DNA of 64,000 bases. Source: an uncultured Verrucomicrobiota bacterium (GTDB lineage: Bacteria > Verrucomicrobiota > Verrucomicrobiia > Opitutales > Opitutaceae). Both the position numbers and the translations under genes were made by a program. Below the pieces are notes generated by a model. It was not told where the DNA came from and did no database searches. It saw only the letters and a program-made list of their open reading frames with translations. Shown piece after piece: positions 1 to 64,000 of this stretch (position 1 is the first letter of the stretch; every line of letters begins with the position of its first letter). The stretch is taken from NCBI GenBank assembly GCA_903960515.1, contig CAJCBL010000171.1:24762-88761 (forward strand), in the 5' to 3' direction.

Positions 1-3000
1 TACTCCCAGCAGCATCGCGCGGGTGCGCTTGAGCTCGGCCTCGTAGAGGAGGCGCTGGTTGCCGTCGAGCTCCACAAACAGGTCCTCCTCGGTGCGGGGC
101 GGGAGATCGGCGGCCACCTGGCCCTTGGTGCGCCGGAGCATGAAATGCTTCACCCGGCGGGCGAGGCGGGAGCGGGCAGCGGCGGGGTCGGTCTTGTCGT
201 TGAAGGCGCGGCGGAACGAGGCTTGGCTGCCGAGCAGCCCGGGCATGGCGAAGGCGAACAGGCTCCAGAGGTCGAGGGTGCGGTTCTCGATCGGCGTGCC
301 GGTGAGGACGATACGGTGGGCGGCGCGCAGTTCGCGGGCGGTGAGGGCGGTCTGCGACTGCGGGTTCTTGATGTTCTGCCCCTCGTCGAGGATCACGGCG
401 TCCCACAGCTCTGCGGTGAGCGGCTCGGCGGCGAGCCGTAGCTGTGCGTAGTTGGCCACCACGAGATTGGTCCCGGCGGGCACAGCCCCGCCCTGCAGCG
501 TGGCGGCGGTCAGCGAGGGGGCAAAGCGCCGGGTCTCTCGCGTCCAGTTGGGCACCACGCTTTTGGGGCAAACGACGAGTGCGCGTAGCGGCCTGGCCGC
601 CGGGTCGGCGCGGCGCTGGTCGGCGAGATGAAGCAGCCAGGCCAGCGCCTGCACGGTCTTGCCCAGGCCCATATCGTCGGCGAGGATACCGCCGAGGCCG
701 TTGGCGGAGAGGTGGGCGAGGAAGTGGAACCCCTCGCGCTGGTAGGGGCGCAGCTCGGCGGAGAGGCCGGCGGGCACGGGGGGCTCGGCGATGGTGGCGA
801 GCTGGGCGGCGCGCTGCCGGGCGCGGGCGGCGTGCTGCTCGGGCAGCAAACCGGCGATACGCTCGTCGGCGAGCTGGAGCGCGTGGAACCGTTGTTTCTC
901 GCTGCCTCCCTCAAGGGCGGTGGCGTCGAGCCCGAGCTCGGCCAGCTTGGCGACCTCCTCCGGGGCGAGCTCAAGGTTGAGCCTGCGCCAGCCCTTGCCG
1001 GGCAGGCGCACCACACGGCCCTTGGCCTTGAGGAGCAACTTGAGCTCAGCGTCGGTGAGCGTGGTATCCTCGGCGCGCACGGCGATCTCGAGGTCGAACC
1101 AGTCGATGCCGGTGCCGCTGTCTTCGGGTTTCACCGACACCTCGACCCTTGCGCGATCGGGCGGGCGGCACAGGCCGGCCAGCTCGGGGCAGCACTCGAT
1201 CTCCACTCCGAGGGAGCGGACGCGCTCGGCCCAGGTGCTGAACTGGTCCGGGAAGTTCTTCGTGCTGGCGCTGCGCTGCCAGCAATGGCTGTCGAAGTCC
1301 GCAGTGAGATTGAACTCGAACAGCAGCGGCACGGCGGCCTCTACGCGCTGGCGCTCGATCTCGACGAGGCGGTCGCTGGTGGAGGCTGCTGAACCGCTCA
1401 ACGAGAGCCAGCCCCCGTCGCTGTTGCGGCGCTGCACCAGAGTGCCGTCGGGTGAGATACCATGCAGCTCCACCTCCAGGCTTTCGCTGCAGTCGCCCGG
1501 ATAGAGAGACTGGATTCGCCTGGCCGTGAGTGCGCAGATGAAACGCGCCCGCAGGGTGATGACCTCGATGGCGGGCAGCGCTACGCCTTCGAGGCGGGCG
1601 GCGGCGCGGTGCAGGCATTTGGCGGCGGCCAAGGAAGTCAGGGCCTCGCGGGGCACCACCACGCGGCGCGGATTGGTGCCCGGCAGCGGCGGTGGGAGCT
1701 CGAATACACTGGCGCCCGCCAAGGCCAGCGCGGGGCGGCCGGGAAGCATCAGGAGGTGGTCCGGGGCCGGGCGGCCGTCGGGCTGCTCCAGTTCGAAGAC
1801 GATGTCCTCCGGCCGCTCGGGTGCAGGGCGCCCGCGCCAGTGCAGGGCCACCCGCGTATCCGGGAACGGGGAGCCATCCTCAGCCGCGAGGCGCCCGCGA
1901 AGCACGGGCTGTTCAAGCAGACGGAAAAGGAGGTCGAGGGTGCGAGCCTCCGTGAGTTTGAATACCTGGGTCTCGTTGCCGCTCCAGTAGTGCAGACGGT
2001 TGCGCGAAAGCTGCACCTCCTGGAGCAGGGCGAGGGTGGTGGGGTCCGCACCTACGGGGCTGTCCACTAGCGACGCAAGCCAGTCGCCGGCCACCTCCGC
2101 CTTGGCGGTGCGCCAAGGACCCTCGGAGGAGTCACGGCATTCCCACGTCAGCTTCGGGGAGGTGAGCCGCAGGCGAATCTGCTGGGGCAGCACAGGGCGG
2201 GGCGAAGCGCCGGAAACCGAGGTGCGGTCCTCGGCGAAGGCGCGTGTCCACTGCTGGACCAGTCGGAGTCGCTCGCGGGCGGCCAGGCGGTCTCGGGCCG
2301 GAGCGGTGTCGGTGACCGGCAGCAGAAATGCGGGTATCGAATGGCTGGAGCGCTCCCCGTAGAGGGCGAGGTACTGCCAAAATTCGAGTACGGTGGCCGG
2401 GGAGGAGTCGGCATCCCACCACCCCTCGATGATGGGCGGGTAGTCGGGCGGATAGGCCGCGAGAGGGGCGAGGCTGAGCCGTGCAAGCTCGCCGGCGGCG
2501 ATGGAGCATTTGGTGCGCTGCCGGCGCCAAAGCAGCGTGAGGTCGCGGATGTAGTTGCGCTCCGCTGAGGCCAACGGCCGGCCATGGCGTTGTTCGAGGA
2601 GAGCGATGAGGGACTGCTCATCGGGGGAGGCCAGCACGGGGCGGGGCGAGGCGGGCGCAGCCCCGGCAGCGGGTGGTGCAAGCGGCGCATCCATTAGGTC
2701 TACGGCGTTTCCCGCCGCAGTACCCAGTGCCGCCCTACCCGCGACGTAGGCGTGAGTGCACCCGCCGCGCCGGCCGCAGGTGCATTGGTGAGCCCAACCG
2801 GTGGAGGGCGTAAACCTCCATTGGACCTCATAGGCGCTGGCGTCCTCGATTCCGGCGAAGAAGGCAACGTGCCCCGCCTTTGGGTCGATCCCGGTTTCGA
2901 AACTGCGGAGAGCGCCCTTATTGAGCAGCGCGAGACCGCGCTGCCGAGTGGGTCGACTGAAACCGTGCTGGAGTACCGCCAACAGCGCGGCGTGCTGGCG

Positions 3001-3027
3001 ATCGTTGAGCAACACTAGGGCTGGCAT
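1..3027 (-). CDS. SNF2-family DEAD/DEAH helicase with N-terminal SWIM zinc finger (3' end outside window)
   Basis: Manual minus-strand translation from ATG at 3027 reads MPALVLLNDRQHAALLAVLQHG...HQCTCGRRGGCTHAYVA (SWIM CxC...CxH) and, in the same frame, LAHLSANGLGGILADDMGLGKTVQALAWLLHLA and VKHFMLRRTKGQVAADLPPRTEEDLFVELDGNQ (SNF2 motifs). Not in ORF track because it is open at the left edge. Confidence 0.88.
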   Translation of the reverse strand, partial: MPALVLLNDRQHAALLAVLQHGFSRPTRQRGLALLNKGALRSFETGIDPKAGHVAFFAGIEDASAYEVQWRFTPSTGWAHQCTCGRRGGCTHAYVAGRAALGTAAGNAVDLMDAPLAPPAAGAAPASPRPVLASPDEQSLIALLEQRHGRPLASAERNYIRDLTLLWRRQRTKCSIAAGELARLSLAPLAAYPPDYPPIIEGWWDADSSPATVLEFWQYLALYGERSSHSIPAFLLPVTDTAPARDRLAARERLRLVQQWTRAFAEDRTSVSGASPRPVLPQQIRLRLTSPKLTWECRDSSEGPWRTAKAEVAGDWLASLVDSPVGADPTTLALLQEVQLSRNRLHYWSGNETQVFKLTEARTLDLLFRLLEQPVLRGRLAAEDGSPFPDTRVALHWRGRPAPERPEDIVFELEQPDGRPAPDHLLMLPGRPALALAGASVFELPPPLPGTNPRRVVVPREALTSLAAAKCLHRAAARLEGVALPAIEVITLRARFICALTARRIQSLYPGDCSESLEVELHGISPDGTLVQRRNSDGGWLSLSGSAASTSDRLVEIERQRVEAAVPLLFEFNLTADFDSHCWQRSASTKNFPDQFSTWAERVRSLGVEIECCPELAGLCRPPDRARVEVSVKPEDSGTGIDWFDLEIAVRAEDTTLTDAELKLLLKAKGRVVRLPGKGWRRLNLELAPEEVAKLAELGLDATALEGGSEKQRFHALQLADERIAGLLPEQHAARARQRAAQLATIAEPPVPAGLSAELRPYQREGFHFLAHLSANGLGGILADDMGLGKTVQALAWLLHLADQRRADPAARPLRALVVCPKSVVPNWTRETRRFAPSLTAATLQGGAVPAGTNLVVANYAQLRLAAEPLTAELWDAVILDEGQNIKNPQSQTALTARELRAAHRIVLTGTPIENRTLDLWSLFAFAMPGLLGSQASFRRAFNDKTDPAAARSRLARRVKHFMLRRTKGQVAADLPPRTEEDLFVELDGNQRLLYEAELKRTRAMLLGV

Positions 3028-3156
3028 GGAACCCGATTTCGCAGCGGCGCAGCAGGGCGGCAAGCGGGGAAATCGGCGAGGGGCCGGCCGTGATTGGAGC
3101 CCCGCCAAGCGCGCCATTGACCGCGGGCGCGGCACCCCGCTAACTCTGCGACCCTT

Positions 3157-4686
3157 ATGGCCACGCCGTCCCCATCCGACAACCTCATGGAAACCCTCGT
3201 GTCGCTGTGCAAGCGCCGCGGTATCATCTACGCCTCGTCGGAGATCTACGGCGGACTAAACGGCTTTTTCGACTACGGCCCGCTGGGCTCCGAGCTCAAG
3301 CGCAACATCCGCAACGCCTGGTGGCAGGACATGGTCCACCGCCGCGACGACATCGTGGGCCTGGAGTCGTCGATCATCATGCATCCGAAAGTCTGGGAAG
3401 CCTCCGGCCACGTAGCCGGCTTCTCCGACCCGCTGGTGGACTGCAAGGTGTCCAAGCAGCGCTACCGCGCCGACCAGCTCTTCTTCGCCGCTGTAGTGGT
3501 CGACGCCACGGTGGCCGGCTACGTATCCGCCCTTGAGAGCGAGCGCACCACCGAGGAGCTCCAGGAGAGCGCCGAGACCTTCAAGCGCAAGAAGGCGCTC
3601 CAGGGCGCGCTCGCCCCCGTCGTAGTGAAAGAGTTCACCGAGGCCACGCCGGAGGAGATCGCCCAGATCCCCTCGCCCGCCACGGGCAACCCCGACCTCA
3701 CCCCGCCGCGCTCCTTCAACATGATGTTCCAGACGAACGTGGGCGCCATGACCGACGCCTCGTCCGTCGCCTACCTGCGGCCCGAGACGGCCCAGGGCAT
3801 GTTCGTGGATTTCAAGAACGTCATCGACACCACGCGCGTGAAGCTGCCCTTCGGCATCGCCCAGATCGGCAAGTCGTTCCGCAATGAGATTACGCCGCGC
3901 AACTTCATCTTCCGCTCGCGCGAGTTCGAGCAGATGGAGATGGAGTATTTCATTATGCCCGACGCCGACTGGCTCGCTTGCCACGAGTCGTGGCTGAAGT
4001 GGTGCCAGGACTGGCTCAAGTCCATCGGCCTGCCCGAGAGCCACCTCTCGCTGCACGAGCACCCCAAGGAGAAGCTCGCGTTCTACAGCCGCCGCACGGT
4101 GGACATCATGTTCAAGTATCCGTTCGGCGTGCAGGAGCTGTGGGGCATCGCCGCCCGCTCCGACTACGATCTCCAGCAGCATCAGAAGTTCTCCGGGGTG
4201 CCGCAGACGTGGTTCGACGAGGCCAGCAAGGCCAAGGTGGTGCCTCATGTGATCGAGCCTGCCGTGGGCGTCGATCGTATCCTTTTGGCAGTGCTCTGTG
4301 CCGCCTACGCCGAGGAGGATGTGAGGGACGAGAAGGGCAATGTGGAGAAGCGCACCGTGCTGCGCCTGCACCCGCGCATCGCCCCGTTCAAGGTTGCCGT
4401 GCTCCCGCTGCTCAAGAACAAGGAGCAGCTCACCAGCCGCGCCAAGGATCTCTACGCCAAGCTCAAGCGCCGCTACAACGTCTCCTACGACGACGGCGGC
4501 AACATCGGGAAGCGCTACCGCCGTCAGGACGAAGCGGGTACCCCGTGGTGCGTGACCATCGACTTCGACACAATCGAGAAGCCCGGCGACACCTTTACCC
4601 TGCGCGACCGCGACACGATGCAGCAGACGCGTGTCACCGAGGCTGAGCTCTTCGCGATGCTGAACGAGAAGATCGACAACGCGTAA
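3157..4686 (+). CDS. glyS: glycyl-tRNA synthetase (single-chain alpha2 type)
   Basis: [43 protein letters not shown] and [15 protein letters not shown] class II aaRS motifs over full length. Confidence 0.97.
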
Positions 4687-4758
4687 GGATAACTCCGTGG
4701 CGGATGACCGCCGCTAGGGGTGCCGGCTATCCGAGCCCTCCGAGATTCGAGTTTACCC

Positions 4759-4793
4759 AAGCCCGGCCGCCAGCGGCCGGGCTTTTCTTTTTC
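4759..4793 (+). terminator. rho-independent terminator downstream of glyS
   Basis: GCCCGGCCGC-CA-GCGGCCGGGC stem followed by TTTTCTTTTT. Confidence 0.85.
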
Positions 4794-5171
4794 TGCACTG
4801 GAGCGCAGTTCAGGGACGCCGCGTAGACGGCGTGCACGCACGTAGTCTTAAAGCCTTTGAGCGAACCGGTAACCGACGCCGCCCTGCGCCACCTCGTAGC
4901 GGCAGGATGTGCTCTTGCCCTCATACTCGGCCGCAGGCCGTCCGGGGTATAGGCACTCGCGAAGGCGACCCACCACCACTGGACCGCAATGGGGACAGGC
5001 TCGCCATGCGCCATGTGGGCACAAGACCTACCGTGCCTGCACTGGCGAAGGCCGGCAAAGCGCGGTAAAGGATAGCCAGCTCGCTGTTCTCTCTTCGCCA
5101 TCCCGGCGCGGAGTCCGGTCGGCGCCGGCTCTCTCCCGTATCAAAATTGGGCGGATTGATCTCAAAATAGT

Positions 5172-8100
5172 ATGCGGCGCGGCCTCAAAATCCTTCTCGC
5201 TCTCCTCGTCGCCGGCGCGCTGATGCTCACGCTCGTGCCGTGGTGGCTGGGGCTTGCGCTGCACCCGCTCGCCCGTAGCCAAGGCATCACGTTCGAGCGC
5301 TACGAGCGGGTCGGCTACAGGCGTTTCCGGTTGCACGAGGTCCGCCGGCAGGATCCGGGCGTGGTGGCTACCGCCGAGAGCCTCGAGATCGACACTCCGC
5401 TTCTGTGGGCTTGGCGTACTTGTCGCGATAGCTTGACCACGGTAGCAGTCGATCACTGGAAAGTGGAGATCGCCGACTCCGGTGCACCTCCGCCCACAAT
5501 CCCTTCCGCCTCCGCGAGCGTGGCGGGTGTCCACGCGATCGTGAGCCGCACGTTCGCGAGTCTCGCACGCTGGGTGCCACAGGCGGCGTTGCTCCACGGC
5601 GAGCTTCGTATTGCAGGACTGGCACCGATCACAATTGCCCAAATCGACCTGCAACGCGGTGTGCTCACAGCGCGTGGCATTTGCGTTGGAGGGCGCGAGG
5701 TTTCGCTCTCGGTGAAACGCATTGCCGGAGACGTGCTCGACCTGCGCGCTCGTTCGCCCGGCGACGAGGCGGCGCTCGACCTCGCCTGGGCCGGCGCGCA
5801 GCTCCACGGGTCCGGAACCTGGCACGGGCAACCGCTGCGGCTTCAGGCGCGCTTCTCCGACGGCAGTTGGCTTCCAGTGGACGCCGAGGTCGTCGCCGAA
5901 AACTGGAGCCTGCCAGCAGCGCGCGCCCGGATGGATGATCATTACGGCCAACTGGCCGGCGGAGCGAAACTCGTCTGGCACGAGGCGAAATTCGACCTCT
6001 CCGGAGAGTGGCACGCCGCGCCCAAAGAAGGCTCGAATGCGCCGCCGATGCAGGCACGCCTCGCGGCTCATGGCGACCGCTCGACCGTCACAATTACCAC
6101 CTTCGAGGTAAGTGCGCCCTTCGCCGAGGCGAAGCTCAGCGCGCCGGTGACGCTTGGGTTTGCAGGTCCGCTGCAGGCACCGCCAGCGCGGCTCACGTTG
6201 CACGTCGATCTGGCCAAGCAATCCTGGCTCGACGCGAGCGGCGCAGTGGACGGTTCGGTTGAGGTGCGCGCCGTTGCGAGCGCATCCAGCGAGGCATTTC
6301 AGCTCGCCTGCGATGGTTTGCGCGTCGCCGGATTCCAGTTCCACAGGGTGGTTGCGCAGGGCGTGCTCCAATGGCCTCACCTTGATCTCGAAAAACTGGA
6401 GGTGGCCCTCGACGAGCAGAGCCACTTCACCGCGCGAGGAGGTGCCGATCTTGCGCTGCGTACGCTGGCCGAGGTCACCCTCAGCGGCACGTTTTCGCCG
6501 GCGTGGTTCCAACGCTGGTTGCCGGCGGACGTCCGCTGGGAAACTGCCGAGGTCGCCGCGACCCTCTCCGGCCCGCTCGCTGCGCTTCTCCATCAAGGCA
6601 GCATCAAGATCGGCCAAGTACGCTACCCGCCATTGAAGTCCCTCGACGCCGCGCTCGTCTGGCGCGGTCGCAGCGATGGCGTCGAGGACTTCAATGCCAC
6701 GTTCACTGCGGGTGAATCTACACTTCGGATCCTAGGCGCGGCATCATCCTGTGGGGCGCAGGTGCGTGAATTTCAATTTCAGCAGGACGGAGCCGACGTG
6801 CTCAAGCTCGCCGCGCCGGCGACGATCGCCTGGGCTCCGGAGTGGCGGATCGCCGATCTGCGCCTTGACGGCGCGGGCGGGCACCTCGCGGTCGCTGCGG
6901 CCAGCGAAGGCGCGGAGCTGTCGTTCAAAGCCGAGGCGGCGAACATTGAGAGCACTTGGGCTCGCGATTGGATTGTGACTACCGGACCGGCGTGGACGGT
7001 GAAGTCGCTGAGCGCGGAGGGCCGCACCGAGGAGGGCAACCTGCGCTTTTCCCTCGATCTCGCAGGGCAGGTCGCGCTCGAACCGAGCGCGGCGCAGGTC
7101 GCGTTGGTTGCCCGCGGCGACGCCGGGGGTGTGGAGCTTACCAAGCTTGAGATTCGTGACGACACCGGGTTGCTCGCGCAGGCGCATGGGCGTGTGCCGC
7201 TGAGTTGGTCTGCGCGGCGCTCGCCCAGTCTCCAGCTCAACGTCGAGGGCGCGCTGAACTTCGATGCGGAAACTCAGCCCGACTCCTCGCTTTGGGCGGC
7301 ACTCGCTGCCCCGTTCGGAATCACGCTGGCCGCACCGAAGGCGCGGCTCCGGATCGAGGGCACGCCGGCCAAGCCGACCGGAGCGCTCGAGCTCGACGTG
7401 CAGCGCCTCGCCATCGCCGCCCCGGCCCACCAGACGTGGTTGCCGGCGCTGGACAATATCACCGTGCGAGCCCATGCGGACCGCAGCAGGCTCGTCATTG
7501 ATTCGCTCTCCGCCGCTGTCGAGGGGCAGGCGCTGCGGGCGAGCGCGCAGTCGCCGATGGATACGAAACGCTGGGTGCAGCTCGTGCGCTCACCGGAGTC
7601 CTTTGATTGGAGCCAGGCAGAGGCGGAGGTTGCGATCCCGGGCGCCGATCTGCGCCCTGTATCCGAAGGTCGGCCGCAGTTCCCGCTCGCGCAGGGGCGG
7701 TTGCAGGTCGCAGTCAAACTCGCGCGAGGCATCAACCTCTCGGGATCGCTCAAGCTGACCGATGCCACCACGCGCCCGATTCCGTCGGTCGGAGTGTTGC
7801 AGAATCTGACGGTGGATCTGGAGCTCAAGGGACGCTCGGTCGAGGTGCGCTCGGCCTCGGCCCAGCTCGGCGGCGAGACGGCGACGTTGAGCGGCTCCGC
7901 CGATCTCTCAGCTCCTGCGGCACCGAGACTGGAGCTCAAGCTCGCGGGCAAGAACCTGCCGCTGGTGCGGCGCGCCGGCTTGTTGATCCGCTCGGATCTC
8001 TCGCTCGCGGTGGCGACCGGTGCCGGCGGCGAAACGCGTATCACCGGCACGGTGAACTTGCATGACAGTCTTGTGCTTGCCGATCTTCGACAACTCTTGC

Positions 8101-8831
8101 CCACCGGCGTGCGTGCGGCGGAGCACGCTCCGCCGTATTTCGCGGTGGAGACGGAGCCTTTCCGCAACTGGCTGCTCGACGTCGCTGTCCGCGGGCCGCA
8201 CGGCCTGCGATTGCACACCGCCGTGCTCACCGGCTTCGCGACCCCGAGCTTCCAGCTCGAGGGCACGCTCGGTGAGCCGCGCGCCGTAGGCGAGCTCACT
8301 CTCGACTCCGGGAAGATTCTCTTCCCGTTCGCCGCTTTTCAGGCGCAACTCGCGGTGGTGCGGCTGTCGAAGGCGGATCCTTTCCACCCGCAACTGAGGC
8401 TCAACGCCACCGCCCGCCGTTACGGATACGACCTGCGGCTCGAAGGTCGCGGGCCGGCGGAGCAACCGATCCTTACGCTTTCCTCGAACCCGGCGCTAAC
8501 GGCCGAGCAGGTTTTGCTCCTGGTGATGGCTGGCCAGGCCCCGAGCTCCTCGGCGGGCACACCGGCGGGCAACAGTGACCGCAAGCGGCTTACGGTGCTC
8601 GGAGCGTATTTGGGCCGCGGACTCTTCCGCGACCTGGGAGGCGACGATCCGGACCGGCTCACCATCACCTCCGGCGAGCAGGTGACGCAATCGGGCGGCG
8701 AGACGTATCTGGTTGAATACCTGCTCGGGAAGCGCTGGTCGCTCGTCGGCGAGTATGATGAGTTCGACGACTATAACGTCGGGTTGAAATGGCGGGTCTA
8801 TTCGGAGGGTACAACCGATGATTCGAAATAG
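5172..8831 (+). CDS. tamB: TamB/DUF490-like translocation and assembly module protein
   Basis: 1219 aa, N-terminal TM, long beta-helical AsmA/TamB-like body, C-terminal LSSNPALTAEQVLLLVMAGQ ... LLGKRWSLVGEYDEFDDYNVGLKWRVYSEG; next to an Omp85 gene. Confidence 0.9.
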   Translation: MRRGLKILLALLVAGALMLTLVPWWLGLALHPLARSQGITFERYERVGYRRFRLHEVRRQDPGVVATAESLEIDTPLLWAWRTCRDSLTTVAVDHWKVEIADSGAPPPTIPSASASVAGVHAIVSRTFASLARWVPQAALLHGELRIAGLAPITIAQIDLQRGVLTARGICVGGREVSLSVKRIAGDVLDLRARSPGDEAALDLAWAGAQLHGSGTWHGQPLRLQARFSDGSWLPVDAEVVAENWSLPAARARMDDHYGQLAGGAKLVWHEAKFDLSGEWHAAPKEGSNAPPMQARLAAHGDRSTVTITTFEVSAPFAEAKLSAPVTLGFAGPLQAPPARLTLHVDLAKQSWLDASGAVDGSVEVRAVASASSEAFQLACDGLRVAGFQFHRVVAQGVLQWPHLDLEKLEVALDEQSHFTARGGADLALRTLAEVTLSGTFSPAWFQRWLPADVRWETAEVAATLSGPLAALLHQGSIKIGQVRYPPLKSLDAALVWRGRSDGVEDFNATFTAGESTLRILGAASSCGAQVREFQFQQDGADVLKLAAPATIAWAPEWRIADLRLDGAGGHLAVAAASEGAELSFKAEAANIESTWARDWIVTTGPAWTVKSLSAEGRTEEGNLRFSLDLAGQVALEPSAAQVALVARGDAGGVELTKLEIRDDTGLLAQAHGRVPLSWSARRSPSLQLNVEGALNFDAETQPDSSLWAALAAPFGITLAAPKARLRIEGTPAKPTGALELDVQRLAIAAPAHQTWLPALDNITVRAHADRSRLVIDSLSAAVEGQALRASAQSPMDTKRWVQLVRSPESFDWSQAEAEVAIPGADLRPVSEGRPQFPLAQGRLQVAVKLARGINLSGSLKLTDATTRPIPSVGVLQNLTVDLELKGRSVEVRSASAQLGGETATLSGSADLSAPAAPRLELKLAGKNLPLVRRAGLLIRSDLSLAVATGAGGETRITGTVNLHDSLVLADLRQLLPTGVRAAEHAPPYFAVETEPFRNWLLDVAVRGPHGLRLHTAVLTGFATPSFQLEGTLGEPRAVGELTLDSGKILFPFAAFQAQLAVVRLSKADPFHPQLRLNATARRYGYDLRLEGRGPAEQPILTLSSNPALTAEQVLLLVMAGQAPSSSAGTPAGNSDRKRLTVLGAYLGRGLFRDLGGDDPDRLTITSGEQVTQSGGETYLVEYLLGKRWSLVGEYDEFDDYNVGLKWRVYSEGTTDDSK

Positions 8832-10929
8832 CGTTCCCTATTTCTTGGGACGGTGCGCAGGGGCACTGCTCGTCCTGAGCCTGCTCGTCGCCGCGGCCCG
8901 CGCGGAGTCGCCGCCGCTTGAGGTGAGCGGGCTCGGCTGGTTGGGCAACCGCGGGGCGGTGCAAACGTTGAAACTCCTGCTCGGCTCGCAGAGGGCAGCC
9001 CCACTGGAAGCCGGCCCCATTGAGGATGCTGCGCTGATTCTCATTTGGCAGCTCAACGATGAGGGTTACCTCCAGCCCACGGTGACGGTGCGGGTGCGCC
9101 ATGCCGATGGTGCGGAAACGGAGCATCCGCTCGACGCCGAGATGGGAACCCCTCTTCCGCGGCCGCTCGGCGCGGTGAGCGCGCGCCTGCAAATCGAGAA
9201 GGGGCCGCGTTTTGCGTATCGGGACATCGAGTTCACCGGCTTGGTGGCGGTTCCCGAAGCCGCGGCGCGGTCCTTTTTCGTCGGTGAATCGATGTTGGTG
9301 GCTCTCAACAACGAGCGCGCCTATTCGCCCAGTCGTCTTTCCCGCGGTCTGGGCAACCTGCGCGAGGAATTGCTCCAGCAGGGCTATGCAGACGCGACGG
9401 TCCAGGCGGCTGATCTGCAGCTCGATCGCGCCACGGGCGAAGTGCGGCTGCGGGTGGCGGTTCGTGAGGGGGCGCAGCGCCGTGTGGCAGCAGTGAATCT
9501 CGCGGCGTCCCCTGGGGCGCCGGTGCCTCCGGCGGAGCTCACCAAAGATCGTGTCGGAAAACCGTGGTCAATGCTATGGAACCAAGATTTGGAAACTGCG
9601 CTCCGCCGTTGGTACTTCCACCGCGGTTACCCCGATGTGCAGGTGTTCTTGAAGATGGAAAGCGCCCCGGCGGCCGAGGGCCTCGTGGCGGTGACGGTGG
9701 CTGCCGAGATCGCACCCGGGCCCCTGGTCCATCTCGGGGTGGTGCGTTTCGCCGGCAATGTGCACACCAAGGAAGCGCCGTTGCGCCGGCTGGTACGCGT
9801 GCCCAACGGCGGGTTGTTCGATCCGGTCAAGTTCGACTCTGGTCAGTCGCGGCTAGCGCGGCTGGGGACGTTTCGAACAGTCGGTTACAAGGACGATCCC
9901 GCCGAAGGCGAGACGCGCGATGTCGTTTACGAGGTGGTCGAGGGCCGGCGCCAGGAGGTAAACCTGCTTGCCGGTTATGGTTCGTACGAGCAATTGCGCG
10001 GCGGGATCGAGTGGCGGCATTTCAATCTCTGGGGCTTGGCGCACACCGACAGCTTGCAGGTCGTCGAGTCGATGAAGAGCTCGCGTGGTACCTACACCTA
10101 CACCGTGCCCGAGCTGTTCGGCAGCACGCTCGACGGCAGCGTGCGCCTCTTCGGGCTGCACAGGGAAGACCTCTCTTTCACGCGTGACGAGTTTGGGGTG
10201 AACGCCTCGGTGCAATGGCCGTGGCGTGCGCGGCATGCGCAACTCACGACAGGATACACGTTGCAGCGACTCAGCATCACACACAACGATCTCGCCACCG
10301 AGGCGACCGACCTCGACCGGGTGAATGCCACGAGCCTCAACTTCGGAATCGTGCAGGATCGGCGCGATGATCCGCTCTCCCCTCATCGTGGCACCAAACT
10401 TTTCGCACAGGTTGATCTGGCCAGTCGCCGGCTCGGTGGCGATGTCGACTACCAGCAACTGCGCATCGGCGGTTCGTACCATACGAGCTGGGGTCACGGG
10501 CGTTGGCTGCATCTGGGGCTGGCGCACGGTGTCGTGCTCACGCTGGGAGCAAACGACGACCGGCACCTGCCGGTGAATGTGCTGTATTTCCCCGGGGGTG
10601 ATGGCTCGATTCGCGGATACAACGCCGGCGAGGCAGCGCCGCGGGTTGCGAACGGTCAGTTCGTGGGCGCGAAGAGTTATGTGCTATTGAACGTCGAGCT
10701 GGAACAGGCGCTGACGTCGCGCTGGTCGGTGGTCGTATTCGGAGACGCGCTCGGCATCGCAGCGCGCATCGCGGACTATCCGTTTTCCGAGGAGCTCTAC
10801 TCTGTGGGGGGCGGGGTGCGGTACCGCACGCCGATCGGGCCGGTGCGGCTCGAATACGGGCACAACCTCAATCCCCGCCTGCTCGATCCCAGCGGCACGC
10901 TGCAGATCTCGATCGGCGTGCCGTTTTAG
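8818..10929 (+). CDS. tamA: TamA/BamA (Omp85) family outer membrane protein
   Basis: 703 aa with POTRA-like N-terminus and C-terminal barrel (YFPGGDGSIRGYNAGEAAPR, PIGPVRLEYGHNLN); overlaps tamB by 14 nt. Confidence 0.9.
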   Translation: MIRNSVPYFLGRCAGALLVLSLLVAAARAESPPLEVSGLGWLGNRGAVQTLKLLLGSQRAAPLEAGPIEDAALILIWQLNDEGYLQPTVTVRVRHADGAETEHPLDAEMGTPLPRPLGAVSARLQIEKGPRFAYRDIEFTGLVAVPEAAARSFFVGESMLVALNNERAYSPSRLSRGLGNLREELLQQGYADATVQAADLQLDRATGEVRLRVAVREGAQRRVAAVNLAASPGAPVPPAELTKDRVGKPWSMLWNQDLETALRRWYFHRGYPDVQVFLKMESAPAAEGLVAVTVAAEIAPGPLVHLGVVRFAGNVHTKEAPLRRLVRVPNGGLFDPVKFDSGQSRLARLGTFRTVGYKDDPAEGETRDVVYEVVEGRRQEVNLLAGYGSYEQLRGGIEWRHFNLWGLAHTDSLQVVESMKSSRGTYTYTVPELFGSTLDGSVRLFGLHREDLSFTRDEFGVNASVQWPWRARHAQLTTGYTLQRLSITHNDLATEATDLDRVNATSLNFGIVQDRRDDPLSPHRGTKLFAQVDLASRRLGGDVDYQQLRIGGSYHTSWGHGRWLHLGLAHGVVLTLGANDDRHLPVNVLYFPGGDGSIRGYNAGEAAPRVANGQFVGAKSYVLLNVELEQALTSRWSVVVFGDALGIAARIADYPFSEELYSVGGGVRYRTPIGPVRLEYGHNLNPRLLDPSGTLQISIGVPF

Positions 10930-11130
10930 GCTGGGCCGTAGCACCAACCCTGAGAGGCGCGCTGCGCGGGGCATTCCCCTGTGCGTCGCTCGTGCGGCTG
11001 GCCGGCGGGCAGAGGGAAGAGAACCCAGCTCGGGCGGAGCGTGGCCCTCCACGAGAAAAGGCCGCGCAGCGCGGAGGGACAGCCGCTCGGGGAGCCGTTT
11101 GGCTCGGCGCTATTCGCCCAGGGCTTCACT

Positions 11131-11466
11131 TTCGCCGCAAAGGGAGAACCGCTTCGACGAGATGTATTCGATCGTTGAAATCCCTGATCTGGCCTCATTC
11201 GAGTCGGTCTTCCGCATCAACCGGTTGTTCAGGTTGCTCGAAGAGAACGGTCGGCCCGCCGGCTACCAAAACGCCGACCGACTGCACGAGAGTGCCCGAG
11301 CCGATCATGCTGCGCCGCCCCAAGGCCGAGTCCGAAACCGAGCTGCCAGCGCGCACAGAGCAGGTGCGTATCGTGCCGATCACGCCAGCCCAGCGCGAGG
11401 GCTGTGTTGGCCATGAGCACTGCGGCCCGCAGCTCGCAGCCAAGGCGCAGCGTCGTCCGCCGCTCC
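11131..11466 (+). pseudogene. degenerate SNF2 helicase fragment (frameshifted)
   Basis: One frame reads QRENRFDEMYSIVEIPDLASFESVFRINRLFRLLEENGRPAGYQNADRLHE; continuing in another frame PIMLRRPKAESETELPARTEQVRIVPITPAQREG (SNF2 helicase signatures). Confidence 0.7.
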
Positions 11467-11519
11467 CGGTCGAACCAGACCGTCTCATGCGCGGGCCGCT
11501 CTCTAGGGACAGGTCATTT

Positions 11520-12070
11520 CCGGCCCCCCACCGACTGCTCCGTCCGTCTCCGTGGGTGTGGAGGGTTTCGACGCGCTCGTGAATGCACGTTTTGCGAGGC
11601 TGTCCTTCTGGGTATCGAAGGCGGCGTTGCGCCACGGCGATCTGCGTGTCGAGGGATTGGGGCCGATCCCCATTTGCCGAGGCCCACCTGCAACGGGGTG
11701 TCGTGGCCTCGTGAGGTATCCGCAATGATGGGCACGGCGTAGAGTCCGTGGCCAGGCGCATGGCTGGCGGGTGGGATCGGCGTCTCTGCCCGCGTCCCGA
11801 GCGACAAGGCCCAACTCAAGCTCGCCTGGTCCAGTGCCCAGTTTGACGGCTGGGGCACCAGGCACGGGCAACCGCTACGGCTTCCGGAGCGCTTTGCCGA
11901 TCGTGGTGGAATCCTGGCAGATGCCGAGCTTGTCACCGAACATTGGAACCTGCCGGCTGGCAGGCGCGGATGGGCGCTCTCTATGGCCAACTCACCTGCG
12001 GTGCGAGGTTCGTCTGGCACGGGGCGACAGTCGATTTCTCCGGCGAGTTGCGCGCCGCACAGCTGCTGCT
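11520..12070 (+). pseudogene. decayed tamB fragment, copy 1 (homologous to ~5500-6022)
   Basis: DNA-level similarity, e.g. GGCACGGGCAACCGCT(A/G)CGGCTTC, GTCTGGCACG(A/G)GGCGA, GCGCCGCAC, frameshifts throughout. Confidence 0.75.
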
Positions 12071-12370
12071 CTTTCGACCGTATAGACTGACGACCGCCAG
12101 TTTATATGGACGGACTCGGCGCGAAGAAGGGGAGCCTAGTAGGGACAGGTCATTTCCGGACCCCAGCGGACACCGAATTGATCGCCGAGAACTGGATCCT
12201 GCCGGCGGCGCGTGCGCGGATGGATGATCACTGAGGCCAACTGCCGGGCTGCGCGAAAATTGGTTGGCAAGATGCGAATTTCGATTTCTCCGGCGAGTTG
12301 CGCGCCGCACAGTTGCTGCTCTTTCGACCGTATAGACTGACGACCGTCAGTCTATACGGACGGACTCGGC
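12032..12370 (+). repeat. tandem direct repeat (offset 250 bp) ending in the dispersed palindrome
   Basis: CGATTTCTCCGGCGAGTTGCGCGCCGCACAG(C/T)TGCTGCTCTTTCGACCGTATAGACTGACGACCG at 12032 and again at 12282; both preceded by a 20-bp identical block TAGGGACAGGTCATTTCCGG (11504 and 12140). Confidence 0.85.
12170..12325 (+). pseudogene. decayed tamB fragment, copy 2 (homologous to ~5887-6022)
   Basis: GCCGAGAACTGGATCCTGCCGGCGGCGCGTGCGCGGATGGATGATCAC matches tamB at ~5893-5941; in-frame stop and substitutions. Confidence 0.75.
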
Positions 12371-12715
12371 GAGAAGAAGGGGAGCCCTCAGGACCGTATT
12401 TGCCCTGAGTCCTGAGGCGCTGGCTTTACGCCAGGCATCTGCGCGGTGAACCTTTGGTTGGGCGTCCAGCGCATGGTGACGAATGGCAGATCGACGGTGA
12501 CGATCAGGGGATCTCGCTCGCGGCTGATCCCACCTCCGGTGGGTGGGCTTCTGTTCACTCGATGTTCAGCTCTCGGCTGCATCATTACGGCTGATCAGCC
12601 TTCGGAAAATCGGGCGTAGTGCCTGTTTCGGCCCCATGGAACTGCGCATCGCTGATGCCTGAATATGTAACCGCAGGACGGGAACAGAGTTCGCAATACG
12701 GCGAGGCGACGACGG

Positions 12716-13496
12716 TCATTCGAGATTGTGGGGCCACGCCCGGCGGAGCATCGAGCGGCGGAGGGCGTGCACCTCCCTGCCGAGGTAGCCGTTGGGCAGC
12801 AGTGGGCTCGGCAGGAGCGGATCAAGGGCAAGCGCTCGTATCCAGGCATCTCGCTCCTTTAGGAGCCACGTGCGCCAACGATGGGCCGGGTCGGAGTCAG
12901 CCGGAGGATGCCCCAGGATGCCCCAGGATGCCGAGGCATTCACGATGCGCTTCGTCCAAGCGAGCGAAGTCCCACGCACCGGCGACGATCGCGGCGTCGG
13001 TTTCGCCGGCGGAGGGGCGGCCATCGAAGAAGAGCAAGGATTCGGGATTGGCAGTTATGGACCGGATGGAAGAGCGTAGTTGCTCGAGTGGGTCGGGTGA
13101 AATCCAGACGCTGCCCTGCAAATACCCGAGCTTTGCATGGCGTAGTGCGGCCCGCAGGCGGGTGCGCACGGGGCGATCGTGTTCAGCGATGTCGAACAGC
13201 ACCATCCTCCAGTGTCCGTCCCACTGGCGAGCCCAGCGCTGCTCGGGAGCGAATTCGCCGCGCGCGAGGGTGAACCCTACCTCGGTGAGGCGCACCACTC
13301 GGGGATCGGTTGGTTCGGGCAAGGTGATAACCCCACGGGCTGCGAGACGGCGCAGTTTGCGGTCGAGGGGCTCATTGTCATAGCTGCGGGTGAGGTTGGC
13401 GCGCGTTGGGCGGGCGAGAGTTGCCGCCGTTTCTCCGATCGCCTCGGCGAGGCACTCGAGGAAGATCAAGGTCTCGGGGCGGAGGTTCTTTGGCAT
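12716..13496 (-). pseudogene. PaaX-family transcriptional repressor-like gene, frameshifted in a 10-bp tandem repeat
   Basis: Minus ORF MPKNLRPETLIFLECLAEAIG...WDGHWRMVLFDIAEHDRPVRTRLRAALRHAKLGYLQGSVWISPDP (PaaX/Cas2-like core) stops at 12897; PaaX-like C-terminus (RWRTWLLKERDAWIRALALDPLLPSPLLPNGYLGREVHALRR) continues in another frame to 12716. Confidence 0.75.
12905..12934 (-). repeat. 10-bp tandem repeat GGCATCCTGG (2 full copies plus a variant third)
   Basis: Minus strand ...CTC-GGCATCCTGG-GGCATCCTGG-GGCATCCTCC-GG... inside the PaaX-like gene. Confidence 0.9.
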
Positions 13497-13515
13497 GGCT
13501 GGGCGGGGTGAAGTT

Positions 13516-13555
13516 CCAACCGTATAAACTGACGGCCGTCAGCATGTACGATTGG
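13516..13555. repeat. dispersed palindrome (40 nt, 4 mismatched pairs) upstream of the PaaX-like gene
   Basis: CCAACCGTATAAACTGACGGCCGTCAGCATGTACGATTGG. Confidence 0.85.
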
Positions 13556-13794
13556 AGCCAATTGGCGAGAGCCCGACATGATTCGGAGGGGCGTGCGAGG
13601 CCCCGGGTAGGGACGGTGATGATGCACAAGGGCTCGGATCCGCAGACCAACCCTGCAACGCGGCTGCGATGCGTAGCTCTATCGTGGTGCCGCTCGGACC
13701 CCGGAGTCAGCGCGTGCAATATTGCCCCGGCAATGAGTGCTGATTGCGCCGGCGACTCGGCCTTCAGACGTGAGGGCCGCCAGACGGCCAGATG

Positions 13795-14375
13795 CCGGTG
13801 GCCAACGCTTCGCGTCGGCGGGGGCATCGTGGCCGTAGTTATGGGCATCGTACCTGAACGGCGTGTTGCGTTCGCTCCTGGCGGATGGTTCGGGTGTAAC
13901 GTATCACTGGGGCCAGGGCGCGTGACGGACCGCATAGACTGACGGTCGTCGGTTTATCCGGCCTGGGGAAATTGCAGAAAAGCTCGACCTGACATGTCCG
14001 GGGTGTTCGGGGCCTCGGATCGGTCCGGTGATAGGCACAGGGGCCCGGATCAGCAGACCAACCCTGCAATGCGGCAGTGATGCGTAGTTATATCGTGGTG
14101 GCGCTCGGATCCCGGATTCAGCGGGCGAATTGTCGCCCAGTGACTGAGGGCTGATTGCGCGGGCAACACGAACTTATCGCATGAGGGACAAGGACGCCCA
14201 GAGACCGGTGGCCAACGCTTCGCGTCGGCGGGGGCATCGTGGCCGTAGTTATGGGCATCGTACCTGAACGGCGCGTTGCGTTCGCGCCTAGTGGTGGATG
14301 GTTCGGGTGTAGCGTGTCACTGGGGCCGTATTGCGTGACAAACCGCATAAACTGACGGTCGTCAGTCTATGCGGT
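13795..14375. repeat. ~410-bp tandem modules, each ending in the palindrome
   Basis: 69-bp identical block at 13795-13863 and 14205-14273; palindromes centred at 13535.5, 13945.5 and 14358.5; similarity extends on both sides (CAGACCAACCCTGCAA..GCGGC). Confidence 0.85.
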
Positions 14376-15709
14376 AGAGGGAGGGGGGAGCAGCGAGCAG
14401 GGCGCGCTTCTTGCCGGAGGATGGGGCTCCACGGAGGAATGGCGGACAGGTATTCGGAGTGAAGCGGCTAACACATTCCAGAAGAACGGCTAAAGATGGA
14501 AGTCGAGGTTTAGAACACCCGATGCCCGCTTCGCCGCTGCGATTTTCCGGTTGGCTGCTTCCGCTGAGCTGGAAGTTATCGGGCCACTACCTTCTGTGAA
14601 AACCCCGATGGATTGATTCGTGTGTACGACTCAACGGGCTTGCCGACGATTTCAAGTGGCCAGATCTCGGTTACCGCAGAGGCAGACCGGAGAGCGGGAG
14701 GAATAGCATTGTCGCTCAACTTGCCGGGACAGTGGTTTATACGCGGGGACTGGGGTGGGCTTGATAGACCAGTACACCGGGATACCCCACTTGGTATCGG
14801 AAAGGTGATTGATTGGGGGCGTTCCCGTAGCGGGCGATCGGCACACCGGGGGCCTGGTTGGCGGTGAGAGCGGCCCCTCACCCCAAAACGAGTGGGGAGG
14901 GCTCGCTGGACGAGGGGCCCGGAGTCAGCGCTGTGCCGGAAGCGGCCAGTTTGCGCTCCCGCGGGCACCTCCTTGGCGCTCCTTGCTGAGCGATCGCTCA
15001 GGAGGGGCGGTGCGAGCGCCGGGCGCGGCCGGCCAACGTGCTTCCAATCGGGAATACTCGATGGGCTTGGGTAGCGGATGGTATCAAGATTCTCGGCTCC
15101 GGTTGTCGATCTTGCCGAGTTTCCCCGGATTCAAACCAAGCTTGCGCGGTGTCGCCAAGTGGCATCGGGAAGTTGGTTGCTCCGGCGGGCGCCGGCCATT
15201 TGGCGCAGCTCGCAGCCCGTCGGGCTACGGCTGGTTTGTGCATAGCTCGCGATTTCCGGACCATCGAATCTTATCCAACCAAAATGGGAAAATGGGTTCT
15301 AGGGCCATTTCTGAGGTGTCATTTCCGGGAATTGCCGAAGTCCGACAGGCAGCTAGGCCGGAAGCTCAATTCGTATCGAGTCCGATGACTCAAGACTTGC
15401 TTGGGCTCGATTGATCCCGGCGGCTGGTGCGGCCAAGGTCACGGGATCAAGGGGGGCTTGGTTAAGGTCTCGTGGCGGGCAGTTGGCTTCCTCGATTGCC
15501 GCGGAGCGGAATACGGGGGGGGCGCGTCCATGCACGGATTGGATTTCTGGGACGCCCGGATGGTGCCTGGGCTCCGACCTTCGGCGCTGTGGAGCCAAGA
15601 GGGCGGAAGTCCTTCGTGGGTAATCAATGCATTCGCACGCCCCGGATATTGGGCGACCAACCGGGCGACACGAGGATTGCGCACTCCTTGGGCCGAGTGC
15701 GGTAGCGCG

Positions 15710-16918
15710 TCACTGCCCGGGCGCCAGCCGCTCCCGCAACTCGGCGATGATCTCATCGGCGTCGTGCGCGAGGTCGATGACCTCCACCAGAATCGGGCCG
15801 AGGTGCACCGCTGGGATCAGCTTCTCTTCCTGGCACGACTCCATGGCGCGCAGCGCGTCGTCGAGGTAAATACGGGCGCGTTTGAGGCGGACGATGATGC
15901 TTGCGCATGAGCCCAGTGGTGGCGGCCACTCCCTGTGGTTGAGTGCACCGGCCAGTTTGACGGCAGCCTTGAGTACGCAGCCTTCCAATTCCACCACAGG
16001 GTGTTCCTCGCCTGCCCCCTTTGGGGCCCACGCCTGATCCTCGGATTCCAAAGACAGCGCCTCGGCGAACTCGAAGGCCCGCTGCGCCAGCGGGTGTTCG
16101 TATTGTGGGGTGTTTCCCGCCTCGGGATCGGCCAGCAGGTCTTCGGCGGCGCGGTTCATCTCCTCAAGCCATTCGGCGTTGCGGGCAAGCTGCTCCGGGC
16201 TGGGCTCGGGCTCCCCCAGCTCTCGCCGCAGCCGCTCGATCTCCTCCTCCAGGATCTTTGCGTAGTCGGCTGCCTCACCTTCGCGTGCTAGTCGCGCTTG
16301 GACGCGGTCCGCCAGCAGATCGCTTCGCGCCTGCGCCCTCTCGGCTTCCAGCTCGGAAGGAGGGGGCTGGCACTCGTCGCCTGTTTCGGCGGCCGGTTCG
16401 GCCTCTTCCTTCTCGGCCTGGGGCTTCTCGGTCAAGTCCCCGGCGTCGCACGCGTTTATGAGCCGCTGGATCTCCTCCTCCGCTAGCGTGAGCTCCCAGG
16501 TGGGGTCCCCCACGATCATGAGCTCGTATTCCACGGTCTCGAGGACCACTCGGCCGTTGGAGTCGCTGAACCATTCGAGATAGAGAGCGTTGCCCCAGTG
16601 GGAGGGGAACGGCTTGCGGGCCGCATAGTATTCGCCGATCTGATCCATCGGAATGTCGGGAACGCGGACCTTGCGGGAGGCGGTGAGCTCGCCGGCGGAG
16701 CCGCGTTGGACAGAGGCGAAACCCTCGAGGTCGGCTGCCTTGGGACGGGGGTTGGTGAACTCGAGTCGCCGGCCGGCGAGGTCGTGGCGGCAGTCGCCGG
16801 CCAGGTCGAGCACGACCGGCTCCGCGCGGCCGACCAGCCAGAGCCGCCCGGTAACACGGCCGCGGGTGCGGTTGTCCACTTCACCTCGGATCACAGCTTC
16901 ATCGATGCGCCAAGCCAT
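15710..16918 (-). CDS. conserved-looking hypothetical protein with acidic/charged middle region
   Basis: Long ORF, MAWRIDEAVIRGEVDNRTRGRVTGRLWLVGR...; good codon structure; alternative upstream start at 16933. Confidence 0.8.
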   Translation of the reverse strand: MAWRIDEAVIRGEVDNRTRGRVTGRLWLVGRAEPVVLDLAGDCRHDLAGRRLEFTNPRPKAADLEGFASVQRGSAGELTASRKVRVPDIPMDQIGEYYAARKPFPSHWGNALYLEWFSDSNGRVVLETVEYELMIVGDPTWELTLAEEEIQRLINACDAGDLTEKPQAEKEEAEPAAETGDECQPPPSELEAERAQARSDLLADRVQARLAREGEAADYAKILEEEIERLRRELGEPEPSPEQLARNAEWLEEMNRAAEDLLADPEAGNTPQYEHPLAQRAFEFAEALSLESEDQAWAPKGAGEEHPVVELEGCVLKAAVKLAGALNHREWPPPLGSCASIIVRLKRARIYLDDALRAMESCQEEKLIPAVHLGPILVEVIDLAHDADEIIAELRERLAPGQ

Positions 16919-17132
16919 GCCGCACGTTGGCAAACCTCCGGGGCGGAGGCGAGCCGGGGAATTGGGGTCGGGTATCGCATTTCCTCAGGTCAGGTCCGAC
17001 CCCGGCCGCGAGGTTGTGGCCATGAAAACGTTTCATGTAAGCACCGGAGGCGGGGGCATGGGGGCTGCTAAGTGGTAAGTCCGCCGCGCCCGCCAGCCGG
17101 GCGCGTTTCAAAACATAATCCACAAACAGAAT

Positions 17133-18125
17133 ATGAAGCTCCCTAACTCCCTGAAACTTGCGGGCGCCACGGCCGCCGCCCTAGTCGTCTCCAGCTCCTT
17201 GATGGCCGAAATCGAGCTCACGAAGGAGTTCTCGCTGAGTGGTTACGTAGTTGGTTCGGCCTCCACCAACAAGATCCAGGGCTCCTCCTCCGACAGCAAC
17301 TTGGACCTCGACGCCTACAAGCTGCTGGGCGTGGGCAAGTTCGACAAGGTCTCGATCACCGGCAGTGTATTCGCCTTCGGCACAGGCAGCGGCGACGGCT
17401 TCGGCTCCTCGCCCATCGTGCTCGATGCCTACGGCACCTACGACTTCGGGGGCGGAAGCACTGTAACGGCCGGCAAGTTCCTGAGCTGGCTGGGCTACGA
17501 GGCGTTCGACCCGATCAACATGCTGCAACTCAGCTATGCCAACACGGGCAGCACCGGGTTCATACCCGCCTACCATACCGGCGTGAAGGCCGAGAAGAGC
17601 ACCGAGGCCTTCGCCGCCGGTGTTGCCGTTCTGGATTCCGTCTACGGCCCCACCTACTACAAGGGCGACGGCGATCTGGACAACGGAGTGGGACTGGAAG
17701 CCTACTTCACCTACAAGGCGATCAAGGACTTCACCCTCTTCGCCGGCCTGGCCTACGACACCGGCGACGCCGCCAAGGCCAAGGCGTTCACGGCAGACCT
17801 GTGGGCTCAGTACGTGTTGGGCAAGACCACCTTCGCCGGTGAGTTCTGCTACGGCAGCAAGGACTACAAGGCCTCCAGCTCGGCAGACGGCTACTTCTGG
17901 CTGGCGCTCGTGAAACAAGCCTTCGACGACAAGTGGTCGCTCACCGGCCGCATCAGCGGGGGTGAAGGAGTCGACAAGGACAAGTTCACCCGCTTCACGG
18001 TCGCGCCCGCCTATGCTGTAACCAAGAACCTCGATATTGTCGCAGAATATACCTACACCGACCTCAGCCACGCGGCAGCCGACTACGCCCACTACGCCGG
18101 CATCCAGGTCCGCTTCAAGTTCTGA
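17133..18125 (+). CDS. outer membrane beta-barrel porin, probably urea/amide uptake-associated
   Basis: Signal peptide, alternating barrel strands, C-terminal aromatic GIQVRFKF; immediately upstream of urtA. Confidence 0.8.
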   Translation: MKLPNSLKLAGATAAALVVSSSLMAEIELTKEFSLSGYVVGSASTNKIQGSSSDSNLDLDAYKLLGVGKFDKVSITGSVFAFGTGSGDGFGSSPIVLDAYGTYDFGGGSTVTAGKFLSWLGYEAFDPINMLQLSYANTGSTGFIPAYHTGVKAEKSTEAFAAGVAVLDSVYGPTYYKGDGDLDNGVGLEAYFTYKAIKDFTLFAGLAYDTGDAAKAKAFTADLWAQYVLGKTTFAGEFCYGSKDYKASSSADGYFWLALVKQAFDDKWSLTGRISGGEGVDKDKFTRFTVAPAYAVTKNLDIVAEYTYTDLSHAAADYAHYAGIQVRFKF

Positions 18126-18164
18126 GTGCCGCCGGCACTGCTGAACTTCGATTGATTCACTCCA

Positions 18165-18194
18165 GCGCGCGGCCTCTACCCACGGGCCGCGCGC
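18165..18194 (+). terminator. hairpin between porin and urtA
   Basis: GCGCGCGGCC-TCTACCCACG-GGCCGCGCGC perfect 10-bp stem, followed by a CT-rich stretch. Confidence 0.55.
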
Positions 18195-18242
18195 CTTCCC
18201 TCTCCCGGTCCACCCATCACCCGTTCGTATCCAACTCACTTC

Positions 18243-19526
18243 ATGCGCACACCCTGGAAAGCACTCTTCGCCGGCACGGCCTTCGCGATCGCCGGTTTCG
18301 CCACCACCCTCTCCGCCGCCGATAAAACAGTAAAGGTCGGCGTTCTCCACTCCCTCTCCGGCACGATGGCCATCAGCGAGACTTCGCTGCGCGACGTGCT
18401 GCTCTTCACCTTCGACGAGATCAATGCCGCGGGCGGCATCAAGGTCGGCGGCGACACCTACAAGATCGAGCCGGTGGTCGTCGACGGCGCCTCCAACTGG
18501 CCCCTCTTCGCCGAGAAAGCCAAGCAGTTGCTCGAGCAGGACAAGGTCGCCGTGACCTTCGGCTGCTGGACCTCCGTAAGCCGCAAGTCGGTGCTGCCCG
18601 TATTCGAAAAGAACAACGGCCTCCTGTTCTACCCCGTACAGTACGAGGGCGAGGAGGAGAGCCAGAACGTGTTCTACACCGCCGAGGCGGTGAACCAGCA
18701 GGCGACACCTGCGGTCGACTACTACCTGGCCGAGGGCAAGAAGAAGTTCTACCTGCTGGGCTCCGACTATGTGTACCCGCAGACCACCAACCTGGTGCTC
18801 CTTGAGTATCTGCTCTCCAAGGGCGTACCGCTCGAGAACATCGGTGGCGGTTTCCGCAAGGACGGCGCCGGGAAGATCATCTCCGCCGGCAAGTACACAC
18901 CCTTCGGACACACCGACTACCAGCAGATCGTGGCCGAGATCAAGCAGTTCGCCGCCTCCGGCGACGCCTGCGTGATCTCCACGCTCAACGGCGACACCAA
19001 CGTGCCCTTCTTCAAGGAGTATGCAGCCTCCGGACTCACAGCGGAAACCTGCCCGGTGGTCTCCTTCTCCATCTCCGAAGACGAGTTCCGCGGGCTGCCC
19101 GCCGACAAGCTCGTGGGACAGCTCGGCTGCTGGACCTACTTCCAGTCGCTGAACACGCCGGCCAACAAGAAGTTCGTGGGCGCGTTCAAGAAGTGGCTCT
19201 CCACATCCACTGTGCCTGGCATCGTAAAGGACGGCCGCGTGACCTGCTCGCCCATGGTTCTCTCCTACGATGGCGTCTACCTCTGGAAGGAAGCCGTTGA
19301 GAAGGCCGGCACCTTTGCGGTGGATGGCGTACGCACGTCCCTCAAATCAGGGCTCTCCTTTGCGGGTCCTGGCGGCACTGTCACCACACAGCCGAACATG
19401 CACCTCACCAAGAACGTCTACATCGGCGAAACCAAGGCCGACGGCCAGTTCAAGATCCTCAAGTCCTTCGAGGGCGTCTACGGCGAGCCCTGGCTGAAGG
19501 GCAAGTTCAAGGCGGCCGCCAAGTAA
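18243..19526 (+). CDS. urtA: urea ABC transporter substrate-binding protein
   Basis: [36 protein letters not shown] ... [33 protein letters not shown]; followed by urtBCDE. Confidence 0.96.
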
Positions 19527-19565
19527 CCGGCGCCACGGCACACCCGAAAGTATCCACACATAGGG

Positions 19566-19593
19566 GCGGCACCCACCGGTGCCGCACCTTTTT
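19566..19593 (+). terminator. terminator/attenuator hairpin after urtA
   Basis: GCGGCACC-CACC-GGTGCCGC followed by ACCTTTTT. Confidence 0.7.
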
Positions 19594-19885
19594 GCGTCCC
19601 CGGGAGGCCGGGTGCGTGGCCTGTATCCGCAACCTCGGCGGCCCGGAATCTCGCGCCCTACCCGCCGGCTGGCGCAGCGGGGGCTGGCCCTGGCGCCCTG
19701 CCTGGCCTCAAGGTCCGGCCGCGCCGGTGCAAATGCCCGGATCCGACATATCCGTAGCTTTTCGCCCACCTGATGGGCGTTTTCGGTCAATCGCGCCGGC
19801 TTCGCCCCATGGGCGGCGCCACCACTGGTAAACTTGGCCCCGCTCTCCACTTGGCCCGATCCTTGCGTAGGCAGCACTTCTACCT

Positions 19886-21610
19886 GTGAGAACTCCCGCC
19901 CGCCACCTCTCCCGGCTTCTCCGTATTCTCAGCGCTGTGGCGCTGCTGTCCGGCTTCGCCCACGCCAGTGAGCTCGCCCGGGGCACCATCGTCCGCGCCG
20001 TCCTGGCCGACTCTCCCGCCCAGCAGCGCGACCTCATTGTCTCGCTCGCCGGCCAGGGCGACCCCGCCATCCCCACCCTCCTGGAGGCCTGGCGCAAGGA
20101 CTCACTCTTTCTCTACGACGCACCGGATGGAACCCGTGTACCCATCCAGCTCGTGCACGCCAAGGATTCGGCCGACGCCCAGGAGGCGCTTCGCGTGGCC
20201 GACGGCCTGCCACTGCTCGATGCCTCGGGCCTGCCGCTGCGGCTGGTGGGCGCCGACCTCACCCCGGTCGAGCACACCTCGGCGCTGCGCCGGGCCATGA
20301 AATCGGTAGTGGATCTTCTGGACCTCGCCTCGCCGGACACGGAAAAACGTATCCGTGCAATTCAAACCCTCGGCTTCGCGCAGGAGCCCGACAAGCTTCC
20401 CCTCCTCGAAAAACGTCTGGCGACCGAGACGGATCCGAGCGTGCACACCGTTCTGCGCGAAGCCATCGCGCTGATCGGCCTAAAGGCGCCAACCGCCGGG
20501 GCCAAGCTGGCCGCGCTCGCGGAGCTTCGAGAGCTGCACACCCTCGCCAGTTCCGACCTCGTGAAGCTGGCGCTCAAGGACGCCGAGGCCGCCCAGGATT
20601 CCGCGCTCATCGATGCCGCCCACTCCGCGGTGATCGCCATCGAAACCCACCGCTCGACAGTCAATTTCCTGGGTACGCTGTTCCGAGGTGCCTCGCTGGG
20701 GAGCATCCTGCTGGTGGTGGCCCTCGGGCTGTCGATCACCTTCGGCCTCATGGGGGTGATCAACATGGCACACGGCGAGATGATAGCGGTGGGTGCGTAT
20801 ACCACCTACGTAGTGCAAAACCTCTTCGGAGAGGGGCTCTCGCTTTCGCCCTTCGGTGTCTCCTTCACCCTTCCCGGCCTTCACGCCACCGGCTGGGGCT
20901 ACCAGAGCTATTTCGCGGTCGCCCTGCCGATGAGCTTCCTGGCCGCGGCGCTGGTTGGTATCGCACTGGAGCGCACAGTTATCCAGTTCCTGTACCGCCG
21001 CCCATTGGAGAGCCTGCTGGCCACCTGGGGCGTGTCGCTCGTGCTCCAGCAGCTCTTCCGCCTGGTGTTCGGCGCCAACAACGTGCAGGTATCCAGCCCG
21101 GCCTTCCTGAGCGGCCACTGGACGATCAATGAGATCCTCCTGGGATGGAACCGAGTCTTCGTGATCGGCTTCGCCGGGCTGATCGTACTGGGAGTCTGGT
21201 TGGTGCTCACCCGCACCTCCCTCGGGCTGCTCATCCGAGCGGTGATGCAGAACCGAGGCATGGCCTCCTGCATGGGCGTGCGTACCCAACGCGTGAACAT
21301 GCTTACCTTCGGCCTGGGCAGCGGGCTGGCGGGGCTGGCGGGCGCCTTCCTCAGCCAGATCGGCAACGTGGGCCCCTCGCTTGGACAAAACTACATCGTG
21401 GACTGCTTCATGACGGTGGTGGTGGGCGGAGTGGGCAACATCGGCGGCACCGTACTCAGCGCGTTCGGGATCGGCATGACTGACCAGGCGCTCCAGCAGA
21501 TCCTGCTCAACCCCGTGCTGGGCAAGATCCTGGTGCTCGTAGCCATTATTCTCTTCCTGCAATGGCGCCCCGCCGGGCTCTTCGCCACCCGCAGCCGCAG
21601 CCTCGACTGA
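19886..21610 (+). CDS. urtB: urea ABC transporter permease UrtB
   Basis: N-terminal HEAT-like region plus LivH-type permease (GLSITFGLMGVINMAHGEMIAVGAY). Confidence 0.96.
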   Translation: MRTPARHLSRLLRILSAVALLSGFAHASELARGTIVRAVLADSPAQQRDLIVSLAGQGDPAIPTLLEAWRKDSLFLYDAPDGTRVPIQLVHAKDSADAQEALRVADGLPLLDASGLPLRLVGADLTPVEHTSALRRAMKSVVDLLDLASPDTEKRIRAIQTLGFAQEPDKLPLLEKRLATETDPSVHTVLREAIALIGLKAPTAGAKLAALAELRELHTLASSDLVKLALKDAEAAQDSALIDAAHSAVIAIETHRSTVNFLGTLFRGASLGSILLVVALGLSITFGLMGVINMAHGEMIAVGAYTTYVVQNLFGEGLSLSPFGVSFTLPGLHATGWGYQSYFAVALPMSFLAAALVGIALERTVIQFLYRRPLESLLATWGVSLVLQQLFRLVFGANNVQVSSPAFLSGHWTINEILLGWNRVFVIGFAGLIVLGVWLVLTRTSLGLLIRAVMQNRGMASCMGVRTQRVNMLTFGLGSGLAGLAGAFLSQIGNVGPSLGQNYIVDCFMTVVVGGVGNIGGTVLSAFGIGMTDQALQQILLNPVLGKILVLVAIILFLQWRPAGLFATRSRSLD

Positions 21611-21668
21611 GCCGCCGGCGACATCGGCCTCCCCGCCCCTTCTTCAATCTGCCCTCGAAACCCATCAC

Positions 21669-22835
21669 ATGTCCCGCGTAGCCGCCTTTTTCTCCGCACG
21701 TCGCAACCCCCGCTCCATCTCACGCGGCGAACTCTTCGCCGTGGGCATCCTCGCGGTGCTGGTGGTGCTCATACTGCCTTTCGCCAACCAGCAGGGCTGG
21801 ATCTCCAACTTCTCGATAAACCTCTGGGGCAAGTACCTCTGCTACGCCCTGCTCGCCATCTCGGTGGACCTGCTCTGGGGATACACAGGGCTTCTCAGCC
21901 TGGGCCAGGCGCTCTTCTTCAGTCTGGGCGGCTACATGATCGGCATGCACCTCATGCGCCGTATCGGCGACCTGGGCCAATACCACAAACCGATCCCGGA
22001 CTTCCTGGTCTTCCTCGGCTGGACCGACCTTCCGGCCTTCTGGCGGCCCTTCGACAGCTTCCCCTTCGCCCTTGCGGTGATGCTGGTGTTGCCCGCCCTG
22101 CTGGCATGGATCTTCGGCTACTTGGCCTTCCGCTCCCGCATCAAGGGCGTGTACTTCTCCATTCTCACACAGGCCCTCACCTACGGCGCCGCGCTGATGT
22201 TCTTCCGCAACGACCTGCTCATGGGCGGCAACAACGGCTTCACCGACTTCAAGTTCATCCTCGGCTTCGATGTCCGCGACGCCACGACGCAGCGCGGCCT
22301 CTTCGTTGTCACAGCCCTCACCCTGCTCGTGGTGTATCTGGCCTGCCGCTGGCTCAACGGGACCAAGTTTGGCCTCGTGCAACAGGCCGTGCGCGACGGC
22401 GAGAACCGCGCCCTGTTTTCTGGTTACGCCACCGCCCACTTTAAGCTCTTCGTCTTCATCGTGAGCGCTATCATCGCCTCCATCGGCGGGGCTCTCTATG
22501 TGCCGCAGGTCGGCATCATCAACCCGAGTGAGATGACTCCCGAGAAATCCCTCGAGGCCGTCGTGTGGGTGGCCGTAGGCGGGCGAGGCACTCTCCTTGG
22601 CCCGGTAATCGGGGCCGTGGCTGTTAACGCGCTCAAGAGCTGGGCTACGCGCGCCATACCCGATCTCTGGATTCTCCTGATGGGCGGGCTATTCATCGTG
22701 GTGGTCCTCTTCCTGCCCGGCGGCATCGTCAGCGTCCCCGCGAAATGCCGCGCCTGGTTCGCCGCCCGCCGTCGCCAATCAACCGATGCCGAGGCGTCCG
22801 CCCCCGCCGTAGCAGTCGCGAAAACCGAGAGCTGA
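21669..22835 (+). CDS. urtC: urea ABC transporter permease UrtC
   Basis: LivM-type permease, SVDLLWGYTGLLSLGQALFFSLGGYMIGMHLMR. Confidence 0.95.
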   Translation: MSRVAAFFSARRNPRSISRGELFAVGILAVLVVLILPFANQQGWISNFSINLWGKYLCYALLAISVDLLWGYTGLLSLGQALFFSLGGYMIGMHLMRRIGDLGQYHKPIPDFLVFLGWTDLPAFWRPFDSFPFALAVMLVLPALLAWIFGYLAFRSRIKGVYFSILTQALTYGAALMFFRNDLLMGGNNGFTDFKFILGFDVRDATTQRGLFVVTALTLLVVYLACRWLNGTKFGLVQQAVRDGENRALFSGYATAHFKLFVFIVSAIIASIGGALYVPQVGIINPSEMTPEKSLEAVVWVAVGGRGTLLGPVIGAVAVNALKSWATRAIPDLWILLMGGLFIVVVLFLPGGIVSVPAKCRAWFAARRRQSTDAEASAPAVAVAKTES

Positions 22836-22889
22836 CCCGCGCTGCGTCCAATCCCCACTCCGCATTCCGAAATCCGAATTTTCCCGCCG

Positions 22890-23660
22890 ATGCCTCACGC
22901 CATCCTCACCGTCGAAGACGTCTCCAAGACCTACGACGGCTTCCGCGCCATTTCGGACCTCAACTTCTATCTCTTCGAGGGAGAACTGCGCACGGTCATC
23001 GGCCCCAACGGAGCGGGCAAGTCCACCTTCTTCGACCTGATCTCCGGTCGTGCGAAACCCGACACCGGCAAGATCGAGTTCGGCTCGGACCCCGCCAGCA
23101 CCATCGACCTCACCGCCCGCAACGAATACCAGATCAACCGCCTCGGCATCGGGCGGAAGTTCCAGACACCCAGTGTCTACACCGAGCATACCGTATGGGA
23201 CAACCTAGTGCTCTCCCTCAAGGGCCCGCGCGGCGTATTCGCCTCCCTCTTCCATCGCCTGAGTTCGGCCGACCGCGACCGCCTCGACGAACTGCTCAAG
23301 CTCGTACGCCTCGACTCGAAGCGGGACTGGAACGCCGGCCTGCTCGCCCACGGAGAGAAGCAGTGGCTGGAGATCGGAATGCTCCTGGCCCAGCAGCCCA
23401 AGCTCCTGCTGGTCGACGAACCCGCTGCCGGCATGACGGATGAGGAGACGCATCGCACCGGCGAGCTCCTCCTGTCGCTAGCCGGCAAACACAGCATCGT
23501 CGTCATCGAGCACGACATGACCTTTGTTCGCCAGATCGCCCAAAACGGCAAGGTGACCGTCCTGCACCAAGGCACCGTGCTCTGCGAGGGCAAGTTCGAC
23601 GATGTGCAGGCCAACCCCAAGGTGCGCGAAGTCTACCTCGGCCGGGGCAAAGTGCGCTAA
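22890..23660 (+). CDS. urtD: urea ABC transporter ATP-binding protein UrtD
   Basis: Walker A GPNGAGKST, LLVDEPAAGMTDEET. Confidence 0.95.
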   Translation: MPHAILTVEDVSKTYDGFRAISDLNFYLFEGELRTVIGPNGAGKSTFFDLISGRAKPDTGKIEFGSDPASTIDLTARNEYQINRLGIGRKFQTPSVYTEHTVWDNLVLSLKGPRGVFASLFHRLSSADRDRLDELLKLVRLDSKRDWNAGLLAHGEKQWLEIGMLLAQQPKLLLVDEPAAGMTDEETHRTGELLLSLAGKHSIVVIEHDMTFVRQIAQNGKVTVLHQGTVLCEGKFDDVQANPKVREVYLGRGKVR

Positions 23661-23771
23661 CGCTATGGAAGATCGAAGAGTACAGAATGATGAACCTCCT
23701 AATCTATCCGTCGCAGGGTCAGCCATTCCTTCTGCACTCTGCATTCTAAAATCCGCCCTTCTTCTCTCTCT

Positions 23772-24557
23772 GTGCCCACTGTGACCACTCCGCTTCTACT
23801 CCTTTCTTCCGTCGAGACCGACATCGGTGGCTCGCGCATCCTCCGCGGTGTGAACCTCCAGGTGAACCCCGGCGAGGTCGTGGCTCTCATGGGCCGCAAT
23901 GGTGTCGGGAAAACCACCACACTTCGCTCCATCACCGGGGTGCTGCCGATCCGCTCCGGCACGATCACCTTTGCCGGCCAGCGCATCGACCGCCTTGCCT
24001 GCGATGCCCGGGCGCGCGCCGGTATCGGCTATGTGCCGCAGGGCCGCGACATCTTCCCGCACCTCACCGTGGAGGAGAACCTCCACGTAGGGCTCGTAGT
24101 CCACGGAGTGAAGGGCGCGGCCGCCCACTCCGCACTGGAGCGTGTATTCGCACTCTTCCCGGTGCTGAAGGAGATGCTCACCCGCAAGGGCGGCGTGCTC
24201 TCCGGCGGACAGCAGCAGCAGCTGGCCATCGGCCGCGCACTGCTCACCTCGCCCCGGCTGCTCATCCTCGACGAGCCCACCGAGGGCATCCAGCCCTCCA
24301 TCATCGACCACATCGGTGATACCTTGAAGAAGCTGAAACTGGAGGAGCTCCGCCACGATCTGCTCGGGGAAATCGCCAGCGCGGTGAAGACGCTCCACTC
24401 CGAGGGCCGGCTCGCGATCCTGCTCGTCGAGCAGTATGTGGATTTTTGTCGCGAGGTGGCCGACCGCTTCTACGCCATGGACCGCGGTGCAGTAGTAGCC
24501 TCCGGACCGATCGCCACCCTCACCGACGAACTGGTGAAGGAGCATCTGCAGGTCTAA
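23772..24557 (+). CDS. urtE: urea ABC transporter ATP-binding protein UrtE
   Basis: GRNGVGKTTTLRSITG, LSGGQQQQLAIGRAL, LILDEPTEGIQPSI. Confidence 0.95.
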   Translation: MPTVTTPLLLLSSVETDIGGSRILRGVNLQVNPGEVVALMGRNGVGKTTTLRSITGVLPIRSGTITFAGQRIDRLACDARARAGIGYVPQGRDIFPHLTVEENLHVGLVVHGVKGAAAHSALERVFALFPVLKEMLTRKGGVLSGGQQQQLAIGRALLTSPRLLILDEPTEGIQPSIIDHIGDTLKKLKLEELRHDLLGEIASAVKTLHSEGRLAILLVEQYVDFCREVADRFYAMDRGAVVASGPIATLTDELVKEHLQV

Positions 24558-24677
24558 GTCCGAACGCAGAAGGCTGAACGCAGAACTCGACCCACTCCTG
24601 TTATCGCGTGTCCTCGCTTCTCATATTCCGGCTTCTGAAATCGGCATTCTACCTTCATCCTTAGGTCTTCCGCCCCC

Positions 24678-24980
<303 letters not shown>

Positions 24981-24981
24981 T

Positions 24982-25117
24982 TTTCGATTTTGGATTGCCG
25001 ATTTGCGATTCAACTGAGCCTCCGGTCAACACGTCGACGTCATCCCGAATCGCCAGCTTGAGCCCCCCTTCATCCTTCCCCCAATCGGAAATCGGCAATC
25101 CCAAATCGAAAATCCCC
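24982..25117. repeat. intra-operon inverted repeat (ureA-ureB)
   Basis: GATTTTCGATTTTGGATTGCCGATTTGCGATT ... AATCGGAAATCGGCAATCCCAAATCGAAAATC. Confidence 0.85.
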
Positions 25118-25462
25118 ATGATCCCCGGCGAAATCATCCCTGCTCCCGACGCACCCCCGCTGCTCGCCAATGTCGGGTTGCCCACCGTCACTCTTGAGGT
25201 CGTCAACACCGGCGATCGTCCTATCCAAGTGGGGTCGCATTACCACTTTTTTGAGACAAACACCGCGCTTCGCTTCGACCGCGGCGCCGCCCGCGGTTTC
25301 CGCCTCAATATTCCCGCCGGCACCGCCGTACGTTTCGAAGCCGGGGACACCCGGCGTGTCGAGCTGGTGGCCCTCGCCGGCACCCGCGAGGTCTACGGCC
25401 TGAACGCCCTGATCGGCGGCCCGCTGGACCGGAATACTGAAGGGCTGAAACCTGAAGGCTGA
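25118..25462 (+). CDS. ureB: urease beta subunit
   Basis: [51 protein letters not shown]-track start at 24995 is an over-extension into the intergenic repeat. Confidence 0.97.
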
Positions 25463-25540
25463 AACCAACCAGCCCAATCACCCAACGATCTAGCCTCACC
25501 TCATTCTCCGTGCTTCAGCTTTCAGCCTTCAGTCCTTCAG
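25437..25540. repeat. GGCTGAA-type inverted repeat bridging ureB stop and ureC start
   Basis: 5' arm 25437-25463 CTGAAGGGCTGAAACCTGAAGGCTGAA; 3' arm 25514-25540 TTCAGCTTTCAGCCTTCAGTCCTTCAG; ureC ATG at 25545. Confidence 0.9.
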
Positions 25541-25544
25541 CCTT

Positions 25545-27308
<1,764 letters not shown>

Positions 27309-27449
27309 TTCGGCGCGCTCCACCACCTCCACCCGGCGAGGCCGCGCTGCGCGCCCTCGCCGGAACGCTGCGCTGGGCGAGGCGGCGCTCCTTTCGCGCT
27401 TCATGGGGCCACGACAGGCTCAGCCCTCTTGCACCCCGCCGCTGCGGCC

Positions 27450-28301
27450 TTACTGGCGGCAGAAGAAGTCGCCTACGCCGAGGTCTCGCGGTTTGAGCGC
27501 ACCGGGTTCGCGCAGGCGCAGCCCAAAGGTGAGCGGCTTGTAGTCGTACACCTCATCTTCGGAATGCTTGGGTAGCCAGGTGGCAATCTCCACGGCGTAG
27601 AATCCGGGTTCCAACTCCAGCGTGAACGTCCGCGAAAGCGTCCCCTTCCCTGCGCTGTCGAACTTGTTGGTTTCATCCAGCAGCGATTTCCCGTTGAAGT
27701 TCAGCTGTGCGCTCCAGTCGAACTGGAAGTCGTCCCAGTTTTGCGATCTGGCCACCTTCCGGTCGGTCGTGCGCCGAAACTCCGCAATGAGGACGTGGGG
27801 ACCTGATTTCTTGATGTTCAGGTAGGCTCGCCATACCTGGAGAACCGGTTTCCCGAGGTTGCTGGCCATCTCACGCTCGTCGGCATAGCGCCCCAGTGCG
27901 AAGAGCGGCCCGCGCGTATCGAGTATGGTCACAAGGCTCGGGGTCCCCGGCACGCCACCGCGGAAATCCTCGGGCCGCAACCAAATGTCCAGCATCACCC
28001 CGGGCTTCATGTTGGCATCCTTGGCGATAATAGCCGGAGCACGCGGAGCAGTTGCTGCAGGTGGCTGCACGGTGTCCGCAGCAGGGGCCATAGGCATCGC
28101 CGGAGCGGTTACGGGTGCCGCCTGCTGGCTTTGCAGGAGCCTCAGGATTTGTTCGAGCGAGCGGTCGATGTGGTCGACGCGTTGCTCAAGTTGATCGAGC
28201 CGGGCTTCTCGTGGCGCCGGAGTGGGATCGGCAGCGCGCGCGACCGGCAGCAACAACAGCAACAGAAACCGGGCGGATGAAAGGGCGAAGAATCTCTTCA
28301 T
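27450..28301 (-). CDS. secreted hypothetical protein
   Basis: Signal peptide MKRFFALSSARFLLLLLLPVARA, Ala/Pro linker, C-terminal globular domain; 5' extension to 28445 unlikely. Confidence 0.75.
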   Translation of the reverse strand: MKRFFALSSARFLLLLLLPVARAADPTPAPREARLDQLEQRVDHIDRSLEQILRLLQSQQAAPVTAPAMPMAPAADTVQPPAATAPRAPAIIAKDANMKPGVMLDIWLRPEDFRGGVPGTPSLVTILDTRGPLFALGRYADEREMASNLGKPVLQVWRAYLNIKKSGPHVLIAEFRRTTDRKVARSQNWDDFQFDWSAQLNFNGKSLLDETNKFDSAGKGTLSRTFTLELEPGFYAVEIATWLPKHSEDEVYDYKPLTFGLRLREPGALKPRDLGVGDFFCRQ

Positions 28302-28668
28302 TGGTAGGATGGTTGGTGAAGTATTGAACCACTGAGTGCAGCGGGGGTTTGGCTTAAGCGAGGGAAGGAGGGCCGGGGCGCCGGTCGAGGAGGCGAAGCG
28401 GAAGGCCCGCTGGCGCCTATCCCGGTCGTGTGCAGCCTGAGACACAGCGCGGCGGCAAGGGCGCGATCAGATACGGTTTTTTGGGCTGCGGAAAGCAGCA
28501 AGCCGTTGGCGCTGGCCAGCACGAGCGGGACAGGAGCGGTCGCAGCAATGGCCTTGCCCGGCGTAGGTGGCCGGGCAAGCCGCCGACGGGCGGCCCCGGC
28601 AGCAGCGGGCTTTCCGGCCCCGCGCTTTTGCAGCTCGGTACCCGGCCGGGGATGGGGCACGGTAAGCC

Positions 28669-29250
28669 ATGCCGCTCTCAAACGCCCTCCGCCTGCCCCA
28701 GCAGCTGGATACCGGGCGCCTCACCTTGCGCCCGTACCGCGTGGACGACGCGCCGTGGTATTTCGACGCCGCCCAGCGCAACCGCACCCACCTCGCCGAA
28801 CACGAGTCGGGAAATCCCGTCTTTGGTATCCATTGCGTGGCCGATGCGGCCGGGGTGCTGCGCACTTTCGCCAAGCGATGGGATGAACACGCCGCCTTCC
28901 CTCTAGCGGTGTTCTTGAGAGGGACGCCGGAGTTCGTCGGCCAGATCTACCTTGGCACTACGGATTCGGCCCTGCCCTCCTTCAACCTCGGCTTTTTCGG
29001 CGACTGCGCCCACCTCAACCACGGCTACATCACCGAGGCGGCGCGCGCCGCGCTGGGCTTCGCCTTCGAAGTGCTCGGTGCGCATCGCGTAGGTCTGTGG
29101 TGCGACGATACCAATCTTCGCAGCCAGCGCCTGGCGGAGCGCTGCGGCTTCCTGCGCGAGGGCCACACCCGAGAGGACAAACGCCACGCCGACGGCTCCG
29201 TTACCGGATCTTTCTGCTACGGGCTGCTACGCGGTGACGGGCGCCCATGA
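28669..29250 (+). CDS. GNAT family N-acetyltransferase (RimJ/RimL-like)
   Basis: LDTGRLTLRPYRVDDAPWYFDAA ... LGAHRVGLWCDDTNLRSQRLAERCGFLREGHTRED. Confidence 0.9.
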   Translation: MPLSNALRLPQQLDTGRLTLRPYRVDDAPWYFDAAQRNRTHLAEHESGNPVFGIHCVADAAGVLRTFAKRWDEHAAFPLAVFLRGTPEFVGQIYLGTTDSALPSFNLGFFGDCAHLNHGYITEAARAALGFAFEVLGAHRVGLWCDDTNLRSQRLAERCGFLREGHTREDKRHADGSVTGSFCYGLLRGDGRP

Positions 29251-29325
29251 GCGCACAAGCGCCTTCCGCCAAGGGCTTGAGTGCCGGATGGCTCGCCGTA
29301 GACCGGGCGCCGTGGGCGGGCGGCC

Positions 29326-29850
29326 TCAAGTACCGAGTCCAAGCGGCGTGGCCGCGTCGCCTTGTGAGCCGGGGTTTTGGATCTCGCGCGGCAGTTTGCC
29401 GAACAGGTCGAGCACCCATCGCAGGCACCGGTGGCCGGGGTCCACCGGCGCGCAGAACATCGCCGGGCAGCCGCCCGGGATCAGCACGAGAGCGTGTTCG
29501 CGTGCGATGACCTCAGCTTCTGGCGACCAACTGCCGACTCCCACCGAACGGTGGATCCACACATACCTGATGCCTAGAAACGCGCATTCGCGCACCACAG
29601 ACGGCGTGGCCGCCGGGGGTGTGAAGATCAGCACCGCATCGACTCCGCCCGGGATCTTGCGCAGGTGCGGATAGCAGACGCCTCCCTCCACCTGGGCAGT
29701 GGCCGGATTGACCGCGAAGACCTCGCGGCCAGCGGCGCGCAGCTTGCGAAGGTTGAAATTGGCCGGCTGCTTGCCATCGCGCGACACCCCCACCACCGCG
29801 ATACGCTGGTGGGAGAGAAACTCCTGAGCCGCCTCTGCGAGGTTCGCCAT
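29326..29850 (-). CDS. CoA-binding domain protein
   Basis: IAVVGVSRDGKQPANFNLRKLRAAGREVFAVNPATAQVEGGVCYPHL. Confidence 0.85.
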   Translation of the reverse strand: MANLAEAAQEFLSHQRIAVVGVSRDGKQPANFNLRKLRAAGREVFAVNPATAQVEGGVCYPHLRKIPGGVDAVLIFTPPAATPSVVRECAFLGIRYVWIHRSVGVGSWSPEAEVIAREHALVLIPGGCPAMFCAPVDPGHRCLRWVLDLFGKLPREIQNPGSQGDAATPLGLGT

Positions 29851-29943
29851 GGGCGGAGGCTGGCAGCGGCGGTGGCGCGCGTCGAGCACGAGCCGCCGCC
29901 CCAAGGTTGGGGCAAGCCGCGTTTCGGGGGACGGCGGGTTTCC

Positions 29944-30615
29944 TCAACCCACGGTCTTGAACCAGGCGTCGAGCGGCAGGCGGGCGGGCTGGAACTCGTT
30001 CACCAGGCTGCCGGGTTTCGGGCGCCCAAAGGGCAGGCCGGCGATGAAGAGGGTGTCCTCCGTGCCAGGGATGTGCTTACGCAGGAGGTCGGGATAGATC
30101 ATCACGCTGAACTGCGGGCACGAGCCGAAGCCGAGCGCCGTGAGCCCGAGCATCAGGTTGTCCAGGACAAAGCCGCAGTCGAGGAAGGTGCCATAGGCGT
30201 ACGCGGAGGCCTGGGTGCCGAGAAAGAACATCTGGTTGGCGCCGAAGAAGCGGAAGTTCTCGCGGTCGTGGGCGTGGCGTTTCTCCAGCTCGTCGCGGCC
30301 GATACCCTTGTGCTTGAAGATTCCGATACCCACGTCCTTGGCCCTTGCGGACCAAGCCTCGGGCAGCGGGTTGGGCGAGTATTGGTAGCCCGGTTTGGCC
30401 GGGGTCTTGGCGTCGAAGGCCGACAAATAGTCGATGCGCAGCGCCTCCAGCGCGGCGCCCTGCACCAGGTAGAGCCGCCAGGGCTGGGTGTTCTTCGAGC
30501 TCGGGGCGCGGCCGGCGGCCTCGACGAGCTGGTGAATTGTCTCCGCGGACACGAGTTCGTCGGTGAACTCGCGGATGGAGCGGCGGGCGTGCATGGCGTC
30601 GATAGCGGTCAACAT
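29944..30615 (-). CDS. nitroreductase family protein
   Basis: AMHARRSIREFTDELVSAETIHQLVEAAGRAPSSKNTQPWRLYLV. Confidence 0.9.
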   Translation of the reverse strand: MLTAIDAMHARRSIREFTDELVSAETIHQLVEAAGRAPSSKNTQPWRLYLVQGAALEALRIDYLSAFDAKTPAKPGYQYSPNPLPEAWSARAKDVGIGIFKHKGIGRDELEKRHAHDRENFRFFGANQMFFLGTQASAYAYGTFLDCGFVLDNLMLGLTALGFGSCPQFSVMIYPDLLRKHIPGTEDTLFIAGLPFGRPKPGSLVNEFQPARLPLDAWFKTVG

Positions 30616-30705
30616 CCGGGGACTGAAACGGCGCGGACCTCTCGCGTCGAGGCGATAGCCGCAGCGGACTTGCCGGGGTTTTGGGGGCCGGGCATCGTGG
30701 CGAGC

Positions 30706-31863
30706 ATGCGCGTACCGCTCGGCCTACTTCGCCCCTTGCCCCGTGCCGCTGTCGCGGTGCTGCTATTCGCCGTGTGCACAGTTGTGTGGCCCCGCTGGTG
30801 GTGCGGGCGAGAGGGCGAGCGATGGTATTCGGGGGACGTGGAGACCACGCTCGGGTTGGCCCGGCATGTGGCCGCCACCGTCGCCGAGGGTGTGACCACC
30901 GAAAACTTCACCTCCGACAGCGCGCTCTTCCGCAACGAGTGGCAGTTTGGTTCCTACCAGATGGCGGCGCTTGGCTTGCTTCAGGTCTGCCGTGAACACC
31001 CGGAGCTGGCGGTGGAATTCCGTCCCTCGATCGAAGTGGCAGTCGACCACCTCCTGTCGCCGGAGGTGCGTTCCTTCGACGCGCAGCAATGGAACGCGGA
31101 TCCACTCTCCTCGCTGGAGGGGCCCGCCGGCCATGCTGCCTATCTCGGATACCTCAATCTCGTGCTGTCGCTCCAGCGTGCGGTGTTCCCGGATTCGCGG
31201 CATGGAGAGCTCAACGACAACATTTCGGCCGCCCTGGCCCGGCGGTTTCGCGACTCCGCCCAGCACATCATCGAGACCTACCCCGATCAGGCCTATCCCG
31301 TGGACAACGCCGCCGGGCTCGCCTCGTTGCTGTTGCACCAGCGAGTGACAGGTATCGACCACTCGCTGGCTGTCGCACCAACGCTTCAGCGCATGCGTAC
31401 CGACTGGCGCGACCCGCGTACGGGGCTGCTGATGCAGGCGATCGATTGCCGGACCGGGCAAGCCTACGACCGCGGTCGCGCGAGCGGGACAGCGTTGGCG
31501 GCGTATTTTCTATCTATGGGCGAAAGCGAAATCTCCGGCATGCTCTCGGCCTCAGTCCGCGCCCATCTCGCCGGCTCGGTTCTTGGGTTTGGCTTTGTCG
31601 ACGAATACGCCGCCGGTGATCGTGGAGGTGGCGACATCGATTCCGGACCTCTGATCTTCGGTATGAGCCCCTCCGGGACGGGCTTTGCCATCGGCTACAG
31701 CCGGGCCTTTGGCGATCGCTCCCAGTATCTCCGGCTGTATCGCACGGCTTATCTCATGGGAGCTCCAGTATCGCGCGGCAACCGGTGGAGTTTCGTCACC
31801 GGGGGGCCGCTCGGCAACGCCATCATGCTCGCAATGCTCACCGCTCAACCTGCCCAACAGTGA
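30706..31863 (+). CDS. hypothetical protein with N-terminal membrane/signal segment, alpha-helical body
   Basis: MRVPLGLLRPLPRAAVAVLLFAVCTVVWPRWW start inside the longer ORF-track entry 29665..31863, whose 5' part overlaps two minus-strand genes. Confidence 0.65.
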   Translation: MRVPLGLLRPLPRAAVAVLLFAVCTVVWPRWWCGREGERWYSGDVETTLGLARHVAATVAEGVTTENFTSDSALFRNEWQFGSYQMAALGLLQVCREHPELAVEFRPSIEVAVDHLLSPEVRSFDAQQWNADPLSSLEGPAGHAAYLGYLNLVLSLQRAVFPDSRHGELNDNISAALARRFRDSAQHIIETYPDQAYPVDNAAGLASLLLHQRVTGIDHSLAVAPTLQRMRTDWRDPRTGLLMQAIDCRTGQAYDRGRASGTALAAYFLSMGESEISGMLSASVRAHLAGSVLGFGFVDEYAAGDRGGGDIDSGPLIFGMSPSGTGFAIGYSRAFGDRSQYLRLYRTAYLMGAPVSRGNRWSFVTGGPLGNAIMLAMLTAQPAQQ

Positions 31864-32114
31864 AACCGACCCGCCACTCTCTTGTTCGTATCGGCATCGA
31901 AGCCGCCGCGTTGGTTGCGATCCATGCCGCGCTGCTGCAGGTGCTCGCTCGGGTGAACCTGATGGAGCATCTGCTCGCCCCAGGGGCTGGTTCGTTTGGT
32001 GCGCTCGCAGCCACCGCCATATTTCTCTTGTTACGGAGCTTCCTGTTGGTCGCTGCCCCCGGCTGGGTATCCGTGCGGCTTTGGCTGTGGGCTACGCGTA
32101 AGCGGACGGATTGA
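31860..32114 (+). CDS. small hypothetical membrane protein (GTG start)
   Basis: GTG overlaps upstream TGA; VKPTRHSLVRIGIEAAALVAIHAALLQVL... two hydrophobic segments. Confidence 0.5.
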   Translation: MKPTRHSLVRIGIEAAALVAIHAALLQVLARVNLMEHLLAPGAGSFGALAATAIFLLLRSFLLVAAPGWVSVRLWLWATRKRTD

Positions 32115-32248
32115 TCCGGGCCGGGTTTTGAGCGGTGAGAGCCGGAACACAGGTAATCGCCCGAGGAGCAGGGTCGGTTCCGAGGCCTTGCTCGCGGTCA
32201 GCAGGCCCTCGGCGCTCGGCTCCGGCCTCTCGACAAAATAGTCACGGT

Positions 32249-32956
32249 TCAGTGCTGACGGTCCAACCACGCGTCGATCGCCGCTAGGTGCAGCTCCATG
32301 CGGGCATCGACCTCGGAGGGCTCCGCCAGCCCGCAACGCCGGCAGTGTTCGGCCACCGCGCGGTCGAGATCGAGCAGCTCCGGCGGAGGATCTTCAGCGA
32401 GGTCCTCCCTCGCTTGGGCTTCAACCACGGCGGCGGAACTGCCGGATACTCCATCGGCGCCGGCCGGTGGCGCCGCGCACCACGAGTCGTAGAGCCGCTG
32501 CAAGACCGCGAGATAGCGATCCGCCGCCCTCGCAAAGTCCTCCACCTTCTGGTCTGCGAGATATGCGGCGATGGTGCCGTCGAGACCGAAGACGCCCGCA
32601 CTTCGAGGATCACCATCAAGCTTCGAATACTCCACCCGCCCGTCGGAGCGCACGTGCCGACCCAGCGGGTATACCCGGCAGACGAGCGGCCGGTCGGGAT
32701 GCACAGTGCAGCCCTCAGGGCCAAGAAATACACAGGCGCCATCAGCCCCCCTGCGCAGGTAGGGCTGTTCGTCCAGATACGCTTCGATGAAGGCAGTGGT
32801 ACCCATCCCTCGGTTGCGCGCCAGGCGCGCAATCTCGTACGGGTTCACCTGGATGAGCTTGTCGTGGCTACACCTACGACAGCGGTGGCAGGCGTACGAG
32901 AAGGCGGCGTCGAGCGGGCGGCGTACCGGGTCGGCGGGGAGCGAACGGCCGATCAT
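32249..32956 (-). CDS. YkgJ-family cysteine cluster protein
   Basis: FSYACHRCRRCSHDKLIQVNPYEIARLA ... CVFLGPEGCTVHPDRPLVCRVYPLG. Confidence 0.9.
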   Translation of the reverse strand: MIGRSLPADPVRRPLDAAFSYACHRCRRCSHDKLIQVNPYEIARLARNRGMGTTAFIEAYLDEQPYLRRGADGACVFLGPEGCTVHPDRPLVCRVYPLGRHVRSDGRVEYSKLDGDPRSAGVFGLDGTIAAYLADQKVEDFARAADRYLAVLQRLYDSWCAAPPAGADGVSGSSAAVVEAQAREDLAEDPPPELLDLDRAVAEHCRRCGLAEPSEVDARMELHLAAIDAWLDRQH

Positions 32957-33005
32957 GGCACCGGCCGAGTATCCATGGAACTTGCCTCGCTTTGCCCGGC
33001 TGACG

Positions 33006-33389
33006 TCATTGCGCCGGTGGGGCGGCGAACTTGATGTGGTCGGCGGCCATCTTTTCTTGGTCGGCCTTCACCGCCTCGCGCAGACTGGAGAGCTTGTGCT
33101 GGTTGGAGGCCAACTTGCTGGTTTCAGGAGTGAGCGAAGCCTCGAAATCCCGGAGCTTGATCTGGTCGGCTGCCAAAGTGGCCTTGTCGGCCTGGTCCAT
33201 TGAGCGGCGCTGCAATTGATTGCCGGCACCATGGCTGCACGATCCAGAGGCTGAACACTCGGCCGGGGCCGGCTTATCGGCGGCAAGCATCGCGGGGGTG
33301 AGGCTCACTCCGAGTGAACAACCGAGGGTGGCTAGCGCAGCGCCAAGGGCGCGCGAGCGAATTCCTGACGAACGTGTGGATTCGATCAT
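33006..33389 (-). CDS. small secreted hypothetical protein with coiled-coil-like repeats
   Basis: Signal-like N-terminus; LAADQIKLRDFEASL..KLASNQHKLSSLREAVKADQEKMAADHIKF. Confidence 0.5.
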   Translation of the reverse strand: MIESTRSSGIRSRALGAALATLGCSLGVSLTPAMLAADKPAPAECSASGSCSHGAGNQLQRRSMDQADKATLAADQIKLRDFEASLTPETSKLASNQHKLSSLREAVKADQEKMAADHIKFAAPPAQ

Positions 33390-33522
33390 AGGGATAATGG
33401 GGTGTGAGGTTTTTGGTCGGGTTCAGGCGCGAGAGCAAGGCACGAGCCCGCACAGTTCGGTGGATGCAGGCGCCCTCCTATTCGGTACGCCCAGCTATTA
33501 GTTGAGCGAGCCGGCCGGCAAA

Positions 33523-35211
33523 TCATCCCTGGCGGCGGCCGAGCCACGCCCGCCATCCCCCGAACGCCGTCACCTCCAAGGCGCCCTGCACCGCGAGCCC
33601 TTCACAAAGAAAACCCTGCACCCAGGAGCCATCTTCCAGTTCGATGCTGCCGATCCCAAGCGGTCCGGGTATCCCGGCGACGAAGCGCCCGTAGCCAGCC
33701 AGCGGTATTTCCCATACTTCGACAGCGATCGGCTCGCCACCCGCCGAGGCACGTACCAGCCCGGGCTTGGGCGGGGTGGTGCCGGGAAGTGCGTAGAGGC
33801 GGTAGGAGGAGGCGGTGCGTGTGGCCCGCACAAGCGTAGCGCCTAGTTGGATAAGCTGCCAGTTCAGCGGCAGCCCGCTCAGATGAGCGCCGCAAACGGC
33901 CAACTGCGTCATGGGACCTGGTGCGGGCAGGGCGCGCACCGGAGCAGCCTCGCCAAGGAACCTGGCCCCAAGCCGCAGCACGCGATCATCGCAGAAGGCA
34001 GGCGCCACAAGGGTGACTCCCCACGGCATCCTGTTTGGAAGAAAACCGGCGGGCACCGCGATGGCACACAGGTCGAGCAGGTTGAGGTAGTTGGTGTAGT
34101 ACCCGAGATTCGAGTTCAACCGGATCGGGTCCGCCTCGACCTCGGCCACCGTGTAGATTGTGCCCGCCGTGGGGGTGAGGAGCACATCCACCTCGGTCCA
34201 CACTGCTTCCGACTGCCGGCGCAGGGCGGCGAGCTTGTAGGCCGCCTCGAAGGTTCCGGTGGCGGTGAGTGTCCGGGCGGACTCGATGATCTTCCTGGTT
34301 ACAGGGTGCAGAGCCCCAGGCTTGCGCTCGATGAACTCGCGAATGGCGGCGTAGCGCTCCGCCACCCACGGCCCATCGTAGAGCAGGCGGGCTGCCGCCA
34401 GGAACGGTGCGAAGTCGACCTCCACGATCCGCGCCCCGAGCGAGCGCCAGCGATCCTTGGCCGCGGCAAAGAGACCGGCCGCCGCGGAGTCGCCAAAGAA
34501 CTCGAGCTGGTCGCAGCGAGGCACACCCACCCGGGGCGGCCACGCCTCGTCAACTAAGGGGGGGGCGGCGCAGCGGCTGTAAGGATCTTCCGGATCGAAG
34601 TTCGCGGCGACCGCGAGCACCCGGGCGGAAACCGCCACCGTGCGCGAGAAGATGGAGACGCAGTCCAGCGTGCGGCAGGCAGGGACCACCCCGCGTGTGC
34701 TCAGCAGGCCGCGGGTGGGCTTGAGGCCCACCAGATTGTTGAATGCGGCCGGCACGCGGCCCGAGCCGGCGGTGTCGGTGCCCAGGGCGAAGTCGCACAA
34801 ACCGGCGGCCACCGCCACCGCCGACCCCGAGCTGGACCCGCCCGGGATGAAGGCGGAGCCGTAGGGATTGGCGGGTACACCGTAGGGCGAACGCACGCCT
34901 ACCAGCCCGGTGGCGAACTGGTCGAGGTTGGTCTTCCCCAGGGCCACCGCGCCGGCATCGAGCAGGCGCTGGACCACGGGGGCGGAGCAGACCGGGCTGT
35001 ACGCATAGTCCGGGCACCCCGCCGTGGTGGGCAGCCCCTCCAGGTCGATGTTGTCCTTCACGGCGAAACAACGCCCGGCAAGCGGCGCCCCGGCGGCAAC
35101 CCCCTGGGCCCGCGCAAGCACCTCGGCCCGAGGAAAGCGCGAGATCCAGACCGGATCGGCACCGCGGGACTCGATCCGCTCCAGCGCCTCGTTGACAGTG
35201 AAAGTGGTCAT
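33523..35211 (-). CDS. atzF: allophanate hydrolase
   Basis: Amidase signature GSSSGSAVAVAAGLCDFALGTDTAGSGRVPAAFNNLVGLKPTRG plus allophanate hydrolase C-terminal domain; next to carboxylase. Confidence 0.95.
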   Translation of the reverse strand: MTTFTVNEALERIESRGADPVWISRFPRAEVLARAQGVAAGAPLAGRCFAVKDNIDLEGLPTTAGCPDYAYSPVCSAPVVQRLLDAGAVALGKTNLDQFATGLVGVRSPYGVPANPYGSAFIPGGSSSGSAVAVAAGLCDFALGTDTAGSGRVPAAFNNLVGLKPTRGLLSTRGVVPACRTLDCVSIFSRTVAVSARVLAVAANFDPEDPYSRCAAPPLVDEAWPPRVGVPRCDQLEFFGDSAAAGLFAAAKDRWRSLGARIVEVDFAPFLAAARLLYDGPWVAERYAAIREFIERKPGALHPVTRKIIESARTLTATGTFEAAYKLAALRRQSEAVWTEVDVLLTPTAGTIYTVAEVEADPIRLNSNLGYYTNYLNLLDLCAIAVPAGFLPNRMPWGVTLVAPAFCDDRVLRLGARFLGEAAPVRALPAPGPMTQLAVCGAHLSGLPLNWQLIQLGATLVRATRTASSYRLYALPGTTPPKPGLVRASAGGEPIAVEVWEIPLAGYGRFVAGIPGPLGIGSIELEDGSWVQGFLCEGLAVQGALEVTAFGGWRAWLGRRQG

Positions 35212-38200
35212 GTATCGTGTTTTATGATCACCAGCGGGTCGCCGGCCTGTACGGGTTTCCCCTCGGTGCAGAGCACCTGGGTGACCTCACCGGCGCACGC
35301 CGGCAGGACCGAAATCTCCATCTTCATCGATTCGAGCACGACCAGTGCGTCGTCCGGGGTCACGCGCTGGCCCGCGCGTACGTTGATTTTCCAGACATTG
35401 CCCGGCACCTGAGCGAGCACAGCGCTGTGGCCCGGAGGCAAGGCGGCGTGCTCGGTCGCCCCGACGGAGGCCTCGCTCTCGGCGGAGAAATTGAGCTGCC
35501 CGGACACCTCCCAGCGGTGGCGCTCCTCCTCGAAGGAACTCTGCTGCCTGGCCTTGAACTCCCCGATGGAGGCGGCGTTGCCCGCCAGAAACTTGCGGTA
35601 GTCGCGCAGCCGGAACGTATCCTCCTCGATACGCAGCTTGTAACGGCCGAGCGGGAAGTCCTCGCGGAACTTGAGCAGCTCCTTCGGGCCCACCTCGTGG
35701 AAGCGGATCTGGTCGAAGAAGCGCAACAGCCACGGCTTGCCGCCTGTGAAATCGGAGGTTTGCCGCCAGCGGTTCCACATCTGCACGGTGCGCCCGATGA
35801 ACTGGTATCCGCCTGGGCCTTCCATCCCGTACACGCACATGTAGGCCCCGCCGATGCCCACGGCGTTTTCCGGCGTCCAGGTGCGGGCGGGGTTGTACTT
35901 TGTGGTTACAAGCCGGTGTCGAGGGTCGACCGGGGTGGCCACGGGGGCTCCGAGGTAGACATCGCCCAGCCCGAGCACCAGATAGCTCGCATCGAAGGCG
36001 ATGCGTTTCACCTCGTCGACCGATGCCAGACCATTGATACGGCGGATAAACTCGATGTTGCTCGGGCACCACGGGGCATCGCGGCGCACGGTCTGCATGT
36101 ATTTGCGGATGGCGAGCAGCGTGGACTCGTCCTCCCAGGAGAGCGGCAGGTGCACGATGCGCGTGGGCACCTCCATGGCATCGAGCGAGGGCAGGTGCAC
36201 CTCGGCGTCGAGCAGGGTCTCCATGAGCCGCTCAAGCGGCAGCAGGCGGCTGTCGAAATGCACCTGCAGGGAACGGATACCGGGGGTGAGGTCGAGCAGG
36301 CCGGGGGTGTGGCTGTCGCGCAGCCATTCCATGAGGGCGTGGACACGGAAACGCAGCTCCAGGTCGAGCACCTGCACGCCGTATTCGACCAGGAGGTATT
36401 TGTCGCCGGAACGCCGATAGCAGACGCCGGGCAGCTCCCCTCTGGGCGGGATGGTGTGCAGCACAGCCGGTTCCACCGGGCCCCGCGACGCTGGGGCCGC
36501 TGTACGGACCCGGTGCGCACGCGCCGGGGCAAGGGTTTCGATCGCCGCCTCCATCGCTGCCTCGCGGAGGCGAGCCTCGGCGGCGCTTACAGGGAGGAAG
36601 CGAACCTTGTCGCCGGGGCGCAATTGCCCGGCCTTCCAGAGGTCGGCGGCAATGATCGCCGCTGGGCACACGAACCCGCCGCAGCTCGGGCCGTCGGGCC
36701 CGAGGATGATCGGCATGTCGCCGGTGAAATCGATGGCGCCCACGGCATAGGCGTTGTCGTGAATGTTCGACGGATGCAGTCCGGCCTCGCCGCCGTCCTT
36801 GCGCGCCCAGCGCGGCTTGGGGCCGATGAGGCGAACGCCGGTACGCGCGGAGTTGAAATGCACCTCGTACGGGGAGGAGAACAGGTCCGCGATGTCCTGC
36901 TCGGCGAAGAAATCGGGCGCGCCATGCGGTCCGTACAGCACGGCGATCTCCCATTCTCGGGTGTATTCGGGCACTAGCGCCGCAGGAAGGCGTAGAAGCC
37001 CGGTGTCCTCGGCGTCGCCAAACACTGGACCCGGATTGACGCGCAGCACGTCGCCGGCACGCAGCGCCCTGCCCGCGTGGCCGCCGAAGAGGCCGAGGGT
37101 GAAGGTGCTCTTGCTGCCCAAATAGTCGGGGACATCGAAACCGTGGCGGATCGCCAGATACGCCCGCATGCCGGCGCCGGCGAGCGCGCCGAGGCGCAGT
37201 ACCTGGCCCTGGCGCACACGGAAGGAGCGCCAGAACTGCACGGGCTTGCCGTCGAGGGTGGCGGCGGTGCTCGCACCCGCCAAGGCCACCACCGCCGGGG
37301 TGTTGAAGCGCAGCGAGGGGCCCGTGAGCGTGATCTCGAGGCCCGCCGCGGACGGCGGATTGCCCACCAGGCGATTGGCGAAGCGGAAGGCCCGAGTATC
37401 CATCGGTCCGGACGGCGGCACGCCGACGTCCCAGTGCCCAAGGCGCCCCGGGTAATCCTGCACCGTGGTTTGCGTGCCGCCCTCAAGCACCTCTACGGTC
37501 GGGGCGGAATAGGGAAGGCGCTCGAGGTAGCGTGTCGTAACCTTTCCCGCACGAAAGCCGGGGGAGGCCAGGATCTGGCGCAGGTAGAGCAGATTGGTTT
37601 CCAGCCCGGCAACGCGGGTTTCGGACAACCCCTGCTCGAGCCGGGCGAGGGCCTCGGGGCGATCCGCTCCGCGTGCGATGAGCTTGGCCAGCATCGGGTC
37701 GTAATAGGGGCTCACCTCCGTGCCGCGCTCCACCCACGTCTCGTTGCGCAAGCTGCGCGGCACTACGAATTCCGTGAGCACTCCCGTGGCGGGCTGGAAA
37801 TTCTTCGCAGGGTCCTCGGAGTAGAGGCGCACCTGTATGGCGGCCCCGGAGCAGCGGCGCACAAAACCCGTGAGGTCGAGCTCGCCGGCGGCCTGCCTCA
37901 CCATCCACTCCACCAGGTCGATGCCGGTGACCTCCTCGGTTACGCCGTGCTCGACCTGAAGGCGCGTATTCACCTCCAGGAAATAGAACTCGTCCGTGGC
38001 GTCGTCGTAGACGAACTCCACGGTGCCGGCCGACTCGTAGCCGGCGGCGCTGCCCAGCCGCTCCGCACAGGCGAGCAGGCGCTCGCGGAGCGCGGAGGGG
38101 AGATTGGGGGCAGGCGTCTCCTCGATGATCTTCTGGTTGCGGCGCTGGATGGAGCACTCGCGTTCCCCGAGGGCGACCACGCGGCCACGGCCGTCGCCAA

Positions 38201-38837
38201 AGATCTGCACCTCGATGTGGCGCGCCCGTTCCACGTACTTCTCAAGGAAGAGCCCGCTGTCCTTGAAATTGCTGCGACTAAGGCGGTCCACCCGGGCGAA
38301 GGCCGGCTCGAGCTCCCCGGCATTCCAGCACAGCTGCATGCCTATGCCGCCGCCGCCAGCGGTGCTCTTGATCATGACCGGATAGCCGATACGAGTCGCC
38401 TCGCCCAGGGCGGCGGCCACATCGGGCAACAGCCCGGTGCCCGGAAGCAGCGGCAAACCCTCAGCCTCGGCGATTGCGCGGGCGGTGTGCTTGAGCCCAA
38501 ACTGGCGCATCTGCCCAGGCTTTGGCCCGATAAAGACAATACCGGCCTCCGCGCAGGCCTCGGCGAAGCCGGGGTTCTCGGAGAGAAAACCGTATCCAGG
38601 ATGGATCGCCTGCGCACCGGTGCGCTTCGCCGCCTCAAGAATCTTGTCGGTGACCAGATAACTCTGCGCCGCGGGGGCGGCACCGATGAGCACAGCCTCG
38701 TCGGCCTGCGCGACATGAAGCGAGCCGACATCTGCTTCGGAATAGACCGCGACCGACTTGATGCCCATTTGCCGCAGGGTGCGGATGATGCGGCAGGCGA
38801 TGGCACCGCGGTTGGCGATGAGGACCTTGGAAAACAT
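35208..38837 (-). CDS. urea carboxylase-family biotin enzyme (urea or guanidine carboxylase)
   Basis: Biotin carboxylase N-terminus (FSKVLIANRGAIACRIIRTLRQMG), KipI/KipA-like domains, C-terminal biotinyl motif VVLESMKMEISV. Confidence 0.95.
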   Translation of the reverse strand: MFSKVLIANRGAIACRIIRTLRQMGIKSVAVYSEADVGSLHVAQADEAVLIGAAPAAQSYLVTDKILEAAKRTGAQAIHPGYGFLSENPGFAEACAEAGIVFIGPKPGQMRQFGLKHTARAIAEAEGLPLLPGTGLLPDVAAALGEATRIGYPVMIKSTAGGGGIGMQLCWNAGELEPAFARVDRLSRSNFKDSGLFLEKYVERARHIEVQIFGDGRGRVVALGERECSIQRRNQKIIEETPAPNLPSALRERLLACAERLGSAAGYESAGTVEFVYDDATDEFYFLEVNTRLQVEHGVTEEVTGIDLVEWMVRQAAGELDLTGFVRRCSGAAIQVRLYSEDPAKNFQPATGVLTEFVVPRSLRNETWVERGTEVSPYYDPMLAKLIARGADRPEALARLEQGLSETRVAGLETNLLYLRQILASPGFRAGKVTTRYLERLPYSAPTVEVLEGGTQTTVQDYPGRLGHWDVGVPPSGPMDTRAFRFANRLVGNPPSAAGLEITLTGPSLRFNTPAVVALAGASTAATLDGKPVQFWRSFRVRQGQVLRLGALAGAGMRAYLAIRHGFDVPDYLGSKSTFTLGLFGGHAGRALRAGDVLRVNPGPVFGDAEDTGLLRLPAALVPEYTREWEIAVLYGPHGAPDFFAEQDIADLFSSPYEVHFNSARTGVRLIGPKPRWARKDGGEAGLHPSNIHDNAYAVGAIDFTGDMPIILGPDGPSCGGFVCPAAIIAADLWKAGQLRPGDKVRFLPVSAAEARLREAAMEAAIETLAPARAHRVRTAAPASRGPVEPAVLHTIPPRGELPGVCYRRSGDKYLLVEYGVQVLDLELRFRVHALMEWLRDSHTPGLLDLTPGIRSLQVHFDSRLLPLERLMETLLDAEVHLPSLDAMEVPTRIVHLPLSWEDESTLLAIRKYMQTVRRDAPWCPSNIEFIRRINGLASVDEVKRIAFDASYLVLGLGDVYLGAPVATPVDPRHRLVTTKYNPARTWTPENAVGIGGAYMCVYGMEGPGGYQFIGRTVQMWNRWRQTSDFTGGKPWLLRFFDQIRFHEVGPKELLKFREDFPLGRYKLRIEEDTFRLRDYRKFLAGNAASIGEFKARQQSSFEEERHRWEVSGQLNFSAESEASVGATEHAALPPGHSAVLAQVPGNVWKINVRAGQRVTPDDALVVLESMKMEISVLPACAGEVTQVLCTEGKPVQAGDPLVIIKHDT

Positions 38838-38919
38838 GGGGGGAACGGAGGTGAAGTGGGAGTTCAGGGATCGGTGGGCAGCGGGAGTGCGCAGCTCCAG
38901 TTGTCACCAAGGCGAGGTG

Positions 38920-39591
38920 TCACGGGCTCCAGACCAGCACTTCAATCGGGGTCGGGTTGTAGGCGTTGCAGGGGTTGTTGAGCTGCGGGCAGTTCGAGAT
39001 CAGGCAGATCACATCTCGCTCGGCCCGCAGTTCCACGTAGCGGCCAGGGCCGGACACACCATCCTCGAAGGTGAGCCTCCCGTCCGGAGTCACCGGGACG
39101 TTCATGAAGAAGTTGATATTGCAGGTGATGTCGCGCTTGCCGAAGTCGAACCGCCCGTGGTGGCCGCAGTCGCAGGCGGCGATCTCCTGCGCGCCGCGGA
39201 TGAAGCTGTCGCGGCAGGCGTGCATGTGCTCCTTCCCGTGGGCATAGCGCATCGTATTGCTCTCCCTCGAACAGGCGCCGCCCAGGGTGTCGTGCCGGCC
39301 GCATGTGTCGGCCACGATGGTGAGCAACTCGTCGCCTTCGCTGGAGATGAGGCGGGTACCCGTGGTGAGGTAGAGCGCGCCCTGGTGGCGGATGGTATCG
39401 GAGGCGCTGTAGCGGTTGGCCGGGTCGTGGGCGTCGTAGAACAGGGTATCCGCGGCCTGGTTTCCCTCGAGGTCGACAATGCGCAGGATCTGGCCGCTGC
39501 TGATCCGGCGGGACCAGTGGTCGCCGGCCAGGACGGTCTTGCGGTAGATGGCGGCCGCAGCGGGTAGTGGACTTTCAGTGAGGGTGGACAT
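38920..39591 (-). CDS. urea carboxylase-associated DUF1989 protein (UAAP1/CgdB-like)
   Basis: DUF1989-type sequence: [32 protein letters not shown], adjacent to carboxylase. Confidence 0.9.
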
Positions 39592-39596
39592 GGCGT

Positions 39597-40322
39597 TCAG
39601 GCGCGCAGGGCGCAGTAGTCCTCGGTGTTGCGGAAGGCGCGGAGGTTCTCCGGGCGGGAGTTGCGGCAGGGGTCGGCTTCCGGCACGGGGCCGGCCGAAG
39701 GGAAGACTTCGAGCTGCACCTGGCGGGGGTGATAGTCGGTGTCGGGATCGAGTGGATGCTGGCAGGTGTTGAGCACGACCAGCGTGTCCATTTCAAAGCG
39801 CAGCTCGATGGTGCCGCCCGCCTGCGAATGGCCCGGCACGAAGGTGAGTCGCCCGGCTTCGTCGGCCACGACCTTGCTGAAGAGGTTGAGGTTTGGAACC
39901 AGGTCGCGTTTGCCCAGGCCCCATTTGGCCAGCTCGATGAGAAAGCAGTCGTGCGCATTGCGGTGGAAGGCGTTGCGGGCGGTCTGGTAATCCTTCGGGC
40001 CGTACTTTTGGGAAACCAGCTTGGAGTCCGAGCAGCCGCAGACGGTGTCGTGCCAGCCGGCGGAGTCGGAGAGGATCGAGGCGAGGATCCGCCCCATGTC
40101 GGAGTGCAAGCAGTACGGGGCCCGCAGGTGGAAGATGTGCTGGCCCTTGAGCGTATCGGGCAGGTTGTAGCGCTCCACGGGGAGGTCGGCGTTGTAGAGG
40201 AGCATGCCCACGTTGGCTCCCCCCTCGAGATCGGTGAGCTTGAGGGTCTTGCCGCGGGAAACCACGCCCGACCACATTCCGGCGTGGGTAAGCGTCTTGG
40301 TGAAGAGAGGCGGAGGGGTCAT
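39597..40322 (-). CDS. urea carboxylase-associated DUF1989 protein (UAAP2/CgdA-like)
   Basis: [49 protein letters not shown]. Confidence 0.9.
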
Positions 40323-40409
40323 CGGTTCGGGCGGTGTTACGAATTGTTCGATGGGTGTTACTGCAGGGCCTGTGCCGAGGCCGGCCGGTGGGCGAAAATT
40401 GGCGACCGC

Positions 40410-40937
40410 CTACTTGAGCGGTGGGATCGCGGCCGAGGTGAAGCTGAGGCGCCCGCTTTTCACCCCTTTGCAGGAGGCCAGTTCATTGGTGAGGCTCCGC
40501 AGCTCGCAGGCCGGTCCTTGAACGAGCAGCACCTCGAGGTAGTTGCGGTGCTCAAGGTGCACGTGCATCGAGGAGACGATGAGCAGGTAGTAGCGGTGCT
40601 GGATCTCGGCGAGCGTGGCCTGGAGATCGCGTTTCCGATAGTCGTATACGAGGCTGATCGTACCGGCTACAGCCCCCTCGCCCACCTCGCCGGCGAACTC
40701 GACGAGTCCATCGTGCGCGAGTGCGGCGATCGCCTGCGAGCGGCTCCGGAAGCCGCGGCGCTCCACCATGGTATCTAGTTCCTCAAGCAGCCCCTCGGGC
40801 AAACACACGCTGAAGCGGGCCACCTTGCCCCGGCGCCGCGGCGAACCGGTGGCTGCGGGTTGGGCAAAAGGCGCGCCCCCGCCCTCCCCTGGGGGCGAAA
40901 CGGGCTGGGCCGGCGGGGCCTGTATGATCTCATTCAT
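40410..40937 (-). CDS. NikR-like ribbon-helix-helix/ACT transcriptional regulator
   Basis: ARFSVCLPEGLLEELDTMVERRGFRSRSQAIAALA ... QHRYYLLIVSSMHVHLEHRNYLEVLLVQG. Confidence 0.88.
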   Translation of the reverse strand: MNEIIQAPPAQPVSPPGEGGGAPFAQPAATGSPRRRGKVARFSVCLPEGLLEELDTMVERRGFRSRSQAIAALAHDGLVEFAGEVGEGAVAGTISLVYDYRKRDLQATLAEIQHRYYLLIVSSMHVHLEHRNYLEVLLVQGPACELRSLTNELASCKGVKSGRLSFTSAAIPPLK

Positions 40938-40940
40938 GGC

Positions 40941-41855
40941 CTATTCAACGTCGTCGCCCACCTGGGTGAGGCGGATGATCGGCAGTTTCTCAATCTCGCC
41001 GGCAGCCACTTCGTGCTTGGGATGGATCAACTCGTCGAGCCGGCGGCGGGTGGACAGGAACTCCGGCGAGTTGACCTGGCCGAGGTTGCGGGGCCGGGGC
41101 ACGGGCACCTCGACGACCTCCTGCACCTCCCCCGGGTTTGCCTTGAGCACAAGGATACGGTCGGCGAGCAGTATCGCCTCATCGAGGTCGTGGGTGATGA
41201 AAAGGATGGTGACATCGACATTGCGCCAGATCTCCAACAAGTGGGTCTGCATCTGCGCGCGGGTCTGGGCGTCGAGGGCGCCGAACGGCTCGTCCATGAG
41301 CAGCACACGCGGGTTCGCGGCGAGTGCGCGTGCGATGGCGGTGCGCTGTTTCATGCCGCCGGAGAGCTGCACCGGATAGGAATCCTTGAAACGCTTGAGG
41401 CCCACCAGATCGATCCACTGCAAGGCCTCGCGCTCGGCCTGGCCGCGCTCCATGCCCTGCATCTCGAGGCCGAACATCACATTGCGGGTGACCGTGAGCC
41501 AGGGGAAGAGGGTGTATCCTTGAAACACCATGCCGCGATCCGGGCCGGGGCCGTGCACCTCATGGCCGTCGAGAAGCATCCTGCCCGAGGTGGGGTGATC
41601 GAGGCCGGCGACCATGCGAATGAGCGTGGACTTGCCGCAGCCGGAGGGGCCTATGACACACACGAACTCGCGCCGGTGGACCTGGAAGGAGATGTCGCGC
41701 AAGGCGGTGATCAGGCCGTGTTCACCGGTGAAGCTCTTGCCGAGGCGCTCCACCTCAAGCACGACGGGCCGCTCATGGAGCTTGCGGAAGCGCTCCGCCA
41801 CTGCGGGCGATTGCTCGCGGTAATCGGGCAGGACGGCTTCGGGGGGCGGTGTCAT
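40941..41855 (-). CDS. NitT/TauT-type ABC transporter ATP-binding protein
   Basis: [59 protein letters not shown]. Confidence 0.93.
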
Positions 41856-42898
41856 AGCGTTTCCTCAACGACAACCTTGGGCGGGAAGAACGGAACATCC
41901 CGCCCCGCGCAACAACGCTTCCAGAACTCCCGCAGACGGCTGGGGCGGGGATTCTTCCAGGGGAACATGCGCGCGCCCAGGAAGGCCAGCACCTGGTCGG
42001 TAGCCAGACCGAGCACACCGATGATCACGATGGCCGCATAGACGTTGTCGAAGTTGCGATACTTCGCCTGCTGGTTGATGAAGAACGTGATCCCAGAACT
42101 CACCCCGACGACCTCGGCGACGATGAGGTAGGTCCACGCCCAGCCCAGAAGGATACGCATGTCGTTGTAGAGATCGGGCAGGCTGGCGGGTACCAGCACC
42201 CGAAGCACAAGCTGACGCGGGCGGGCGCCGAGGGTCTGGGCGGCCTCCACCAGGCCCAGCTCCGTCTTCCTCACCGTATTGGCAACCACGAGCACCTGCT
42301 GGAAGACGGTGCCGATCACGATTATGGCGATCTTCGGTTCCTGGCGGATTCCGAATACCGCCACCATCAGAGCGCCGAAGGCCGGTGCGGGCATATAGCG
42401 CACAAAGTCCACAAAGGGCTCGGTGACCCTCGCAGTTGAGGTTAGCGCTCCGCACAGGATTCCCAGCGGCACCCCTATGGCCGAGGATATCAGGAAGCCC
42501 CAGAAGATGGTCTGGATACTCATCCACAGGCTCTCGTGGAGCCAGAGGTCGCCGCGGAGCACGGGCGGGGAGTGGAATGCGGTGTAGAGCGCCCGAGCCA
42601 CCGCGTGGGGGGGCGGCAGGTAGATTGGATTGGCGCGGCTGCCGGTGGGCTCATGGCCGCCGGCAGCGCGCACCCGCAACACCTCCTGGGCGAAGGCGTC
42701 GCGATCAATGAGCTGCCCCCTACTCAGCCAGGCAACCGCGCCCCCATCCTCCACCCGCACCATCGGGTGCCAGAGGAAGGGCACGTAACTAACCAAGCAC
42801 CACGCGGCGAGCGGCAGCAGGAAGGCCAGCACGCCCAACCAAGCCCGCCTACGCGGGTCCAGGGGGCGCAGAACGGCAGTCCAGGGGTCTCGTCGCAT
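41852..42898 (-). CDS. ABC transporter permease
   Basis: SsuC/TauC-like: [42 protein letters not shown]. Confidence 0.92.
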
Positions 42899-42964
42899 GA
42901 GGTGGAGTGCAGGCGGCCGTGTGCAGCGGCCGCCTGTCGGGTGGATGGTTGCGAAGGCGATACG

Positions 42965-43963
42965 CTATTTCTTGGGGGAGACCTTCTCCTGCATCAGCGA
43001 GGCGTCGATGTAGGACGCCACGTCCTGAGGCTCCTTGTACACGCCGTTCTTTACATTGAAGGCGTCGGCGATCTTCGCAGAGCCATACACGGAGCCGAAG
43101 GTCTCCGACTTTCCGGCGAGAAGTTCCGCCCCCTTGGCGAGGTTCAGGAAGCGGGTGCCGGGAATGAACTCGGCGTATTCGGAGGGCTTCACCCCGGCGC
43201 GCGCCGCCATGATCGCGATGCCGTCGGCTTTCGTAGCCGGATTCTCCAGATAGGCGACGATGCGGTCCCAGACCTTCACGAACTTCACCCAGTCGGCGCG
43301 CCGCGAGGCGAGGCTTTGTGGCGACACCACCACCATGTCGTAGATCAGGCCGGGCTCATCGGCGCTGGTGTACACTGCGGTGGAACCCGGCAAGGCCTTG
43401 AGCGCCGCCCCGGAATTGGGCTGCCAGGCGACCACAGCGTCCACTTGGCCGGAGGCGAGAACCTGCGGGGCCTGGTTGGTGGGAGTGGGTACGAGCTCCA
43501 CGTCCGCTTCGCTCAGGCCGCTCTTCTTGAGGCCGTTGAGCAGCAGGAGGTGATCTACGAGGCCCACCTCCACGCCGATCTTGCGCCCCTTGAGATCATT
43601 GAGGGACTTGATGCCGGGACGGGCCACGACCATGTCGTTGCCGTTCGAATAGTCGGTCACCAGAATCATGACATTCTTGGAGCCGTTGGCCCCGGTGACC
43701 AGGGCGTCGCCGTTGGTGACCATCACCGCATCGCATTTGCCCGCGGTGAACGCCTCCATCGAGGGGCCGTATTCAAACCAGAGCAGTTCAACATCGACCC
43801 CGGCATCCTTGAACCAGCCCTTCTGGGCGGCGATTTCATAGGCGGTCCAACCGGGCCAATCGGAGAAGGCAACCTTGAGGGGCTCCGCAACCAGGGAAGA
43901 GGCGAAGGCAAGCAGGAGGCCGCTAGCCACGGCCAGGCGTCGAAACGAGGAGGATAGATTCAT
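42965..43963 (-). CDS. ABC transporter substrate-binding protein (NrtA/TauA/SsuA type)
   Basis: MNLSSSFRRLAVASGLLLAFASSLVAEPLKVAFSDWPGWTAYEIAAQKGWFKDAGVDVELLWF; ORF-track start at 44206 reads through the repeat. Confidence 0.92.
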   Translation of the reverse strand: MNLSSSFRRLAVASGLLLAFASSLVAEPLKVAFSDWPGWTAYEIAAQKGWFKDAGVDVELLWFEYGPSMEAFTAGKCDAVMVTNGDALVTGANGSKNVMILVTDYSNGNDMVVARPGIKSLNDLKGRKIGVEVGLVDHLLLLNGLKKSGLSEADVELVPTPTNQAPQVLASGQVDAVVAWQPNSGAALKALPGSTAVYTSADEPGLIYDMVVVSPQSLASRRADWVKFVKVWDRIVAYLENPATKADGIAIMAARAGVKPSEYAEFIPGTRFLNLAKGAELLAGKSETFGSVYGSAKIADAFNVKNGVYKEPQDVASYIDASLMQEKVSPKK

Positions 43964-44113
43964 GACGGGGCGAGAGGTGATACTTTTTAGACAGATCGTG
44001 TTACGCATCCGTCTAAGCACGGCATATGCCACCGCGCCGCCCCACCCGGCCCACCGGGTGTAACTGGAAGTGAAGTTTGCGCACAGGGCCGGATTCGCTC
44101 TGTGGATCTTCTG

Positions 44114-44153
44114 CCGACCGTATAAACTGACGATCGTCAGTTTATACGGTCGG
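44114..44153. repeat. perfect 40-bp palindrome
   Basis: CCGACCGTATAAACTGACGATCGTCAGTTTATACGGTCGG. Confidence 0.95.
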
Positions 44154-44525
44154 GCTATGCGAGGAGTGGGGTTGACGGCTTTTGCACGATGGAGCGGGCT
44201 TTGCACCGGCCAACATAGGTGCCAGGGTTGTGTGGAGCGTTCGGAGTTGGGCGATGTGTGTCAGAGCGCCGGTGACGATCACGGAAGCACGCTCGCGGGC
44301 CGTGTCCCCCGTCTTGCTTCGAGGTGGCGGGCGTATTGAAGAGGTGACGAAGCCGAAGGGGTTTCACCGCTGGTTGCTGATGCGCCGGCGATGAATGCTG
44401 CTGTGCGCCCCGCGTGGCTGTGGCCGTCGTGCCGTGCGGTGAGTCTGCTTTTGGGCGGGCGCTTTGGTGTGCGCAGTGCCGCCGGCCCACCCTGGGTCCC
44501 GGGAACGCTCAGCTTCGCTCTTCTG

Positions 44526-44565
44526 CCGACCGTATAATCTGACGACCGTCAGTTTATACGGTCGG
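44526..44565. repeat. 40-bp palindrome, near-identical second copy (412 bp later)
   Basis: CCGACCGTATAATCTGACGACCGTCAGTTTATACGGTCGG; shared flank CGGGCTATGCGAGGAGTGGGGTTG. Confidence 0.95.
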
Positions 44566-44885
44566 GCTATGCGAGGAGTGGGGTTGTTTTGTTTTGGACG
44601 GCTTTGCAGACGGGGGCTTTGCACCCGCCATCGTAGCCGTGCGGATTTCGTGGAGCGTCCGGAGCCGGGCGATGAGTGTCAGATCGACGGTGACGATCAC
44701 GGAAGCACGCTCGCAACCGATCTGATCTCCGATCGGCTTGGTTCAGGGGAGGAAATGGACGTGAAGTTTGGGCACAGGGAAACCCTCCGCCAGCCGCGGC
44801 CCCCTGCGATTCAACTGCCAGCGGGATCGCGATTGTCAGAGAAACGAAACTTCACTTCCGGTTACACCCCGGCCCACCCAGCACC

Positions 44886-45794
44886 TCAGAGCTTCCGGTG
44901 GTCGGCCTGCAGCCCCGGCAACACCGGCGCGAGCATCCCCCGCAGCTCCGCCAGCGCATCGCGTAACACAAGTCCGGTTGCGGCGACAAGGCGCACCATC
45001 CACACGCCGGGGGCGAGTGCAGTGGCTCCACAAAGACAACCGTCGCGATGCAGGGCCCGGATCGAAGCCAGCACCGGATGATCACCGGCGAGGCCGGGAG
45101 CGGCTACGAGCGCGTTGGCGAACCACGCCTCCGACATCTGGTAGAAGCCCGCCAGTTGGCCCAGCTCGGGCCCGCTGGCGTCGAGCTGCTCGCGCAGGAG
45201 CAGGCGGCTGTCGAGATGGACCTCCAACCCGAGGCTCAGGCGGTGCCACGCCCAGCACTCCCCCAGCCCCACCCTGCCCGGGGCAAGCTGGTCCACGAAG
45301 AACGCCGAGGCCCCGGCGGCGAGCTCGAGCCGGGTGGCCTGAGCGTAGTTGGTATCCCGGTGCGGATAGAGCGGCTCCGGCAGGTATTCAAGCCACGCGC
45401 CGGCGGCGACGGCGAAGCGCTGGCGGCAAAGCGCGGCCCCGCTGCGCATCATAAAGGCGCGGGCTGCTGCGGGAGTTGTCACCGAGAGGGAGCCGCCCGG
45501 GCCCACGGCGACATCGAGCTCGAGCTCGTCGCCGGCAAGGATGCCGGCAGTGGAGTTGACCACCTGCACCTGCAGCACATGGCCATCCCAATACGGTTTG
45601 CCCAGGTGGAAAGGCGCGCAAAACGACTGGTGGGCAACACGAGTCTGCCTGCCGCCCACTGCCGCCGCCACGAGGTGCAGGTGCCCACGTAGTGCAGACG
45701 GAGCGCCCGCCGCTGCGGGGACGACCGAGCCGGCCGCGGCACTCGCCAAGCCCTGCGCCGCTGCCGAGGTGGTAGCTGTGCCGAGACTGTTCAC
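44886..45794 (-). CDS. ureD: urease accessory protein UreD
   Basis: [59 protein letters not shown]. Confidence 0.93.
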
Positions 45795-46414
45795 TCGGAC
45801 TTCGGCGTGGAGGCGAAGAGCACCTCGCGCTCAAGCCAGGTGATGACGGCGTCGAGCCCCTGCTCGCTCTTGAGGTCGCAAAACAGGAAGGGGCGTGCCC
45901 CGCGCTGCACCTTGGCGTCGCGTTCCATCACCGCGAGGTCGGCGCCGACGTGGGGGGCGAGAGTGATTTTGTTGATGATAAGCAGGTCGCTGAACCGGAT
46001 GGCCGGACCGCCCTTGCGCGGGATCTTGTCCCCTTCGGCGACGTCGATCACGTAGATGAACGCGTCGACGAGTTCGGGCGAGAAGGTGGCGGAGAGGTTG
46101 TCGCCGCCGCTCTCCACCAGGACGAGCTGGAGGTCGGGGAACAGCGCCTCAAGGCCGCGCACGGCCTGCTCGTTCATCGTAGTGTCATCCCGGATCGCGG
46201 TGTGCGGGCAGCCGCCGGTCTCCACGCCTACGATGCGCTCGGGCGCCAGCGCGCTGTGGCGCCGGAGGAACTGGGCGTCCTCCAGGGTGTAAATGTCGTT
46301 GGTGACAACGGCCATCGACCAGCGCTCGCGCAGGCGCTGGCAAAGTTTGAGACAAAGCATCGTCTTGCCGGACCCTACGGGGCCGCCGACGCCGATACGT
46401 GGAGGACGGGACAT
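45791..46414 (-). CDS. ureG: urease accessory GTPase UreG
   Basis: [53 protein letters not shown]-track start at 46654 is over-extended. Confidence 0.97.
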
Positions 46415-46493
46415 GGGAAATGCGGAGTGGTGAGTGGGGATTGCGGAATTTGCGGAGCTCAGGCGTGCGGGCGGGGCTGGCAATGCTGTGCGA

Positions 46494-47204
46494 CTACGAA
46501 ATGAAGAGCCGGAAGTCGGCGGTCTCGTGCCGGGCGGAGGCGATATCCCACCACGGGTTGAACGCACCGAGCCGTTCGAGGGGCAGCGACGGAGCCGCCT
46601 GGATCGCGGCGGCGCCGGCAGCGAGGGCCTCGGCCAGGAGTGTATGGCTGGCATTCTGACCGAGGCGCAGAAGCTTCACAGCCGCGGCCACGAGCCCGGA
46701 GAGAGCGCCGTAGAGCAGCGCGGCCAGCACCGCATCGCGAGGTGCGCCGAGCGTGCGGCCCTCGATGGCCGCGGCGATGCACGCGGGTCGGGGCCACAGG
46801 CCGGCGGCGGCGCGCCGGTTGAACTCGGCCGCCAGGCCGTTGTGCAGAGTAGCCGCGAAATCGAGACGCTGGGCGCCGATGCCGGCGGAGGCCGAGCGGG
46901 TCTCGCGCGTGCCCCGCAGCGCCGCGCCCAGCTCTGCGAGCGACCGCAGCGTGTCCCAGTCCGGCGGATCGCCGGCGGCATCCCAGGCGCGGGCGGCCAC
47001 CGCCAGCTCGGTGCGGGCAAGCTGAGGGACGGCCTGCCTTAGGAGGAAGCGGCGCAGCGTGTCGCGGTCGTGCACGGCCCCGGCCTGCACAAGCCCCTCC
47101 AGGCCGAAGGAATGCGCGTAGGCGCCGGTTGGATAGAAGGAATCGGTAGCGTGCAGCAGGCGCGCGATCCACAACACAGAGACAGTATCCGCCGCCGGGT
47201 TCAT
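46494..47204 (-). CDS. ureF: urease accessory protein UreF
   Basis: [39 protein letters not shown]. Confidence 0.95.
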
Positions 47205-47695
47205 TCGATAGGGACAGGTTTGAAAACGTAGGGATGCACGGCGGCCCCGGGGGCGTGGCCATGCGGGACGGCCCCGGCGGCGAGCCGGTGGGGCTGGAAC
47301 ACCTCAAGCGTGGGGAGGAAGGCGATACCCATGCGCTCCAGCGACTGGCGCAGGGCGATGTCGTCGGGCGCCAGCAGGCGGTGGGGCTGGGCCTCTATCG
47401 GGAAATGCAGGTTGCCCACGGCCCAGCCGGTGACGGCGGCCGCGGCGGGGGCGGCGGGCAAGGGGATTTCCAGCACAGGCTCGGGCTGCTGGCGCAGGAT
47501 GTAGCAGGCGGCAGCGGTGGAATGAACGGGCGCGCCATGGGTGAGCGGCGTATCCAGTTCGAAGCCGAACTCGGCGCCGTCGGCTGCCGTGGCCCGCCAC
47601 AGACGCTTGGCCAGCGTGCGGCGCTCCACCGCGATGGAGACCTCCGGGAGGCCGCAGGCGGTTTGGGCAGGAAGCGCGTTGTGGATGAGCAGCAT
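47201..47695 (-). CDS. ureE: urease accessory protein UreE
   Basis: GWAVGNLHFPIEAQPHRLLAPDDIALRQSLERMGIAFLPTLEVFQPHRLAAGAVPHGHAPG. Confidence 0.9.
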   Translation of the reverse strand: MLLIHNALPAQTACGLPEVSIAVERRTLAKRLWRATAADGAEFGFELDTPLTHGAPVHSTAAACYILRQQPEPVLEIPLPAAPAAAAVTGWAVGNLHFPIEAQPHRLLAPDDIALRQSLERMGIAFLPTLEVFQPHRLAAGAVPHGHAPGAAVHPYVFKPVPIE

Positions 47696-47895
47696 GGGAC
47701 GGAGGAGGCCGGCCGGTGGGGGCTATTCGCAGGAGCGGGTGGAAATGCCACTACCGGGACCACCGAAGTTTGAGCACATAGACGGGAGGCCCTGCAGGCG
47801 GCGAGCATTCATGAATCCGTTTCAGCAAAGGTCGGGCCAAGCTTCGGCGCAGGTGGGGATTGTTTTCGCGCCGGCGGCGTGCAAGTTGAGCGGGA

Positions 47896-49254
47896 ATGCC
47901 TCTGGTCCACGAAGCCACCATCGCCGCGCTCGCCACCCCGTCCGGGGAGTCGGCGGTCGCGCTTGTCCGAGTTTCCGGGAGCGAAAGCGCACGGCTGGTG
48001 GGCGAAATTTTCGGGGCCACTCCCCGCCCCCGCCTCGCCAAACACTGCGACTACCGTGACCGGCAGGGACGGGTGGTGGACGACGTGCTTTTCACCTTCT
48101 TCGCCGGACCGGCCTCCTACACCGGTGAGGATTCCGTGGAGATAGGCTGCCATGGCAACCCGTACATCGCGCAGCGAGTGCTCGAGGACCTGTTCGCCCG
48201 GGGCTGCAGGCCGGCGGAGGCCGGAGAGTTCACCAAACGCGCCTTCCTCAACGGCCGCATGGACCTGAGCCAGGCCGAGGCAGTGATGGACCTCATACAC
48301 GCCCGGGGCGAGCGCGCCCTCGAGGCGGCCAACCGGCAACTGCGCGGGGCGCTGGGCCGGCAGATCGCCGCCTCGATCGAGAGGCTGGTGGCCGTGGTGG
48401 CGGAGGTGGAGGCCCACATCGACTTCCCCGAGGAGGATTTGCCCCCCGCCAATCGTATCCGCTTGCTGGGTGATCTGGCTTCGCTCCGGCATGACACCGG
48501 CCGCCTGCTCGCCACCGCGCACTACGGGGCGCTGCTGCGCGACGGGGTGCGCACGGTGATCGTGGGCGAGCCCAACGCAGGCAAGAGCAGCCTGCTCAAC
48601 CGCCTGCTGGGCTGGGAGCGCGCGCTGGTGAGCCCGGAGCCGGGCACCACCCGCGATTTCCTCGAGGAGGCGCGGGTGCTGGGCGCCCACAAGATTCGCT
48701 TCATCGATACCGCAGGGCTCAACCCCGCCCCCGCCCCGCTGGAGAGCCGCGGCATCGAGCGCACCCTGGAGCGCGCGGCGCAGGCGGACCTGTTTCTGCT
48801 CGTGCTGGATGCCTCGCGCCCCTGCCCCACCCTGCCGCCCGAGCTTGCAGGGCGCCTGCAAGCCGCCAATACCGTGGTGGTCTGGAACAAGACGGATGTG
48901 GCCGCGCCCGGGCAATTGCCGTCGGGTTGGCGCGGGTTCGCACAGGTGCGGGTGTCGGCCCTAGTGGGCAATGGCATCGAGGAGCTCGAGCGCGCCATCG
49001 AATTACTCGTTGATAAAGACCTGCTTAAGCTGGACGGCGACCTCATCGCCATCAATGCCCGCCACGCCACTGCGCTCGCCGAGGCGGGCGAGTGCCTGGA
49101 GGCGGCAGAGCGCAAACTCCGCGACCAGGCTGCAGATGAATTGCTGGCCTCCGACCTGCGCGGCGCTCTGGAGGCGCTGGGCCGTATCGGTGGCCGCGTC
49201 GATCACGAGCGCATTCTCGACAAGCTCTTCTCCTCCTTCTGCATCGGCAAATAG
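47896..49254 (+). CDS. mnmE: tRNA modification GTPase MnmE
   Basis: [53 protein letters not shown]-terminal FCIGK. Confidence 0.97.
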
Positions 49255-49343
49255 CCGGCGGCCCCCTGCCCTGCTCCGCCGCACACCGAATCCTTTCCCT
49301 CCCGCGCTGCTCCCCCACCCTGCTGCCCCTCACCCCGACACCC

Positions 49344-51245
49344 ATGGCGTACATATTTCAGGACCAGATCTTCGATGTCATCGTCTGCGGTGCCGGCCAT
49401 GCCGGTTGCGAGGCGGCGCTGGCTGCTGCACGCCAGGGCTGTTCCACGCTGCTGCTCTCGGGCAATATCGACACCGTGGCGCAGATGAGCTGCAACCCCG
49501 CCATCGGCGGCCAGGCGAAGGGGCACATCGTGCGCGAGATCGATGCACTCGGCGGCGAGATGGGCATCAATACCGACGCCACGGCGATCCAGTTCCGCCT
49601 GCTCAACGAGTCCAAGGGACCGGCGGTGCAGTCTCCCCGCGCCCAATGCGACAAGAAGGCCTACCAGTTCCGGATGAAACACGCTCTGGAGCTGCAACCC
49701 GGGCTCCAGCTCTTCCAGGCCACAGTCACCGAGCTCATCTATGAAGGTGCGCGGGTGGTCGGCTGCCGCACCAATCTCGATATCGATTTCCATGGCCGCA
49801 CGGTGGTGATCACCACCGGCACCTTCCTGCGGGGACTACTCCATATCGGCCAGAACAAGAATGAAGGCGGCCGGCTCGGGGACCACAGCGCCCGCACTCT
49901 CTCCGCGAGCTTGGCCGAGGCCGGAATCGAGTTGCGGCGGCTCAAAACCGGCACTCCGCCACGGATTTCGGGCCGCAGCATCGATTTCGCCAAGATGGAG
50001 GAGCAGAAGGGCGACGAGCAGCCCACGTTCTTCGCGTTCCACGACACCCGCGACCAGGGCGATCTGTTCCACGTGGAACAAGTCGGGCAGCAACGCTTGG
50101 GCTGGCAGCCCGGCACCGACCAGGTTTCGTGCTGGATGACCTACACCACCGAGCGCTCGGCGGAGATCGTGCGGGCCAACCTGCACACCTCGGCGATGTA
50201 TTCCGGTCAGATCGAGGGCGTGGGGCCGCGTTATTGCCCGAGCATAGAGGACAAGTTCGTGCGCTTCGCCGACAAACCCCGCCACCTGCTCTTTCTCGAG
50301 CCGGAGGGACGGCATACCGACGAGTACTATATCAACGGGCTCTCCACCAGCATGCCCTTCTCGGTGCAGCTCGAGCTGGTGCGCAGCATCCCCGGCCTTG
50401 AGCGGGCCGAACTGCTGCGGCCCGCCTATGCAGTGGAATATGATTTCGCGCCGCCCACCCAGCTCTGGCCCAGTCTGGAGTCGAAGAAGGTCGAGGGCCT
50501 GTTTATGGCCGGCCAGATCAACGGAACCTCCGGCTATGAGGAGGCGGCCGGGCAGGGAGTGGTCGCCGGGATCAATGCCGCCCAGAAAGTGCGCGGCGAG
50601 GCACCGTTGGTACTCGGCCGCCACGAGGCCTATATAGGCGTGCTCATCGACGACCTGGTCACCAAGGGAACCAACGAACCCTACCGCATGTTCACCAGCC
50701 GCGCAGAACATCGGCTCCTGTTGAACCACGCCTCGGCGGAATTGCGCCTGCTGCCGCACCTGCGCAGGCTTAAACTCCTCAAGCCCAGCCGCCTGGAGCG
50801 CGTTGAGCACAAGGCGGAGCGCGTGGGGCACTGGCTGGAGAAGCTCGAAAACACCCGCCACCAGGGGCTCAGCTGGGGCGACCATATACGCCGCGAAGCC
50901 GATGCGCCTCCGCTCGCCCTCCCGGCGGAGTTCATGCAGGAGTCGCCGCAGGTGCGCGAGGAGGTGGGCTACCGGGTGCGTTATCGCGGCTATTTGGAGC
51001 GCGAAGCCCGCATTATCGAACGTATGTCGGGCCTCGAACGGGTGCGCATACCGGCGGACCTCGACTATAAACAGGTGCGCGGGTTGCGCCTGGAGTGCGC
51101 GCTCAAGTTGGCCGCACTGCGCCCAGCCACTCTCGGGCAGGCCAGCCGGGTAAGCGGGGTGAATCCGGCCGATATCAGCGTGCTGCTTGTGCTCATCGAG
51201 TCGGGCAGGGCAGGGGCGGCGGCGGATATGGCGGCGGGGCTATGA
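49344..51245 (+). CDS. mnmG: tRNA uridine-5-carboxymethylaminomethyl modification enzyme MnmG/GidA
   Basis: [65 protein letters not shown]. Confidence 0.98.
50065..50080. other. parS: parS-like site (ParB-binding 16-mer) within mnmG coding sequence
   Basis: TGTTCCACGTGGAACA, perfect palindrome matching TGTTNCACGTGNAACA. Confidence 0.85.
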
Positions 51246-51556
51246 CCGGGCGCGGCTGGGTGCGGTGAGCGGTTTGTGCCACGGCGAGGAAGCCCGCCTT
51301 CCCGCAGGCGAAATTGCATGGCAGCCGCTTGAGTCGGCGGCAGCCATGCCGGCGGGCCGGCACGCGGCGATTCCTGCTGAGGGCTGGAGATCGCAACTCT
51401 GGTGAGGCCGGCCGCGCCAGCATCGGGGCCGGAGCTTGTGTCCGGGCTGCATGAGCATCGAGCGTTCCGTGAGGCGGGCTCGTTTGGGGCAATATAGTGG
51501 TAATCATGCAAGCGCGCCGCTTCACGCCCGGACAGTGCCCGCACGCCGGTGGCCGT

Positions 51557-51655
51557 TCGTAGGGAGCGAGCTTGCTCGCTATGTCTGATGTCCATTGAAG
51601 AAGCGTGTGCGCTCACGACCTGCGCCCTGAATCGCGTGCAAACACGCTCCTACGA
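51557..51655. repeat. REP/BIME-like hairpin element
   Basis: GTAGGGAGCGAGCTTGCTCGCT ... GCGTGCAAACACGCTCCTAC; resembles REP sequences seen in several Gram-negatives. Confidence 0.5.
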
Positions 51656-51683
51656 AAACGGCTATGGGTAGCGAACTGCACAT

Positions 51684-52212
51684 CTCTTCGCATTCCACAA
51701 CCCCAATGCCCAGAGCGATTTGTTCCACGTGGAACAAGTGGGACCGCAATGCTTGGGCTGGCATCCGGCTGTCCCCGGGTTTGGTGCTGGATGACGGACA
51801 CCACCGGGCGCGTGGCGGAGATTGTACTGCGTACCCTCGACACGTGGGCAATGTGTTCCGGCCCGATCGAAGGAGCCGGGCCCGCGATATTCCCCGAGCA
51901 TAGAGGACAAGTTCGCGCCCCTCGCCTACACACCGCGGCACCTGCTGTCTCTCGAGCCGGAGGCGCGGCATACCGTTGAGTGCTATATCAACGGGCGCTC
52001 CACTAGCATGCCCATTTTGGTGGAGCTTGCTTCGCTCCGCACCATCCCCGGTTTGGACCGGTGCGAACTGCTGCGGCCCGGCTATGTAGTGCAATATGAT
52101 TTCGCGTCGCCCATCGAGCTCTGGCCGAGCCTCGAAGCGAGGAATGTTGATGGGTAATCATCGCCGGGCCGATCAACGGAACCTCCGGTTATGAAGAGGC
52201 GGCAGGGCAGGA
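51684..52212 (+). pseudogene. decayed partial duplicate of mnmG (corresponds to ~50030-50565)
   Basis: Collinear similarity: TGTTCCACGTGGAACAAGT, CCCGAGCATAGAGGACAAGTTCG, CGGCATACCG..GAGT.CTATATCAACGGGC, GATCAACGGAACCTCCGG.TATGA.GAGGCGGC; frameshifted. Confidence 0.9.
51721..51736. other. parS: second parS-like site inside the decayed mnmG copy
   Basis: TGTTCCACGTGGAACA exact 16-mer. Confidence 0.85.
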
Positions 52213-52527
52213 ATCGGGTCGGTCAGGCCGCAGGAACCTGGGCTGCGATAGCCGGCGGCCTGGGCGCGGAATCGCCCATAGTGCGACCCGGCTTCGTTGG
52301 TCCACCCGTGGGGATTGCAGGGGCTTCCCCGCGCTTGCTCTCTAGTGCGTGCAACACCCGCTCTGGTGGGATTTGGGTGTATTCTGCCCCACTTGGGCCG
52401 ATGTCCAGACTGCCGATCAATCGGAACACGTGGCCATGACACCGCAGAGCGAATTCCCTTTGTCACATTCCGATGACGTCCGGCTTTTCTCTCGAAACCG
52501 ACGGCTGCGGGCCTAGTCTGGGCACCT

Positions 52528-53253
52528 ATGACCGAAACACGGTCCAAACGCATACTGATTGTCGACGACGAGCCCGATGTCACCGAACTCGTCGGGTATC
52601 AGTTGCGCGCCAAAGGATATAGCATCGAGGCGATCAACGACCCGACCCAGAGCATCGCGCGTATACGAGCCTTTCAGCCCGACCTCATCCTGCTCGATGT
52701 GATGATGCCCAACATTAACGGCATCCAGCTCTGCCGTATGGTGCGGGCCGATCCCAAGACGAAGGCTATCCCTGTTATCTTTCTTACCGCGAAAACCGAG
52801 GAGGCCGACCGTGTGCTCGGCCTGGAGGTAGGCGGCGACGACTATATCTGCAAACCGTTCAGCTTGAAGGAATTGATCCTGCGGGTACAAGGTATGTTGC
52901 GGCGCAATTCCGGCCCTGAGGGGGATTCGGCACAGCCCAAACGGCTGGAACTTGGGACCATCGTGCTCGATAACGAGCGCCACCAGGTGACGATAAAGGG
53001 CGCGGCGGTGGAGCTCACGGCCACCGAGTTTCGCCTTTTGCGGTTGCTCATGGAACGCAAGGGCAGGGTGCAAACCCGCGAGCATCTCCTGCTCAATGTC
53101 TGGAATTACGAGACCGAGATCGAGACTCGTACAGTAGACACCCATATCCGCCGCCTCCGCGAAAAGCTGGGCGATGAAGCCGAGCGCATAGAGACCCTGC
53201 GCGGTGTGGGCTACCGGATGGTCGATACCCGCAGCGGACCATGCTCAAGCTGA
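52528..53253 (+). CDS. phoB: PhoB-like OmpR-family response regulator
   Basis: RILIVDDEPDVTELVGYQLRAKGYSIEAINDP receiver plus winged-helix C-terminus. Confidence 0.9.
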   Translation: MTETRSKRILIVDDEPDVTELVGYQLRAKGYSIEAINDPTQSIARIRAFQPDLILLDVMMPNINGIQLCRMVRADPKTKAIPVIFLTAKTEEADRVLGLEVGGDDYICKPFSLKELILRVQGMLRRNSGPEGDSAQPKRLELGTIVLDNERHQVTIKGAAVELTATEFRLLRLLMERKGRVQTREHLLLNVWNYETEIETRTVDTHIRRLREKLGDEAERIETLRGVGYRMVDTRSGPCSS

Positions 53254-54539
53254 CCCTCGTAGCTCTGCTCGCGGTCATCGCGGCGCTCGCAAAATTGTTG
53301 GCCAATGAGCGCCGGCGCCAATGCGACCTGCGCGCTGCGCTGCGCAACCGCACCCCCTATTTGGTGGCTGAGGGACCGGGACGTTTTGCCGGCGAATGGA
53401 GGGAGACCGTAGCCACCGCCAACGAGCTTATCGCGGCTCTTCGCACGGCCGATGCCGAGCGCAAGGGGCAGCTCCATCAGATCGAAGCCACTCTCGGCAG
53501 CCTTCAGGAAGGCGTGCTGGTCGTAGATGAGAGCAATCGTGTGGTCCTGGCGAACAAGGCGTTGGAGGTGATATTTCAGGCCGCTCCCGTGATACTTGGC
53601 CAGCGCATCGAGACGGTTGCACACAGCAGCGCCTTCTCGGGTTTTCTCGACGCAGTACGGCGCGGCACTGCGGCGCAGCGCGTGGATCTGGAATTCGTGA
53701 GCGGCGCCGACTCGGTCTGGGCCGAAGCCACCGGCGCTGTGATCTCGCCCTGGACCGGTGCACGCGGCGAGTGGGTGCTGTGCGTATTGCATGAAGTCAC
53801 CCGCCAGAAACGCCTCGAGAACATGCGCAAGGACTTCGTTGCCAACGTCTCTCACGAGCTTCGTACCCCGCTGACGGTGATCAAGGGCTTCGTGGAGACC
53901 CTGGTAGACGGGCACGCCGAAATCCCCGAGGCCGACCGCGACCGTTTCCTTCGCACGATTCAGCGGCATGCCGAGCGCCTCCACCGTATCCTGGAAGACC
54001 TGCTCACCCTTTCCCGCCTCGAATCCAGCGCCCCCGGCATGCAGTTGGAAACAACCGATCTGACCCGGCTCCTAAGTGAGCTCGCCGACGACTACCGCCC
54101 CCGCTGCTCCGCCTCGGGGCACCGCATCGAACTGGAACTGCCCTCCGAGGTGCCAGTTGTATCGGCCGACCCGGTGCGGCTGCGCCAGGTGTTCGACAAC
54201 CTTCTGGACAACGCGCTCAAATACACGCCGCCCCAGTCCTTCATCACCATCCGCGTGGCGGTGGTCGTGGCACAGGCGGAGATTCGCATCATCGACAACG
54301 GCCCGGGCATCCCGGCGCGGGATTTGCCGCATATCTTCGAGCGCTTCTATCGGGTGGACAAAGGCCGCTCGCGGGAGAAAGGCGGCACCGGGCTGGGGTT
54401 GAGCATCGTGAAACATATAGTGCAGCTCCACGGCGGGCGGGTCTGGGCCGAGAGCGAAGGTGGGCAGGGTACGACCATCGCATTCACCTTGCCGTTGCAG
54501 GGCGATGCGGTGCCAGTGCCGGGGCGAGCAGGAGCGTAG
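53241..54539 (+). CDS. phoR: PhoR-like sensor histidine kinase
   Basis: PAS-like region, KDFVANVSHELRTPLTVIKGFVETL, HATPase GGTGLGLSIVKHIVQLHGGRVWAES; overlaps phoB. Confidence 0.9.
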   Translation: MLKLTLVALLAVIAALAKLLANERRRQCDLRAALRNRTPYLVAEGPGRFAGEWRETVATANELIAALRTADAERKGQLHQIEATLGSLQEGVLVVDESNRVVLANKALEVIFQAAPVILGQRIETVAHSSAFSGFLDAVRRGTAAQRVDLEFVSGADSVWAEATGAVISPWTGARGEWVLCVLHEVTRQKRLENMRKDFVANVSHELRTPLTVIKGFVETLVDGHAEIPEADRDRFLRTIQRHAERLHRILEDLLTLSRLESSAPGMQLETTDLTRLLSELADDYRPRCSASGHRIELELPSEVPVVSADPVRLRQVFDNLLDNALKYTPPQSFITIRVAVVVAQAEIRIIDNGPGIPARDLPHIFERFYRVDKGRSREKGGTGLGLSIVKHIVQLHGGRVWAESEGGQGTTIAFTLPLQGDAVPVPGRAGA

Positions 54540-54662
54540 TTGCCGCCTGTATCCCCTGCCTCCGTCTGCTGGCTACAGATCCAAGCAGCGAGGCAAGCCG
54601 TACCAACGGTTGCCTAAGGGGTATTTTCGGGTTGTCACAGGGCGTCCGGCCTCGGTGCATGG

Positions 54663-55277
54663 ATGCCCATGCGTCTTCACCCCGGGGCCAAGCCCGAGTT
54701 TGTTCTCCACGTCGAGTCTCGCCAGGCCCAGCTGCGCAGCGAATTGCCCGCCTGTCTGCCGGCCCCGCCGGCCAGTATCGTGCTGGAGATCGGCTGCGGG
54801 CACGGTCATTTCCTGGCGCGCTATGCGGAGGCCCACCCCGACCGTTTCTGCCTCGGCATCGATATCATCAAAGACCGCCTGGAGCGCGCGGCCAAAAAGG
54901 GCCGGCGAGCCGGGCTCAAGAATGTCCATTTTCATAAGACGGAGGCGACTGAGCTCGTCGAGTGCCTCACCCCCGGCATCGTATTGCAGGCGGTGTTTCT
55001 CCTTTTTCCCGATCCCTGGCCCAAGAAGCGGCACCATAAAAACCGCCTCGTCCGCCCCGATTTCCTCGCCGACCTTGCGCGCCACGTGGTGCCCGGCGGA
55101 GCCTTCTATTTCCGCACCGACCACGCCGAGTACTTCGCCGCTGGCCGCGCCGTGCTCGAACAGCATCCCGATTGGCAAATCGAGCCCACCGCGCCCTGGC
55201 CCTTTGAGGAGGCTACGGTGTTCCAGCTCAAGGCCCCGGAATACCAGTCGCTCGTGGCCACTCGGCGCCGGACCTGA
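54663..55277 (+). CDS. trmB: tRNA (guanine-N7-)-methyltransferase
   Basis: IVLEIGCGHGHFLARYAEAHPDRFCLGIDIIKDRLERA ... FLLFPDPWPKKRHHKNRLVRPDFL. Confidence 0.95.
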   Translation: MPMRLHPGAKPEFVLHVESRQAQLRSELPACLPAPPASIVLEIGCGHGHFLARYAEAHPDRFCLGIDIIKDRLERAAKKGRRAGLKNVHFHKTEATELVECLTPGIVLQAVFLLFPDPWPKKRHHKNRLVRPDFLADLARHVVPGGAFYFRTDHAEYFAAGRAVLEQHPDWQIEPTAPWPFEEATVFQLKAPEYQSLVATRRRT

Positions 55278-55570
55278 TCGATACCGGACTTCCCGGATTC
55301 CGGCCCCATGCGCACAACAGCGCCCGGGCCGGCCGCCCCCCCGGCCGGAGAGAGACCCCGGGCCATCCAAACGCATGGTTTCGGCTAATACCCCTGCGCG
55401 CTCCAAACAGCGCCGATTGTAGCCGGCTGACATTGGCCTTTGGAGATTGCCCCGAGCGAAGCGCCAACCGTTTTGGGCGGGCGTGTATTTTGCCTTCAAC
55501 CTTTTCGATGTTTGACCCGATCAGGAACTTCCCCCTTTTCTAGGACAGTTCTTCGCGCAATCCCCCTCCC

Positions 55571-56428
55571 ATGGCCTTCCGGGTCACTACCAGCGCCTCG
55601 ATCATCTTCCTCGCCGCCAGCTCCGCCCACGCTTCGGGCGGGGTCGACCCCAGCGCTTCCACGCTCTTCGACGTCTACGGCCTGCCCGTGACGAACAGCA
55701 TGGTTACCGGCTGGGTGGTGTCTCTGTGCATACTTGGAGGGCTCCGGCTGATGGTGAAGAAGCCGCAACTCATACCGTCGCGAGGCCAGGCTATTGTGGA
55801 AGGTGCGCTCTCCGCGCTGCGCGGACTCTTCGAACCCATCGTGGGCAAGAAGGCCTTTCCTGCGGCCTTCCCGATCCTCATCTCCCTATTTCTGTTCATC
55901 CTGCTGCAGAACTGGAGCGGCCTGATCCCCGGGGTGGGCAGCATCGGCTTCGGGCATTTCGTGGACGGCACATTCCATGTCACCGAGCCCTTCATTCGGC
56001 CGGCCAATGCGGACTGGAACGGCACCATCGCCCTGGCCGCGGCGGCGATGATCGCCTGGGCTTATCTCATTCTGCGCTACGCCGGGCCCAAACACATCCT
56101 TCACGATCTCTTCGGCAACAAGGCCGACAAGAAGGAGCTCTCGGCCTATATCTACTACCCGCTCTCGCTGGTCTTTTTCGGGGTAGGCTTCATCGAGATC
56201 GTCTCGATTTGCATCCGCCCGTTCACCCTCTCGGTGCGTCTCTTCGGCAACGTCTTCGGCGGAGAGAACCTGCTGCATGCCACCGGGTTTGTCTTCCCGT
56301 TCTACTTTCTCGAAACTCTCGTGGGCTTCGTCCAGGCACTGGTCTTCACCCTCCTGTTGAGCGTCTATATCGGGCTGATCTGCAACTCCGGAGAGGACAC
56401 CGAGCACGATCACGCCTCCCACCACTGA
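55571..56428 (+). CDS. atpB: ATP synthase F0 subunit a
   Basis: LLQNWSGLIPGVGSIGFG ... ISICIRPFTLSVRLFGNVFGGENL-type motif; first gene of atp operon. Confidence 0.95.
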   Translation: MAFRVTTSASIIFLAASSAHASGGVDPSASTLFDVYGLPVTNSMVTGWVVSLCILGGLRLMVKKPQLIPSRGQAIVEGALSALRGLFEPIVGKKAFPAAFPILISLFLFILLQNWSGLIPGVGSIGFGHFVDGTFHVTEPFIRPANADWNGTIALAAAAMIAWAYLILRYAGPKHILHDLFGNKADKKELSAYIYYPLSLVFFGVGFIEIVSICIRPFTLSVRLFGNVFGGENLLHATGFVFPFYFLETLVGFVQALVFTLLLSVYIGLICNSGEDTEHDHASHH

Positions 56429-56498
56429 CCCTTTTCCGGGCGGGACCGTGCCAACGAGTGCGGGCGTCCGGATGCAACACCAACCTAGATCACCAACC

Positions 56499-56735
56499 AT
56501 GTCTCCCCTCCTCGCTGAAGTCACTGAAGCCGTCGCCAAGTCTGGCGTCACCGGAAATATCGCCAGCGCCGCCGGCGTGCTCGCCGCCGCCATCGGTGTC
56601 GGCATCATCGGCATGAAGGCCTGCGAGTCCGTAGGCCGCAATCCCGGCGCATCCGGCAAGATCCTCGTGCAGTCCATTCTGGGAATGGCACTGGCCGAAG
56701 GACTGGGTCTGCTCGCCCTGATCATCGCGAAATAA
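56499..56735 (+). CDS. atpE: ATP synthase F0 subunit c
   Basis: MSPLLAEVTEAVAKSGVTGNIASAAGVLAAAIGVGIIGMKACESVGRNPGASGKILVQSILGMALAEGLGLLALIIAK; ORF-track start is over-extended. Confidence 0.96.
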   Translation: MSPLLAEVTEAVAKSGVTGNIASAAGVLAAAIGVGIIGMKACESVGRNPGASGKILVQSILGMALAEGLGLLALIIAK

Positions 56736-56789
56736 CTCTTCCCCCAAAGCGCCCTACCTGTCGTCGGGCGCTTTATCCCTTTTCCTGCC

Positions 56790-57347
56790 ATGCTCGCCAC
56801 GCTGACGTTCCTCCTTGCTTCCGCTGCGCCCGAAGCCGCCGAGGCTGCCCATCAAGGCAACCAGTTCGGCATCGCGACGAACTACATCGTGATGCAGTTC
56901 GTCAGCTTCTGCATCCTAGCCGTCGTGCTCTACCGTTGGGGCCTCAAGCCGGTGCTCACCACGATGGACGAGCGCCAGCACAAGATCGAGGCCGGCCTCA
57001 AATATACAGAGGAGATGAGGGCCAAGCTCGAGCAGGCCAACCTGCAGAGCGAGGAGATCATGCGCAAAGCGGCCTTTGAGGCGCAGGCCGTGGTAACCGA
57101 TGCCCGCAAGGTCGCCAAGGAGCTCGCCGATCGCCAAGCTCAGGATACCGCCGCGCAGACGGCGTCCATGCTCGCCAAGGCCCAGCAGGCCATCGATCTT
57201 GAGCACGGCAAGATGATGGCCGAGGTTCGCGGGGAGATCGCCCGCCTGGTGACCCTCACCGCGGCCAAGGTGCTCTCCACCGAACTCTCTGCCGCCGACA
57301 AGGCGCGCTATACTCAGGCCGCCACCCGCGACCTGACCAGCGTCTGA
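56790..57347 (+). CDS. atpF: ATP synthase F0 subunit b
   Basis: Single TM then long charged helix; position in operon. Confidence 0.94.
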   Translation: MLATLTFLLASAAPEAAEAAHQGNQFGIATNYIVMQFVSFCILAVVLYRWGLKPVLTTMDERQHKIEAGLKYTEEMRAKLEQANLQSEEIMRKAAFEAQAVVTDARKVAKELADRQAQDTAAQTASMLAKAQQAIDLEHGKMMAEVRGEIARLVTLTAAKVLSTELSAADKARYTQAATRDLTSV

Positions 57348-57443
57348 ATCGAAGGCTGAAAGCTGAAGAACTGCAGGCTGAATAGCACCTAAACCGGCCC
57401 CCATTCTCATCTTCGGCTTTTCAGACTTCAGCATTCAGCCTTT
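57348..57443. repeat. GGCTGAA-type inverted repeat between atpF and atpH
   Basis: AAGGCTGAAAGCTGAAGAACTGCAGGCTGAA ... CTTTTCAGACTTCAGCATTCAGCCTTT. Confidence 0.85.
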
Positions 57444-57449
57444 CCACTC

Positions 57450-57845
57450 ATGTCCGCTTCCAAACAGATCCGCGCCACAGCCCGCACTCTCCTCAAGCTG
57501 AGCCTGGAAAACGGCCAACTCTCCGAGGCGAAGGTGGCCGATGTGCTCGCTTGGTTTGAGCAGAAGCCGCCGGCCCACTCCGCCGCCACACTGCGCGAGT
57601 ACCACCGCCTCGCCCTGCGCGAATACAACCGCAGCCGCGCCCGCGTAGAGTTCGCCGGTGCCCTGCCGGGCGATGCCCTCCCGTCCATCGTTGCCCAACT
57701 TTCCAGCATCTATGGCCGACCTGTCTCTGCCATTACCAGAGAGAATCCCGACCTCATTGCCGGCGTGCGCATCAGCATCGGCGACGATGTCTACGAGCGC
57801 TCCATCGCCATCGAGCTCGAATCCCTCGCCAGCAGCAGCGTCTGA
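57450..57845 (+). CDS. atpH: ATP synthase F1 subunit delta
   Basis: Position in operon; C-terminal NPDLIAGVRISIGDDVYERSIAIELESL typical of delta. Confidence 0.92.
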   Translation: MSASKQIRATARTLLKLSLENGQLSEAKVADVLAWFEQKPPAHSAATLREYHRLALREYNRSRARVEFAGALPGDALPSIVAQLSSIYGRPVSAITRENPDLIAGVRISIGDDVYERSIAIELESLASSSV

Positions 57846-57952
57846 CTGATGCGAAACGCAGAATGGAGAATGCAGATCTGAAACGCAGATACGCGCACCT
57901 CCTTTCCCCACTTTAAGCTCTACATTCTCAATTCCCCCCACCGCCCGCGCCT

Positions 57953-59488
<1,536 letters not shown>

Positions 59489-59504
59489 GAGCGCTGAACG
59501 AAGG

Positions 59505-59927
59505 CTGAATGCTGAAACCTGAAGGCTGAAATGGTGAATCCATGTTTCACGAACACGGTGACCTCCGTATCCGAACGCGCGAACTCGCGCTGCGGATCGC
59601 GCGCGCTTACCGCGCCTTGCCTCGTGATCGGGTGGCCCAGGTTTGGGGCGAACAACTTCTCCGAGCGGGTGGCTCAGTCGGTGCAAATTATCGTGAGGCT
59701 CAGCGTGGTCGATCAGTCGTTGAGTTTCGCTCAAAGCTGGGAGATTGCCTCCGTGAAGCGGACGAAGCCCTCTATTGGATCGAATTGCTGGAAGCCGAGA
59801 AATATTTCACTCCGGAAAGGGTCGCCGCGCTCAAGGACGAGCTCGATCAGCTCATTGCCATTATTGTCACGCTCATTCGGAAAGACCCAGCGGGCTGAGT
59901 ATTCAGCCTTCAGGGTTCAGCCTTCAG
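59505..59927. repeat. GGCTGAA-type inverted repeat enclosing the four-helix-bundle ORF
   Basis: 59505-59530 CTGAATGCTGAAACCTGAAGGCTGAA; 59902-59927 TTCAGCCTTCAGGGTTCAGCCTTCAG (24/26 complementary). Confidence 0.9.
59542..59898 (+). CDS. four-helix-bundle protein (23S rRNA intervening-sequence/S23, TIGR02436-like family)
   Basis: FHEHGDLRIRTRELALRIARAYRALPRDRVAQVWGEQLLRAGGSVGANYREAQRGRSVVEFRSKLGDCLREADEALYWIELL; RAGGSVGANYREA and READEALYWIELL are family hallmarks. Confidence 0.92.
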   Translation: MFHEHGDLRIRTRELALRIARAYRALPRDRVAQVWGEQLLRAGGSVGANYREAQRGRSVVEFRSKLGDCLREADEALYWIELLEAEKYFTPERVAALKDELDQLIAIIVTLIRKDPAG

Positions 59928-59938
59928 CCTTCTAGAAC

Positions 59939-60823
59939 ATGCCCTCGACCAGAGACATCCGACGTCGCATTAAGTCCGTAAAGAACACCCGCCAGATTAC
60001 CAAGGCGATGGAGTTGGTTGCGGCCTCCAAGATGAAGAAGGCCCAGCAGCTCGCCGTGGCCGGCCATCCCTACGCCGCGTTGCTCTGCGATATGCTCGCC
60101 ACCCTCAGCCACCGTGTGGAACACGAGCAGCATCCGTTCTTCGCCGCCCGCCCGGTAGCCAACCGGGGCATCCTGCTGATCACTACCGACCGCGGCCTCT
60201 GCGGCCCGCTCAATAGCAACCTGCTGCGCGTCGTCACCGAGATCCAGGAGCCCACGAAATACGTGTGCATCGGCCGCAAGGGCACCCAGTTTCTCAGCCG
60301 CACCAAACGTGATCTCGTGGCGGATTTCACGGTGAGCGACAAGACCCCCTTCGCTGAGATTCGGCCCGCCGCCGAGTACCTGATCAAACTTTTCCTCGAT
60401 GGAGAGGTGGATACCGTGGAGGTTCTTTACTCCTACTATCGCAACACGCTGGTGCAGGTGCCTCTGTTGTTGCCGCTATTGCCGCTTGGCAACCTTGAGG
60501 ACTCCATCGAGCGGGTGCGCAAGCAGCGGGGGGGCGGGGAGTCTGCGGTCAAGAGCGACGAACGATCGATGCTCTTCGAACCGGGTGCCTCTGCGGTATT
60601 CGATGCATTGCTGCCGCTCTTTATCAACCGCGAGATTTATCAGTGCGTGCTCGACTCCAAGGCCTCCGAACATAGCGCCCGCATGGTTGCGATGAAGACG
60701 GCCAAGGACAACGCCTCCAAGCTTCTCGATTCCCTTACGCTCGAATATAACAAGGCCCGCCAAGCCGGCATCACCGCTGAGATTCTCGAAATCTCCGCCT
60801 CTCAGATGGCTCAGTCTGCGTAA
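59939..60823 (+). CDS. atpG: ATP synthase F1 subunit gamma
   Basis: MPSTRDIRRRIKSVKNTRQITKAMELVAASKMKKAQ. Confidence 0.97.
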   Translation: MPSTRDIRRRIKSVKNTRQITKAMELVAASKMKKAQQLAVAGHPYAALLCDMLATLSHRVEHEQHPFFAARPVANRGILLITTDRGLCGPLNSNLLRVVTEIQEPTKYVCIGRKGTQFLSRTKRDLVADFTVSDKTPFAEIRPAAEYLIKLFLDGEVDTVEVLYSYYRNTLVQVPLLLPLLPLGNLEDSIERVRKQRGGGESAVKSDERSMLFEPGASAVFDALLPLFINREIYQCVLDSKASEHSARMVAMKTAKDNASKLLDSLTLEYNKARQAGITAEILEISASQMAQSA

Positions 60824-60861
60824 ACCACGCAGCAGTATAAATGCAGAATGATGAGGTTTAA

Positions 60862-62373
<1,512 letters not shown>

Positions 62374-62515
62374 AGGCTGAATCCCGAAAGGCTGAACCCG
62401 CCGGAGCTCTTTGGCGCAAACAGCCCCCGTCGCTCCTGCCTTCATCGCTCCAGCTTTCCGCGTTCAGGTTTTTAGTGTTCTGCTTTTCAGCCTTCAGTCG
62501 TTCAGCCTTTCCCTC
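62374..62515. repeat. GGCTGAA-type inverted repeat between atpD and atpC
   Basis: AGGCTGAATCCCGAAAGGCTGAACC ... TTTTCAGCCTTCAGTCGTTCAGCCTTT. Confidence 0.85.
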
Positions 62516-62517
62516 CC

Positions 62518-62928
62518 ATGCCCATCCTCCTTGAAATCGCCACCCCTGAAGGCCGGGTTTATTCGGACACGGTCGACACCGTAGTGCTGCCCACGGCCCA
62601 GGGCGAGATAGGCATCCTGCCCGGCCACATCCCCGTGCTCACGCAACTGGAGGCGGGAGAGCTGCGCGTCCAGAAAGGCAACACGCAGGAGCTGCTTGTT
62701 TGCGGCCGCGGTTTTGCCGAGATTGCCGGCGACAAGGTGAGCGTGCTCGCCGAGCAGGCGATCAACATCGCGGCCATCGACGAGGCTGTGGTGCAGAAAG
62801 CCTGCCAGCGCGCCGAGGAGGCGCTCAGGGAGGGGCCCAATCTCGCCACAGATGAAGCCGAGCGACTGGAAGGAGTGGTGCGTTTCGCCTACGCCCAGCT
62901 CGACATCAAGCGCCGCCATCGCGGCTGA
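62518..62928 (+). CDS. atpC: ATP synthase F1 subunit epsilon
   Basis: LEIATPEGRVYSDTVDTVVLPTAQGEIGILPGHIPVLTQLEAGEL. Confidence 0.96.
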   Translation: MPILLEIATPEGRVYSDTVDTVVLPTAQGEIGILPGHIPVLTQLEAGELRVQKGNTQELLVCGRGFAEIAGDKVSVLAEQAINIAAIDEAVVQKACQRAEEALREGPNLATDEAERLEGVVRFAYAQLDIKRRHRG

Positions 62929-62947
62929 GCGAGCGGCATGGATCGCT

Positions 62948-63385
62948 CTACCGATGAGGAATTGGTGATGGCCGTCCGCTCCGTCGATCTTGGCTGACCA
63001 TGGCGAACATGAGGGCACTCGCAACCCAGCCCAGCGCCAGTCCGCTCGCTAGGCGGGTTGAATGCAGCAGGGGAATAATCCCTGTGTTTTGCAGTAGCAA
63101 CTCGCTCAGTAGCGCCGCCGCCGCCGCCAGAAGGAGAGGCCGGCCCCAGCGAATCAAAAACCGAGGAGGGGGCAGGAGTGCACCAATGGCTACTCCCGCA
63201 TAGAGGCCGGCGCAACGGCTGCACACCAGCATGCCGACCCCTGCCACACAGAATGTTCGATCCGGGATTTGATGGCAGAGCCCGTGGAACAGGGCAACCG
63301 ACTCCTCCGGTCGTGCCCGCGCAGCAGCAAAAGCCCAAGGAATGAGCCCTGCTGTAGAGACAAGGACGCGCAGAAGCGCGATCAC
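62948..63385 (-). CDS. DUF2085-like membrane protein
   Basis: FHGLCHQIPDRTFCVAGVGMLVCSRCAGLYAGVAIG. Confidence 0.8.
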   Translation of the reverse strand: MIALLRVLVSTAGLIPWAFAAARARPEESVALFHGLCHQIPDRTFCVAGVGMLVCSRCAGLYAGVAIGALLPPPRFLIRWGRPLLLAAAAALLSELLLQNTGIIPLLHSTRLASGLALGWVASALMFAMVSQDRRSGRPSPIPHR

Positions 63386-63391
63386 GGAGTA

Positions 63392-63985
63392 TCAATTGCG
63401 GAGATTGCGCTTGAAGAACAGCAGCAGCGACAGGAACCCGCCGAGCGCACCGAAACCGGCGTAGAGCACAATATTCACGGGAATCATGAACAGACCAACG
63501 GTTCCCTGAATGGCGAATTGTCTGGCTAGTTCGGGCGGAAGGCGCTGCGCGAGCGCGGCCATGACGCCCGCGAACATGGCACCGAGGATCAAACTGAAGA
63601 TGCTGGAGATCAAACCGGCCCCAGCACCGGCGGCTGCGCCGAAAAGAGCGCCCTCAGCATTCGACATGGTATCCGTGGGGTTAGCCTTGAAGTACATCAT
63701 GAGGGCAAGCGTGACGCCCGCGATATTCAGCAGGCAGAAAAAGAAGTTCAGGCAGTTCAAGAGCGGGATGCTCGACAACAGGCCCCCAAAGAGCGCACCA
63801 AGGAGAATGTGTTTGGTGAAGCGGCTGAAGCCGGCTGCGCGCGCTGGCGAAGGTGTGGAGCCCCGCGCGACAATTAGAACCCGCCACTGACGACAATTAG
63901 AATCCGCCATCACGGCGGCCTCTTTTTTGGCTCGTTGGTCTGCGTGAGCGGTGAAGCTCGGGCCTTTGCGCAGGCCCATGATCAC
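63392..63985 (-). CDS. hypothetical multi-pass membrane protein (start uncertain)
   Basis: Several hydrophobic segments: HILLGALFGGLLSSIPLLNCLNFFFCLLNIAGVTLALMMYF. Confidence 0.6.
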   Translation of the reverse strand: MIMGLRKGPSFTAHADQRAKKEAAVMADSNCRQWRVLIVARGSTPSPARAAGFSRFTKHILLGALFGGLLSSIPLLNCLNFFFCLLNIAGVTLALMMYFKANPTDTMSNAEGALFGAAAGAGAGLISSIFSLILGAMFAGVMAALAQRLPPELARQFAIQGTVGLFMIPVNIVLYAGFGALGGFLSLLLFFKRNLRN

Positions 63986-64000
63986 CGAGCTTCAGTACCA

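Follow-up and report, generated by a model that had tools for sequence, protein, structure and literature searches.

Proteins of the S23 family are encoded in intervening sequences (IVSs) of 23S rRNA, the flanking stem of which is cut by RNase III. Their four-helix-bundle fold is related to that of Avd, the accessory protein of diversity-generating retroelements (DGRs). To our knowledge, annotation places S23 proteins in many bacterial phyla without assigning them a function, and we know of no catalytic domain in them. Another association of gene and repeat is seen in the REP/REPIN-RAYT systems, in which the gene is flanked by family-specific palindromic repeats and ORF-less copies of the repeats are scattered over the genome. 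The IVS in the 23S rRNA of Coxiella has a 28-bp terminal stem and, just 5' of the S23 ORF, heptameric GACAGAT repeats, the number of which differs by strain; rRNA IVSs are cut out by RNase III (PMC4990558). Dispersed TAACTGA heptamers lying upstream of start codons are described, with no mechanism given, in PMC4679880. In the open-access literature searched, the pairing of S23 genes with repeats was unreported, save for the strain-level note on Coxiella.

We analysed a stretch of 64,000 nt (hereafter the window) from an uncultured bacterium of the Opitutaceae. As the initial annotation had proposed, a four-helix-bundle ORF of the S23 type lies between atpA and atpG (Table 1), and it is a full-length member of both PF05635 (E 2.5e-16; 60.3 bits against a cut-off of 33.8) and TIGR02436 (79.1 bits against a cut-off of 24). 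By sequence, a relative with a solved structure is 2rld, an uncharacterized protein (E 1.5e-41). The inverted repeat claimed to surround the ORF is present and is built from 7-nt units of the GGCTGAA type, but its arms extend over 31 nt, not 26 nt, with 29 of the 31 positions paired. Aligning the upstream flank locally with the reverse-complemented downstream flank gave an arm score of 26, ~15 SD over dinucleotide shuffles of the same flanks. The element resides in the atpA-atpG spacer rather than in 23S rRNA; an Rfam search of positions 57300-62600 returned zero matches to known RNA families, and a search for phage relatives of the S23 protein found none.

Table 1. Positions in the window of the S23 element, its neighbouring genes and the hairpins lacking an ORF.
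Feature	Position	Strand	Remark
atpA	57953-59488		
Left arm, tandem GGCTGAA-type 7-nt units (GAAGGCTGAATGCTGAAACCTGAAGGCTGAA)	59500-59530	+	94% complementary to right arm
S23 / four-helix-bundle ORF, 118 aa	59542-59898	+	PF05635, TIGR02436
Right arm, inverted TTCAGCC-type units	59902-59932	+	Repeat search
atpG	59939-60823		
GGCTGAA hairpin without ORF, atpF-atpH spacer	57352-57442		Arms 57352-57368/57426-57442, 94% complementary
GGCTGAA hairpin without ORF, downstream of atpD	62373-62509		Arms 62373-62396/62486-62509, 79% complementary
GGCTGAA hairpin without ORF, spacer before ureC-like gene	25437-25540		Arms 25437-25463/25514-25540, 85% complementary
GAGAATG-unit hairpin without ORF, atpH-atpA spacer	57861-57934		Arms 23 nt, 83% complementary
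GCAGAAT-unit hairpin without ORF, atpG-atpD spacer	60841-60928		Arms 14 nt, 86% complementary

Hairpins of the same GGCTGAA unit, devoid of an ORF, occupy three further spacers of the window, in the atp and ure operons. Over the source genome we counted 296 tandem GGCTGAA pairs against 3 for the reversed-pattern control. The same genome has 11 matches to TIGR02436, and most of the full-length members among them possess inverted arms of units other than GGCTGAA.

The bracketing of S23 genes is by no means peculiar to this locus. With arms counted as present at an alignment score of at least 15, they were detected around 52 of the 90 distinct S23 ORFs collected from 29 related genomes of the order, as opposed to 6 of the 261 other ORFs at the same loci (Mann-Whitney p 3e-25). 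Scanning one genome per species yielded 80 further S23 loci from at least 12 phyla; 50 of the 77 that were scored had arms, versus 4/134 controls (p 1e-20). Altogether, inverted arrays enclosed 102/167 S23 ORFs and 10/395 ordinary ORFs, and the highest-scoring control ORF (L217) turned out to be another S23 ORF. Generic intergenic inverted repeats as an account of the arms were rejected on these controls and on the ParE toxin genes of the same genomes, which had inverted arms in 0/30 cases. The arms had a median length of 32 nt in the 102 bracketed elements, with a period of 7 nt in 84 and 8 nt in 14; no clear arms were seen at ~39% of the scored S23 ORFs. S23 loci on cyanobacterial plasmids had inverted arms in all 17 examined, several of them orthologous, and the single Chloroflexi plasmid locus scored just 12.5. 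The initial annotation had allowed that the ORF might never accompany such repeats elsewhere; the other loci show that it does. A four-helix-bundle gene between inverted 7-letter arrays is thus a widespread, largely undescribed class of bacterial element with a mobile appearance. As dN/dS ranged from 0.07 to 0.20 in the scorable pairs, the S23 ORF is kept as a protein by purifying selection. The upstream neighbour of the S23 ORF ran in the same direction in 83/99 cases, against a co-directional share of 65% among adjacent ORF pairs, an arrangement that fits expression of S23 by read-through.

Several observations touch on the surroundings of these genes. ORFs of the GxxExxY type (PD-(D/E)XK-like) also lay between inverted arrays, here of CACGGAG/CGCAAAG-type units, in 17/30 cases (L267-L296 and L147 2410-2814, the latter in the atpA-atpG spacer of G026), and in G025 arms of this type were nested around S23 hairpins. 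On cyanobacterial and Chloroflexi plasmids, S23 elements were located within or beside defence genes (L315-L320, L337, L339), in the orders drmD-S23-pglX, csx2-S23-cas1 and cas2-S23-cas1. At two loci on Nostoc plasmids (L335, L340) S23 adjoins the genes for XisI and XisH, and the distribution of XisH/XisI was earlier noted to parallel that of the TAACTGA heptamers (PMC4679880). At L192, tRNA-like sequences were apparently included next to each of the two arrays that flank the S23 element.

The unit of the arrays differs from one element to another, with GGCTGAA being just one of dozens of unit classes, yet it tracks the lineage of the S23 protein. When the left arm of one element was compared with the right arm of another, a shared unit was found for 53% of the pairs with 70-85% protein identity, 31% of those with 60-70% and under 1% of those below 50%. 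This correspondence holds in a single orientation only, since comparing arms in the opposite orientation revealed nearly no sharing, and in a Mantel test 0/500 permutations reached the observed correlation between arm unit and protein lineage. The GTAGCGA lineage was found in five genomes at three unrelated loci, and AGAGTGA is a further example of a lineage with its unit. GGCTGAA is the unit of the window locus and of S23 ORFs in G008 and G017, where they lie in the atpG-atpD spacer.

These two genomes, from two other genera, harbour the closest relatives of the window S23 within its lineage, so that the lineage occupies one atp spacer here and another one there. The atpA-atpG spacer of G008 contains a second S23 gene with other arms, and the atp spacers of other genomes contain ORF-less hairpins or are short and plain. 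Because the genomes are diverged at the atp locus (~70% identity), the comparison there is one of whole spacers and not of a precise empty site, and we turned to named plasmids for sharper filled and empty cases. On plasmid pC052_D of Nostoc sp. C052, the S23 element is inserted cleanly between two ORFs, which in p057_H are separated by 3 nt. In the plasmids of Nostoc N6, C057 and ATCC 53789, an element has replaced ~0.3 kb of a gene for a cytosine methyltransferase, of which three other plasmids have the intact form, and at a third Nostoc site it replaces ~0.2 kb of another ORF. No target-site duplication was evident at the clean Nostoc insertion, the other two Nostoc sites being replacements; direct repeats considered as candidate target duplications proved, in the strong cases, to be whole mini-hairpins or arrays present in a second copy. 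The C057 methyltransferase element (L322 compared with L331) has one heptamer unit absent from both arms, which hints at a concerted change of the two arms.

The ends of the element can be drawn from copies at unrelated loci. The likeness of two 93%-identical copies in G025 (L042/L062) is confined between the outer ends of the arrays, and homology among the copies of the GTAGCGA group (~73% identity) likewise ends where the arms end on the outside. G025 also has deletion derivatives and ~20 truncated copies made up of the left array with roughly the first 50 nt. Scattered arrays lacking the ORF occur in many genomes, among them G006, in which S23 genes are absent.

We consider, with a probability of about two in three, that the feature in the window is a copy of a small mobile element composed of an array of 7-nt units, an S23 ORF and an inverted array, in which S23 recognises its own unit. 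The IVS-like element envisaged in the initial annotation finds agreement in three respects, as (i) ORF and arms recur as a unit elsewhere, (ii) filled and empty sites exist, and (iii) heptameric repeats occur upstream of the S23 ORF in the rRNA IVS of Coxiella. On the other hand, several points count against the element reading: S23 has no known catalytic domain, ~39% of the scored S23 ORFs are without clear arms, arrays occur in genomes in which no cognate S23 was found, no target-site duplication was seen, and the S23 protein of Coxiella is apparently untranslated (PMC4990558). Sequence comparison bears out the anatomy of the element, its generality, lineage-unit pairing, boundaries, empty sites, ORF-less copies and the purifying selection on its ORF; we infer, in addition, that S23 recognises the unit and has a role in movement, and that it acts on DNA rather than RNA. 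Under the proposed mechanism, each S23 lineage would be paired with its own repeat unit, and the pentameric protein would most likely recognise that unit, probably in the form of an extruded hairpin, in cis as well as on the scattered arrays that lack an ORF. S23 would then help the replication or repair enzymes of the host to copy the element into new spacers, now and then with replacement of host DNA. The window element may have entered the atpA-atpG spacer in this way; its symmetric arms would make the insertion tolerable, and read-through from atpA could express S23. 23S rRNA IVSs would be members of the class that landed in rRNA genes.

An element acting at the level of RNA is unlikely in our estimation, though it is the foremost of the rival readings. 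Here the element would be a parasite of transcripts, the stem of which is cut by RNase III to leave a tolerable gap, with S23 acting on the excised hairpin RNA. Excision of rRNA IVSs by RNase III and their 28-bp stem with heptameric repeats (PMC4990558) agree with this, as do the prevalence of co-directional upstream neighbours and the predicted RNA fold of the window element, in which the arms form the basal stem (-182.5 kcal/mol, z -3.2). Nevertheless, sense-strand mismatches between arms showed no excess of G:U over A:C (86 vs 111), a pattern that suits symmetry at the level of DNA at least equally; given this lack of preference, the likeness of the arms is probably not maintained by pairing of the sense-strand RNA. 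The copy in the methyltransferase gene deleted host coding DNA, and therefore its excision could not restore the gene, and arrays often stand alone, without a partner arm. More doubtful still is that the arrays are generic intergenic repeats born of slippage or template switching, the S23 (and GxxExxY) ORFs being passengers that survive best in loops. In its favour, G006 lacks an S23 gene yet has ~20 solo GTAGCGA arrays, no S23 of the GGCTGAA lineage was found in G003, G004 and G025 despite their many GGCTGAA arrays, and GxxExxY ORFs are bracketed as well. Against this stand the pairing of unit and lineage in one orientation, the exact stop of homology at the arms, and the unbracketed ordinary ORFs and ParE genes. 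The presence of S23 does not cleanly predict the number of arrays, G006 being the case of arrays without S23. As G006, G003, G004 and G025 are rich in arrays for which no cognate S23 was found, arrays persist or spread in the absence of a resident cognate protein; those in the four genomes could be relics or could be spreading by other means. In G006 C1 (L297-L314), the strand of the solo GTAGCGA arrays follows the replichore, or the orientation of genes.

These solo arrays often sit just 5' of start codons, a position shared with the TAACTGA repeats (PMC4679880), and S23 might accordingly be viewed as a regulator of host operons that binds heptamers near start codons, for example post-transcriptionally. 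We regard such a role as quite improbable: the position is not conserved, as different atp spacers or none are occupied across genera, copies disrupt genes such as that for the methyltransferase, and the units vary between lineages. An accessory of a DGR, after the manner of Avd, is suggested by the shared fold but was rejected as having a negligible chance. RVT_1 was undetected in G003, G005, G007, G011, G018 and G025, which have 3-9 S23 genes each, so that a reverse transcriptase is not required, and the one RVT_1 match in the source genome is on a contig other than that of the S23 locus.

The mobile element that we favour can thus be set beside the described systems. With the 23S rRNA IVSs of Coxiella and Leptospira it shares an S23 ORF within an inverted repeat (~28 bp and terminal in the IVSs), but the elements described here lie in mRNA spacers and genes instead of rRNA, and are accompanied by dispersed ORF-less arrays with units particular to each lineage. 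As the anatomy of the Coxiella IVS matches, we take IVSs to be elements of this kind that are situated in rRNA, a reading drawn from one described case, and on our analysis the known rRNA insertions look like special cases of the bracketed S23 class. Like REP/REPIN-RAYT, the window element has a flanking repeat that is dispersed as palindromic copies in the source genome, but its protein is an S23 four-helix bundle with PF05635 as the only Pfam assignment, in place of a Y1 tyrosine (HUH) transposase. The cyanobacterial STRR and TAACTGA repeats resemble it in being dispersed intergenic heptamer arrays; here, however, S23 genes carry inverted heptamer arms, a link to S23 that did not appear in the passages of PMC4679880 consulted. 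The deletion derivatives retain one element end, as in MITEs, but, unlike MITEs, the elements have no transposase that is known, and target-site duplications were not seen. The elements depart from Avd in that S23 needs no reverse transcriptase.

We tentatively extend this to the family as a whole, a step that we hold to be possible with rather less than even confidence: S23 proteins may constitute a large and so far unrecognised class of mobility proteins that recognise repeats and lack a transposase domain, each lineage driving its own heptamer array, with the dispersed heptamers in cyanobacteria, Verrucomicrobia and others as ORF-less progeny and the rRNA IVSs as members in rRNA. The lineage-specific pairing of S23 and repeat ties together the S23 proteins, the origin of rRNA IVSs and the origin of dispersed heptamers, and it opens the way to a direct test of binding and mobility.
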